Source: Clostridia bacterium (lineage in GTDB: Bacteria > Bacillota > Clostridia > Christensenellales > Aristaeellaceae). From it: a stretch of DNA of 39,243 nt. Position 1 is the stretch's first letter; each line of letters begins with the position of its first letter. Of the stretch, positions 1-39,243 are shown piece by piece. The position numbers were made by a program, and so were the translations under genes. The notes under the pieces are model-generated. The model had not been told where the DNA came from. It was given only the letters and a program-made list of their open reading frames with translations, and did not search any database. The stretch lies in NCBI GenBank assembly GCA_017443295.1, contig JAFSNT010000095.1, positions 1 through 39,243 of the forward strand, written 5' to 3'.

Positions 1-114
1 GGTCTCGTTCACCAGCGCCCGCTCGTCATTCCAGCCGCGATACGCGCCAAGGATCACGCCGCCCACGATCAGGATCACCATGATCACAATGGCCCAACCC
101 GTTTTCAGTTTCAT
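1..114 (-). CDS. Membrane-anchored protein, N-terminal fragment (cut by window edge)
   Basis: Only the first 38 codons are in the window. They begin at an ATG at 114 and read MKLKTGWAIVIM, then a hydrophobic stretch to about residue 24, then AYRGWNDERALVNET. That is a short cytoplasmic start, one membrane helix and the beginning of an extracytoplasmic or coiled domain. A purine-rich AAAGGGGGG lies about 11 nt upstream. A nearer ATG runs into a stop after three codons, which supports the start used. The gene starts 28 bp after the telA stop on the same strand, so it is very likely the third gene of the xpaC-telA operon. LemA- and TPM-domain proteins are common companions of such operons and have this topology, but the visible part is too short to decide. 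Confidence 0.6.
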   Translation of the reverse strand, partial: MKLKTGWAIVIMVILIVGGVILGAYRGWNDERALVNET

Positions 115-142
115 CGGTTCATCGGCCCCCCTTTTACATAGG

Positions 143-1330
143 TTACATCGTTAAAAGCTTCTCTTTGAGTTCCTTTTCCATATGGGCCAGGGTCTTCTCG
201 GCCTCGGCGCGCTTCTGGCGGCCTTCCGCCTGAATGCGGCTAACCTCGTTGATGGTATCGATCAGGTTCTGGTTGGTCTGCACCAGGGTTTCCAGATCAA
301 TGATGCCGCGCTCGGATTCCTTGGCCGTTTCAATGGTGCCCATTTTCAGGGTCTCGGCGTTCTTTTTGAGCAGCTGGTTGGTCATATCGGTCACGGCGCG
401 CTGGGCCTGCATGGCCTGCTGGCTGTGGTGCAGGCCCAGGGCCAGCACCATCTGATTTTTCCACAGGGGCAGGGTGTTCACCAGCGTGGACTGGATGCGC
501 TCCACCAGCAGGGAATTGTTGTTTTGCAGCAGGCGGATCTGGGGCGCCATCTGCATGGAGATTTGGCGGGTGAGCTTTAAGTCGTGCAGCTTCTTTTCAA
601 ACCGGTCGCACTGGGCGGCCAGGTCGTTGGCCTTCTGGGCGTCCATGGCGTCGCCGCTGGCGGCGGCCATATCCTGGAGGCGCTTCAAATCGGTGTCCCG
701 CACCTCCTGCAGCCGCTGTTCGCCCGCCACGATGTACATGGTCAGCTCGTGGAAGTATTGCAGGTTCATATCGTAGAGCTTATTGAACATGGCCACATCC
801 TTGAGCAATTGCACCTGGTGGTTTTCCAGGTTGCCAGCGATGCCCTCCACGTTCTTGGACACGTCCTCGTACTTGGCCTGGATGGAGGCGATCTGCTGCT
901 TCGCGCCGAAGAACAGGCTCTTGATGCCCTTGGGCTTTTCCCCGGCGGCGTTGAAGCCCTTGAGCTCGGTGATCAGCTTGGTCAGGATATCGCCCACTTC
1001 GCCGGTATCGCCGGTTTTCACGTTGGAAAGCACGGTGTCCGCGAAGCCGGAAATCTTCTTCTGGGCGTCCGCGCCGTAGAGCATCACATGATCCGGGTTG
1101 GTCAGATCGATGGTCTTCGAGAACGCCGCCACCTGGATCTTTTCCTCGTCGGTGAGAGAAGAATCCAGGGCCGCCACCGCTTCCTTGGCGTCCGGGGCCG
1201 CGGGGGCGTTTTTCAGATCCTCCAGCATGTCCACGGCCTTTTCCACGGTCTGCCGGGCTTCCTGCTCGGGGTGCAGGGTCAGGACGGGGGCGCTGTGCTG
1301 CTGGGCTTCGGCAAAGTTGTTTTCAGTCAT
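143..1330 (-). CDS. telA: TelA/YaaN family toxic anion resistance protein
   Basis: A 395-residue, highly charged, almost entirely helical protein. It matches the TelA (toxic anion resistance) family in length, in the central heptad-rich region with NLENHQVQLLKDVAMFNKLYD, and in the C-terminal part with QNLIDTINEVSRIQAEG. TelA proteins are soluble and linked to tellurite, antibiotic or cell-envelope stress tolerance; the biochemical activity is not established. It follows xpaC in the same direction, the pairing known from Bacillus (xpaC-yaaN). Start: ATG at 1330 with AAGGAG seven nt upstream. The 161-bp gap to xpaC is mostly one of the heptamer inverted repeats, so an operon transcript would carry that hairpin. 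The next gene starts 28 bp after the stop. Confidence 0.88.
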   Translation of the reverse strand: MTENNFAEAQQHSAPVLTLHPEQEARQTVEKAVDMLEDLKNAPAAPDAKEAVAALDSSLTDEEKIQVAAFSKTIDLTNPDHVMLYGADAQKKISGFADTVLSNVKTGDTGEVGDILTKLITELKGFNAAGEKPKGIKSLFFGAKQQIASIQAKYEDVSKNVEGIAGNLENHQVQLLKDVAMFNKLYDMNLQYFHELTMYIVAGEQRLQEVRDTDLKRLQDMAAASGDAMDAQKANDLAAQCDRFEKKLHDLKLTRQISMQMAPQIRLLQNNNSLLVERIQSTLVNTLPLWKNQMVLALGLHHSQQAMQAQRAVTDMTNQLLKKNAETLKMGTIETAKESERGIIDLETLVQTNQNLIDTINEVSRIQAEGRQKRAEAEKTLAHMEKELKEKLLTM

Positions 1331-1384
1331 GGGGAGGCTCCTTTCCGCTATCTATATGTAGAAAATTTACATTCGGGTACAAAG

Positions 1385-1490
1385 GAGAGTTGAGCGTTGG
1401 GAGTTGAGAGTTGAGATTTATATGGTCTATTGAAAAGCGTTCACAGAAAACAGACTGTGCTATCTCAACTCTCCACTCTATGCGCCACTC
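1385..1490. repeat. Heptamer inverted-repeat element A
   Basis: The left arm (1385-1419) is five tandem 7-mers: GAGAGTT, GAGCGTT, GGGAGTT, GAGAGTT, GAGATTT. After about 42 nt the right arm (1462-1490) carries a partly decayed inverse copy. An 11-nt core, GAGAGTTGAGA, is perfectly inverted, and the outer units are diverged. The right arm starts directly after the xpaC stop codon. The element fills the xpaC-telA gap. Its plan matches elements B, C and D although the unit sequence differs. Confidence 0.75.
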
Positions 1491-1491
1491 T

Positions 1492-2208
1492 TTACGTCCG
1501 CTGCTGGGCCTGCGCCTGGGCGGTTTGCTGTGCCTGCGCGGTTGCCTGCTGCTTCTTCATGCCGGAATCGATCAGGCCGTCCTGCCGCAGCATAGTTTCC
1601 ATCACGTCGATGTCGGTGGACAGGTCCAGCATATCGTCCTGATACAGGGCGTTCAGCTGTTTGTCGAAGGCTTTGAGCACGGTGTCCATGGCTTCCCGAA
1701 TCTGGGCACGGGTGGCCTGGGCTTCCTGGCCCTTTACCTGGCGCTCGTCCATTTTGCGGTAGCCCTCCAGCATTTTCAGGGTGGTGGGCATATAATAATC
1801 CATGAAGCGGCGAATCTGGGGCGCTTTGTCGGGCTTTTCGGCCACGGTGCGGAAGATGCGGTTGGCCACGTCCTCCAGCTGATCCATCTGGGTGGACAGC
1901 TCCGCGTCGGGGATCAGGTCGTTTTCCTTCCGGATCTGCGCCAGCATTTCCTGGCCCTTGTCCACCAGGGTGTCCACCGCCGCGTCCCCGGTCTTGGGAA
2001 TGGGCTGCTGTTCGGGAGCGTGCTTGGAGGTGTCCAGCCCCTGGGCCATAATATACACGATGCGCCCGGCCAGCAGGGCCACGCCCGCCGCGATCAGATA
2101 ATGCTGCCAGCGGTACAGCTTAAAGATCAGGGAAAACAGCGCTACCACCGCGCCGATGGTCAGGCAGGCGATCACGAATGCCTTGGAATTGTTGTTTTTC
2201 TTCATCAT
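1492..2208 (-). CDS. xpaC: XpaC family membrane protein
   Basis: A 238-residue protein with two N-terminal membrane helices (about residues 10-28 and 36-54, with FVIACLTIGAVVALFSLIF and YLIAAGVALLAGRIVYI). A helical cytoplasmic domain follows, ending in a Gln/Ala-rich tail (ATAQAQQTAQAQAQQ). Layout and length fit the XpaC family (named for 5-bromo-4-chloroindolyl phosphate hydrolysis), which typically precedes telA. The true role is unknown; the pair is usually linked to envelope stress. Two ATGs sit in tandem at the start, and either could be used. A good sigma-A-type promoter lies about 125 bp upstream, giving a leader of roughly 118 nt. The low-complexity tail runs straight into repeat element A after the stop, so the 3' end may vary among relatives. 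Confidence 0.8.
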   Translation of the reverse strand: MMKKNNNSKAFVIACLTIGAVVALFSLIFKLYRWQHYLIAAGVALLAGRIVYIMAQGLDTSKHAPEQQPIPKTGDAAVDTLVDKGQEMLAQIRKENDLIPDAELSTQMDQLEDVANRIFRTVAEKPDKAPQIRRFMDYYMPTTLKMLEGYRKMDERQVKGQEAQATRAQIREAMDTVLKAFDKQLNALYQDDMLDLSTDIDVMETMLRQDGLIDSGMKKQQATAQAQQTAQAQAQQRT

Positions 2209-2332
2209 CTTTTCCCCCTTCCGTTTGGTGCGGAAAAATCATAGCAAAGTCAGGGAGGAAACGCAAGCCGATTCCGCTGAATCATACATTTTCTCCGCTG
2301 AAAGCGGCGTCCCACCGCTTTTGAGCGCGTTC

Positions 2333-2361
2333 AGTATACCACAATCACAAGGCCATTTCAA
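2333..2361 (-). promoter_or_regulatory. Promoter of xpaC-telA operon
   Basis: On the minus strand TTGAAA (2361-2356) and TATACT (2338-2333) are separated by exactly 17 bp. Transcription would start near 2326. Confidence 0.7.
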
Positions 2362-2396
2362 CTGTGAGCCGCATTAGAAAACCATTAGAAATAAGG

Positions 2397-2427
2397 AAAA
2401 AACGCCGCCCGGCGCATCCGGACGGCG
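2397..2427 (-). terminator. Intrinsic terminator after mrp
   Basis: A GC-rich stem pairs 2403-2412 with 2418-2427 (one mismatch, 5-nt loop). On the minus strand six T follow (2402-2397). It starts 11 bp after the mrp stop and lies upstream of the xpaC promoter. Confidence 0.75.
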
Positions 2428-2438
2428 GCAGTATATGC

Positions 2439-3257
2439 TTACGCAAGAATTTTGGTGATGGCGTCGTTGAGCCAATCGCCCTCGAACAGCTCGATCAGCC
2501 CGGCGTCGCAGGCGGCGGCCAGCTTCTGGTTGATGGGCAGCTTGCCCAGCACCTCGGTGCCGAAGCGCTCCGCGATTTCGTCGGCATGGCTTTCGCCGAA
2601 CACGGCCACGTGCTTGCCGCAGTCGGGGCACAGGGCGTAGCTCATGTTTTCCACGATGCCCTTCACGGGAATGTTCATCATGTTCGCCATGTTCATGGCC
2701 TTTTCCACGATCATGCCCACCAGCGCCTGGGGGGTGGAAACCACCACCGCGCCGTCCACCGGCACGGACTGGAACACGGTCAGCGGCACGTCGCCGGTTC
2801 CCGGAGGCATGTCGATGAACATCACGTCGATGTCGCCCCACAGCACGTCGGTCCAGAATTGCTTCACGGTGCCCGCGATGACGGGGCCGCGCCACACAAC
2901 GGGGGCGGTTTCCTCCTCCAGCAGCAGGTTCACGCTCATCAGCTTGATGCCCGTGCGGCTTTGCGCCGGCAGAATGCCTTCCTCGTTGCCCATGGCCGGG
3001 TCCTTGATGCCGAAGGCCTTGGGAATGGAGGGGCCGGTCACGTCGGCGTCCAAAATGGCGGTCTTGCAGCCCGCCCGCTGGGCCAGCACGGCCAGCAGCG
3101 CCGTTACCAGGGATTTGCCTACGCCGCCCTTGCCGCTCATCACGGCAATGACCTTTTTGATGTTCGTGCCCGCGTGGGGCTTTTCGATCAGGCTTTGCTT
3201 GTCCCGACTGGGGCAGTTCGCCCCGCAGGAGGAGCAGTCATGGGTGCATTCGCTCAT
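2439..3257 (-). CDS. mrp: Mrp/NBP35-type iron-sulfur cluster carrier ATPase
   Basis: A 272-residue P-loop ATPase of the Mrp/ApbC/NBP35 family, which hold a [4Fe-4S] cluster between two subunits and pass it to client proteins. The N-terminus has a cysteine cluster, CTHDCSSCGANC (residues 4-15), as in NBP35-like members. The deviant Walker A motif GKGGVGKS is at about 42-49. The motif FIDMPPGTGD (about 147-156) follows, and CPDCGK near residue 211 supplies the paired cysteines that bind the bridging cluster. The gene stands alone between its own promoter and terminator. Start: ATG at 3257 with a GAAGGGAAG element upstream. ParA-like ATPases share the P-loop, but the CxxC and PPGTGD motifs are specific to this family. 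Confidence 0.93.
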   Translation of the reverse strand: MSECTHDCSSCGANCPSRDKQSLIEKPHAGTNIKKVIAVMSGKGGVGKSLVTALLAVLAQRAGCKTAILDADVTGPSIPKAFGIKDPAMGNEEGILPAQSRTGIKLMSVNLLLEEETAPVVWRGPVIAGTVKQFWTDVLWGDIDVMFIDMPPGTGDVPLTVFQSVPVDGAVVVSTPQALVGMIVEKAMNMANMMNIPVKGIVENMSYALCPDCGKHVAVFGESHADEIAERFGTEVLGKLPINQKLAAACDAGLIELFEGDWLNDAITKILA

Positions 3258-3294
3258 TGCTGTTTCTTCCCTTCAAAATATTCCATGGAGCTTC

Positions 3295-3322
3295 ATTGTA
3301 ACAGAGATACGGGATTTGTCAA
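3295..3322 (-). promoter_or_regulatory. Promoter of mrp
   Basis: Consensus TTGACA (3322-3317), a 16-bp spacer and TACAAT (3300-3295) on the minus strand, about 38 bp before the ATG. It is one of the strongest promoter matches in the window. Confidence 0.8.
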
Positions 3323-3582
3323 CAACATTTAGCCGGTTTTGTAGGGAAACGTTGGGGACTCTTGTCCGCATCCTCAATCGGCGCAAGTCCGCTTCATGCG
3401 GACATTGCTTGTTTCGGATGATCTCACCGCCGATGAAATTCCCGCCGCAGGCGGTCATCGGCGGTTCGTCCCCCAAGCCCCCGACCAAAGGTCTTCGACC
3501 TCTGGACACCAATAGGCGAAAAGACTTGGTTGGTAGAAACAGACAACTTCCGCCTGTCGCTGGGAGATACGAAAGTTAGAAG
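3323..3582. other. Gene-free stretch with hairpins, left half
   Basis: No credible reading frame is present on either strand. A hairpin pairs GTCCGC and GCGGAC (3387-3403). A longer one pairs ACCGCCGATGA (3426-3436) perfectly with 3455-3465 and has an inner CCGCC/GGCGG stem. A small one lies at 3489-3501 (AGGTC/GACCT). It is contiguous with the four-way-junction structure at 3583-3707. The whole 590-bp space between mrp and htpG may be one structured element or a decayed repeat. Confidence 0.5.
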
Positions 3583-3707
3583 GCTTCTGGCCCAAGAAAG
3601 CCGGGAAAATCCCAGGGCGAAAGCGAGCTTTCCCCTGGGATATTTCCTCGGCTTTCCCCGGATGCTGCGCATCCGGGTTGGCCGCCAAAGGCGGCCGGGC
3701 CAGAAGC
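3583..3707. other. Compact four-way-junction structure, possible structured RNA or repeat element
   Basis: An outer stem pairs GCTTCTGGCCC (3583-3593) perfectly with 3697-3707. Inside it three hairpins follow with almost no unpaired bases. The first is a long imperfect stem of 3596-3617 with 3633-3656, capped by GAAAGC/GCTTTC. The second is CCGGATGC/GCATCCGG (3658-3676). The third is GGCCGCC/GGCGGCC with an AAA loop (3680-3696). The fold is seen directly; whether it is transcribed is unknown, and no promoter was found next to it. The remainder up to 3795 shows no gene. Confidence 0.5.
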
Positions 3708-3795
3708 ACAAGGTCGTTAAGCCGGGTTGTTCTCTTTAAGCAGCAGCGGAAGGTTGCTTGTTCGTCACATCACGCTTATTCCGCAGGAGAGGGGT

Positions 3796-3839
3796 CCAGG
3801 GGCATCATGCCCCTGGTGGGGTGCGGGGCAAAGCCCCGC
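3796..3839 (-). terminator. Twin hairpins downstream of htpG, probable transcription end
   Basis: CCAGGGGCAT/ATGCCCCTGG around a single C (3796-3816) is followed by GCGGGGC-AAA-GCCCCGC (3823-3839), 11 bp after the htpG stop. There is no clear U-run, so it may be an RNA-stabilising 3' structure rather than a classical terminator. Confidence 0.4.
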
Positions 3840-3849
3840 CGTCTTCCCC

Positions 3850-5709
3850 TTACGCCTTTTCCGCCAACTGGGCCACCAGCTCGTTGCTGCGGGCGATGAA
3901 GGATTTCAGGTCTTCCGCTTCCAGGGGGCGGGAGGAGAGACGGGCCAGGTCAAAGAGCTGCTTGCAGAGCAGGGTGGTCACGTCGCCTTCTTCCATGGCG
4001 GCCAGGGCGCGGATGGTGGGGCAGAGGCGGTTCAGCACCAGGGTGTACTTGCTGGGGAAGCCGAAGTCCTGGCCGTACATGGCGCTCATTTCCTTGTAGC
4101 GGCGCACCTGTTCTTCTTCCGTCAGCACCACGGGCAGGGTGTGGTCGGAGAGGGCTTCGATCTTCACGGTCAATTCCTTGTCGCCCAGAGCGTCCCGGAA
4201 CAGTTTTTCCATGGCGGCCTGGTCGATGTCCTTGCCCTCTTCGCTTTCTTCGGTGAGGCCGGACACGTCGGCGTCCACGCGGACGAACTGCAATCCGTCG
4301 TTGCCGCCGCCGAATTCCATGAAGCTCATGAAGTTCATGTCGATCAGGGTGTCCATCACAGCCACGTCGATGCCCTTTTCGGTGTAGAGGGCCACGGCGG
4401 CCGCCTGACGGTTCTGTTCGGTGGTGTAGTACACCTTCTTTTCAGCTTTGCCCTCGTTGCGGGATTTGTATTCGTCCAAGGTCAGATATTCGCCCGCCGT
4501 GGTTTTGAAGAGCAGGCTGCCCTTGACCATATCATAGAATTTGGCGTCCCGCACGCAGCCGTATTTCACGAAGGGATGAATGTCGTCCCAGTAGGTTTCG
4601 TACTGCTTGCGCTCGGTGTTGAACAGGCCGTTCAGCTTGTCCGCCACCTTCTTGGTGATGTGGGCGGAGAGCTTCTTCACGCACCCGTCGTTTTGCAGGA
4701 AGGAACGGGAAACGTTCAGGGGCAGGTCGGGGCAGTCGATGACGCCTTTCAGGAGCATCAAAAACTCGGGAATGACTTCCTTGATGTTGTCCGCCACGAA
4801 CACCTGACGGTTGAACAGCTTGATTTCGCCCTCCTGGCCGCCGAAATCCTTCTTGATGCGGGGGAAGTACAGGATGCCTTTCAGGTTGAAGGGGTAGTCC
4901 ACGTTCAGGTGTACCCAGAACAGCGGATCCTCGAAGGTGTGGAACAGCTTCTGGTAGGTTTCCTTGTATTCCGCTTCGGTGCAGTCCTTGGGGTTTTTCA
5001 GCCACAGGGGATGGGTGTCGTTGATGGGTTTTTCTTCCTTGGCCTTTTCTTCTTCCTCCGTGCCGGTGGGTTCGTCGGGGTCCTTCTTGGTTTCTTCCTT
5101 GCTCAGGTCTTGCAGGTAAATGGGCGTGTTCATGTAGCCGCAGTAGCGGTCCAGCACCCCGCGCACCCGGTAGCCGTCTAAGAATTCCTTTTCGTCCTCC
5201 ATGATGTGCAGGATGATGGTGGTGCCGCGCTCAGTGCGCCCGCCGTCCCGCATGGAGAAGGCCATGCCGTCCTCGCTCTCCCACAGCACGGGGGCGGCGC
5301 CGTCCTGGTAAGACAGCGTGTCGATGGTCACCTTGTCGGCGGCCATGAAGGCGGAATAGAAGCCCAGGCCGAAGTGGCCGATGATGCCGCCCTTATCGTC
5401 CCCGGTGTAGTTCTTCAAAAACTCCTCGGCGCTGGAGAAGGCCACCTGATTGATGTACTTTTCCACTTCCTCGGCGGTCATGCCGATGCCGTTGTCGGTG
5501 AAGCGCAGCTCGCCCGCTTCCTTGTCCACGGTGACGGTCACCCTCAGGTCCTCGTCGGTTTCGCCTTTCAGCATCTTATACTTGGTGATTGCGTCGCAGC
5601 CATTGCTGACCATTTCGCGGATGAAAATGTCCTTATCGGAATACAGCCAGCGCTTGATCACCGGCATAATGTTTTGCGCGTGAATGGAAATATTGCCTTT
5701 CGTTTCCAT
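3850..5709 (-). CDS. htpG: Molecular chaperone HtpG (Hsp90)
   Basis: A 619-residue Hsp90. The N-terminal GHKL ATPase domain shows REMVSNGCDAITK (ATP/Mg-binding Asn, about residues 31-43), DNGIGM (about 74-79) and GHFGLGFYSAF (about 110-120). The middle domain carries the conserved arginine in PLNVSRSFLQND. The C-terminal dimerisation domain ends without an MEEVD-like tail, as expected in bacteria. A charged, Lys/Glu-rich linker (KEETKKDPDEPTGTEEEEKAKEE) sits between the N and middle domains. The protein is an ATP-dependent dimeric chaperone of the cytoplasm. It is monocistronic, with its own promoter and a perfect CIRCE box upstream, so HrcA control is likely. Confidence 0.96.
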   Translation of the reverse strand: METKGNISIHAQNIMPVIKRWLYSDKDIFIREMVSNGCDAITKYKMLKGETDEDLRVTVTVDKEAGELRFTDNGIGMTAEEVEKYINQVAFSSAEEFLKNYTGDDKGGIIGHFGLGFYSAFMAADKVTIDTLSYQDGAAPVLWESEDGMAFSMRDGGRTERGTTIILHIMEDEKEFLDGYRVRGVLDRYCGYMNTPIYLQDLSKEETKKDPDEPTGTEEEEKAKEEKPINDTHPLWLKNPKDCTEAEYKETYQKLFHTFEDPLFWVHLNVDYPFNLKGILYFPRIKKDFGGQEGEIKLFNRQVFVADNIKEVIPEFLMLLKGVIDCPDLPLNVSRSFLQNDGCVKKLSAHITKKVADKLNGLFNTERKQYETYWDDIHPFVKYGCVRDAKFYDMVKGSLLFKTTAGEYLTLDEYKSRNEGKAEKKVYYTTEQNRQAAAVALYTEKGIDVAVMDTLIDMNFMSFMEFGGGNDGLQFVRVDADVSGLTEESEEGKDIDQAAMEKLFRDALGDKELTVKIEALSDHTLPVVLTEEEQVRRYKEMSAMYGQDFGFPSKYTLVLNRLCPTIRALAAMEEGDVTTLLCKQLFDLARLSSRPLEAEDLKSFIARSNELVAQLAEKA

Positions 5710-5785
5710 AGTTTTTCTTGCCTCCGTTCAGGTTTTCCGGCGGGTTTGGGACGGCGAAAAACCGCCCTTCCCCGCGTTCGCCGCC

Positions 5786-5814
5786 ATTATAGCACGGTTC
5801 CAGCCAAAATGCAA
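5786..5814 (-). promoter_or_regulatory. Promoter of htpG
   Basis: TATAAT (5791-5786) is perfect and TTGCAT (5814-5809) stands 17 bp upstream on the minus strand. The CIRCE box begins 7 bp beyond the -35. The predicted start point lies about 70 bp before the ATG. Confidence 0.7.
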
Positions 5815-5821
5815 CAAAAAA

Positions 5822-5848
5822 TTAGCACTCGATAAAATAGAGTGCTAA
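5822..5848. promoter_or_regulatory. CIRCE operator (HrcA binding site)
   Basis: TTAGCACTC, nine bases, GAGTGCTAA: both half-sites match the CIRCE consensus perfectly. It lies between the serine hydrolase stop (5880) and the htpG promoter. The nearest gene reading away from it is htpG. hrcA is not in the window. Confidence 0.93.
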
Positions 5849-5879
5849 CAAAGGACGATTTTCCCTTTCGCGGGTCTAT

Positions 5880-7124
5880 TTACGGCAGGTCTTCATCCAC
5901 CACGAAGCTGCCGGGGCCGTCGATCTCCGTTCCGCCATCCAGCCATTCCCCCACCCGCAGGAGGATGCGTTCGGCCTTGGCGTCCAGTTCGCCGCTGCCG
6001 CTGCGGCCCACGCCGTTCATCACCAGGGCCACGGCGGTGCGGGAATCCGGCTCCACGAACAGATCGGTCAGCATGCCCACCCAGCGGCCCTGATGGCCGT
6101 ACCAGGTGCGGCCGTCGGAAGCGGTAAAGCGGTACACGCCCAAGCCGTAGGGGCTTTCCCCGGTGACGGTGGATCCCCGCACGGTGCGCTGATCGGCCCG
6201 CATTTCCGCCGCCGCCTGGGGCGAAAGCAGGCGCACGCCGTCGGCCGCGCCGCCGCAGGCCAGCACCTCGCCGATTTTCGCCATGCCGGACAGGCTGATG
6301 TACAGGCTGCCCACGGAGGTGCGGTAATGGCTGTCCGGGTCGCAGGTGTCCTCGTAGAACGCCTGATCCTCCTCCAAGTATTTTTCCGCCTTCATGTACA
6401 CCTCGCCCTCCTGGGTATAGGTGCGGGACAGCGGTTCGGGATCGGGCAGCAGGTGAGCGGCGTAAGCGGCATTGATGCCCAGGGGGGCGAAAACGGCGTC
6501 GCGCATATAGGCGTTCAGGCTTTGGCCGGAGGCCCGCTCGATGGCGCTGCCCATGATGCCGCCGTTCAGGTTGGCGTATTCGTAATGCGTGCCGGGTTCA
6601 TACTTGTCAAAATAGCGGTTCTGATCCAGGGTGATCTTTTCCCACGCGGGAGCGGTGGCGTAAGGCGCGTCGCCCAGCAGGGAGGAGGTGTGGTTCATGG
6701 CCTGGCGCAGGGTGACGGGCGCGTCGGGATAGCGGGGATTGCGGATGTGCGCGCCCTCGGCGCCGTAGGTGAGGGGCGCGTCCAGGCCGATTTTGCCTTC
6801 CTCCACGAGCCGCATCACGCCCACGGCGGTGATCATTTTGGTCAGGGAGGCCACCTTGAACACCGTGTCCCCGTCCACGGGCCGGCCGTTATACTTGGCG
6901 TCCGCGCCGTAATAGTATTCGTACAGCGTTTCCCCGTCCCGGCTCACGATCACGCCCCCGCCGATGGCCTCCGACCGGGTAAACAGGCGCAGAAAATAGG
7001 CGTCCGCCGCCGCGGCCGTTTCCTCGTCCAGCTCGCACAGGCCCCCCAAGGGGACGGTGAGCAACGCTAAGATCAGCGCCAGGGGCGCCAGCCGTTTTAC
7101 AGCTTTTCCAGCCGTTCCAAGCAT
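5880..7124 (-). CDS. Secreted serine hydrolase, class C beta-lactamase / DD-peptidase-like family
   Basis: A 414-residue protein with an N-terminal signal sequence (basic KAVKR, then LAPLALILALLTVPLGG). The beta-lactamase-type serine hydrolase fold follows. The catalytic SxxK is SLTK (about residues 93-96), the YxN is YAN in HYEYANLN (about 182-189), and the third box is HQG in WYGHQGRW near residue 340. These enzymes include DD-carboxypeptidases, esterases and class C beta-lactamases; the substrate cannot be assigned, and penicillin-binding or peptide-hydrolysing activity outside the membrane is only inferred. The gene overlaps the end of parB by 28 bp. An AGGAG-like TGGAGAG lies about 11 nt before the ATG, so it is probably translationally coupled to parB. 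That pairing is unusual and could tie cell-wall work to the chromosome partitioning operon. Confidence 0.85.
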   Translation of the reverse strand: MLGTAGKAVKRLAPLALILALLTVPLGGLCELDEETAAAADAYFLRLFTRSEAIGGGVIVSRDGETLYEYYYGADAKYNGRPVDGDTVFKVASLTKMITAVGVMRLVEEGKIGLDAPLTYGAEGAHIRNPRYPDAPVTLRQAMNHTSSLLGDAPYATAPAWEKITLDQNRYFDKYEPGTHYEYANLNGGIMGSAIERASGQSLNAYMRDAVFAPLGINAAYAAHLLPDPEPLSRTYTQEGEVYMKAEKYLEEDQAFYEDTCDPDSHYRTSVGSLYISLSGMAKIGEVLACGGAADGVRLLSPQAAAEMRADQRTVRGSTVTGESPYGLGVYRFTASDGRTWYGHQGRWVGMLTDLFVEPDSRTAVALVMNGVGRSGSGELDAKAERILLRVGEWLDGGTEIDGPGSFVVDEDLP

Positions 7125-7948
7125 TGATACAATCTCTCCAAATCGTCTTCGCTTTCGTATTGCAGAATGATTCTTCCGTGCTTGCGGTTGCCCTTGAACA
7201 CGGTGCGCAGGCCGAAGGTCTCCCGCATGCGGCTTTCCATATCCTGCAATTCCAGGGGCAGGGGCCGGGGGGCGGGCTTGGGCTTGGGCAGGCTGGCTTC
7301 CGGCTGGGCGGCCAGCTTTTCCAGGGCGCGGACACTGAGGCCCTCCAAAATCACCAGCTGGGCCAGGGCCACCTGACGTTTTTCATCCTCGATGCCCGCC
7401 AGCACCCGGGCGTGGCCCGCGCTGATGCGGCCCGCGATCACGTCCTGCCGCACGGTTTCCGGCAGGGTCAGCAGCCGCAGGCTGTTGGCCACGGCGGGGC
7501 GGGATTTGCCCAATTTTTTCGCCGCCTGCTCCTGGGTGTAGCCGCAGGACTCCATGAACTGCTTCATGGCGGCGGCTTCCTCAATGGGGTTCAAATCCTC
7601 CCGCTGCAGGTTTTCGATCAGGGCGGCTTCCATCTGCTCGGCGGGGGTGAAATCCCGCACGATGCAGGGCACCGCGTCCAGCCCCGCCATGCGGGCGGCC
7701 CGGAAACGGCGTTCCCCCGCCACGATGCGGTAGCGCCCGTTCTTTTCCACCACCAGCAGGGGCTGCAGCACCCCCGCCTGCCTGATGGAATCCGCCAGCG
7801 CCTGGAGGGAGGCTTCGTCAAATTCCCGCCGGGGCTGATCCGGGTTCCGGTCCAGCTCGGTGACGGCGATCATGCTTACCGTGTTTTCCAGATCGCTGCT
7901 TTCGGGCAGCAGGGCGTCCAGGCCCCTTCCCAGGCCGGTCTTCTTCAT
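7097..7948 (-). CDS. parB: ParB/Spo0J chromosome partitioning protein
   Basis: ParB family: an N-terminal MKKTGLGRGLDALLP peptide (the ParA-activating segment); the CTPase/sliding-clamp domain with the NPDQPRREFD and GERRFRAAR boxes; a central helix-turn-helix (YTQEQAAKKLGKSRPAVANSLRLL) that reads parS; and a C-terminal dimerisation domain. From the start used here it is 283 residues. An in-frame ATG at 7966 would add six residues (MEWNCL). The 7948 start is preferred because a TATAAT at 7978-7973 would place the RNA start about at 7966, and because MKKxGLGRGL is the usual family start. No parS-like TGTTTCACGTGAAACA site is visible in the window. It follows parA, but repeat element B separates them. 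Confidence 0.93.
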   Translation of the reverse strand: MKKTGLGRGLDALLPESSDLENTVSMIAVTELDRNPDQPRREFDEASLQALADSIRQAGVLQPLLVVEKNGRYRIVAGERRFRAARMAGLDAVPCIVRDFTPAEQMEAALIENLQREDLNPIEEAAAMKQFMESCGYTQEQAAKKLGKSRPAVANSLRLLTLPETVRQDVIAGRISAGHARVLAGIEDEKRQVALAQLVILEGLSVRALEKLAAQPEASLPKPKPAPRPLPLELQDMESRMRETFGLRTVFKGNRKHGRIILQYESEDDLERLYQCLERLEKL

Positions 7949-7972
7949 AAGGCAATTCCACTCCATCCTAAG

Positions 7973-7978
7973 ATTATA
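7973..7978 (-). promoter_or_regulatory. Possible -10 box for parB beside repeat element B
   Basis: A perfect TATAAT on the minus strand lies directly next to the last heptamer of element B. The -35 position would fall in the pyrimidine-rich arm and is not consensus, so this is a tentative promoter. Confidence 0.3.
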
Positions 7979-7980
7979 GG

Positions 7981-8092
7981 GGAGGTAGGAGGTGGGAAGT
8001 AGGAGGTAGGAGGTATTTTTTGTCCATAAAGACGCGTGATTTCTTTATGAACAATATAAACTTCCTACTTCCTACCTCCTACTTCCTACCTA
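7981..8092. repeat. Heptamer inverted-repeat element B
   Basis: The left arm is five 7-mers (7981-8015): GGAGGTA, GGAGGTG, GGAAGTA, GGAGGTA, GGAGGTA. A 45-nt A/T-rich spacer follows, then the right arm (8061-8092), which is the reverse complement with 26 of 32 positions matching. Five of the six mismatches are A/G transitions, and four of those would be G-U pairs in plus-strand RNA. It fills the parA-parB gap. Confidence 0.85.
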
Positions 8093-8111
8093 ATCAAAGT
8101 ATCTCTCGGCA

Positions 8112-8879
8112 TCATTTCAAATTCTTATTCTTCTTAATGACTTCCTGCGACAGCGCCATATACGCTTCCGTGCCGGTGCTGCGGGGATCGTACATATGAA
8201 TGGGCAGGCCGTGGCTGGGGGCTTCGCCCAAGCGCACGGTGCGGGGCACGGTGGTTTTGAACACTTGGGATTTGAAGTGCTTTTTCACCTCCGCCACCAC
8301 CTGCAGGCCCAAATTGGTGCGGCCGTCCAGCATGGTCAGCAGCACGCCTTCGATTTCCAGCCCCGGGTTCAGGCCCCGCTTCACCCGCTGCACGGTGTTC
8401 ATCAGGGCGGTGACCCCTTCCAAAGCGTAGTATTCGCACTGAATGGGGATCAGGATGCTCTGGGCGGCTGTGAGGGCGTTCACCGTGAGCAGACCCAGGG
8501 AGGGCGGGCAGTCGATGATGGTGAAATCATACTGGGCGCGGATAGGTTCCAGCGCCGCCCGCAGGCGGTATTCCCGGCGGCTCATGCTGGCTAATTCCAG
8601 CTCGGCCCCGGCCAGGCGGATATCCGAAGGGGCCACCCACAATTTATTCTGTCGGGTGGACGCCAACGTGCTGTCCAGGGTGCATTCCCCCAACAGCGCT
8701 TCATACACCGTTTTCTTTCCGGCCTTCACGCCCAAGCCGCTGCTGGCGTTGCCCTGGGGATCCATATCCACCAGCAGGGTTTTCTTTCCCGCCTCGGCTA
8801 AGCAGGCCGCTAAATTCACGGCGGTGGTGGTTTTGCCCACGCCGCCCTTCTGATTGGCGATGCAGATGATCTTGCTCAC
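8112..8879 (-). CDS. parA: ParA/Soj chromosome partitioning ATPase
   Basis: A 255-residue ParA/MinD ATPase. The deviant Walker [15 protein letters not shown] is at about residues 11-24, [16 protein letters not shown] (Walker A') at about 35-50, and the Walker B region [11 protein letters not shown] at about 118-128. Length and the C-terminal [17 protein letters not shown] region match chromosomal Soj rather than plasmid ParA, which has an extra N-terminal domain. It binds DNA as an ATP dimer, and ParB stimulates its ATPase during origin segregation. It is flanked on both sides by heptamer inverted repeats: element C upstream and B between it and parB. Confidence 0.95.
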
Positions 8880-8955
8880 GGAAAAATCAAATCCTTTTTC
8901 TTGGAAGTAGGTTTTTGCTCGATCGAAGGATAAATCAGGAACGTTTTATCTGACC

Positions 8956-9060
8956 GAAAGTGGAAAGTGAAAAGTGGAAAGTGGAGATTTGTCATGATCT
9001 TCAAAATCAATTGGCAGCATTTTTTTATTTTCACTTTTCACTCTCCACTTTTCACTTTTT
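8956..9060. repeat. Heptamer inverted-repeat element C
   Basis: The left arm is GAAAGTG, GAAAGTG, AAAAGTG, GAAAGTG, GAGATTT (8956-8990). The inverted right arm (about 9030-9060) reads, on the minus strand, as repeated GAAAAGT/GGAGAGT units. The spacer is about 40 nt. The element starts 4 nt after the stop of the 157-aa gene and fills most of the gap to parA. The closing GAGATTT unit is the same as in element A. Confidence 0.75.
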
Positions 9061-9064
9061 TGCG

Positions 9065-9538
9065 TTACAGCCATTCCCTCCACCGGAACGCCGGATAGCA
9101 GCTTTTTGCCACCGACGCGATGGCGGCAAGCTCCTCCCCGGTCTGGAGGGGGGCAAAGCGGGTATACAGGGCGCGCAGGGCGGACAGGCTGGGATGGCGC
9201 AGGGCGTAATCCCGCAGGCATTGCAGGTGCTTTCCGTCCACGGGCAATTCCAGAAAGGGCAGCAGCATCAGCTCGTCGGCCATGGCGGCGAAATCCTCCA
9301 GCCGGGAGCGCACCCAGGTGCCGTCGTCCAAAGGGATGAGCATTTTCCCGCCCGTGGCCTGCCGAACGGCGCGGAACAGCAGGCTGTCCAGCTCCCCGGC
9401 CAGGCCGTCCCGGCTGCCCCCGAAGGTAAAGCCGTTCAGCCGCCCGGCGATCTCCCGCGCCGTGGGCGTCAGGGCCTCCAGCAGCGGCCCGCCCAGCCAG
9501 GGCCGAAGCACGATCATCACCTGTGCCTGGGAAACCAT
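9065..9538 (-). CDS. Hypothetical protein upstream of parA
   Basis: A 157-residue protein that I do not recognise. It has no signal peptide or membrane helix. It is mixed helical with several Trp/Phe-Leu segments (VMIVLRPWLGGPLL at the start; DGTWVRSRLEDFAAMADELMLLPFLELP in the middle; AKSCYPAFRWREWL at the end). The start is well supported: GGGGAGG lies eight nt before the ATG, and a TATAAT stands about 60 bp upstream. It reads in the same direction as parA-parB and ends at element C, so it is likely the first gene of that operon or its immediate neighbour. The codon use looks like that of its neighbours. The function is unknown. Confidence 0.7.
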   Translation of the reverse strand: MVSQAQVMIVLRPWLGGPLLEALTPTAREIAGRLNGFTFGGSRDGLAGELDSLLFRAVRQATGGKMLIPLDDGTWVRSRLEDFAAMADELMLLPFLELPVDGKHLQCLRDYALRHPSLSALRALYTRFAPLQTGEELAAIASVAKSCYPAFRWREWL

Positions 9539-9598
9539 GGGCTTTTCCTCCCCTCACGGGCGTATCATCCGTTCAATGGAAAGCTTCTGCGATATCTC

Positions 9599-9604
9599 AT
9601 TATA
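9599..9604 (-). promoter_or_regulatory. -10 box upstream of the 157-aa gene
   Basis: TATAAT on the minus strand. The corresponding -35 position (TTTCCT) is weak, so the promoter call is tentative. Confidence 0.35.
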
Positions 9605-9653
9605 CACGATTTCCGCCGGAAAGGAAACAGTTTTTAAAGGAAAACCGGGGATT

Positions 9654-9836
9654 GCGCATGAACTGCAAATTGGGATTTATGAAGGTAGGAGGTAGGAAGT
9701 AGGAGGTAGGAGGTTTATTTTGCAAAAACAAAAACACGAAAACCGGACCTCGTTCACTTTGGAGGACTATATAAAACCTCCTACCTCCTACCTTCTACCT
9801 CCTACCTCTGCAAATCTCAATTTCTCATTCATGCGT
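9654..9836. repeat. Heptamer inverted-repeat element D with extended arms
   Basis: The left heptamers (9681-9715) are GAAGGTA, GGAGGTA, GGAAGTA, GGAGGTA, GGAGGTT. The inverted right set (9775-9809) matches 31 of 35, all differences being transitions. Unlike A-C, the inversion continues about 27 nt outwards: GCGCATGAA plus AAATTGGGATTT on the left against their inverse (AAATCTCAATTT, then TTCATGCGT) on the right. The 59-nt spacer shows no gene. The element lies in a 585-bp gene-free region between the 157-aa gene and mreB. The rest of that region (9845-10123) holds small hairpins, such as GGAAT-TTTT-ATTCC near 10060, and no promoter I can defend. Confidence 0.8.
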
Positions 9837-9844
9837 GAGCCGTG
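9818..9844. repeat. 27-bp dispersed motif, copy 1
   Basis: A 27-bp word with core TTTCTCATTCATGCGTGAGC is found again at 35485-35511 with one base changed. Its inner part is the right outer arm of element D, and an inverted, diverged version forms the left outer arm. Confidence 0.6.
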
Positions 9845-10123
9845 CAGGAGGGTCAGGGCGAACGACTGCCGCGTGGTTCGGCGCGGCTTCATTATGTCAT
9901 AGGCCGGGAAATGCGTCAAGGGCCATTTCTGGGGATTTCAGGGAGCGCCGCGCGGCCGCCCTGCCGATTTTTCGGGAAAAGTGGCGAATGAACGCCGGAA
10001 TCGTTGCAATTTTTTCTAAAAAGTAGCAATCGAATCCCAAAAATGTGGGCAAAAGAAGGAATTTTTATTCCCGCGTCGAATAAAACCCACGGTAGAAAAG
10101 CAGCAAGCAAAGGAGAAGCAGGA

Positions 10124-11152
10124 ATGGCAACGGTTCTGGACATCGGGGTGGATTTGGGTACGGCCAGCGTGGTGATTTACGGCAAGGGAAGGGGCGTTGT
10201 GCTCAACGAACCCGCCGTGATCGCTTTCGACCGGGAAACCCGCAGCGTGCTTGCCGTAGGCGAGGAGGCCCGCCGCATGATGGGCCGCACGCCCAGCAAC
10301 ATTGCCGCCATCCGTCCTTTGCAGAAGGGCATGGTGAGCGATATGGACATGGCATGCACCATGCTGCGCTATTTTGTGAGCAGGGTGGTGGGCAAGCGCC
10401 TGCTGGGCGGCCCCCGGGTGCTGATTTCCGTGCCCACGGGCGTGAACGATATGGAACGGCACCGAATCACCTCCAGCCTGTTTGAATCCGGCGCGCGCCG
10501 CACCCAATTGATAGACCGGCCCATTGCGGCGGCTATCGGCGCGGGCCTGTCCGTGGGGGATGCTTACGGCAAAATGATCGTGGATATCGGCGGCGGAACG
10601 GCGGACATCGCCGTGCTTTCCCAGGGCCAGATCATCACCTGCAACAGGGAATCCGTCAACCAGATCGGCAGCGACGCCTTTGACGACGCCATCATCCGCT
10701 ATATCCGGCTCAAGCATAATCTGCTCATCGGCCAGCCCACTGCCGAGGATTTGAAGATCAGCATCGGCTCCGCCCTGCTCCGGAACGAACAGTTTTATAT
10801 GGAAATTACCGGGCGCAACCTGATTTCCGGCCTGCCCAAGATCATGCGCATCACCAGCGACGAAATCACCGAGGCCCTGGAAGAACCTTTCCACAGCCTG
10901 ATGGAAGCCATTCAGGCCGTGCTGGAAAAGACCCCCGCCGAGCTGCTGGCCGATATTGATGAAACCGGCATCGTTTTCACCGGCGGCGGCGCGCTGCTTT
11001 CCGGCCTGATCGAGGCCATCACCGTCGGCATGAAGATCGACTGCCGCCTGGCGGAATACCCCCAGGAGTGCGTGGCCCGGGGCTGCGGCCATATTCTGGA
11101 AAACTGGAGCGAATACGGAAGGTTTTTGAGCGACCGGCGGAAGCGGCGGTAA
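10124..11152 (+). CDS. mreB: Rod shape-determining protein MreB/Mbl family
   Basis: A 342-residue bacterial actin. It shows phosphate-1 DIGVDLGTASVVIY (residues 5-18), phosphate-2 MIVDIGGGTADIAVLS (about 155-170) and the adenosine motif GIVFTGGGALLSGL (about 283-296). Start: ATG at 10124, eight nt after AAGGAG; a longer frame from 10004 is rejected because it lacks a ribosome site and family similarity. MreB filaments guide lateral wall synthesis under the membrane. The LSQGQIITCNRESVNQIGSDAFDDAI region fits the MreB/Mbl/MreBH group, and paralogues cannot be separated from sequence alone. No mreC/mreD follows; the gene is monocistronic and converges on addA with a shared terminator. Confidence 0.92.
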   Translation: MATVLDIGVDLGTASVVIYGKGRGVVLNEPAVIAFDRETRSVLAVGEEARRMMGRTPSNIAAIRPLQKGMVSDMDMACTMLRYFVSRVVGKRLLGGPRVLISVPTGVNDMERHRITSSLFESGARRTQLIDRPIAAAIGAGLSVGDAYGKMIVDIGGGTADIAVLSQGQIITCNRESVNQIGSDAFDDAIIRYIRLKHNLLIGQPTAEDLKISIGSALLRNEQFYMEITGRNLISGLPKIMRITSDEITEALEEPFHSLMEAIQAVLEKTPAELLADIDETGIVFTGGGALLSGLIEAITVGMKIDCRLAEYPQECVARGCGHILENWSEYGRFLSDRRKRR

Positions 11153-11165
11153 GCCTGAAAAAATT

Positions 11166-11193
11166 GCCGGGGCACAGGCTCCCCGGCTTTTTT
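11166..11193. terminator. Bidirectional terminator between mreB and addA
   Basis: The stem GCCGGGG (11166-11172) pairs with CCCCGGC (11181-11187), with T6 after it and a run of A before it. It can therefore stop both converging genes. Confidence 0.85.
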
Positions 11194-11198
11194 GTGTG

Positions 11199-14100
11199 TC
11201 ATTCTTCGGGTACGGGAAAGCATTTCCCGGCCCGGAGACTGAAAATCAGGATCTCGCCCACGGGGACGCCGGTGATTTGGGAAAGGGCCCTGGCGTACCA
11301 CCGCAATTGCAGGGCGTAGCGGCGCAGCAGCTCGTCTTCGCCCGCGGCGTCGGTTTTGTAATCGGCCAGCACCCAGCGGCCGTTTTCCATAAAGCACAGG
11401 TCGATCACGCCCTGGATCATGCTGCCCTTGTCGCCCTTGAGGTTAAAGGACCATTCCCGATGCACCTCCCGCGCCGCCAGGGCACGCTGGCCCAGGGGAG
11501 AGGAGAAAAAGCCGGTGAGCCAGTGGGCACGCACAGCGGCCCGTTCGGCGTCGGTCAGCACGCCCTGCTTTTGCAGCTCGTTCAGGGCCTGGGTCAATTT
11601 CCCCTGGCGGATCAGGGCATAGTCGATTTGGCCCAGCACCCGGTGGGTGATGGTGCCGCGCTGGGCGGCGGTCAGGCGCTGTTCCGTAAGGAACGCGGGC
11701 TTGGGCGCTTCCTCCGGCAGGCGGCGCTTGTCGGCGGGGGATTCCCAGGCGTCCTTATCCTCCCGCAGGGTCTTGGCGATGGCGGTGACGGAGGTTTTGA
11801 GGGGCGGGTTCACGGGCAGCTGCCGGGTCATGCGGGCCTGGGTAAACTCGTCCGGCGGGGCGTCCAGGGCCAGAACGGGGGGGATCACCCGGGCGACGGC
11901 GGGGGCGGACAGATCCTCCGCCTTTTCCATGTGCATGCGCCACACGCTGCCGTTTTTGCCGATATATTCTCCGTTGTGGAAGCCGCCCAAGCTCTGCATG
12001 ACCCAATCCAGCATGCAGCCCGCCGCCCCGGCGGCGTAGGCGGTGGCGGGACGGCTCCATTTTTCCAGGGCGGCGTCCAGCCTGCGGGGGGAACCCACCA
12101 GGATCAGCCGTTCCCGGGCGCGGGTCATGCCCACGTACAAAAGCCGCGCTTCCTCGGCCCGGGCTTCCTTTTCGCCCACGCCGCCGAGGGCGTTAAAGGC
12201 GCAGGTTTCCCGGGTCACCCGCCGCTCCCCGTCGATGTATTGCAGGGCCATGCCGTGATGGGCGTGCAGGCGAATGAGACTGCCGCCGCCCTTGCGGAAG
12301 CTCCGGGCCATTTCCAGCAGGAACACCACGGGAAATTCCAGGCCCTTGGATTTGTGCAGGGTCAGGATGCGCACCACGTCCTCGTTTTCCCCCAAGGTCT
12401 TGGCGGCCTTGCCGTCGTCGGAGCCGTGAAGCCGCCCCGTTTCCCGCAGGAACGCTCCCAAGCCCTCTAAGGCGCTTTCGCCTTGGGCGCGTTCCGCAAG
12501 CAATCGCAGGTTGGCCTGCCGAAGCTCCCCTTCGGGCAGGGCGCCCGCCCGCATGTACAGCCCGCTTTCCTCCAGCACCCGCCAGATCAGCTGATCTACC
12601 GTCAGGCTCCCGGACAGGAAGCGCCACCAGGCCAGTTTGTCCCAGGCGGACCGGGCCTTATCGCCCAAGGGGCTTTCTTCCGTTAAAGCATCCTCAAAGG
12701 CGGCGTAAAAGGGCGTGCCGGGGGCGCGGCCCACCAGCCGGACGCGGGCCAACTCCTCCTCTGTAAAGCCGAAGCAGGGGCAGCGCAGGGCGGAAAGCAG
12801 CGGGATATCCTGCAAGGGGTTGTCGATCACCCGCAGCAGGTTCATGAGATCGACCACCTCGGGCAGATCGAAAAACTGGGCGTCGGCGTCGCTGTACACC
12901 GGAATGCCCTCCAATTGCAGGGCGCGGGCGATGTAGGGCGCGCGGCCCGAGGCGTAGCGCAGAAGCAGGGCGATGTCCCGGAAGCGCAGGGGGCGGCTGC
13001 CCTCTCCCTCCCGCACGGTGGCAAAGCGCATCAGTTCTTTGATGCGTTTGGCAACGAACGCCGCCTCGTATCGGTAGCCCTGGGTCAGCTCCGTGCCCTC
13101 GCCTTCGCCCTCCTCCTGGGCGGCGATCAGGTGAATTTCCACGGGCGCGCCCAGGGGCTGGCCCCCGCCGGGGCGCAGCATGGCGGCTTCGTCGTAGGCG
13201 ATTTCCGTTTCCTTTTCCCGCATGGCGTGGACAAAGACTTCGTTTACCGAAAGCAGCACGTTTTCATCGGAACGGAAATTCTGCTGGAGCAGGATTTTCC
13301 GTTCCTCGGCCTTTTCATCCAGGGAATACTGCCGGTATTTTTCCAGAAACAGGGTGGGGTCGGCCAGCCGGAAGCGGTAAATGCTCTGCTTCACGTCGCC
13401 CACCATGAACAGAAGGTTTTTCTGCCCCTCGTGCAGCCTGCGCAGAATGGCTTCCTGAATGCCGGACACGTCCTGATATTCGTCGATGAACAGGGCGTCG
13501 AAGCTCTCCGCCACGGCATTGCGCACGCCGTCGTTTTCCAGGGCTTTCAGGGTCAGATGCTCCAAATCGCTGTAATCCAAATAATTGCGGCGCTGCTTGA
13601 GCTGAAAATAGCGCTCGTCCATGCGCTTCACCAGCCCGCACAGGGCGCGCAGGGCGGGCAGGGTATGCTGTAAATCGGCCTCCGCCCGCTCCGCGTTATC
13701 GGGCAGGGGCTTTCGGGCGGCGCTGAAGCGCTCCTTCCATTCCTCCCGCAGGGCCTTGAACCGGGCCGCCGCGTCGGGGTTTTCCTCCGGGGCGGCGCGT
13801 TTGGTGCTGAGCCGGGCGAAGCTGGTTTTGCCGCCGGGGGGCAGGCCCTCCCGCACCTGCTCCAGCAGCTCCCGCGTCATGGCGCGGTCCGCCTCGAAGG
13901 CGGCGGCGTACCGGGCCGGGCCGTCGGCCTGACTGACCAGGGCCTCCATTTCGGGCAGCAGCTCCGCCGCGCCCTCCAGTTGGGACAGGCACAGCGCCCG
14001 AAGCAGGGGCGTCCAGGCGTCCAGAGCGGCTCGTTCCTCCCCGCACTGTTCCTCCGCCCAGCGCCAGGGATCCGCCTGGGCCATGAGGAAGGTATACAGC

Positions 14101-14594
14101 TCATCCATCAGCGCGGGGATCTGGCCGTCGTCGAACTGGGAAAACAGGGCCAATTCGTCCGCCGTGGGTTCGCCGTAGGCTTTTTCCAGGATTTCGTCCT
14201 GGGCCTGGCGGCGCAGGGCGTTCAGCTTTTCCTCGTCCCCGATGCGGGCCAGGGGATCCACCCCCACGGCCTGAAAATGCTCCCGCAGCACCCGCATGCA
14301 GAATACGTGCAGGGTGCAGATGGCCGCCCGGTTCAGCCGCATGGCATGCAAACGCAGGTGGGCGCTTCCCGCCCCTTCCTGATTGAGCCTTTTGCCGATG
14401 CGCTCCCGCATTTCCCCCGCCGCCGCCCGGGTGAAGGTGACGATGAGCATGCGGTCGATGCGGCCGCCCTCCCGAAGCAAAGACAGCACCCGTTCCACCA
14501 GCACCGCCGTTTTGCCCGAACCCGCCGCCGCGCTCACCAGCACGCTGCCGTTGCGCGCCTCGATGGCCGCCCGCTGTCCCTCCGTCCACTGCAT
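11199..14594 (-). CDS. addA: ATP-dependent helicase/nuclease subunit A (AddA)
   Basis: 1131 residues from the ATG at 14594, which has GGAGG seven nt upstream; an in-frame ATG 60 bp earlier lies at the promoter and is rejected. UvrD-type helicase motifs appear in order: SAAAGSGKTAVLV (Walker A, about 21-33), VTFTRAAAGEMRERI, FIDEYQDVSGIQ (Walker B), FMVGDVKQSIYRFR, TLHKSKGLEFPVVFL and LLYVGMTRARERLILVG. The C-terminal RecB-like nuclease retains GVIDLCF and VLADYKTD, so it should be active. AddA works with AddB in double-strand break repair and Chi-regulated end processing. addB normally sits next to addA but is not found on either side, so the partner must be elsewhere or replaced. It has its own divergent promoter. 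Confidence 0.94.
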   Translation of the reverse strand: MQWTEGQRAAIEARNGSVLVSAAAGSGKTAVLVERVLSLLREGGRIDRMLIVTFTRAAAGEMRERIGKRLNQEGAGSAHLRLHAMRLNRAAICTLHVFCMRVLREHFQAVGVDPLARIGDEEKLNALRRQAQDEILEKAYGEPTADELALFSQFDDGQIPALMDELYTFLMAQADPWRWAEEQCGEERAALDAWTPLLRALCLSQLEGAAELLPEMEALVSQADGPARYAAAFEADRAMTRELLEQVREGLPPGGKTSFARLSTKRAAPEENPDAAARFKALREEWKERFSAARKPLPDNAERAEADLQHTLPALRALCGLVKRMDERYFQLKQRRNYLDYSDLEHLTLKALENDGVRNAVAESFDALFIDEYQDVSGIQEAILRRLHEGQKNLLFMVGDVKQSIYRFRLADPTLFLEKYRQYSLDEKAEERKILLQQNFRSDENVLLSVNEVFVHAMREKETEIAYDEAAMLRPGGGQPLGAPVEIHLIAAQEEGEGEGTELTQGYRYEAAFVAKRIKELMRFATVREGEGSRPLRFRDIALLLRYASGRAPYIARALQLEGIPVYSDADAQFFDLPEVVDLMNLLRVIDNPLQDIPLLSALRCPCFGFTEEELARVRLVGRAPGTPFYAAFEDALTEESPLGDKARSAWDKLAWWRFLSGSLTVDQLIWRVLEESGLYMRAGALPEGELRQANLRLLAERAQGESALEGLGAFLRETGRLHGSDDGKAAKTLGENEDVVRILTLHKSKGLEFPVVFLLEMARSFRKGGGSLIRLHAHHGMALQYIDGERRVTRETCAFNALGGVGEKEARAEEARLLYVGMTRARERLILVGSPRRLDAALEKWSRPATAYAAGAAGCMLDWVMQSLGGFHNGEYIGKNGSVWRMHMEKAEDLSAPAVARVIPPVLALDAPPDEFTQARMTRQLPVNPPLKTSVTAIAKTLREDKDAWESPADKRRLPEEAPKPAFLTEQRLTAAQRGTITHRVLGQIDYALIRQGKLTQALNELQKQGVLTDAERAAVRAHWLTGFFSSPLGQRALAAREVHREWSFNLKGDKGSMIQGVIDLCFMENGRWVLADYKTDAAGEDELLRRYALQLRWYARALSQITGVPVGEILIFSLRAGKCFPVPEE

Positions 14595-14625
14595 ACAGAT
14601 TCCTCCGCTTGAATTTCTGTGCATT

Positions 14626-14654
14626 ATTGTACCGCAATCCGGCGGTTCTGGCAA
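14626..14654 (-). promoter_or_regulatory. Promoter of addA
   Basis: TTGCCA (14654-14649), 17 bp, TACAAT (14631-14626) on the minus strand, about 30 bp before the addA ATG. Confidence 0.7.
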
Positions 14655-14700
14655 GAAAAGAGGATAAAGAACAGAACCGCGGGTTTTGATCGTTTTTCAG

Positions 14701-14729
14701 TTGCTTCCCACCGATATTTTTGATATAAT
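14701..14729 (+). promoter_or_regulatory. Promoter of the GGDEF-EAL gene
   Basis: TTGCTT (14701-14706), 17 bp, TATAAT (14724-14729). It lies inside the longer possible reading frame, which argues for the start codon at 14836. Confidence 0.75.
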
Positions 14730-14835
14730 GAAACCAGGAAATCAGCGCGGCTGGGCCGTGAGGAACGAAAGCGGAGTGTCCATCCGCAAGCCGGCCGTTT
14801 TTGAGCGTTTTGATCGGGCAAAGGACGTGGTTTTT

Positions 14836-17634
14836 ATGAAACTGAGTACCCTCACCAGCATCCGGGGCGAGGAATGGAACCGGTATAAAGATGAAATCAA
14901 CAAGGAAAACCGCATCGCCATCCATCTGCTGGGGATCGCGGGCCTGCCGCTTAGCCTGATGAACGCCGCGGCGCAGTACGCGACCTCGGGCTTTGGCATG
15001 GCGCTGGTGTGCAGCCTTTTTATGTCCATGTATTTCCTGCTTTTTATGCTGGCCGAAAATTTTCTGCTGCCGCTGGATTATCCCCTTTCCACCAGGCTTT
15101 TGTATATTCTGGAATCCCCGGTGATGGTGATGGCCATTTTGCTGGGCACGGTGCTGGATCCGGGGCGGCAGGCCATTACGGTGCTTTTGTTCCTGGTGGC
15201 CCTGCCCGTGTTCATCATGGACCGTCCCGGCCGCCTCACGCTGTTTTCCGGCGGATGGGTGGCGCTGTTCCTGGCCCTGTGTGTGATCTTCAAGGATCAA
15301 TCCCTCTGGGCGACGGACGCGGTGCATATCCTGGAATTTTACTTTACCACCGTGGCCCTGGTGAACGTGATCCTGCGCATCCGCATGGAATCCCTGCGGC
15401 ATCTGATGGAGGGCGAATATCATTTGGCCCATGAGCAGCGCACGGGCTGCCTGAACCGCTACGCCCTGGCCAGCCGGGCGGGCGCTTACGCGGGGCAGCG
15501 CGTTACGGTGCTGCTGGCGGATATGGACCGCTTCATGCTCTACAATGATTTTTACGGCCACGAGACGGGCCTGAAGATCATGGACTTTTTTACCGGCGTA
15601 CTCATGAGCGCCTTCGGCGGGGAGGATACCTACCATTATAACGGCGACGAATTCCTGTGCGTGGTGCATGGCGGGCCGGAGGACTGCAAAGAAAAGATCG
15701 CCCAGTGCCGCAAGGCCCTGAATGATTTCACCCTGGAGGACAGAAAGCTGTCGCTCACCTGCGCCTTCGGCTGCGCCGTCGGGATCCCCGCTTCCACCAA
15801 GGAATTTCAGGAAATGGTGCAGCTGGCCGATATCAACACCCACAAGGCCAAAAAAACGGGCGCCAACGCCGATTTATGCACGGAATACAACCAGGCGAAC
15901 CTGCGGGCGGCCATCGCGCAAAGCAACATGCTCACCCACGCCAACGCCTCCGAAATCGACCAGCTCACCGGCCTGCCGGGCATGAGCTACTTCGTCAGCC
16001 GATCCGACGCGCTGATCAGCAGCGGCATGGTGTACAAAAACCGCGGCCCGGTGGTGGGGTGCTTTAAGCTGGTGCAGATGCGCGACTTCAACGACGCCTT
16101 CGGCTATACCCAGGGCAACGCCCTGATCGCGGAAACGGCGCGGCTTTTGCAGCGGCATTTTAAAAACCGCTATATCTGCCATATCACCGGCGCGCAGTTC
16201 GGCATCCTGTGCTACGAGGGCGAGGTGGAGGACGCCATGAGCAAAATCAACGCGTCCCTGCGGGATTATCATCCCGGCTTCCCCGTGAGCGGCAGCGCCG
16301 GGTTTGCCCGGTACGAGGAGGGCGTAAGCGTCATTTCCCTGCTGGATCGGGCGCGCGTCGCCCAGGGAACGCTGTCCGCCGACGGCAAACCCGCCTTCTG
16401 CTACTACGACCAAAAAATCGACGACGAGCTGCGTTTCCGCCATTACGTCATCAGCCACGTGGACGAGGCCATCGAAAAGGGCTGGCTGCAGGTGTACTAT
16501 CAGCCCATCGCCCGCACCATCACCGGCCATGTGTGCAACGAAGAAGCCCTGTCCCGCTGGGACGATCCCCAGTACGGCTTCCTCATGCCCGCCCGCTTCA
16601 TCCATACCCTGGAGGAAAACGGCCTGATGTACAAGGTGAACCTGAACGTGGTGAGCCAGGTGCTGAAGGACTTTATGCGCAGGCAGGAGCTGGGCGTGCC
16701 CATCGTACCCGTTTCGGTGAACCTGTCCCGGCGGGATTTTGAAAAGTGCGATATGGTGTATGAAATCATGAAGCGGGTGGATGATTCCGGCTTCCCCCGC
16801 AGCCTGCTGAAAATCGAAATCACCGAATCGGCCTTTATCGAAAACCAGGAATTGCTCAAGCGGGAGGTGGCGCGGTTCCGCAACGGCGGGTTCGACGTGT
16901 GGATGGACGATTTCGGCAGCGAGTATTCCACCCTGAACCTGCTCCAGGAGCTGGATTTCGACCTGATCAAGATTGATATGCAGTTCATGAAGAATTTCTC
17001 CACGTCGGGCAAAAACTATATCATCATTTCGGATATCATTGATATGGCCCGGCGCATGGGCATCGCCACCCTGATCGAGGGCGTGGAAACCTGGGAGCAT
17101 TTTCAGGTGCTTCAAGCCCTGGGCTGTGAAAAAATTCAGGGCTATCTGTTCAACCGCCCCAATTCCTTCGATTATATCGTGGACCGCGCCCAGCGCAAGG
17201 CGGGCCTCACCTTCGAGGACCCGGAGGCCGCCCCTTATTACGAGCCGGTGGGCCGCATTGATTTGAACGAACCCCTGGCCCACAGCGGCGATATGGCCGA
17301 GGCGTGGGCGGACAGCGAGGTGCCCGCCGGGGTGCTGGAGCTTCGGGAGGGGCGCTTGAATTGCCTGCGGGGCAACGCCCGCTTCATGCAAATGCTGAAA
17401 AACTTCGGCGCGCTGCCCGCCGACGATGAAGAACAGCCCCGGATCCGGCTTTTGAACGATAACCCGCCCAAGCAGTTCCTGGCCACCGTGATCCGCTGCG
17501 CCGAAACGGAGGGCTGGATCAATTACAGCGTTTCCACCGAGGAAGAAGGCCCCCTGAATATCTACCTGCGCCAGGTCTCCGCCGCCCGCTATCGGGGCGG
17601 CACCGCCATCCTGGTGGTGGCGCTGCACGGATAA
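14836..17634 (+). CDS. Membrane GGDEF-GGDEF-EAL protein (c-di-GMP phosphodiesterase)
   Basis: 932 residues. Several membrane helices span about residues 29-180. A first GGDEF domain (about 200-350) carries NGDEF at 269-273 in place of GGDEF. A second, strongly degenerate one (about 375-525) has TGAQFG where GGDEF should be. The EAL domain (about 545-790) keeps the catalytic set: E570 in EAL, N629, E661, D691-D692 (DDFG), K712, E748 and Q768. A PAS-like tail with LNCLRGNARFMQML follows. The prediction is c-di-GMP hydrolysis, with the GGDEF domains as sensors or remnants. Start: ATG at 14836 after AAAGGA; the frame is open to 14686 but the promoter lies within that extension. It converges on the HD-GYP gene. 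Confidence 0.88.
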   Translation: MKLSTLTSIRGEEWNRYKDEINKENRIAIHLLGIAGLPLSLMNAAAQYATSGFGMALVCSLFMSMYFLLFMLAENFLLPLDYPLSTRLLYILESPVMVMAILLGTVLDPGRQAITVLLFLVALPVFIMDRPGRLTLFSGGWVALFLALCVIFKDQSLWATDAVHILEFYFTTVALVNVILRIRMESLRHLMEGEYHLAHEQRTGCLNRYALASRAGAYAGQRVTVLLADMDRFMLYNDFYGHETGLKIMDFFTGVLMSAFGGEDTYHYNGDEFLCVVHGGPEDCKEKIAQCRKALNDFTLEDRKLSLTCAFGCAVGIPASTKEFQEMVQLADINTHKAKKTGANADLCTEYNQANLRAAIAQSNMLTHANASEIDQLTGLPGMSYFVSRSDALISSGMVYKNRGPVVGCFKLVQMRDFNDAFGYTQGNALIAETARLLQRHFKNRYICHITGAQFGILCYEGEVEDAMSKINASLRDYHPGFPVSGSAGFARYEEGVSVISLLDRARVAQGTLSADGKPAFCYYDQKIDDELRFRHYVISHVDEAIEKGWLQVYYQPIARTITGHVCNEEALSRWDDPQYGFLMPARFIHTLEENGLMYKVNLNVVSQVLKDFMRRQELGVPIVPVSVNLSRRDFEKCDMVYEIMKRVDDSGFPRSLLKIEITESAFIENQELLKREVARFRNGGFDVWMDDFGSEYSTLNLLQELDFDLIKIDMQFMKNFSTSGKNYIIISDIIDMARRMGIATLIEGVETWEHFQVLQALGCEKIQGYLFNRPNSFDYIVDRAQRKAGLTFEDPEAAPYYEPVGRIDLNEPLAHSGDMAEAWADSEVPAGVLELREGRLNCLRGNARFMQMLKNFGALPADDEEQPRIRLLNDNPPKQFLATVIRCAETEGWINYSVSTEEEGPLNIYLRQVSAARYRGGTAILVVALHG

Positions 17635-17641
17635 GCCCCAA

Positions 17642-17695
17642 GAAAAACGAACGCCGGAAGCTGCATGAAGCCTCCGGCGATTTTTCGTTCTTTTT
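17642..17695. terminator. Bidirectional terminator between the two c-di-GMP genes
   Basis: CGCCGGA (17652-17658) pairs with TCCGGCG (17673-17679). A-rich and T-rich tracts on each side (AAAAACGAA before, TTTTTCGTTCTTTTT after) give U-runs in both directions. Confidence 0.8.
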
Positions 17696-17700
17696 GACGC

Positions 17701-19995
17701 TCATGCGTCCACTTCCGCCACCGCGTAGGACGGGGAGAACGCGCCGCTGCCGCACATTTTGTAATAACCCCGGAAAATGCGGTCCACGGCGATTTGCACG
17801 CCTTCCGTGTTGGAACCCAGCAGGATGATCAGGAACTGCTGGCGGCTGTAGCGGGTGAGGACGTCCACGTTGCGGATGGTCTGCTGAATGGACTGCTCCA
17901 TGTAATACATGGCTTTTTCCAGCTCTTCGGGCAGCGGGGGTTCGTTGGCGTCCGTTTCCAGGCTGATCATGATGAGCTTAAAGGGATGGGAGAACCGCTT
18001 TTTGATGTTCTCAATAAATTCGTACAGGGTGGCGAACTGCCTGTATTCCACGTCCATGGCCCCATGGTAGCTGCCGCTGGTGTGGATGCCGGTGACGATG
18101 CGGTTCACGTCCACCGTTTCGCTGCGGAAGATTTCGGAATCCGGGCTGTAGAACTGATAGCTGTTTTTGCCGTTCTGCTTCACGTAATACAGCGCCCGAT
18201 CCGCCCGGTTATAGGCTTTCATATAGGTATCGGCGGGGCCGCACATCACCAGCCCTGCGGAAATGGTGGCCATGGAGGTTTCGGCGTCGGCGTTTTTCCT
18301 TTGCTCGAAATCGGCGATGATCTTTTGCATGCCGGCCTCCGCTTCTGCCTGGGTGACGCCCTTCATGAAGCAAAGGAATTCGTCCCCGCCCAGACGGCAG
18401 CAAACGCTGTTTTGGCCGTTGGCCGTCAGCGCCTCGCCCACGCAGCGCAGCGCCCGATCCCCGGCCTTATGGCCGTAGATATCGTTGATCTTTTTCAGAT
18501 TGTCCAGATCCAAAAACGCCAAACAGCCGCCGCTGCCTTTCATTGCCTGCGCGATGGCCGCTTCGCCGATGCTCCTGTTCATGACGCCGGTGATGGCGTC
18601 ATAATCGTCTGCCGCACTCTGGGTGACGAATTTCTCCATGATCTCATGCAGCAGCGCGGAGGACGCTTCCAGGTCTCCCGTGTCTTCCCGCGCGTCCTGC
18701 CGGATGATATTGCCCAGCAGGCCCTTGTCCCACAAGCCGATGAACACGTCCACAAAATGGGGGTCGAACTGGGTACCCCGGCCATCGATCAGCTCCTTCC
18801 GGATGTATGCCGGATCGCACGCCCTTCTGTACGCGCGGTGGGAATTCATGGAATCGAAGGCGTCCGCGATGGTCACGATGCGGGCCTCTTCGGATATTTC
18901 TTCTCCTTTCAGCCCTTGGGGGTAGCCTTTGCCGTCGTAGCGTTCGTGGTGGCTTCTGGCCACGACCTCGGCTGTTTTAATGATGCTTTTGCTCTTTAGG
19001 ATGTCCCCGCCGATGGTGGTGTGGGATTTGATGATGCCGTACTCCGCCTCCGCCAGCTGGTTGGGGTTGTTCAGAATGGAATCGGGCACGCCGATTTTGC
19101 CGATGTCGTGCAGCAGGGCGGCGTATCTTAGGTCGTTGACCCTGTTTTCCTCCCAGCCCAGGGCTTCGGCGATTTTCACGGCGTACTGGCTCACCCGGGA
19201 GGAATGGTTTTTGGTATACACGTCCTTGGCGTCGATGGCGTCCACCAGGGAACGGACGACTTGCAGAGAGAGCTGCTTATTCTCGGTGGCTTTTTTCTCC
19301 ACCTCCTGGGAAAGCTGCTCCTGGCGCAGGATGAAGGGCCGCACCGTGACCAAGGACATGATGGCCGCGATCAGCACGGTGGTGAGCATGATGGCGACGG
19401 CGCTTAAAATGGTGGAGGCGGTGCGCTCCGAAAGCTGGGCCTCGAACCATGCGGAGGCGAAATCGGCGGCGATGATGCCCGCCACCCTGCCGGAGGAATC
19501 AAATACCGGGCTGTACGCGCTGTAAAAGGTGCCCCAGGCGTCGGTATAGGGCGTTTCGTCCAGGGACGCCTTGCCCCGGGCCGCGGCGGCGAGGGCTTCC
19601 GTATATTTCACTTCCTCGCCGAATTCGCCGGGATCCACCGGATCCGTGTCCAGGATAAAGGTGAAGCAGCCGTTCCCTTCGTCCTTCACGCCGTACACAT
19701 ATTCCAGCTCTGTGTTGTTCCGAAACACATCCAGGGTGTTGTAAATCTGCCGGTATTCCGGCGTATCCGCGTCCTCCGCTTTCAGCGCGCCCAAAATGTC
19801 GCCGTTGATGGAACCCGCGGCGCAGTTGGCGATGTCCAGCATGCGCTGCTGGATGGATTTCTTGATGCCGAGCCTGCTGTTGATAATGGAAACCACGCAA
19901 AACACACTGCCGGAGAGGATGGCGATGATCTCCACCAGCAGAATGATTTTTGTGGACAGCTTGGCAAGCCGCAGCTTTTTGAACGGGTTCTTCAT
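17701..19995 (-). CDS. Cache-HD-GYP-GGDEF membrane signalling protein
   Basis: 764 residues. TM1 is at about 17-38. An extracytoplasmic Cache-like sensor (about 40-185) contains YTDAWGTFYSAYSPVFDSSGRVAGIIAADF-type features, and TM2 is at about 195-217. A coiled linker leads to an HD-GYP domain with HDIGKIG (296-302) and HHERYDGKGYP (349-359), which predicts c-di-GMP hydrolysis to GMP. It is followed by a canonical GGDEF domain (RLGGDEF, 534-540) with FLDLDNLKKINDIYGH, which should be a competent cyclase. The last about 130 residues look like a second, eroded GGDEF fold ending RYSRQQFLIILLGS. A Cache-sensed ligand would set the balance. It is monocistronic with a good promoter. Start: ATG at 19995 after AGAGGA. 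Confidence 0.9.
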   Translation of the reverse strand: MKNPFKKLRLAKLSTKIILLVEIIAILSGSVFCVVSIINSRLGIKKSIQQRMLDIANCAAGSINGDILGALKAEDADTPEYRQIYNTLDVFRNNTELEYVYGVKDEGNGCFTFILDTDPVDPGEFGEEVKYTEALAAAARGKASLDETPYTDAWGTFYSAYSPVFDSSGRVAGIIAADFASAWFEAQLSERTASTILSAVAIMLTTVLIAAIMSLVTVRPFILRQEQLSQEVEKKATENKQLSLQVVRSLVDAIDAKDVYTKNHSSRVSQYAVKIAEALGWEENRVNDLRYAALLHDIGKIGVPDSILNNPNQLAEAEYGIIKSHTTIGGDILKSKSIIKTAEVVARSHHERYDGKGYPQGLKGEEISEEARIVTIADAFDSMNSHRAYRRACDPAYIRKELIDGRGTQFDPHFVDVFIGLWDKGLLGNIIRQDAREDTGDLEASSALLHEIMEKFVTQSAADDYDAITGVMNRSIGEAAIAQAMKGSGGCLAFLDLDNLKKINDIYGHKAGDRALRCVGEALTANGQNSVCCRLGGDEFLCFMKGVTQAEAEAGMQKIIADFEQRKNADAETSMATISAGLVMCGPADTYMKAYNRADRALYYVKQNGKNSYQFYSPDSEIFRSETVDVNRIVTGIHTSGSYHGAMDVEYRQFATLYEFIENIKKRFSHPFKLIMISLETDANEPPLPEELEKAMYYMEQSIQQTIRNVDVLTRYSRQQFLIILLGSNTEGVQIAVDRIFRGYYKMCGSGAFSPSYAVAEVDA

Positions 19996-20080
19996 ACAGC
20001 GATTGTCCTCTCTATGCGGGCGGCTATGGACGCCGAAAAAACTTACATATTTTCGGGAAAGATTCTAAAATACCAATCCT

Positions 20081-20109
20081 ATTATACAGGAAAAAGAAGA
20101 AAATGGCAA
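20081..20109 (-). promoter_or_regulatory. Promoter of the HD-GYP/GGDEF gene
   Basis: TTGCCA (20109-20104), 17 bp, TATAAT (20086-20081) on the minus strand. The leader is about 78 nt. Confidence 0.75.
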
Positions 20110-20125
20110 GTTTTTTTCCAAAAAA

Positions 20126-20171
20126 CAAAAAAGAGCGGCGAAGCGCGGAGAAATTTTCCACGCTTCGCCGC
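20126..20171 (-). terminator. Terminator of the RR-HK-VTC-DUF4956 operon
   Basis: GCGGCGAAGCG (minus strand, 20171-20161) pairs perfectly with CGCTTCGCCGC (20145-20135), then TCTTTTTTG follows. It begins 12 bp after the DUF4956 stop. Confidence 0.88.
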
Positions 20172-20183
20172 GTGCTTGACGGA

Positions 20184-20855
20184 TCAAAGCTGATTCTGGG
20201 GTTCCGCGTAGGGCAGAACGGAGATTTCCAGGTTGCCGTTCTTGGTGCGCAGTTCGTCGATCATTTCCTTTTCCTCGGCGGGGTTCTTCATCCGGATCTT
20301 GAAGGACAGGCGGAACATGCTGCCCATGCCGGTGGTTTTCACGCCCGCGTTTTCCACGCTCTTGAGGTAATGGGCGAAGGTATCGTCGAACACCCGGGCG
20401 TAATCCAGGGATTCGGGAATGGTGATGCGGAGCATTTTATCCTCCTGCATGGAAGCGTGATCGAACAGCTTCGTGGCGGACAGGGCCAGGAACAGCGCGC
20501 CGAGGCCCGCCAGCACCAGCACGCCGTAGGCGATATAGCCCATGCCGAAGGCCACGCCGGAACCCATGGTAATGAGTACCGCGGCGATTTCGTCGGAGGT
20601 GCCCTGGGCGGAACGGAATCGGGTGAGGGCGAAGGCGCCGCCGAAGGCGATGCCCGCGCCGATGCTGCCGTTGACGAAGGTGAGTACCATGCCCACCACG
20701 AAGGGAATGATGGAGCTGACGATGAAGAACCGCCGGTTGGCGCGGATGCGGAAGCTCACCAGCCAGGAGAAAAGGACGCCGGAAATCAGGGACGCGGCGG
20801 CCATGATGAAAAACTGGCCGGGCGTGACGGCTTTGGAGTAAATGGAATCGAACAT
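20184..20855 (-). CDS. DUF4956 membrane protein
   Basis: 223 residues. The first 135 hold four to five membrane helices, including FFIMAAASLISGVLFSWLVSF and the Gly-rich GSIGAGIAFGGAFALTRFRSA with the conserved FRSAQGTSDEIAAVL loop. The last 85 form a soluble domain. This fits DUF4956, a family often found directly beside VTC-type polyphosphate polymerase genes. The function is unknown; a channel, or a membrane partner for polyphosphate synthesis or transfer, has been proposed only from context. It begins 40 bp after the VTC gene and ends the operon at a strong terminator. Confidence 0.83.
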   Translation of the reverse strand: MFDSIYSKAVTPGQFFIMAAASLISGVLFSWLVSFRIRANRRFFIVSSIIPFVVGMVLTFVNGSIGAGIAFGGAFALTRFRSAQGTSDEIAAVLITMGSGVAFGMGYIAYGVLVLAGLGALFLALSATKLFDHASMQEDKMLRITIPESLDYARVFDDTFAHYLKSVENAGVKTTGMGSMFRLSFKIRMKNPAEEKEMIDELRTKNGNLEISVLPYAEPQNQL

Positions 20856-20895
20856 GATGAAGAACCTCGCTTTCGTTGTAATGATCCATCCCGGC

Positions 20896-21594
20896 CTATC
20901 CCGCGTTCAAAAGCTGCTGGCGGAACGCTTCGCCGTATTTGGAAAAGCTGTTTTTGTAAATCTGCCCCGCGTCCAAAATGTGGGTCAGCCACAGGGGCAT
21001 GGCTTCCTGCACCTTCACCTCCAAAATGGTGTGGCCCGGCGGGCGCAGGGGCTTGCCCTCCATGGAATACGTCAGATCCAGGTGATCCGTCCGGTAGCGG
21101 GGGTGGTAGTCGATGGTCAGGCGCAGGTCACCCCCCGGTTCAAAGTACGCTTCCCGGTCGTAAATGATCAGGCAGGCGGGCACCAGCGTTTGGTAGTAAT
21201 CCCGAAAATAGGTGATTTCCCGGTTGATCTGCCCAGGGGCGCAGATATCGCCGCTGCCCGCGAAAAATTTTTCCACCAGGGGAATGGTGGTTGGCACCCG
21301 GCGCTTGTACACGATGCCGTAGGCCTTTCGCTTCAATTCCAGAAACACGGGGGATTCCCGGGTGGCCAGGCCGTAGGAGCGCAGCCGGATCTTTTCCTTG
21401 AAGGGCGGCTTTTCCACGGAGGCGCGGATCAGCTGATAATTGGGCGTGTCGTAATACAGGGAAGCGATGGAGGTGCGGCCGTACTGATCCAGCTTCATGT
21501 GGCCTTCCAAACTCTTGACCAGATATTCGGTCTGCTCGGCGCTGAGCAGGTATTTGCGCTCGTAGCGCTTCATGACGACGATGGGTCCCGCCAT
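20896..21594 (-). CDS. VTC-domain polyphosphate polymerase-like protein
   Basis: A 232-residue tunnel-fold (triphosphate tunnel / VTC) domain. The basic and acidic tunnel residues are visible: RYERKYLL (about 9-16), SLYYDTPNY, KIRLRSYG (RxR), FLELKRKAYG and YKRR, IIYDREAYF, LRLTIDY, and HTILEVKV near the end. These match the VTC4-type catalytic domain that makes polyphosphate from ATP on the cytoplasmic side. Unlike yeast VTC4 there is no SPX or membrane domain, but the next gene is a DUF4956 membrane protein. Start: ATG at 21594 with GGGAGG seven nt upstream. It begins 15 bp after the kinase-like gene. Confidence 0.87.
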   Translation of the reverse strand: MAGPIVVMKRYERKYLLSAEQTEYLVKSLEGHMKLDQYGRTSIASLYYDTPNYQLIRASVEKPPFKEKIRLRSYGLATRESPVFLELKRKAYGIVYKRRVPTTIPLVEKFFAGSGDICAPGQINREITYFRDYYQTLVPACLIIYDREAYFEPGGDLRLTIDYHPRYRTDHLDLTYSMEGKPLRPPGHTILEVKVQEAMPLWLTHILDAGQIYKNSFSKYGEAFRQQLLNAG

Positions 21595-21609
21595 AGTGCC
21601 GCCTCCCGC

Positions 21610-22830
21610 TTACAGGCTCACGCGGAGGATGAATTTTCCGTCCGCCGCCTGGGCGCTGACGCGCCCGTTGTGGGCTTTGGCGATTTCCTTCACGTGGCTC
21701 AGGCCTAAGCCCGCGCCGGGCACGCCCTGGGCGTTGGAAAGCCTTGTGAACCGGTCGAAGGCCTGATCGAAATTGCCGTTTGCCAGGGACGTATCGTTGC
21801 ACGCCTCGATCACGCAGTGGCCGTCCTGCTGGCTCACCTTGAGTTCCGCCCAGCGGTCGCCGAATTTGAGCGCGTTGGCCAGCAGCTCGGTCAGCAGGTC
21901 GGTCATGGCCTCGCTGTCGGCGGAAACGGGCGCGGGGTTTTCGGCCCGAACGGTCAGCTTGCAGCCCTTTTCTTCAAACTGGCTCTTCATGGCGCCGCCC
22001 ACCGCCTGAGCCAGGGCGGACAGATCGCAGGGCAGCACGGTCAGTTCTTTTTCGTCGAACACGGCCAGGCTGGACAGGTTTTTCACCAGGCCGATCATGC
22101 GTTTCACCTGCCGGTTGATGGACTGGGTCTGCTCCGTTTCGCCCATTTGCCGCTCGATGATCTCCGTGTTGGCGTTGATGATGGTCAGCGGCGCTTTGAA
22201 TTCCGTTTCCGCGTCGGCGATGAAGCGCTTTTGCTTTCGATCCGCTTCCTCCAGGGGCTTAAACAGGCGCTTGCCGATGTACATCAGGGCGGCAAAGCTT
22301 ACCAGCACGCCCGCCAGCAGCCCGATGGCGGAAATGATCAGGATGCGGAAGCAGGGCAGCAGCTCCCGGCTCTGGTCGATCACGGTCACGTAGGTGATAT
22401 GGTTGGTTTTGTACACCCGGTAGCGGTAGGTGCCCCTGGTCCAGCCCGTTTTGTTTTCGCCGCGCAGGGAACGGGCCCAGGCCAGGGCTTCTTCCTCCGT
22501 CACCGCGCTGATCTTCAGGGCCACGCGCGTTTCGTTCCCCTCCTTATCGAAGGCGAACGTAAAATAGCGAAGGGAGGATACCGTTTCCGGGGAATCCGGC
22601 CCCATGGGGCCGAAAAGGCCGGAAAGAAGGCCCTCGGGCTGATCCGGAGCGTCGGTTTCCGGGGCGCTTTCAAACGCGCCGTGCTGCTTTTTCAGCGCCT
22701 TGGTCAGCTGGTCGGCGTCCTGGCTGGCCATGGTGAAGTTCACGCCGTTGATGACGCCCAGCAGCATGAACAGCAGCACGGACACGCAGATCGTGGCAAA
22801 AATCACGAATCGCTTTCTCGCTTTACTCAT
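21610..22830 (-). CDS. Sensor histidine kinase-like protein lacking the phospho-histidine
   Basis: 406 residues: TM1 at about 8-30, an extracytoplasmic region (about 31-160), TM2 at about 161-185, then an H-box helix and a HATPase domain. The H-box reads KRFIADAETEFKAPLTII, where family members have DASHELKTPL; Thr209 (codon ACG) stands where the phospho-accepting His belongs. The ATP-binding domain is largely kept: LLTELLANALKFGD (N box) and GVPGAGLGLSHVKEIAKAHNG (G2). The G1 box is weak (EACNDTSL). It cannot autophosphorylate in the usual way, so it is either a sensor that acts allosterically or a decaying gene. The frame is intact and the start overlaps the regulator gene by 8 bp, which argues for function. 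Confidence 0.88.
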   Translation of the reverse strand: MSKARKRFVIFATICVSVLLFMLLGVINGVNFTMASQDADQLTKALKKQHGAFESAPETDAPDQPEGLLSGLFGPMGPDSPETVSSLRYFTFAFDKEGNETRVALKISAVTEEEALAWARSLRGENKTGWTRGTYRYRVYKTNHITYVTVIDQSRELLPCFRILIISAIGLLAGVLVSFAALMYIGKRLFKPLEEADRKQKRFIADAETEFKAPLTIINANTEIIERQMGETEQTQSINRQVKRMIGLVKNLSSLAVFDEKELTVLPCDLSALAQAVGGAMKSQFEEKGCKLTVRAENPAPVSADSEAMTDLLTELLANALKFGDRWAELKVSQQDGHCVIEACNDTSLANGNFDQAFDRFTRLSNAQGVPGAGLGLSHVKEIAKAHNGRVSAQAADGKFILRVSL

Positions 22831-23434
22831 TTCCGTTCACCAGCCTGTACCCTTTCTCCATTTCGTATACGATCCGCGTCTTTTCGGCGTTTTTTCCGGC
22901 GTTTTTCAGCTTTTCGTTCAGCGCCTGGATCATGACGCGGGTGCGTTTTCCCGCCGCCCGCCGGGGGGCGGCCAATTCCCGAAGCAGATTGATTTCCCCG
23001 TTGGTCAGCCGCACGCCGGTGCCCGCGATGCAAAAGCCGCTCACGTCCACCGTCACGCCGCCCCGGCGCAGGGTTTCTCCCGAGCGCGCTTTTTCCGTCA
23101 CTTCCCGGATCATGCGCTTTAGATCCTCCGGCAGAAAGGGCAGGGTGAGATAGGCGTTGGCCAGCGGGCTTCCCAGCAGGGTTTTCACCGTGACCGCCCC
23201 CTCCGCCAGCACGATGGACGGAATGCGGTTCCACTCCAGCTCCTCCAGCAGGCGGTCCAGGGCCATCCGGGGCAGCCGCTGCTCTAAAATAGCGATATCG
23301 TACTTTCCGGGACCCAGCAGGGCGGCCACCTGCGTGCCGTCAAAGGCCGTGGTGACGGCGTGGCCGTCTAGGGTCAAAAGCGTTTGATAGCATTGCAGCA
23401 AATCCCGGTTGGAATCCGCCAATAAGATGTTCAT
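22823..23434 (-). CDS. Response regulator-like protein with degenerate receiver and OmpR-type DNA-binding domain
   Basis: 203 residues. The receiver fold (1-115) is clear, but its active site is altered. The acidic pair keeps D7 and has S8 as second residue. The phospho-acceptor position is E51 (YDIAILEQRLP, where YDLxLLDxxLP is expected). The conserved Thr/Ser is A77, and the conserved Lys is L98 (YLTLPF for YLTKPF). The C-terminal domain (about 118-203) has a short winged helix of the OmpR/PhoB type, with VRLTNGEINLLREL and TRIVYEMEKGYRLV. It is the first gene of a four-gene operon. Start: ATG at 23434 after AAAGGAGG. The Glu could mimic a permanently phosphorylated state. Confidence 0.87.
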   Translation of the reverse strand: MNILLADSNRDLLQCYQTLLTLDGHAVTTAFDGTQVAALLGPGKYDIAILEQRLPRMALDRLLEELEWNRIPSIVLAEGAVTVKTLLGSPLANAYLTLPFLPEDLKRMIREVTEKARSGETLRRGGVTVDVSGFCIAGTGVRLTNGEINLLRELAAPRRAAGKRTRVMIQALNEKLKNAGKNAEKTRIVYEMEKGYRLVNGNE

Positions 23435-23502
23435 GCCTTATCCCGCCTCCTTTCCGCAGGTTACAGGGCTGTTTGGTTACGTCCTTTATCTTACACGACC
23501 AA

Positions 23503-23519
23503 CTTAAAGAATCCTTAAA
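23503..23519. promoter_or_regulatory. Direct-repeat operator upstream of the response regulator-like gene
   Basis: On the minus strand TTTAAG-GATTC-TTTAAG, two 6-mers 11 bp apart, the spacing typical of OmpR/PhoB-family sites. A TAAGAT lies about 15 bp downstream as a possible -10. Autoregulation is inferred. Confidence 0.45.
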
Positions 23520-23573
23520 TGACCCCGTTCGGAGAGAATTTTGCTTTTCAAAAGTATTCTACCACAATTAAAT

Positions 23574-23607
23574 GCCTCCTTCCACTGTTTTTTTGATGGA
23601 AGGAGGC
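23574..23607 (-). terminator. Hairpin downstream of the Hsp70-like operon
   Basis: GCCTCCTTCCA (23574-23584) pairs perfectly with 23597-23607. No strong U-run follows on the minus strand (ATTTAATT), so termination is plausible but not certain. A second stem (GGGAAAGCGC/GCGCTTTCCC, 23660-23699) lies between it and the Hsp70-like stop codon. Confidence 0.45.
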
Positions 23608-23710
23608 TTTGCGCTGATTCTTTTTTCGATTTTTTATACTGTCCCATCGGAAGGACGGAGGGAAAGCGCAAAGGGTTCATGCGGGTCTCGCGCTTTCCCG
23701 CCGGAATGCG

Positions 23711-25639
23711 TCAGGACGCCATGGCCCGCTGCACGTCGTTGGCCGCGTTCGTGATGGCGGTATCAATGCAGTTGCTCACCTGGGCCACCAGATCCTTCCG
23801 CAGGTTCTGGTCGTTCTTCATGTTGGACGAGACGCTGTCGGTGATCTTCCTTTTGTTTTCCTGCGAGGCAATGGAATTGACGTTGAAAAAGCGGCGCAGG
23901 ATAACCGGAATATTCATGCTCATGATTATATCGGTGGCCGCGTCTCTGCCCAAAACAACGGCAGCAATGCCGATGATGGCGCCCAGGATGATGCCCAGGG
24001 GACCCGCCGCCAGCAGCGCCATGCCGCTGCCTCCGCAGATCATGCTCATGATCACCACGACCACCACGCTCACCACAGCTTCGATCATTTCCACAAAGTT
24101 GATCCTGATAGGCGGCTGATTGCCACCGGTGAGGGAGATGGTCAAATCCCCGTTTTCCATAGCAAAGTCCACCTGATGCTTTTGGGCGATTTGGGAAATA
24201 TCCTCTTCCACGCTGGCAATGACGCGCTTGCTCCAGGGATCCACATGCTTCCGCACAACCTGCATCATGGTGGAGGAATTCATGTAGCGCTCCGCCTTTT
24301 TTTCCACCTCGCTCTGGAAATCGTTCAGGGAACGGAGGGCGCCATTCTGCCAGTCTCTGAATGCGGGCTTCACGCATTCCTCCAGCACGGCGTCGGCCAG
24401 CGGCTCGCTGATGCTGTCCACCAGCTCCGGAATGGCGGCTTCGATTTTATTCTCCACCGCGTCGCTGTCGGCATATTCGCGGATTTCCTCGATGCAGGCG
24501 TTCATGCCCTCGTCCGCGCCGCCCACATAGACCAGCCCCCGGGAAATGTCGTATTCGGGATTTTCGCTGACGATGACCCGGGAGGAGAGGAACCGGTTCC
24601 GGCAAAGCTCCTGGAAGAACGACATCCGGGAGGGGCCGCCGGTGAGGATCACCAGATCGGGCAGCTTCTGCTTCTTGGTCTGGTCGTAAACCGAGGTCAG
24701 GCTGTCCTTCAGGCGGCTCTCGAAGGATTGGTTGTCCAGCAGGGGATGGGGCCGGGAAATGAGCCAGTTTTCCACGATCTCCGGGGAAATCTGCAGCAGC
24801 ACCTTATAAACCTTGTTATTGGCGATGAGCCGCACCGTCTTGTCCAGCACCTTGTTTTCCGCCAGGAATTCATCTTCGTTGTTGAAATAGGTTTCTTTCA
24901 ATTCGCGCACGGCCAGCATCAGCTTGCCCTTTTTTGCCGGGGAGCTTTCGATGAGCCGATGGATTTCCTGCACCTGCTCCGGCGTGGTCTGCGCCTGCAG
25001 CTCGAGAGAACGGAGTACGATCATCTCATCCATCAGGCCGCCGCCCAGCATCACGTTGCCCATGGTGGTCACGCCGTACTCGTTGCCGTCCTTCACATAG
25101 GCGAAGTCCAGGGTGGAGGAGCCGATGTCGATCACCAGCACGGTCTGCTTCACCAGATCGGGATCAATGTTGTTTTCCTTGCTGCGCAGAGCGTTTTCAA
25201 AGGCCGCCCGGGATTCGGAAATGATGCTCACGTTTTTCATGCCCGCCCGCTCCATCAGCTGGCGGTAGCGTTCCCGGTCCTCGGGCTTCCAGCCCGCGGG
25301 GCAGCCTACGATGAATTGCGCTTCATCCAGATAAGGCCCAACATCGGGGTTGCTGCGCAGCTCTGTCAAAATCCCGGTTACGAAATCCTGAATGGTCTGA
25401 TCCGTTTCCGGATTGTTTTCCAGGAAGTGGCGCTTGAAGCATACGTTCACGCCCTGGGCGTCTTCCATGCCGCTAAGGGCCAGATTGCCGATCACGTTCT
25501 TTCCGTTCACCTGCGTGATGGCGGACAGGAAACTTCCCGCGCCGCTGACGGGAACCACATTCACGATTCCGCCGCTGGCGTCCCGCGTCCAATGCACACA
25601 GCTTTCTCCGTCGCCCAAATCCAAACCAATGTAAATCAT
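23711..25639 (-). CDS. Hsp70-like ATPase with C-terminal membrane segment
   Basis: 642 residues. The actin/Hsp70 ATPase domain shows phosphate-1 GLDLGDGES (5-13), phosphate-2 VIDIGSSTLDFAYV (169-182) and the adenosine motif VILTGGPSRM (330-339). The usual substrate-binding domain is missing. Instead there is a helical region (about 385-490), a short beta-like segment, then a long hydrophobic, glycine-rich stretch (about 520-564, with AVVSVVVVVIMSMICGG and LLAAGPLGIILGAIIG) and a basic/helical tail. It looks like an Hsp70-fold ATPase tied to a membrane. It is the last gene of a three-gene operon with a GrpE-like and a DUF697-like protein, which suggests a dedicated chaperone or membrane-remodelling module. 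The start is supported by AAGGA upstream. DnaK itself is excluded by the divergent tail. Confidence 0.85.
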   Translation of the reverse strand: MIYIGLDLGDGESCVHWTRDASGGIVNVVPVSGAGSFLSAITQVNGKNVIGNLALSGMEDAQGVNVCFKRHFLENNPETDQTIQDFVTGILTELRSNPDVGPYLDEAQFIVGCPAGWKPEDRERYRQLMERAGMKNVSIISESRAAFENALRSKENNIDPDLVKQTVLVIDIGSSTLDFAYVKDGNEYGVTTMGNVMLGGGLMDEMIVLRSLELQAQTTPEQVQEIHRLIESSPAKKGKLMLAVRELKETYFNNEDEFLAENKVLDKTVRLIANNKVYKVLLQISPEIVENWLISRPHPLLDNQSFESRLKDSLTSVYDQTKKQKLPDLVILTGGPSRMSFFQELCRNRFLSSRVIVSENPEYDISRGLVYVGGADEGMNACIEEIREYADSDAVENKIEAAIPELVDSISEPLADAVLEECVKPAFRDWQNGALRSLNDFQSEVEKKAERYMNSSTMMQVVRKHVDPWSKRVIASVEEDISQIAQKHQVDFAMENGDLTISLTGGNQPPIRINFVEMIEAVVSVVVVVIMSMICGGSGMALLAAGPLGIILGAIIGIAAVVLGRDAATDIIMSMNIPVILRRFFNVNSIASQENKRKITDSVSSNMKNDQNLRKDLVAQVSNCIDTAITNAANDVQRAMAS

Positions 25640-25712
25640 GATCTCCCATCCTTTCGTTTTTTCATTCGTATTTGCTGTATTGATGCGTTTTTTTAACAGA
25701 CGATTCCGGCTA

Positions 25713-26552
25713 TTACCGGCTGCTGTTTTTGATATACTCGCCCTTCCGGATCAGGACGCTGTCCTTTTCCCGAATGATGGCGGGGCAGCGCATTTCGTCG
25801 CGGTAAGCCTCCTCCTGAATATCGAAAAGGCTCTTTTTTTCCTCGGAATAGGGAATGGCTTTCAGTCCGGCGCGTTTGAGCAGCAGCTCCGCCAGCGTGA
25901 GACTGTAGTTAAAATCTTCCGTGGCGGGATTGTCTACCCTGGCCTCAAACAGCGAAGCGTACATTTTTACCAGTTCGCCTGTAAAGCTGTTCATGCTGTC
26001 CATCTGCCTGCCGGAGAACATATCACAGATGGATTGGCTGTCGGTCACCAGCTTGCCGTTCTGCTTGCTCAGCAGCATCGTGGCCTTGTCAACATCCAGC
26101 ATGATCTGTGCGCGGGCCGGTTCCGCCTCCGTCGCCTTGGCTTTGGGTTTTCGGGAAATGGCGTAAATTGCCTGCCCAAGCAGCAGCAGGATGGAAAGCA
26201 GAAGGATCACGCTCCATTTGACGGGCAGATTCACCGGCGGGCTGGAAGCGCCGATAATCGTCAGGAAGGAGGCGGCAATCAGCGCGATGAGGGCCAGCAC
26301 GATGGTGACTGCCGGGCTGACGAGCAACGCTTCCACATCCGGCTTCCGCTTCCGGGAGGCGCCCGATTCCAGGTAGGGCGCGTCTACCCGGGCCTCTAAG
26401 CAGTCCAGCAGATCCAGCGCTTCGCCCCGGCGCTGGGTCAGGACGCCCAGCACGCGCTTCTGTCCAATCTCGCCCACACTGTTGATCGCTTCTGAACCGC
26501 TTTTCTTCACATATTCTTTCAGCCGGTTCTTTCCCGTTTGCAGGTATTCCAT
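25713..26552 (-). CDS. Two-TM protein with GrpE-like C-terminal region
   Basis: 279 residues from the ATG at 26552 (AAAGGAG eight nt upstream); a longer open frame to 26660 lacks a ribosome site. An amphipathic helical N-terminus leads to two membrane helices (about 78-100 and 110-130) in a hairpin, then a basic linker (SRKPKAKATEAEPAR) and a soluble domain. The last about 60 residues (LKRAGLKAIPYSEEKKSLFD, then VLIRKGEYI) resemble by eye the GrpE beta-domain pattern of a Gly-hydrophobic strand, FD and a closing basic-G-Y. The neighbouring Hsp70-like gene makes a nucleotide-exchange role attractive, but I would not assert it without a profile search. It would sit in the membrane with the domain in the cytoplasm. 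Confidence 0.7.
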   Translation of the reverse strand: MEYLQTGKNRLKEYVKKSGSEAINSVGEIGQKRVLGVLTQRRGEALDLLDCLEARVDAPYLESGASRKRKPDVEALLVSPAVTIVLALIALIAASFLTIIGASSPPVNLPVKWSVILLLSILLLLGQAIYAISRKPKAKATEAEPARAQIMLDVDKATMLLSKQNGKLVTDSQSICDMFSGRQMDSMNSFTGELVKMYASLFEARVDNPATEDFNYSLTLAELLLKRAGLKAIPYSEEKKSLFDIQEEAYRDEMRCPAIIREKDSVLIRKGEYIKNSSR

Positions 26553-26616
26553 GAAAACATCTCCTTTTCTTTTATGCCTTGGTCGGCATTGTTGATCGTT
26601 CAGCATCGGGAAAACG

Positions 26617-27096
26617 TCAGGCCGCCAGAATGCCCACGATGGTTTTTGCGTCGTCCGCAATGCCGTTGCCGTGGTACAAGGCCAGGATGTCTCTGCCCAG
26701 CGTGCCCAGGTTCAGCTGCGAGCCTTTGTTCGTCTCGAAGATGCCGCATACAGTGAGGGCGAAGCGGTAGGTGAAGAGCAAATTGGCCAGAGCGCTGAGG
26801 CCCATGCCCATCAGCGTGCCCGCGAAGGGAATGAGGTTGAAAACCCGGGTGGCCGTCTTGCAGCCCGCGTAGTAACCGGCCATGCCCAGCAGCGCGGATT
26901 TGCAGATTTGCACGGCGGTCTCTTTGCTCATTTCCACATGTTCACGCGTGGCGATCACGCAGAGGAAAGTGCCCCATATACCGGCAATGGACGCCACATC
27001 CGCCACCGTGGAGAAGGCGCCGATGGGTCCGGCGGCCGCGGAGGAAAGCAGGGCTTTCCGGGTAATGTCTTGATATCTGTCAGGAATCCTCGCCAT
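26617..27096 (-). CDS. DUF697/YcjF-like membrane protein
   Basis: 159 residues from the ATG at 27096 (AAGGAG nine nt upstream); the open frame further up is rejected. It starts with a short charged helix, MARIPDRYQDITRKALLSS. Two Ala/Gly-rich hydrophobic segments follow, including SSAAAGPIGAFSTVADVASIAGIWGTF and RVFNLIPFAGTLMGMGLSALANLLFTYRF. The pattern of a paired Pro-Gly hydrophobic hairpin with A-T/R-x-x-G resembles DUF697 (YcjF), domains often attached to dynamin-like or TRAFAC GTPases. The first gene of the operon with the GrpE-like and Hsp70-like proteins. The ribosome site is strong but the promoter is uncertain (TTATCA-16-TATGTT near 27230 is the best). Family assignment is by eye. 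Confidence 0.68.
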   Translation of the reverse strand: MARIPDRYQDITRKALLSSAAAGPIGAFSTVADVASIAGIWGTFLCVIATREHVEMSKETAVQICKSALLGMAGYYAGCKTATRVFNLIPFAGTLMGMGLSALANLLFTYRFALTVCGIFETNKGSQLNLGTLGRDILALYHGNGIADDAKTIVGILAA

Positions 27097-27289
27097 AAGT
27101 GTCAGCTCCTTTTCTTTCTTTGGTATGCTTGCCGATCTCCCGGCCGTTCTTCGCTTCACGCGGCGTCCTTCTCTTTGAAAGCTCTCCGAAGCGAATCGCT
27201 TTGCCGGGATGGCTGCTTTGTTGCTGCGCCTGAAGCATAACATATCCCCGTTTCAGTTCTTGATAACCGATTCCGCTCCGGGAAAAACG

Positions 27290-27335
27290 CGCAGGAGAAG
27301 GCCCCGCGCAAAAGCGGGGCGCGATATTTCCTGCG
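27290..27335. other. Two-tier hairpin in the intergenic region before rpsF
   Basis: An inner stem GCCCCGC/GCGGGGC (27301-27320) lies inside an outer CGCAGGA/TCCTGCG (27290-27335). It sits in a 398-bp space between the divergent DUF697-like gene and rpsF. The rest of that space is the rpsF promoter and leader plus A/T-rich DNA without genes. Its role is unknown; there is no U-run directly after it. Confidence 0.5.
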
Positions 27336-27397
27336 GGAAGCGCTCTTGAAAAAAGAGAAAAATTCCTGAAAAATTTTGAAAAAGCCTGTTTTTTCTC

Positions 27398-27426
27398 TTG
27401 CTTTTTTTCATTTCATCCTGTATAAT
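27398..27426 (+). promoter_or_regulatory. Promoter of rpsF-ssb-rpsR
   Basis: TTGCTT (27398-27403), 17 bp, TATAAT (27421-27426), preceded by an A/T-rich tract that could act as an UP element. Confidence 0.8.
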
Positions 27427-27439
27427 TCTTTCTTGGCAC

Positions 27440-27476
27440 ATCCTTGCGTCCTACAAGGATAGGACGCCATACGTCC
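27440..27476 (+). promoter_or_regulatory. rpsF leader with two alternative folds
   Basis: ATCCTTG/CAAGGAT (27440-27446 with 27454-27460) plus GGACG/CGTCC (27462-27466 with 27472-27476) form one state. GCGTCCTA/TAGGACGC (27446-27453 with 27460-27467) forms the other. The two are mutually exclusive. The structure ends just before the Shine-Dalgarno GGAGG at 27481. rpsF leaders are known to bind the S6:S18 complex for feedback; the canonical motif is not clearly seen here. Confidence 0.5.
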
Positions 27477-27494
27477 ATGAGGAGGTGAATGGAA

Positions 27495-27896
27495 ATGAAC
27501 AAGTATGAAGTGGTGTACATCATCGATCCTGCTGTGGAGGACGAAGCCCGCAAGGCCCTGATCGCCAAGTTCAACGATCTGATCACCGGCAACGGCGGCA
27601 GTGTTGACAAGGTGGAAGAATGGGGCAAGCGCCGCCTGGCCTATGCCATCGACTATAAGACCGAGGGCTATTACGTTCTGGTGAACTTCCAGGCTGAGGC
27701 TGATCTTCCCAAGGAACTGGAGCGCAACCTTCAGATTTCCGACAGCGTAATTCGCTACCAGGTCATCAAGCTGATCGAACGGAAAGTGGGCATCAAGCCC
27801 CGCGCCGTCCGGCCCGCCCCCGCCGCCGCCGCTCCCGCTGCCGAAGCGCCCGCCGCTGAAGCCGAAGCGCCTGTGGAGACCCCTGCCGCTGAATAA
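27495..27896 (+). CDS. rpsF: 30S ribosomal protein bS6
   Basis: 133 residues from the second of two close ATGs. The first (27489) is only three nt from GGAGG, while the second is nine nt away and gives the family start MNKYEVVYIIDP. The core of about 97 residues has the bS6 signature (GGSVDKVEEWGKRRLAYAID and YYVLVNFQAE). A C-terminal Ala/Pro/Glu-rich tail of about 30 residues (APAAAAPAAEAPAAEAEAP) is longer than in Bacillus. bS6 binds bS18 on the platform of the 30S subunit. First gene of the classical rpsF-ssb-rpsR operon. Confidence 0.97.
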   Translation: MNKYEVVYIIDPAVEDEARKALIAKFNDLITGNGGSVDKVEEWGKRRLAYAIDYKTEGYYVLVNFQAEADLPKELERNLQISDSVIRYQVIKLIERKVGIKPRAVRPAPAAAAPAAEAPAAEAEAPVETPAAE

Positions 27897-27910
27897 ACGG
27901 AGGAGCGAAC

Positions 27911-28366
27911 ATGAACAAGGTCATTCTGATCGGTAATTTAACCCGTGATCCTGAGCTGCGCACTACGCCCGCGGGCGATTCTGTGTGTTCCTTCACCGTG
28001 GCTGTCAACCGCCGCCGCGGCAGCAATGCCGAAGCGGGCCAGCCTGAAGCGGATTTCTTCCGCGTCAGCGTTTGGCGGCAGCAGGGGGAGAACTGCGCCA
28101 AGTATCTGTCCAAGGGACGGAAGGTGTATGTCAGCGGCCCCGTGACCTGCCGCACCTATGTGGGCAATGACGGGCAGACCCGCGCCAGCTTGGAAGTAAC
28201 GGCGAACGAGGTGGAATTTCTCTCTTCCCGGAACGACCAGGGCGACGCCCCGGCGGCATACGCGCCCGCCGCGCCCGCGCCCCGTCCGGCCGCCAATCCG
28301 GCCTACGGCAGCGCCCCCCAGGGCGGCGGCTTCGTGCAGGTGGACGAGGAAGAATTGCCTTTCTGA
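27911..28366 (+). CDS. ssb: Single-stranded DNA-binding protein
   Basis: 151 residues. The OB-fold (1-105) has the bacterial start MNKVILIGNLTRDPELR and the FRVSVWRQQGENCAKYLSKG segment. A flexible Pro/Ala/Gly-rich linker (about 110-140) follows, and the acidic tip VDEEELPF recruits repair and replication partners. It lies between rpsF and rpsR, 14 bp after rpsF, with GGAGGAG before the ATG. It binds ssDNA as a tetramer during replication. Confidence 0.97.
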   Translation: MNKVILIGNLTRDPELRTTPAGDSVCSFTVAVNRRRGSNAEAGQPEADFFRVSVWRQQGENCAKYLSKGRKVYVSGPVTCRTYVGNDGQTRASLEVTANEVEFLSSRNDQGDAPAAYAPAAPAPRPAANPAYGSAPQGGGFVQVDEEELPF

Positions 28367-28406
28367 CCGCCTTGAGAACGGAAATCAATAGAAGGAGGAA
28401 ACGATT

Positions 28407-28661
28407 ATGTCTGAAGATCGTGGCGAAAAGCGTCCGCGTCCCCGTGGAAAGCGCCCCCGCCGTAAGGTGTGCGATTTCTGCGTAAATAAGATCGAATACA
28501 TTGATTATAAGGATGTCAACCGGCTGCGCCGTTCCATCAACGAACGCGGCAAGATCCTGCCCCGCCGCATGACCGGCAACTGCGCCAAGCATCAGCGTCA
28601 GCTGAGCGAGGCCATCAAGCGCGCCCGTGCCATCGCGCTGTTGCCCTACACGGTGGACTGA
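28407..28661 (+). CDS. rpsR: 30S ribosomal protein bS18
   Basis: 84 residues. After a basic N-terminus comes [31 protein letters not shown]-type core sequence, then [24 protein letters not shown], the bS18 signature. Cys residues at CDFC and NCAKH recall zinc-binding forms of S18. It is the last gene of the operon, with AAGGAGG before the ATG and an intrinsic terminator 20 bp after the stop. It partners with bS6. Confidence 0.97.
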
Positions 28662-28680
28662 TAACAGCCAAACAAAAAGA

Positions 28681-28705
28681 GCGTCGGATTTCCGGCGCTT
28701 TTTTT
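28681..28705 (+). terminator. Terminator of rpsF-ssb-rpsR
   Basis: GCGTCGG (28681-28687), loop ATTT, CCGGCGC (28692-28698), then T7. A-rich sequence before it could also support termination from the opposite strand. Confidence 0.88.
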
Positions 28706-28757
28706 GTTGGTGTGCCGGGCGACGCGCTCGCCCGGTTCTGTTGCGCTTTCGTCTGTT

Positions 28758-29744
28758 TTATTGGTAGGGGGAGCCGCCCTCGCAGGAGGAAACGGTATAG
28801 GTCTTGCGATCCGTGGGCCTGGAGCATCGGTTGGGCAGCCCTGTGGTGATGGTATAGAACGCGTTGCCGGCGGAACCGTATTGATAGCTGCCGCCGTTAG
28901 AATAATTGCAGGAGAACGTCGCCTTTTTGGTGGTCACCCATTCCGCTTTGCTGGTGGCGTGAACGCGGAAATTGGATAAGACCATGGACCGCAGGCTGCC
29001 CGCGTCATGATAGGAAAAATCCTCCAGAAACGCGGTGGTCCAGTACATGTACGTTCCGCTGTAGCCTAAATCATATTCCACCAGCCTCGTCCACGCGCCC
29101 GTCTGTAAATCGCACGCCCAGAAGATCAAATGGGAATTGGCGCCGTCGGTGGGGTTGGTCAGCTGCAAAAGCGCGCGGTAATTCCTGCCCTCCACCCAAT
29201 TGTAAGGCAGCAGCGTGTGTACAAAGCACCCCTCGCCGGTTACGGTGTTGCCCACACAGACTTCAAAGCCCTTTTTGCCCGCCGGAAAAACCTGGGTGGC
29301 CTGGTAGGTGGTCTTTCTGCCGGAGCGGTCATAGCAGTAGGAATCCCAAACGGTCAGAATAATGCCGGTGGTGCCGTCCTCGTATTTCTGAAAACCGGCG
29401 TAGCCCGCCACGCCCTCATAATCCCTTTTAACGGAGGCGTAGCGTTTCAGCAGCCCCGCGTCGTTAAAGCCAAAGTTGCTGACGCACAGATACGTTCCTC
29501 GGGGCAGGTGATCCGCCCGGAAATCCACGGAAAACTCGTAGAAGGCCGTTACCCCGCTGAATTCCGGCTGGCAGCAGATGTAGGGGGCGCGGGCGGTTCC
29601 GCGGAACGCCTGAATCTCGCTGGCGGAGGGGAGAGACATGACTTTGTTCCAGGCAATGCTGCCGGGCGCTTCGGCCAGGGCTGGCGCAGCGATCAGCGCC
29701 AGAGCCATGAGCAGCGCGGGCAAACGACAGATCCCATGCTTCAA
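28758..29744 (-). CDS. Secreted DUF3472-like protein
   Basis: 328 residues, beginning at a TTG codon (29744) with AGGAGG nine nt upstream. The signal peptide has a hydrophobic core LPALLMALALIAAPALA and an A-L-A cut site around residue 25. The mature part is beta-rich with many aromatic residues. It includes VTAFYEFSVDFRADHLPRG, TYLCVSNFGF, a Y/F-rich GYAGFQ segment and GIILTVWDS, a pattern like DUF3472 domains of secreted proteins, sometimes with carbohydrate-related contexts. Function unknown. It starts 62 bp after ecfT in the same direction and may be cotranscribed with the ECF genes, but the biological link is unclear. Confidence 0.75.
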   Translation of the reverse strand: MKHGICRLPALLMALALIAAPALAEAPGSIAWNKVMSLPSASEIQAFRGTARAPYICCQPEFSGVTAFYEFSVDFRADHLPRGTYLCVSNFGFNDAGLLKRYASVKRDYEGVAGYAGFQKYEDGTTGIILTVWDSYCYDRSGRKTTYQATQVFPAGKKGFEVCVGNTVTGEGCFVHTLLPYNWVEGRNYRALLQLTNPTDGANSHLIFWACDLQTGAWTRLVEYDLGYSGTYMYWTTAFLEDFSYHDAGSLRSMVLSNFRVHATSKAEWVTTKKATFSCNYSNGGSYQYGSAGNAFYTITTGLPNRCSRPTDRKTYTVSSCEGGSPYQ

Positions 29745-29806
29745 GGGGAAGCGCCTCCTTTTTCTGTGGAAAGATTTGCGGGACGGAAGAGACGGCTGTC
29801 AGGGCG

Positions 29807-30613
29807 TCAGTAGAGCTTTCCGACAAGCACCACCATCGCAATGAGCAGGGCCACCACCCCGCAGGCGATATAATCCAGTTTGCCGCATTTCAGCACCCGC
29901 AGGCGGGTGCGGCCCTCGCCGCCGTGGTAGCAGCGGGCTTCCATGGCCATGGCCAAATCCCCCGCCCGGCGGAAGGAGCTGACGAACAGGGGCACCAGCA
30001 GGGGCACCATGGCCTTGGCCCGGGCGATCAGGTTGCCGGATTCAAAGTCCGCTCCCCTTGCGGTCTGGGCCTTCATGATCTTGTCGGTTTCCTCCAGCAG
30101 CGTGGGGATGAACCGCAGGGCGATGGACATCATCATGGCCATTTCGTGGGCCGGGAAATGGATCACCCGCAGGGGCGAAAGCAGGCGCTCCAGCCCATCG
30201 GTGAGGGTGATGGGCGGGGTGGTGAGGGTGAGCAGGCTGGAGGCCAGCACCAGCAGCACCAGCCGCAGGGAATAGTGAACGGCGGTAATCAGCGCTTCTT
30301 TGGTGATGACCGCAAAGCCTAAGTTCAGCAGGGGCGTTTCCCCTTGCAGGAAAAACAGGTTCAGCAGGAAGGTGAGGATCAGGATGAAGCGCAGGGGCTT
30401 TAGGCCCTTGAGCATCATTTTCACCGGCACCTTGGAAAGATAGGAGACCAGCCCCAAAAACAGGATCACCGGCACGTAGGCCAGCAGGTTGCCCGCCAGG
30501 AAAATCGCCACGATCAGGGCGATGAGCAGCAAAATTTTCACCCGGGGGTCTAAGCGGTGTACCGCGCTGTCGCCGGGGTAGTACTGGCCTAAGGTGATGT
30601 CATTCAGCGCCAT
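29807..30613 (-). CDS. ecfT: ECF transporter transmembrane protein EcfT
   Basis: 268 residues with several membrane helices (about 30-130 and near the C-terminus). Between them is the cytoplasmic coupling region with two short Ala-Arg-Gly motifs, TARGADFE and MEARCYHGGEGRTRLR, by which EcfT contacts the two ATPases. EcfT links the energy-coupling ATPases to exchangeable S components that bind vitamins or metals. Its start overlaps the ecfA2 stop by 14 bp. No S-component gene is present here, so this is the shared (group II) ECF core. Confidence 0.93.
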   Translation of the reverse strand: MALNDITLGQYYPGDSAVHRLDPRVKILLLIALIVAIFLAGNLLAYVPVILFLGLVSYLSKVPVKMMLKGLKPLRFILILTFLLNLFFLQGETPLLNLGFAVITKEALITAVHYSLRLVLLVLASSLLTLTTPPITLTDGLERLLSPLRVIHFPAHEMAMMMSIALRFIPTLLEETDKIMKAQTARGADFESGNLIARAKAMVPLLVPLFVSSFRRAGDLAMAMEARCYHGGEGRTRLRVLKCGKLDYIACGVVALLIAMVVLVGKLY

Positions 30614-31469
30614 GGGCCGCGCCTCCTTTCCACAGGGCCAGCAGGGCGCTGACCGCCTGCTCTTCCCGGAAGATATCGGGCGGGCAGTCCACGCCCATGG
30701 CCCGCAGCTTCAGGCTCAGCCTGCACACCGAGGGCACGTCCAGCCCCATTTGTTCCAGCCGTTCGGCGTGGCGGAAAATTTCTTCCGGCGCGCTCTCCAT
30801 GGCGACGGCGCCGTGTTCCATCACCACCGCGCGGGTGGCGAAGCGGGCCACGTCGTCCATGGAATGGGAAATCATGACCACGGTGGTTCCCTGCCGGTGC
30901 AGCCCGGCGATCAATTGCAGCATGTCTTCCCGGCTCTGGGGGTCCAGCCCGGCGGCGGGCTCGTCCAGCACCAGGATTTCGGGCCGCATGGCCAGCACCC
31001 CGGCCATGGCCGCCCGGCGCATCTGGCCCCCGGACAGCTCGAAGGGGGATTTCTGGGCGATGCCGGGCTGACCGAGGCCCACCCGGGCCAGGGCTTCCGC
31101 CACTCGTTCTTCAATTTCCTTTTCGTTCAGCCCCAAGTTTTTAGGGCCGAAAGCCACGTCCTTGGCCACCGTTTCTTCAAATAACTGATGCTCCGGGTAC
31201 TGGAATACCAGGCCCACCTTCTGCCGCAGGGTCTTTTTGTCAAAGCCCTTCTCATGGATGTCCTGCCCGTCCAGCAGCACCTTGCCTGCCGTGGGCTTCA
31301 GGAGGCCGTTGATGTGCTGGGCCAGGGTGGATTTGCCCGAACCCGTGTGGCCGATCAGCGCCAGAAATTCTCCTGGCCGAATTTCCATATTCACGTCCCG
31401 GATGGCGGTGGACTGGAAGGGGCTGCCCGGCTGATAGGTATGGGTCACGTGTTCTAAGGTCACCTGCAC
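30600..31469 (-). CDS. ecfA2: ECF transporter ATPase EcfA2
   Basis: About 289 residues from the GTG at 31469, which overlaps the ecfA1 stop by 10 bp and has GGAGGAGG upstream; the much longer open frame is a shadow of ecfA1. ABC motifs: Walker A ALIGHTGSGKSTL, Q-loop VFQYPEHQLF, signature LSGGQMRRAAMA, Walker B EILVLDEPAAGLDP and switch His ISHSMDD. It pairs with EcfA1 to power uptake of vitamins or other micronutrients through EcfT. Confidence 0.93.
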   Translation of the reverse strand: MQVTLEHVTHTYQPGSPFQSTAIRDVNMEIRPGEFLALIGHTGSGKSTLAQHINGLLKPTAGKVLLDGQDIHEKGFDKKTLRQKVGLVFQYPEHQLFEETVAKDVAFGPKNLGLNEKEIEERVAEALARVGLGQPGIAQKSPFELSGGQMRRAAMAGVLAMRPEILVLDEPAAGLDPQSREDMLQLIAGLHRQGTTVVMISHSMDDVARFATRAVVMEHGAVAMESAPEEIFRHAERLEQMGLDVPSVCRLSLKLRAMGVDCPPDIFREEQAVSALLALWKGGAAHGAE

Positions 31470-32296
31470 AGCCGCGCCACCTCCTCCGCCATTTCGTCCA
31501 CGGTCAGCACGCCCTTGCGGATGGGCATGCCCTGGCCGCGCAGGGCCTGGGCCAGCCGCGCCATGGGCGGTGCGTCCAGCCGGTAGGGCTTGAGCTTCGC
31601 CGCGTCGGCGAAAATTTCCTTCGGCGTGCCGGACAGGACGATCTGCCCTTCGTGCATCAAATGTACCTGATCGCAGGCCACCGCTTCTTCCATGAAGTGG
31701 GTGATCCACAGCACGGTGATGCCCTGCTCTTTGTTCAGCCGCCGCACGGCGGCCATGACCTCCCGCCGGCCCTGGGGATCCAGCATGGCGGTGGATTCGT
31801 CAAAAATAATGGCCTCCGGCTGCATGGCCAGCACGCCCGCGATGGCCACCCGCTGCTTCTGCCCGCCGGACAGGGTGTGGGGGGCGCGGTTCGCGAACTC
31901 CAGCATGCCCACGTCCCGCAGGGCTTTTTCGATGCGGCCTGGCATTTCTTCCGTGGGCACGCCGATGTTTTCCAGGCCGAAGGCCACGTCCTCGTTCACC
32001 ACGGTGGCTACCAGCTGATTGTCCGGGTTCTGAAACACCATGCCCGCCCGGCGGCGGATTTCCCAGGTATTCTTTTCGTCCTGGGTGTCCATGCCGCATA
32101 CGGTCACTGTGCCCGCCCCGGGGGTATACAGGCCGTTGATGAGCTTCGCCAAAGTGGATTTGCCCGAGCCGTTCTGGCCCAAAATGGCATGAAAAGAACC
32201 CCGCCGCACGGTCAGGCTTACGTCCCGCACAGCCTGGGGTCCCTCGTCTTCATAAGAAAAGGATACATGATCCGCCACAATAATGGGTTCCGCCAT
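31460..32296 (-). CDS. ecfA1: ECF transporter ATPase EcfA1
   Basis: 278 residues. Walker A AILGQNGSGKSTLAK (about 38-52), Q-loop VFQNPDNQLVA (about 88-98), signature TLSGGQKQRVAIAG, Walker B AIIFDESTAMLDPQG and the His switch ITHFMEE. DEST in place of DEPT is the usual EcfA1 form. First gene of the ecfA1-A2-T operon behind a TATACT promoter. GAGGAAG stands before the ATG. The leader is short (about 40 nt) and shows no room for a riboswitch. Confidence 0.94.
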   Translation of the reverse strand: MAEPIIVADHVSFSYEDEGPQAVRDVSLTVRRGSFHAILGQNGSGKSTLAKLINGLYTPGAGTVTVCGMDTQDEKNTWEIRRRAGMVFQNPDNQLVATVVNEDVAFGLENIGVPTEEMPGRIEKALRDVGMLEFANRAPHTLSGGQKQRVAIAGVLAMQPEAIIFDESTAMLDPQGRREVMAAVRRLNKEQGITVLWITHFMEEAVACDQVHLMHEGQIVLSGTPKEIFADAAKLKPYRLDAPPMARLAQALRGQGMPIRKGVLTVDEMAEEVARLCR

Positions 32297-32343
32297 GGAG
32301 CTTCCTCGTTCCGTTCAAATTCCGCGCCCTCGGGCGCACCGTT

Positions 32344-32372
32344 AGTATATCACATATATTTCCACGCCGCAA
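32344..32372 (-). promoter_or_regulatory. Promoter of ecfA1-ecfA2-ecfT
   Basis: TTGCGG (32372-32367), 17 bp, TATACT (32349-32344) on the minus strand, in the 208-bp divergent region shared with the Ig-like gene. Confidence 0.6.
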
Positions 32373-32439
32373 CCTGGCCCGCCGCGAAATGATTCTTATA
32401 TTCTTTTGTAAAAAAGATGCGCGAAAAACCGCGGAACTC

Positions 32440-32468
32440 TTGCCAAAATCGTGTCGCAAGCGTATACT
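32440..32468 (+). promoter_or_regulatory. Promoter of the Ig-like protein gene
   Basis: TTGCCA (32440-32445), 17 bp, TATACT (32463-32468). The RNA would start about 30 bp before the ATG, with AGGAGG in the leader. Confidence 0.7.
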
Positions 32469-32504
32469 CAAATTGGCAACACTTGACATAGGAGGGAACT
32501 GAAA

Positions 32505-35138
32505 ATGAAACGCTGGATTATGGCATCTCTGTGCTGTCTTCTGCTCCTGACCCTGTGCGGAATCGCTTTGGCGGATCAGGATTTTACCTTCGCCGCGAAG
32601 GAGTATTCCATCTTTGAGGGCGACAGCCTGCAGCTGGAGCTTCTTCGCCAGGGCGCCGCCCTGGACGGCGACGTCACCTGGACGAGCGCTTCCCTGAAAA
32701 TCGCCTCCGTCACTTCCGACGGCTTCGTCACGGGCATGAGCAAGGGCGACGCGATCATTACCGCTTCCGCCAAGTCGAACGGGAAAAGCTACACCGCCAA
32801 GGCCACGATCCACGTGCTGCGCGCCGTGACCCGGGTGGCGGTGGACGAAAAGACCCTGACCGTGCTTGCGCCCGACGATCCCCTGCTCACGGATCGGCTG
32901 ACCGGCACGTTTGAAGACCCCGAAACGGGGGAGCGCCTGCCGGTGCTGCTGCTCTATGTGGGCCAGGATACCCAAATCAAAACGTCCGTCCTGCCCCAGG
33001 ACGCCAGCAACAAACGCGTTTCCCTGTCGGTGGAAGACGGGAAGCTGGTGCAGGTGCGCAATAACAACATCCTGAACGCCGCCAACGAGGGCGAAACGCT
33101 GCTGACCGTTTCCAGCCAGTCGAATCCCGAATTGGCCGCGCGGTACCACGTCTTCTGCATCAAGCGCACGCGCTCCATCGCCGTGACCGTGGACAAAAAG
33201 GCTGTGGGCGTGGGCGGAACGGCCCAGGCTGACGTGACCTTTACCCCCGCGGACGCCACCATTCAGGAGGTGGTCTGGTCAAGCCTCACGCCCAAAATCA
33301 TTTCTGTCAGCGAAACGGGCGAAATCACCGGCCTGGCCAAGGGCAACGGCCGGGTGAAGGCCACGGCGGCGGACGGCAGCGGCAAAACGGCTGAAGCCGC
33401 CATCAGCGTGCAGCAGATGCCGGAGGACATTGTGCTGACCAGCAAGGGCGACACGCTCTTTGTGGGGGGCAGCCTCGCCATCACGGCGACGGTTCAGCCC
33501 AGCACCGCCAACAACAAGAAGGTGACGTGGACGTCCTCTGATCCCGCCGTCGCCACCGTCAGCAAGGAGGGCCGCGTCACCGGCAAGAGCCGCGGCACGG
33601 TCGTCATCACCTGCGCCGCCGAAGCCGATCCCTCCGTCACCTCCCAGATCGTCCTGACGGTGGGCCAGCAGGTCACCGCCGTCAAGCCGGACGCCAAGAC
33701 CGTCACCGTGCCCGTGGGCGCGCAGCTGGTGCTGGGCTGGACGGTGGAACCCGCCGACGCCAATAACCAGAACGTGACCTTTACTTCCTCCGCCAGCCGC
33801 ATCGCCACCGTGGATGAATACGGCGTCGTGACCGGCCTGACCCGCGGCGAGGCAACCATCACCCTCAAGGCCGCGGACGGCTCCAACCGCACCGCCTCCG
33901 TGAAGGTGACGGTGATCCAGATGCCGGAATCCGTCTCCGTCAAGCAGAGCAGCGTGTTCGTTTATACGGGCCGCAATACCACGCTCACCGCCACGGTGCT
34001 GCCCGCCAACGCCAACAACAAACGGGTGACCTGGAGCGTGGTGGATCCGTCCGTCGCCACCGTCAATAAGGAAGGCCGCGTCACCGGCGTCAAGGCGGGC
34101 GTCACCACCGTGATCTGCGCCTCCGAGGAAGACCCGACGCTGACCGCTTTCTGCGTGGTGAACGTTCTGCAGCGCGTGACCGAAATCAGCGTCAGCCCCA
34201 AGGAGCTGAGCCTTCGGGTGCAGGAGAGCGCCCGCATTTCCTGGAACGTTTACCCCGACGACGCCACGGACAAGTCCGTCACCTTTACCAGCGGCAACAG
34301 CAAGGTGGCGACCGTGGATCCCGACGGCACCATTCACGCTGTCAAGCGCGGCGAAACCTACATCACCGTCAAGGCCAAGGACGGCTCCGATAAGAGCGCC
34401 AAGGTCAAGGTCAGCGTGATCCAGCCCGTGACCGGCGTGCATATGGGCCGGCAGGAATACGTGCTGGATCCCGAAGAATCCCTGACCGTCACCGCGATCC
34501 TTGAACCCAGCGACGCCAGCAACACCAACATGAGCTGGATATCCACCGATGAGCGGATCGCCACGGTGAAGGGCAAAACCAACAAGCCGCGGGTGTACGG
34601 CCATGCCTGGGGCGAAACGACCCTGATCGGCACCACCGAGGACGGCGGCTTTGTCACCAGCTGCCGCGTGCGCGTGGGCACCTACCGCAAGGCCCTGACC
34701 ATCACCGATTTCTATCTGGAAGGCAACGCGCCAAAGATTTCGCTCCGGAACAACAGCAACATGAACGTCACCCGGATCTATTTCATGATCGAACTCTACG
34801 ACGACTACGATAACCCCATCATCTGCACCACGGAAAACAGCCACATCTTCAGCGGTTACTATATGGACACCCTGGGCGAGGGCCGCACCACGCGCCACGG
34901 ACGCTTCCACTTCGATAACTATGTGCAGCCCGGCACCAAGATCGGCTACATGGTGTTCTCCCTGACCGGCTACCGCTGCGACGACGGCTTCAAGTACACC
35001 TATAAGGAAGACGATATCCTGCGTATGACCTACATGGCGGACAGCTACATCGGCCCCTACAGGGACGACGATGATTACCATGACGACGATGAACCGATCG
35101 ACGATCAGAACAGCGACCAGCCCGGCCTTTCCATTTAA
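32505..35138 (+). CDS. Secreted multi-Ig-like (Big2) domain protein
   Basis: 877 residues. A signal peptide (MKRWIM, core ASLCCLLLLTLCGIALA) precedes about eight bacterial Ig-like Big2 domains. The key pattern V-T-W-x-S and A-T-V-x-x-x-G-x-V-T-G recurs near residues 58, 173, 260, 345, 425, 510, 595 and 682. After residue about 730 comes a different beta domain (LTITDFYLEGNAPKISLRNN), and the protein ends in an Asp-rich tail with DDDDYHDDDEP. There is no LPxTG or membrane anchor. Big2 domains usually serve surface adhesion or scaffolding. Domains alternate between two types (see findings). Start: ATG at 32505 with AGGAGG nine nt upstream; monocistronic, with its own terminator. Confidence 0.9.
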   Translation: MKRWIMASLCCLLLLTLCGIALADQDFTFAAKEYSIFEGDSLQLELLRQGAALDGDVTWTSASLKIASVTSDGFVTGMSKGDAIITASAKSNGKSYTAKATIHVLRAVTRVAVDEKTLTVLAPDDPLLTDRLTGTFEDPETGERLPVLLLYVGQDTQIKTSVLPQDASNKRVSLSVEDGKLVQVRNNNILNAANEGETLLTVSSQSNPELAARYHVFCIKRTRSIAVTVDKKAVGVGGTAQADVTFTPADATIQEVVWSSLTPKIISVSETGEITGLAKGNGRVKATAADGSGKTAEAAISVQQMPEDIVLTSKGDTLFVGGSLAITATVQPSTANNKKVTWTSSDPAVATVSKEGRVTGKSRGTVVITCAAEADPSVTSQIVLTVGQQVTAVKPDAKTVTVPVGAQLVLGWTVEPADANNQNVTFTSSASRIATVDEYGVVTGLTRGEATITLKAADGSNRTASVKVTVIQMPESVSVKQSSVFVYTGRNTTLTATVLPANANNKRVTWSVVDPSVATVNKEGRVTGVKAGVTTVICASEEDPTLTAFCVVNVLQRVTEISVSPKELSLRVQESARISWNVYPDDATDKSVTFTSGNSKVATVDPDGTIHAVKRGETYITVKAKDGSDKSAKVKVSVIQPVTGVHMGRQEYVLDPEESLTVTAILEPSDASNTNMSWISTDERIATVKGKTNKPRVYGHAWGETTLIGTTEDGGFVTSCRVRVGTYRKALTITDFYLEGNAPKISLRNNSNMNVTRIYFMIELYDDYDNPIICTTENSHIFSGYYMDTLGEGRTTRHGRFHFDNYVQPGTKIGYMVFSLTGYRCDDGFKYTYKEDDILRMTYMADSYIGPYRDDDDYHDDDEPIDDQNSDQPGLSI

Positions 35139-35171
35139 GGAAAACAGAGCCTTTTTCCATGGCCGGAAAAG

Positions 35172-35200
35172 CCCCCGCCCCTCGCCGGGCGGGGGTTTTT
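35172..35200 (+). terminator. Terminator of the Ig-like gene
   Basis: CCCCCGCCC (35172-35180) pairs perfectly with GGGCGGGGG (35187-35195), loop CTCGCC, then T5. Confidence 0.9.
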
Positions 35201-35272
35201 CGGCGGGCGCGGCAATGACGCAAAAAATACGATTACCGGGCCGTATATATCCAGCATCTCTGAAATATACAC

Positions 35273-35301
35273 TTGTAATCTGCCTTGTTCTGTGCTATAA
35301 T
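35273..35301 (+). promoter_or_regulatory. Orphan promoter of the small RNA candidate
   Basis: TTGTAA (35273-35278), 17 bp, TATAAT (35296-35301). No reading frame with a ribosome site follows before the terminator about 80 nt later. Confidence 0.65.
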
Positions 35302-35307
35302 TCCTTC

Positions 35308-35388
35308 CGGTATAGTTTGTCATCAACCTGATTATACCAAAAAACGGAAATCTCCCAAGTACCTTCTCTTGAGAGATTTCTGTTTTTT
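35308..35388 (+). ncRNA. Candidate small RNA (about 80 nt)
   Basis: The predicted start is near 35308, from the promoter just upstream. The RNA has a first stem GGTATA/TATACC (35309-35314 with 35333-35338). An intrinsic terminator follows: a 16-nt stem (35344-35359 with 35368-35383; 14 Watson-Crick pairs, one G-U, one mismatch), an 8-nt loop and T6. No ORF is present. The loops (GTTTGTCATCAACCTGAT and TACCTTCT) are unpaired and could contact targets. The two stems are separated by only five bases, A-rich. The remaining 35390-35530 holds the second 27-bp motif and no gene. I cannot match it to a known sRNA family. Confidence 0.5.
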
Positions 35389-35484
35389 ATGTCCGTTTTT
35401 CCAGAGGACTTTTTTCACAGCCCCTATTGAGTAACAGCCTGCGGAACTGGGGGGCGGAGCGCCCGGCGTATCCCCGACAAAGCC

Positions 35485-35511
35485 CAATTTCTCATTCGTG
35501 CGTGAGCCGTG
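35485..35511. repeat. 27-bp dispersed motif, copy 2
   Basis: 26 of 27 bases equal the word at 9818-9844 (A to G at one site). Here it stands alone, without heptamers. It lies 20 bp before the promoter of the next operon. Confidence 0.6.
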
Positions 35512-35530
35512 GGACTTTTGCGCGTCAATC

Positions 35531-35559
35531 TTGTAATTCCCGCGGCGTTCCTATATAAT
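35531..35559 (+). promoter_or_regulatory. Promoter of the C_GCAxxG_C_C / YbaK / kinase operon
   Basis: TTGTAA (35531-35536), 17 bp, TATAAT (35554-35559), 37 bp before the first ATG. Confidence 0.8.
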
Positions 35560-35595
35560 ACGGAGGGAAAATCAAAAAAGCGAGGACGGGAGCAT

Positions 35596-35970
35596 ATGGA
35601 CAGGAAAGATCGCGCGGTTCAGTTAAAGCACAGCGGGCGCAACTGCTGCCAGGCGGTGCTTTGCGCGTTTGCGGAAGAAACGGGCATGACGGAGGAGGAA
35701 CTCATGCGGATCGGCGCGGCATTTGGCGGCGGTATGGGATGCTTAGAGGCCACCTGCGGCGCGCTGGTCGGCGCGCAAATGCTGCTGGGCATCAAAAAAT
35801 ATAGCGGCAGGCCGGTGGCCAGGGACGCCGCCGCCGCGCTTCGCAAGTTTAAGGAGCTGTGCGGGGCCACTGTCTGCCGGGATTTAAAGGGTGTGGATAC
35901 CGGCGCCGTTCTTTGCCCGTGCGACGATTGCGTGCGGAACGCCGTAAAGATCATAGAGGAGCTGGAATAA
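35596..35970 (+). CDS. C_GCAxxG_C_C family redox-like protein
   Basis: 124 residues from the ATG at 35596 (the longer frame from 35509 starts upstream of the promoter). It has a paired cysteine NCCQAVLCAF, the Gly/Cys motif FGGGMGCLEATCGALVGAQMLLG and downstream C-x-x-x-x-C and C-x-C-x-x-C residues near the end (CGATVCRDLK; LCPCDDCV). This is the C_GCAxxG_C_C family, small soluble proteins often thought to hold a redox-active or metal site. First gene of a three- or four-gene operon. GAGG is ten nt before the ATG. Confidence 0.87.
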   Translation: MDRKDRAVQLKHSGRNCCQAVLCAFAEETGMTEEELMRIGAAFGGGMGCLEATCGALVGAQMLLGIKKYSGRPVARDAAAALRKFKELCGATVCRDLKGVDTGAVLCPCDDCVRNAVKIIEELE

Positions 35971-35996
35971 AAACTGCCCGCCGAGGGCTAAGGGGT

Positions 35997-36557
35997 GTGA
36001 TCCAATTGGAATTGATTCACGGTTCTCCCGCCGATATGACGGGCCGGAGCGAAAGAGAAATCAGGGCGTATGCCTTTTTGGACAGGCTGGGGATCGACTT
36101 TGACCGGACGGATCATCCGGATCGGCCCGCCACCACCATGGAGGTGTGCGCGGACGTGGACGCGATTTTACAGGTGCATATCTGCAAAAATCTGTTTCTG
36201 TGCAACCGCCAGCAGACCAACTTTTATCTGCTGGTGATGCCGGGGGATAAGCCCTTCAAAACCAAGGAGCTGTCGGGGCAGATGGGCGTGAGCCGCCTTT
36301 CCTTTGCCAGCGAGGAATATATGGCCCGATTCCTGGACATCCATCCGGGCAGCGTTTCCGTGCTGGGCCTGATGAACGATAAAGAGCGCCGGGTGCGGCT
36401 GGTGATCGACGAGGACGTATTGAAGGAAGAATTTTTCGGGTGCCATCCCTGCGAAAACACCAGCTCCATCCGCTTCGCCACCAGGGACTTGACGGACGTG
36501 ATTTTGCCCGCGCTTCATATCGAGCCGGTCATCGTGCATTTAGAAGGAAAAGAATAA
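35997..36557 (+). CDS. YbaK/ProX-type aminoacyl-tRNA deacylase
   Basis: About 186 residues from a GTG at 35997; a TTG at 36006 with AAGGGG ten nt before it is an equally good start. The YbaK/aminoacyl-tRNA synthetase-associated fold is recognisable: TDHPDRPATTMEVCADV, then HICKNLFLCNRQQTNFYLLVMPGDKP with the catalytic-type Lys in the conserved K-N-L-F-L, then SVSVLGLMND. These trans-editing proteins hydrolyse mischarged tRNA (typically Ala-tRNA-Pro or Cys-tRNA-Pro). It starts 26 bp after the upstream gene and looks cotranscribed. The substrate cannot be told from sequence. Confidence 0.87.
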   Translation: MIQLELIHGSPADMTGRSEREIRAYAFLDRLGIDFDRTDHPDRPATTMEVCADVDAILQVHICKNLFLCNRQQTNFYLLVMPGDKPFKTKELSGQMGVSRLSFASEEYMARFLDIHPGSVSVLGLMNDKERRVRLVIDEDVLKEEFFGCHPCENTSSIRFATRDLTDVILPALHIEPVIVHLEGKE

Positions 36558-36593
36558 AAAACAGGAGCCGTCCGAAGGGAGGAAGCAGCGCCC

Positions 36594-37163
36594 ATGCTTC
36601 AGCAGATTGTAAAACTGGTTGCGGAAAACAAAGCGGACCGTCTGCTCGTTACTATCGACGGCCCGTGCGCTTCGGGAAAAACGACGTTTGCGCGGCGGCT
36701 TTCGGAAGCGCTTTGCGCCCCGGTGATCCATACGGATGATTTTGTGATCCCCCACGCCCGGAAAACCGCCGAGCGCCTGGCCTTGCCCGGCGGCAACTGC
36801 GACGCGGAACGGCTGGTGCAGGAGGTGCTTTCCCCTTTTGAGCAGGGGGCGCCTGTGAAATACCGCAGGTACGATTGCCGGGCGGACTGTCTGCTGCCGG
36901 AGGAAGAACTGCGGGAAGGCGTTCGTGTGCTGATTCTGGAAGGCAGCTATTGCAATCTGCCGGTCATTCGGAAATTTGCCGCTCTTCGCCTGTTCGTGGA
37001 CACGCCGGAGGCAATTCGGATGGAACGGCTGCAAAAAAGGGAAACGCCGGAATCCCTGCGCAGGTTTCGGGAAATGTGGATTCCCCTGGAAAACGCCTAT
37101 TTTCAGGCGTATCACTTGCCGGACGGCGGCTGCATGATTGTTTCGGGACGGGCAAATGGATAA
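36594..37163 (+). CDS. P-loop kinase (uridine kinase-like)
   Basis: 189 residues. Walker A GPCASGKTTFARRL (about 23-36), IHTDDFVIP (Asp pair, about 45-53), ILEGSYCNLP near 113-122 and an RETPESLRRF lid-like segment. It resembles uridine kinase-like and related P-loop NTPases with small-molecule substrates; the substrate is uncertain. GGGAGG lies upstream of the ATG at 36594. Its stop codon overlaps an in-frame start of a possible fourth gene (37156), suggesting tight translational coupling to something now truncated. Confidence 0.82.
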   Translation: MLQQIVKLVAENKADRLLVTIDGPCASGKTTFARRLSEALCAPVIHTDDFVIPHARKTAERLALPGGNCDAERLVQEVLSPFEQGAPVKYRRYDCRADCLLPEEELREGVRVLILEGSYCNLPVIRKFAALRLFVDTPEAIRMERLQKRETPESLRRFREMWIPLENAYFQAYHLPDGGCMIVSGRANG

Positions 37164-37228
37164 ATACGCTTTCATTTTGGGCATGATCACCGCTTTCTGC
37201 GAGTGCGTGGCGGGTGGCTGCAAAAGAA
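37156..37228 (+). pseudogene. Apparent 5' fragment of a further operon gene
   Basis: The ATG at 37156 overlaps the kinase stop by 8 bp, the usual form of coupling. It opens with a plausible protein start, MDKYAFILGMITAFCECVAG, then runs into the tail of the convergent oxidoreductase gene on the other strand, after which the frame has no protein-like content and stops at 37354. I believe I have seen similar N-termini in clostridial proteins of unknown function but cannot name one. The real gene may have been cut by a deletion or insertion. Confidence 0.35.
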
Positions 37229-37232
37229 GGAA

Positions 37233-38195
37233 TCAATACCCGATTTCCGAAAGAATGGCGTCCATCACGCCCGCGCAGCGGAGAGAAAAGGCTTTGCTGA
37301 CCCAGGGCGTTTCTCCACTGCGGATGCAGCGGCCCAATTGCTCGATTTCCAGCTGATAATTGTTGGGCGCTGATACGGTTTTGGTTTCACGTTTGCCGTC
37401 ACGGATGACGGTGTAGGGGATTTCGCCGCACTGGTTGAATTGAACGGGGGAGTGGATTTCGCCCTTTGTGCCGTAGATGTGCAGCCGGTCCAGCCGCCCG
37501 TCCGGCAGCAGCATGCCGCAGTCGAGCTTGGCCACCGCGCCGTTTTCATAGAGCAGCAGGGCGGTGGTGTACAGGTCGATGTGCTTTTCGGAGAACTGGG
37601 CGGCGGCGCGAACGCTGGCCGGATCCCGGCCTATCATCCACAGCGCCATGCTCAAAGCATAGCAGCCCAGGTCGTACATGGCTCCGCCGAAGGTTTCCTT
37701 CCGCAGGCGGATGTCCGTGTCGGCGCGGCGGGGCGTGATGAAGGCGGATTCCAAATAGCGGATTTCGCCGATGGCGTCCAGCTCTTTTTGGATGGCGGCG
37801 ATGATGGGGCTGTGAAGGTAGGCGAAAGCCTCCATGAGATGCACGCCGTTTTCCTCCGCCGCCCGGAACATGCTTTCTTCCTGCTCCCTGGACACGGCCA
37901 GAGGCTTTTCGCACAGCACGTGCTTTTTGGCGTTGAGAGCGCGGATGGCCCATGCACAGTGCAGGTCGTTGGGCAGGGGAATATAGACCGCTTCCACCTC
38001 CGGGTCGTTCAGCAATTCGTCATAGCTGCCGTAGGCTTTTTCAAAGCCGAATTCATTTTGAAATGCCTGGGCCTTTTCCAGGCTGCGGCCCGCCACGGCG
38101 TACAGATCGCAGTTGCCCGCCAGCTTCATGGCGGGAATGGTCTGGCTCCGGGCGATGCCCGCCGTGCCTAAAACGCCCCATTTGATGTTTGCCAT
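37233..38195 (-). CDS. Gfo/Idh/MocA family NAD(P)-dependent oxidoreductase
   Basis: 320 residues. The Rossmann start MANIKWGVLGTAGIARSQTIPA (GxxGxxxA-type) leads to the EKPLA box (CEKPLAVSREQ, about 95-105), then GGAMYDLGCYALSMALWM with the His/Asp-type catalytic region, and a beta-rich C-terminal domain. Members use NAD(P) on sugars, inositols or related diols; the substrate is not decidable. AAGGAGG eight nt before the ATG. It lies 22 bp behind the ABC exporter gene and is probably in the same operon. It converges with the kinase operon and no clear terminator is seen in the 70-bp gap. Confidence 0.93.
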   Translation of the reverse strand: MANIKWGVLGTAGIARSQTIPAMKLAGNCDLYAVAGRSLEKAQAFQNEFGFEKAYGSYDELLNDPEVEAVYIPLPNDLHCAWAIRALNAKKHVLCEKPLAVSREQEESMFRAAEENGVHLMEAFAYLHSPIIAAIQKELDAIGEIRYLESAFITPRRADTDIRLRKETFGGAMYDLGCYALSMALWMIGRDPASVRAAAQFSEKHIDLYTTALLLYENGAVAKLDCGMLLPDGRLDRLHIYGTKGEIHSPVQFNQCGEIPYTVIRDGKRETKTVSAPNNYQLEIEQLGRCIRSGETPWVSKAFSLRCAGVMDAILSEIGY

Positions 38196-38217
38196 TTTAT
38201 CTGCCTCCTTTTCCTGT

Positions 38218-39243
38218 TCAGGCGGCTTCGTTTCCCGTCTGAGCGGTATACAATTGGTAATACAGCCCGCGCTTCTGCATCAGCTCTTCATGGCTGCCCA
38301 TTTCGGCGATGCCCTTGTTGCCAATGTACAGGATGCGGTCGCAGTTTTTGATGGTGCTTAAGCGGTGGGCCACGATGATGCTGGTGCGGCCCTTGAGCAT
38401 TTCCTTGATGCCCTCCTGCAGCAGCTTTTCCGTCTGGGTGTCGATGGAGGAGGTGGCCTCGTCCAAAATCAGAATGGCGGGATCGGAAAGCAGGGTGCGG
38501 GCAAAGGCCACCAACTGCTTTTCGCCCTGGCTCAAATTGCTGCCCCGCTCCTTGATCTCGGTCTGATATCCCATGGGCATTTTGCGGATCAGCTCGTCCG
38601 CCCGCACCCGCCGGGCCGCTTCCTTCACCTCGCTGTCCGTGGCGTCTAAGCGTCCGTAGCGGATGTTATCCATGAGCGTGCCGGAGAAAATGAAGCTGTC
38701 CTGGAGCATGATGCCCAGCTGGGAGCGCAGGGAATGGAGCGTCACCTTGCTGATATCGTGGGTCTTGCCCGCCTTGTCGTGGAGCAATATCCTGCCGCCG
38801 TTCAGGTTATAGAAGCGGCACAGCAGGTTGATCACCGTGCTTTTGCCCGCGCCGGTGGGGCCTACCAGGGCGATGCTTTCCCCGGCCTTCACATGCAGGT
38901 TCACATGCTCCAGCACGTTGGTTCCTTCCTCGTAGGCGAAGGTCACGTCCTGAAAGTCCGCTTCCCCGGTGATTTCGGGCAGGGTTTCCGCGCCGGGCGC
39001 GTCGTCCACCACCACCGGTTCGTCCATGGTTTCAAAAATGCGTTCCAGATAAGCGATGTTGTTGACGAAGGAATTGTAGATGTTCGCCAGATTGGTGATG
39101 GGCTGCCAGAAGCGGCTGACGTACTGGCCCATGGCGAGGATCACGCCGAAGGAGACCATTTTGCCGCCGCCCATCCAGTAAACGCCCGCGATGTACAGGA
39201 AGGTAAGCACCAGCTGGGTCATGGTTTCGCTGGACAGCCACAC
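38218..39243 (-). CDS. ABC exporter, C-terminal part (TM helices 5-6 and ATPase), truncated at the window edge
   Basis: The visible 341 residues start in the membrane domain (LVLTFLYIAGVYWMGGG, then VSFGVILAMGQYVSRFWQP). They continue with the type I exporter nucleotide-binding domain: Walker A ALVGPTGAGKSTV, Q-loop MLQDSFIFSGT, signature NLSQGEKQLVAFAR, Walker B AILILDEATSSID and the His switch IVAHRLST. SQGEK and IFSGT are typical of half-transporter multidrug/lipid exporters (LmrA/MsbA-like), often paired with a second half-transporter upstream, beyond this window. The gene's start is not in view; the first codon here is an internal GTG. Confidence 0.93.
   Translation of the reverse strand: MWLSSETMTQLVLTFLYIAGVYWMGGGKMVSFGVILAMGQYVSRFWQPITNLANIYNSFVNNIAYLERIFETMDEPVVVDDAPGAETLPEITGEADFQDVTFAYEEGTNVLEHVNLHVKAGESIALVGPTGAGKSTVINLLCRFYNLNGGRILLHDKAGKTHDISKVTLHSLRSQLGIMLQDSFIFSGTLMDNIRYGRLDATDSEVKEAARRVRADELIRKMPMGYQTEIKERGSNLSQGEKQLVAFARTLLSDPAILILDEATSSIDTQTEKLLQEGIKEMLKGRTSIIVAHRLSTIKNCDRILYIGNKGIAEMGSHEELMQKRGLYYQLYTAQTGNEAA

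Follow-up and report, generated by a model that had tools for sequence, protein, structure and literature searches.

We found that the four heptamer-armed hairpins of the window (the whole 39,243-nucleotide stretch of DNA analysed here) belong to a family spread between genes across the genome, and we propose, with a probability of about 0.6, that these hairpins are mobile: non-autonomous, MITE-like foldback elements, about 110-170 bp long, with slippage altering their arms. A non-autonomous mobile unit was among the options raised in the original prediction, and it is the one backed by absences in close relatives, by homologous loops dispersed over loci and by the hairpin that sits within a phage late operon.

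Results

All four inverted heptamer elements were recovered at approximately the predicted coordinates (Table 1), and their period-7 arrays were also found by TRF. As single strands, elements A, B, C and D each fold better than their dinucleotide shuffles (z = -3.7, -8.5, -4.0 and -10.3, respectively), with stem stabilities of -31 to -70 kcal/mol. The idea of a shared plan built from several unit types was borne out as well: there are at least five types, and an inner motif, TTTATATAGTC, is common to the consensus of the three main types. GRRRGTN proved too narrow as the general unit, as the genus also has CAGAGTW, GGAGATA, GGAGTGA and RGAACTT units; the main unit consensus sequences contain no runs of three G. 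The loop of element D is in reverse orientation, and the span first assigned to this element holds the hairpin together with an outer inverted repeat that lies outside the heptamers. For element B, the predicted four G.T pairs among six inner mismatches are present on the plus strand; parAB lie on the minus strand, so these four become A.C there, which leaves a single wobble-compatible mismatch among the six on that strand.

Table 1. Elements A to D, their parts and their neighbours in the window.
Feature	Coordinates	Strand	Details
TelA-family gene beside element A	143-1330	-	Pfam TelA
Element A, GAGAGTT type	1385..1490		left arm ~1385-1416, right arm ~1462-1490
Element A inner motif TTTATATGGTC	1417..1427	+	sequence and family consensus
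Adjoining gene beside element A, co-directional	1492-2208	-	
Element B, GGAGGTA type	7981..8092		parA-parB gap
Element B inner motif, two-mismatch variant	8050..8060	-	TTTATATTGTT on minus strand; sequence and consensus
Segment missing in L031 and L038	8898..9064		element C with left flank
Candidate remnant of outer terminal repeat I, CAGGAACGTTTTATCTGACC	8936..8955	+	beside element C; putative, by eye
Element C, GAAAGTG type	8956..9060		upstream of parA
Segment missing in L031 and L038	9648..9880		element D with outer repeats
Outer repeat II, left copy, containing AAATTGGGATTTAT	9655..9682	+	inverted repeat; same motif ends other repeats
Element D core, GGAGGTA type	9683..9807		divergent gap before mreB-like gene (Pfam MreB)
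Element D inner motif	9765..9775	-	GACTATATAAA on plus strand; sequence and consensus
Outer repeat II, right copy, element D	9808..9836	-	inverted repeat

The hairpins are numerous across the genome. We detected 67 in a 637-kb sample (10.9 kb masked) of the window's genome, G000, whose assembly is 86% complete with 7% contamination; G041 yielded 76 in 1.21 Mb. The GRRRGTN x3 pattern matched the G000 genome 569 times, against 50 for the reversed pattern. In the 60 sampled G000 stretches outside the window, the detector returned 63 period-7 hairpins and, for periods 5, 6, 8, 9, 10 and 11, counts of 0, 0, 0, 1, 0 and 0; it returned 0 hairpins when 38 loci of other taxa were dinucleotide-shuffled twice. 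The invariant of the family is its period of 7, and hairpins on the same plan, built of other units, are also found in Ruminococcus-type MAGs, Synergistota, other Clostridia and viral contigs. The supposed clustering around parAB is not special, as four-element runs also start in two other 8.3-kb spans (L154 and L192). Some G000 contigs start within such a heptamer repeat.

Both arms of an element are of one unit type in 136 of 143 cases, an agreement that is partly built in because the detector requires complementary arms. Homologous loops form 15 clusters that cover 41 of the 143 elements; each cluster has a single unit type, and some clusters link different loci in one genome while others are orthologous pairs. 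Outside the arms, every one of the 15 exact sites of outer repeat I in the G041 assembly lies next to a heptamer arm (the reversed pattern gave 0 matches), and 27 elements of 138-171 bp carry this repeat at both ends when as many as 3 of its 12 positions may be substituted. The hairpins thus share with MITEs that they are short, non-coding and dispersed with terminal inverted repeats. Some motif matches in our samples lie away from any detected element, namely 37 of 82 for outer repeat I and 17 of 43 for outer repeat II (up to 2 mismatches each), and 16 of 70 for the inner motif (1 mismatch). Some of these are cut or decayed copies, and many look like chance matches.

Presence and absence at syntenic loci, which had been suggested as a check, revealed insertion polymorphism with empty sites, again as in MITEs (C, D, L154:14208, L156:2566, phage locus L333 and others). 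The clean edges also looked for were often lacking, and the copies at C, L112, L138 and L156 bring extra flanking sequence. Element C is missing from L031, L032 and L038, and the gap matching its site is at least 140 bp shorter in L033 and L036. On this sequence comparison, element C is a recent insertion, and both C and D were gained in the window's lineage. Element A has a counterpart on contig L087, distinguished by a 7-nt indel as well as base changes, and is much altered in L031. Within the genus, the parA-parB gap lacks a heptamer hairpin in 18 of 24 genomes (by eye), and in G006, G003, G011, G014 and G020 it is occupied by hairpins with different unit types; the GRRRGTN pattern is missing from 14 of the 24 same-genus relatives, some of which may carry other units. 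When 26 G000 elements were compared with their syntenic places in G041 (judged by eye), 13 places had no heptamer hairpin, 6 had one of another type and 7 one of the same type, with one of the 7 lying on a contaminating contig and mapping to the place of element A. Gaps re-occupied with replaced unit types are unusual for simple MITEs and count against the foldback reading, as do the motif matches away from elements, the extra flanking sequence at some edges and the state of the G000 assembly.

A comparable pattern was seen in phage DNA. Phage locus L278 carries a hairpin between its terminase and portal genes, a site that is empty in the related prophage locus L333 and occupied by a hairpin of another unit type in the related prophage locus L334. 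The L278 portal protein had no relatives in viral_contigs but itself, and one G041 element gave no match to plasmid and phage records.

The searches for target-site duplications and for a mobiliser also speak against the foldback reading. Target-site duplications, a feature of both MITEs and Foldback transposons, were not enriched among the 27 two-ended elements (boundaries -4 to +6, lengths 2-9, 300 partner shuffles). At the 15 exact outer-repeat sites of the incomplete G041 assembly, no longer, autonomous element with matching ends turned up. In the high-copy assemblies G000 and G006, the Y1 transposase (PF01797) by which REP/REPIN-RAYT systems would be recognised had 0 matches, and IS110 transposase and reverse transcriptase domains had none; a resident mobiliser of the Y1, IS110 or reverse transcriptase family was rejected for these two genomes by this domain search. 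In sampled stretches of up to 20 kb, no arms were paired over kilobases around a gene, and none of the unpaired period-7 tracts had an inverted partner.

Placement relative to genes is part of the case for mobile elements and also bears on what else the hairpins might be. None of the 142 hairpins placed in two genomes lies within a called gene, 8 lie in divergent gaps against 36 expected from gap length (p ~1e-9), and 86 of 101 co-directional copies sit closer to the upstream stop. This location right after stop codons, the stable stems of the window elements and the renewed occupation of the same gap in related genomes would all suit RNA hairpins under selection that, in a polycistronic mRNA, signal processing, stability or termination behind the upstream gene. 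We nevertheless consider such a role quite unlikely: on the transcript strand, assuming that transcription runs with the flanking genes, G.U mismatches are about as common as A.C (89 versus 83, in 28 versus 26 elements), asymmetric loops are randomly oriented (30 versus 34, with 37 ambiguous), most same-genus parA-parB gaps hold no heptamer hairpin, and indels in one arm are uncompensated in the other. Intrinsic terminators were rejected, as at least 6 T within the next 10 nt follow the hairpin in 4 of 101 cases only. Rfam at the gathering threshold gave no match in the window. There is no support for an RNA role, and the proposed selection for RNA pairing goes unsupported with it.

The arms change in steps of the unit. 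In six same-type pairs we counted six arm indels, all multiples of 7 and none (0 of 6) with a counterpart in the opposite arm, and loop indels of 1, 2 and 4; foldback transposons likewise have terminal inverted repeats made up of tandem repeats, the two arms varying in length independently. Slippage in place is a likely source of unit-number change. It could also be the whole process, with hairpins arising and changing by heptamer slippage and template switching between arms (quasipalindrome correction) at a 7-nt polymerase step, which would fit the multiples of 7 and the fact that other taxa show period 7 too, on unrelated units; according to one report, stems can be both created and mended by template switching (PMC8794818). 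As the only process, in-place change is unlikely, because homologous loops are dispersed; the inner motif and outer repeat shared by unrelated loci, the absences in relatives and the occupied versus empty phage site also speak against it. Furthermore, the two arms of an element resemble each other no more than they resemble arms of other same-type elements, and even slightly less so (one-sided permutation p = 0.001, 0.013 and 0.16 for the three types), a small difference to which we attach no meaning. Register-corrected tests gave no own-arm excess, on which ground arm homogenisation was rejected, and the suggested gene conversion between arms was not seen. We regard it as very unlikely that the arrays are protein-bound iterons of the host (partition, nucleoid or regulator sites), comparable to the 7-bp parS iterons of pSM19035. 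Tandem 7-bp iterons do lie close to parAB, and parS sites of 7 to 10 contiguous heptads are a known layout in Firmicutes plasmids (PMC4498918, in part), yet pattern matches occur by the hundred across the genome, many same-genus relatives lack the pattern (some may have other units), and one host DNA-binding protein would hardly fit a unit that varies by locus and by species. The chromosomal parS TGTTTCACGTGAAACA has a single 3-mismatch match in the window, at 18176 and away from every element, and an exact parS pair is located on contig C219. Because the family is genome-wide and the exact pair lies elsewhere, the presumed link to the partition genes is unsupported, and a parAB or parS function was rejected.

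Discussion

The hairpins, which we read as foldback mobile elements, are bounded by a terminal inverted repeat, either type I, AAAGRACRCTTTAARNCA, or type II, containing AAATTGGGATTTRT, which is unseen or decayed in many copies; inward from it come some 4-6 heptamers in tandem that make up the arm, next the inner motif, a variable loop and then everything inverted. A hypothetical protein acting in trans would recognise the ends, whether folded or double-stranded, through the heptamers as its repeated binding sites, and would copy the element into new intergenic gaps, where selection may then spare the copies landing directly after a stop codon. Replication slippage would alter the number of heptamers, and the master copies of each lineage may carry their own unit; acquisition of a new unit by both arms lies outside this model. 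More tentatively, and with doubt, the heptamer-armed hairpins could form one broad, hardly recognised bacterial class of foldback mobile elements across Bacillota, Synergistota and phages. In such a class the period of 7 and the inverted layout would be kept and the unit would turn over by lineage because the heptamers are repeated binding sites for a mobilising protein that diversifies and whose insertions leave no target duplication.

Bacterial MITEs and REP/REPIN sequences are, like the heptamer hairpins, short, non-coding, palindromic, intergenic and present in high copy; the hairpins differ in that their arms are tandem heptamers and that no target-site duplication, cognate IS ends or Y1 was found. 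Heptanucleotide stems are also present in the Nostoc tRNA-Leu intron. In Foldback-type transposons (Drosophila Foldback, Galileo), tandem repeats have been proposed as extra transposase binding sites, and in one group of Galileo their number is unequal between the arms of a copy; according to the available text, these elements are eukaryotic with far longer inverted repeats and some transposase-coding copies, whereas here the units are 7 bp and no coding copy was found (PMC3573991). Heptamer repeats are described from Xanthomonas (GGGAATC) and Nostoc (GGGGA(C/T)T), with 70 and 75 convergent inverted pairs in two Xanthomonas genomes (Rehm et al. 2015, PMC4692102). As in those organisms, the repeats found here are tandem, heterogeneous and intergenic, closer to the upstream gene and few between divergent genes, and they form convergent pairs near the upstream stop. 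In contrast, Xanthomonas and Nostoc each have one G-rich unit family, studied as G-quadruplexes, and the inner motif, outer terminal repeat, insertion polymorphism and unit turnover seen here are not described for them in the accessible parts of that paper (PMC4692102).

Two further cases are similar in part. Geobacter metallireducens has dispersed arrays of 4-5 tandem heptanucleotides in families of 49 and 16 copies (units GGGACCG and MTYCTGA), one class being drawn looped with paired strands; paired inverted arrays thus seem likely there, although the excerpted text reads the families as predicted regulator sites or RNA elements, with one also inside genes (PMC2700814). The TAACTGA repeats of Beggiatoaceae are many-copy intergenic heptamer arrays as well, but as far as the source text available goes they are mostly direct, with a fixed unit, a position upstream of start codons and a single inverted repeat (PMC4679880). 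The inverted form had been thought new in Bacillota, and among the matches listed from open-licence full texts none reported it in that phylum, described inverted heptamer elements from Clostridia or dealt with the mobility of such elements; the form itself is already described for Xanthomonas (PMC4692102).

Heptamers are over-represented among longer bacterial repeats, with no agreed reason in the passages available (PMC4692102, PMC4679880). Our findings point to the heptamer hairpins as a little-studied class of bacterial mobile DNA: the same inverted 7-nt plan appears with unrelated units in several lineages, and its presence varies among close relatives and within a phage lineage. The inner motif and outer repeats offer handles for finding the enzyme, so that a descriptive heptamer puzzle becomes testable, and the hairpins would explain part of the intergenic variation among close rumen strains. 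The host of the window elements is itself a rumen bacterium, with hairpins scattered between its genes and units that differ by lineage.

Inverted heptamer repeats form a genome-wide family

The window has four inverted repeats with tandem-heptamer arms, and the folding of each beats that of shuffled sequence. In the 3.46-Mb assembly of the same genome (G000), three tandem copies of GRRRGTN occur 569 times, against 50 for the reversed pattern, and a detector that pairs a period-7 tract with an inverted partner (loop <130 nt, no fixed unit) called 67 hairpins in 637 kb; these counts come from a seemingly contaminated assembly, in which contigs C11 (locus L087) and C267 apparently belong to a second species, ~93-94% identical and with a second parB. 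In a close relative, G041, from which locus L031 comes, the same detector called 76 hairpins over 1.21 Mb; one of these calls (L159:6736) is apparently spurious. In 60 stretches outside the window it found 63 hairpins at period 7 and 0, 0, 0, 1, 0 and 0 at periods 5, 6, 8, 9, 10 and 11. The four inverted heptamer repeats are thus members of a genome-wide family. The special clustering around parAB that had been proposed did not hold, because two further 8.3-kb spans in the G000 sample also contain four elements. Among 40 relatives, the triple GRRRGTN pattern occurs in 10, all of the same genus (10/24; totals 2 to 365), and in none of the 16 from other families of the order.

Coordinates of the window elements and of other repeats (L-numbers are fetched loci)
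Feature	Position	Context	Basis
Element A	window 1385-1490	between TelA-family gene and co-directional neighbour	Pfam for TelA
Element B	window 7981-8092	parA-parB gap	
Element C	window 8956-9060	upstream of parA	
Element D	window 9683-9807 (core), plus outer repeats	divergent gap preceding mreB-like gene	Pfam
~380-bp segment, GC-rich inverted repeats	window 3340-3720	missing in L031, where flanking matches overlap by 8 bp	
Other hairpin family, GGGGGAAACCATTCTTTGG...AAGAATGGTTTCCCCC	L187:2988-3141; L120:17772-17874 (G041)	gaps with a heptamer element in G000	
Composite insertion, ACAGAG heptamers with TGTCATTCTGAGC...GAAGAATCTC	L154:6374-6750	second part presumably a repeat found in many bacteria	
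Separate repeat family, ~430-530 bp	L101:7547-8080; L193:13044-13460; L156:7038	end motif contains AAATTGGGATTTGT, the outer repeat surrounding D	
Second phage hairpin, CAGAGTR	L278:6414-6524	in frame, C-terminal tail of head maturation protease reading frame	

Elements are layered and polymorphic

In 136 of 143 elements the two arms share a unit type, a proportion partly built in by the detector's demand for complementary arms; among the seven exceptions L193:14410 genuinely mixes units, and the others are unclassed or of minor types. Consensus sequences of the main types (GGAGGTA, GAGAGTT and GAAAGTG) share an inner motif, TTTATATAGTC, and many copies carry an outer repeat, AAAGRACRCTTTAARNCA. 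The 16-letter pattern of this outer repeat has 15 exact sites in the G041 assembly, every one of them next to a heptamer arm, and the reversed pattern has no site there. If two mismatches are tolerated, our samples contain 82 matches, of which 45 lie ≤60 bp from a detected element and the other 37 farther away. This repeat bounds 27 elements at both ends (≤3 substitutions over 12 positions); they measure 138-171 bp, and no target duplication was seen at the boundaries tested. A second outer repeat, flanking D, also terminates repeats with a different interior, and the layers therefore look modular.

Two loci of relatives, L031 and L038, lack both C and D, and C is missing from L032 as well; the gap holding C is also at least 140 bp shorter in L033 and L036. 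When 26 G000 elements were placed in G041 by eye, 13 had no heptamer hairpin there, six had another unit type and seven the same type, two of these seven being one G041 place (A and its copy on the contaminating L087). In one swapped case (L114/L135) the core differs between the two genomes, and in each of them outer repeats can be recognised to either side of it. Homologous loops link 41 elements into 15 clusters, each of a single unit type; some are orthologous pairs, others copies at unrelated loci within one genome. The missing copies of C and D and the homologous loops at unrelated loci support the non-autonomous mobile unit that had been among the suggested roles. Of the 24 genomes of the genus that have an orthologous locus (the window's own among them; G010 has none; gaps partly read by eye), six carry a heptamer hairpin between parA and parB, with four kinds of unit, and four within 200 bp upstream of parA, with different units again.

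A phage site is also polymorphic. Phage contig L278 has a GGAGGTA hairpin at the terminase-portal junction (genes named by PHROGs); the homologous junction is empty in the related locus L333 and holds a mixed GAGAGTT/CAGAGTT hairpin in L334. Viral contigs scanned with the genus units gave 54 loci, 14 with period-7 hairpins (34 in total, some with units outside the search set), against 0, 2, 3, 0, 1 and 1 hairpins at periods 5, 6, 8, 9, 10 and 11; as these loci were chosen by heptamer patterns, the fractions are not base rates. Viral contigs L289, L301 and L316 each carry several period-7 hairpins with differing units.

Proposed mobilisation, placement and probable arm decay

These observations point to short foldback elements mobilised in trans. 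A putative trans-acting enzyme would move them, slippage probably sets arm length, and tandem units might be retained as repeated binding sites, by analogy with what one account proposes for Galileo (PMC3573991). Searches of the two high-copy assemblies for Y1, IS110 and reverse transcriptase domains were negative, and no exact outer-repeat site in the G041 assembly is part of a longer element.

With genes called by a simple caller of our own, all 142 elements fall outside them. Divergent gaps hold 8 (36 expected by gap length), convergent gaps 25 (19 expected) and co-directional gaps 101 (79 expected), and the upstream stop is the nearer in 86 of the 101 co-directional copies. This placement fits the loss of insertions into genes, promoters or ribosome-binding sites. 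A role as an RNA stem is disfavoured by transcript-strand mismatches that are G.U about as often as A.C (89 and 83), by asymmetric loops facing either way (30 versus 34, 37 ambiguous) and by a T-rich tail in only 4 of the 101 co-directional copies. Of the selection or gene conversion originally invoked for the complementary arms, selection for RNA pairing and arm-to-arm conversion likewise found no support. Six same-type pairs (A in the window versus L087, and five G000/G041 pairs) differ by arm indels of 7, 7, 14, 14, 21 and 42 nt, the 42-nt and one 14-nt indel showing in longer slices, and none is matched in the other arm; base changes were checked pairwise by eye in two of the six. An element's own arms are also no more alike than they are to arms of other same-type elements. 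Complementarity therefore seems to be inherited with the copy and to decay afterwards.

Heptamer hairpins beyond the genus

Inverted pairs of GGGAATC arrays, 70 and 75 in two genomes, are reported in Xanthomonas with similar placement (Rehm et al., 2015; PMC4692102), and other heptamer families in Geobacter (PMC2700814) and Beggiatoaceae (PMC4679880). Beyond these families, as described there, the present set shows several unit types in one genome, a shared inner motif, terminal repeats on the outside, insertions that are polymorphic (at a phage site too), and units that turn over within fixed gaps.

Among 291 genomes of the class, 34 contain three tandem copies of AATKRAY; the reversed control is equal or commoner in some carriers (G298, G090) and absent in others, including G160 (85 versus 0). 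Fetched AATKRAY loci, selected by that pattern and so giving no base rate, contain a period-7 hairpin in 11 of 30 cases. Across 38 loci of other taxa (581 kb) we found nine period-7 hairpins, one of which (in an AT-rich stretch of L069) scores at period 9 as well, versus at most one per other period, and none in two shuffles. In five Ruminococcus-type MAG loci (L068, L072, L074, L075, L076) a hairpin occupies the same gap, at ~9.3-9.7 kb, with differing units, preceding a gene whose product starts MADKRDYYEV, which we take to be dnaJ. Two Synergistota loci carry CGTGAAT and CGTTACG units.
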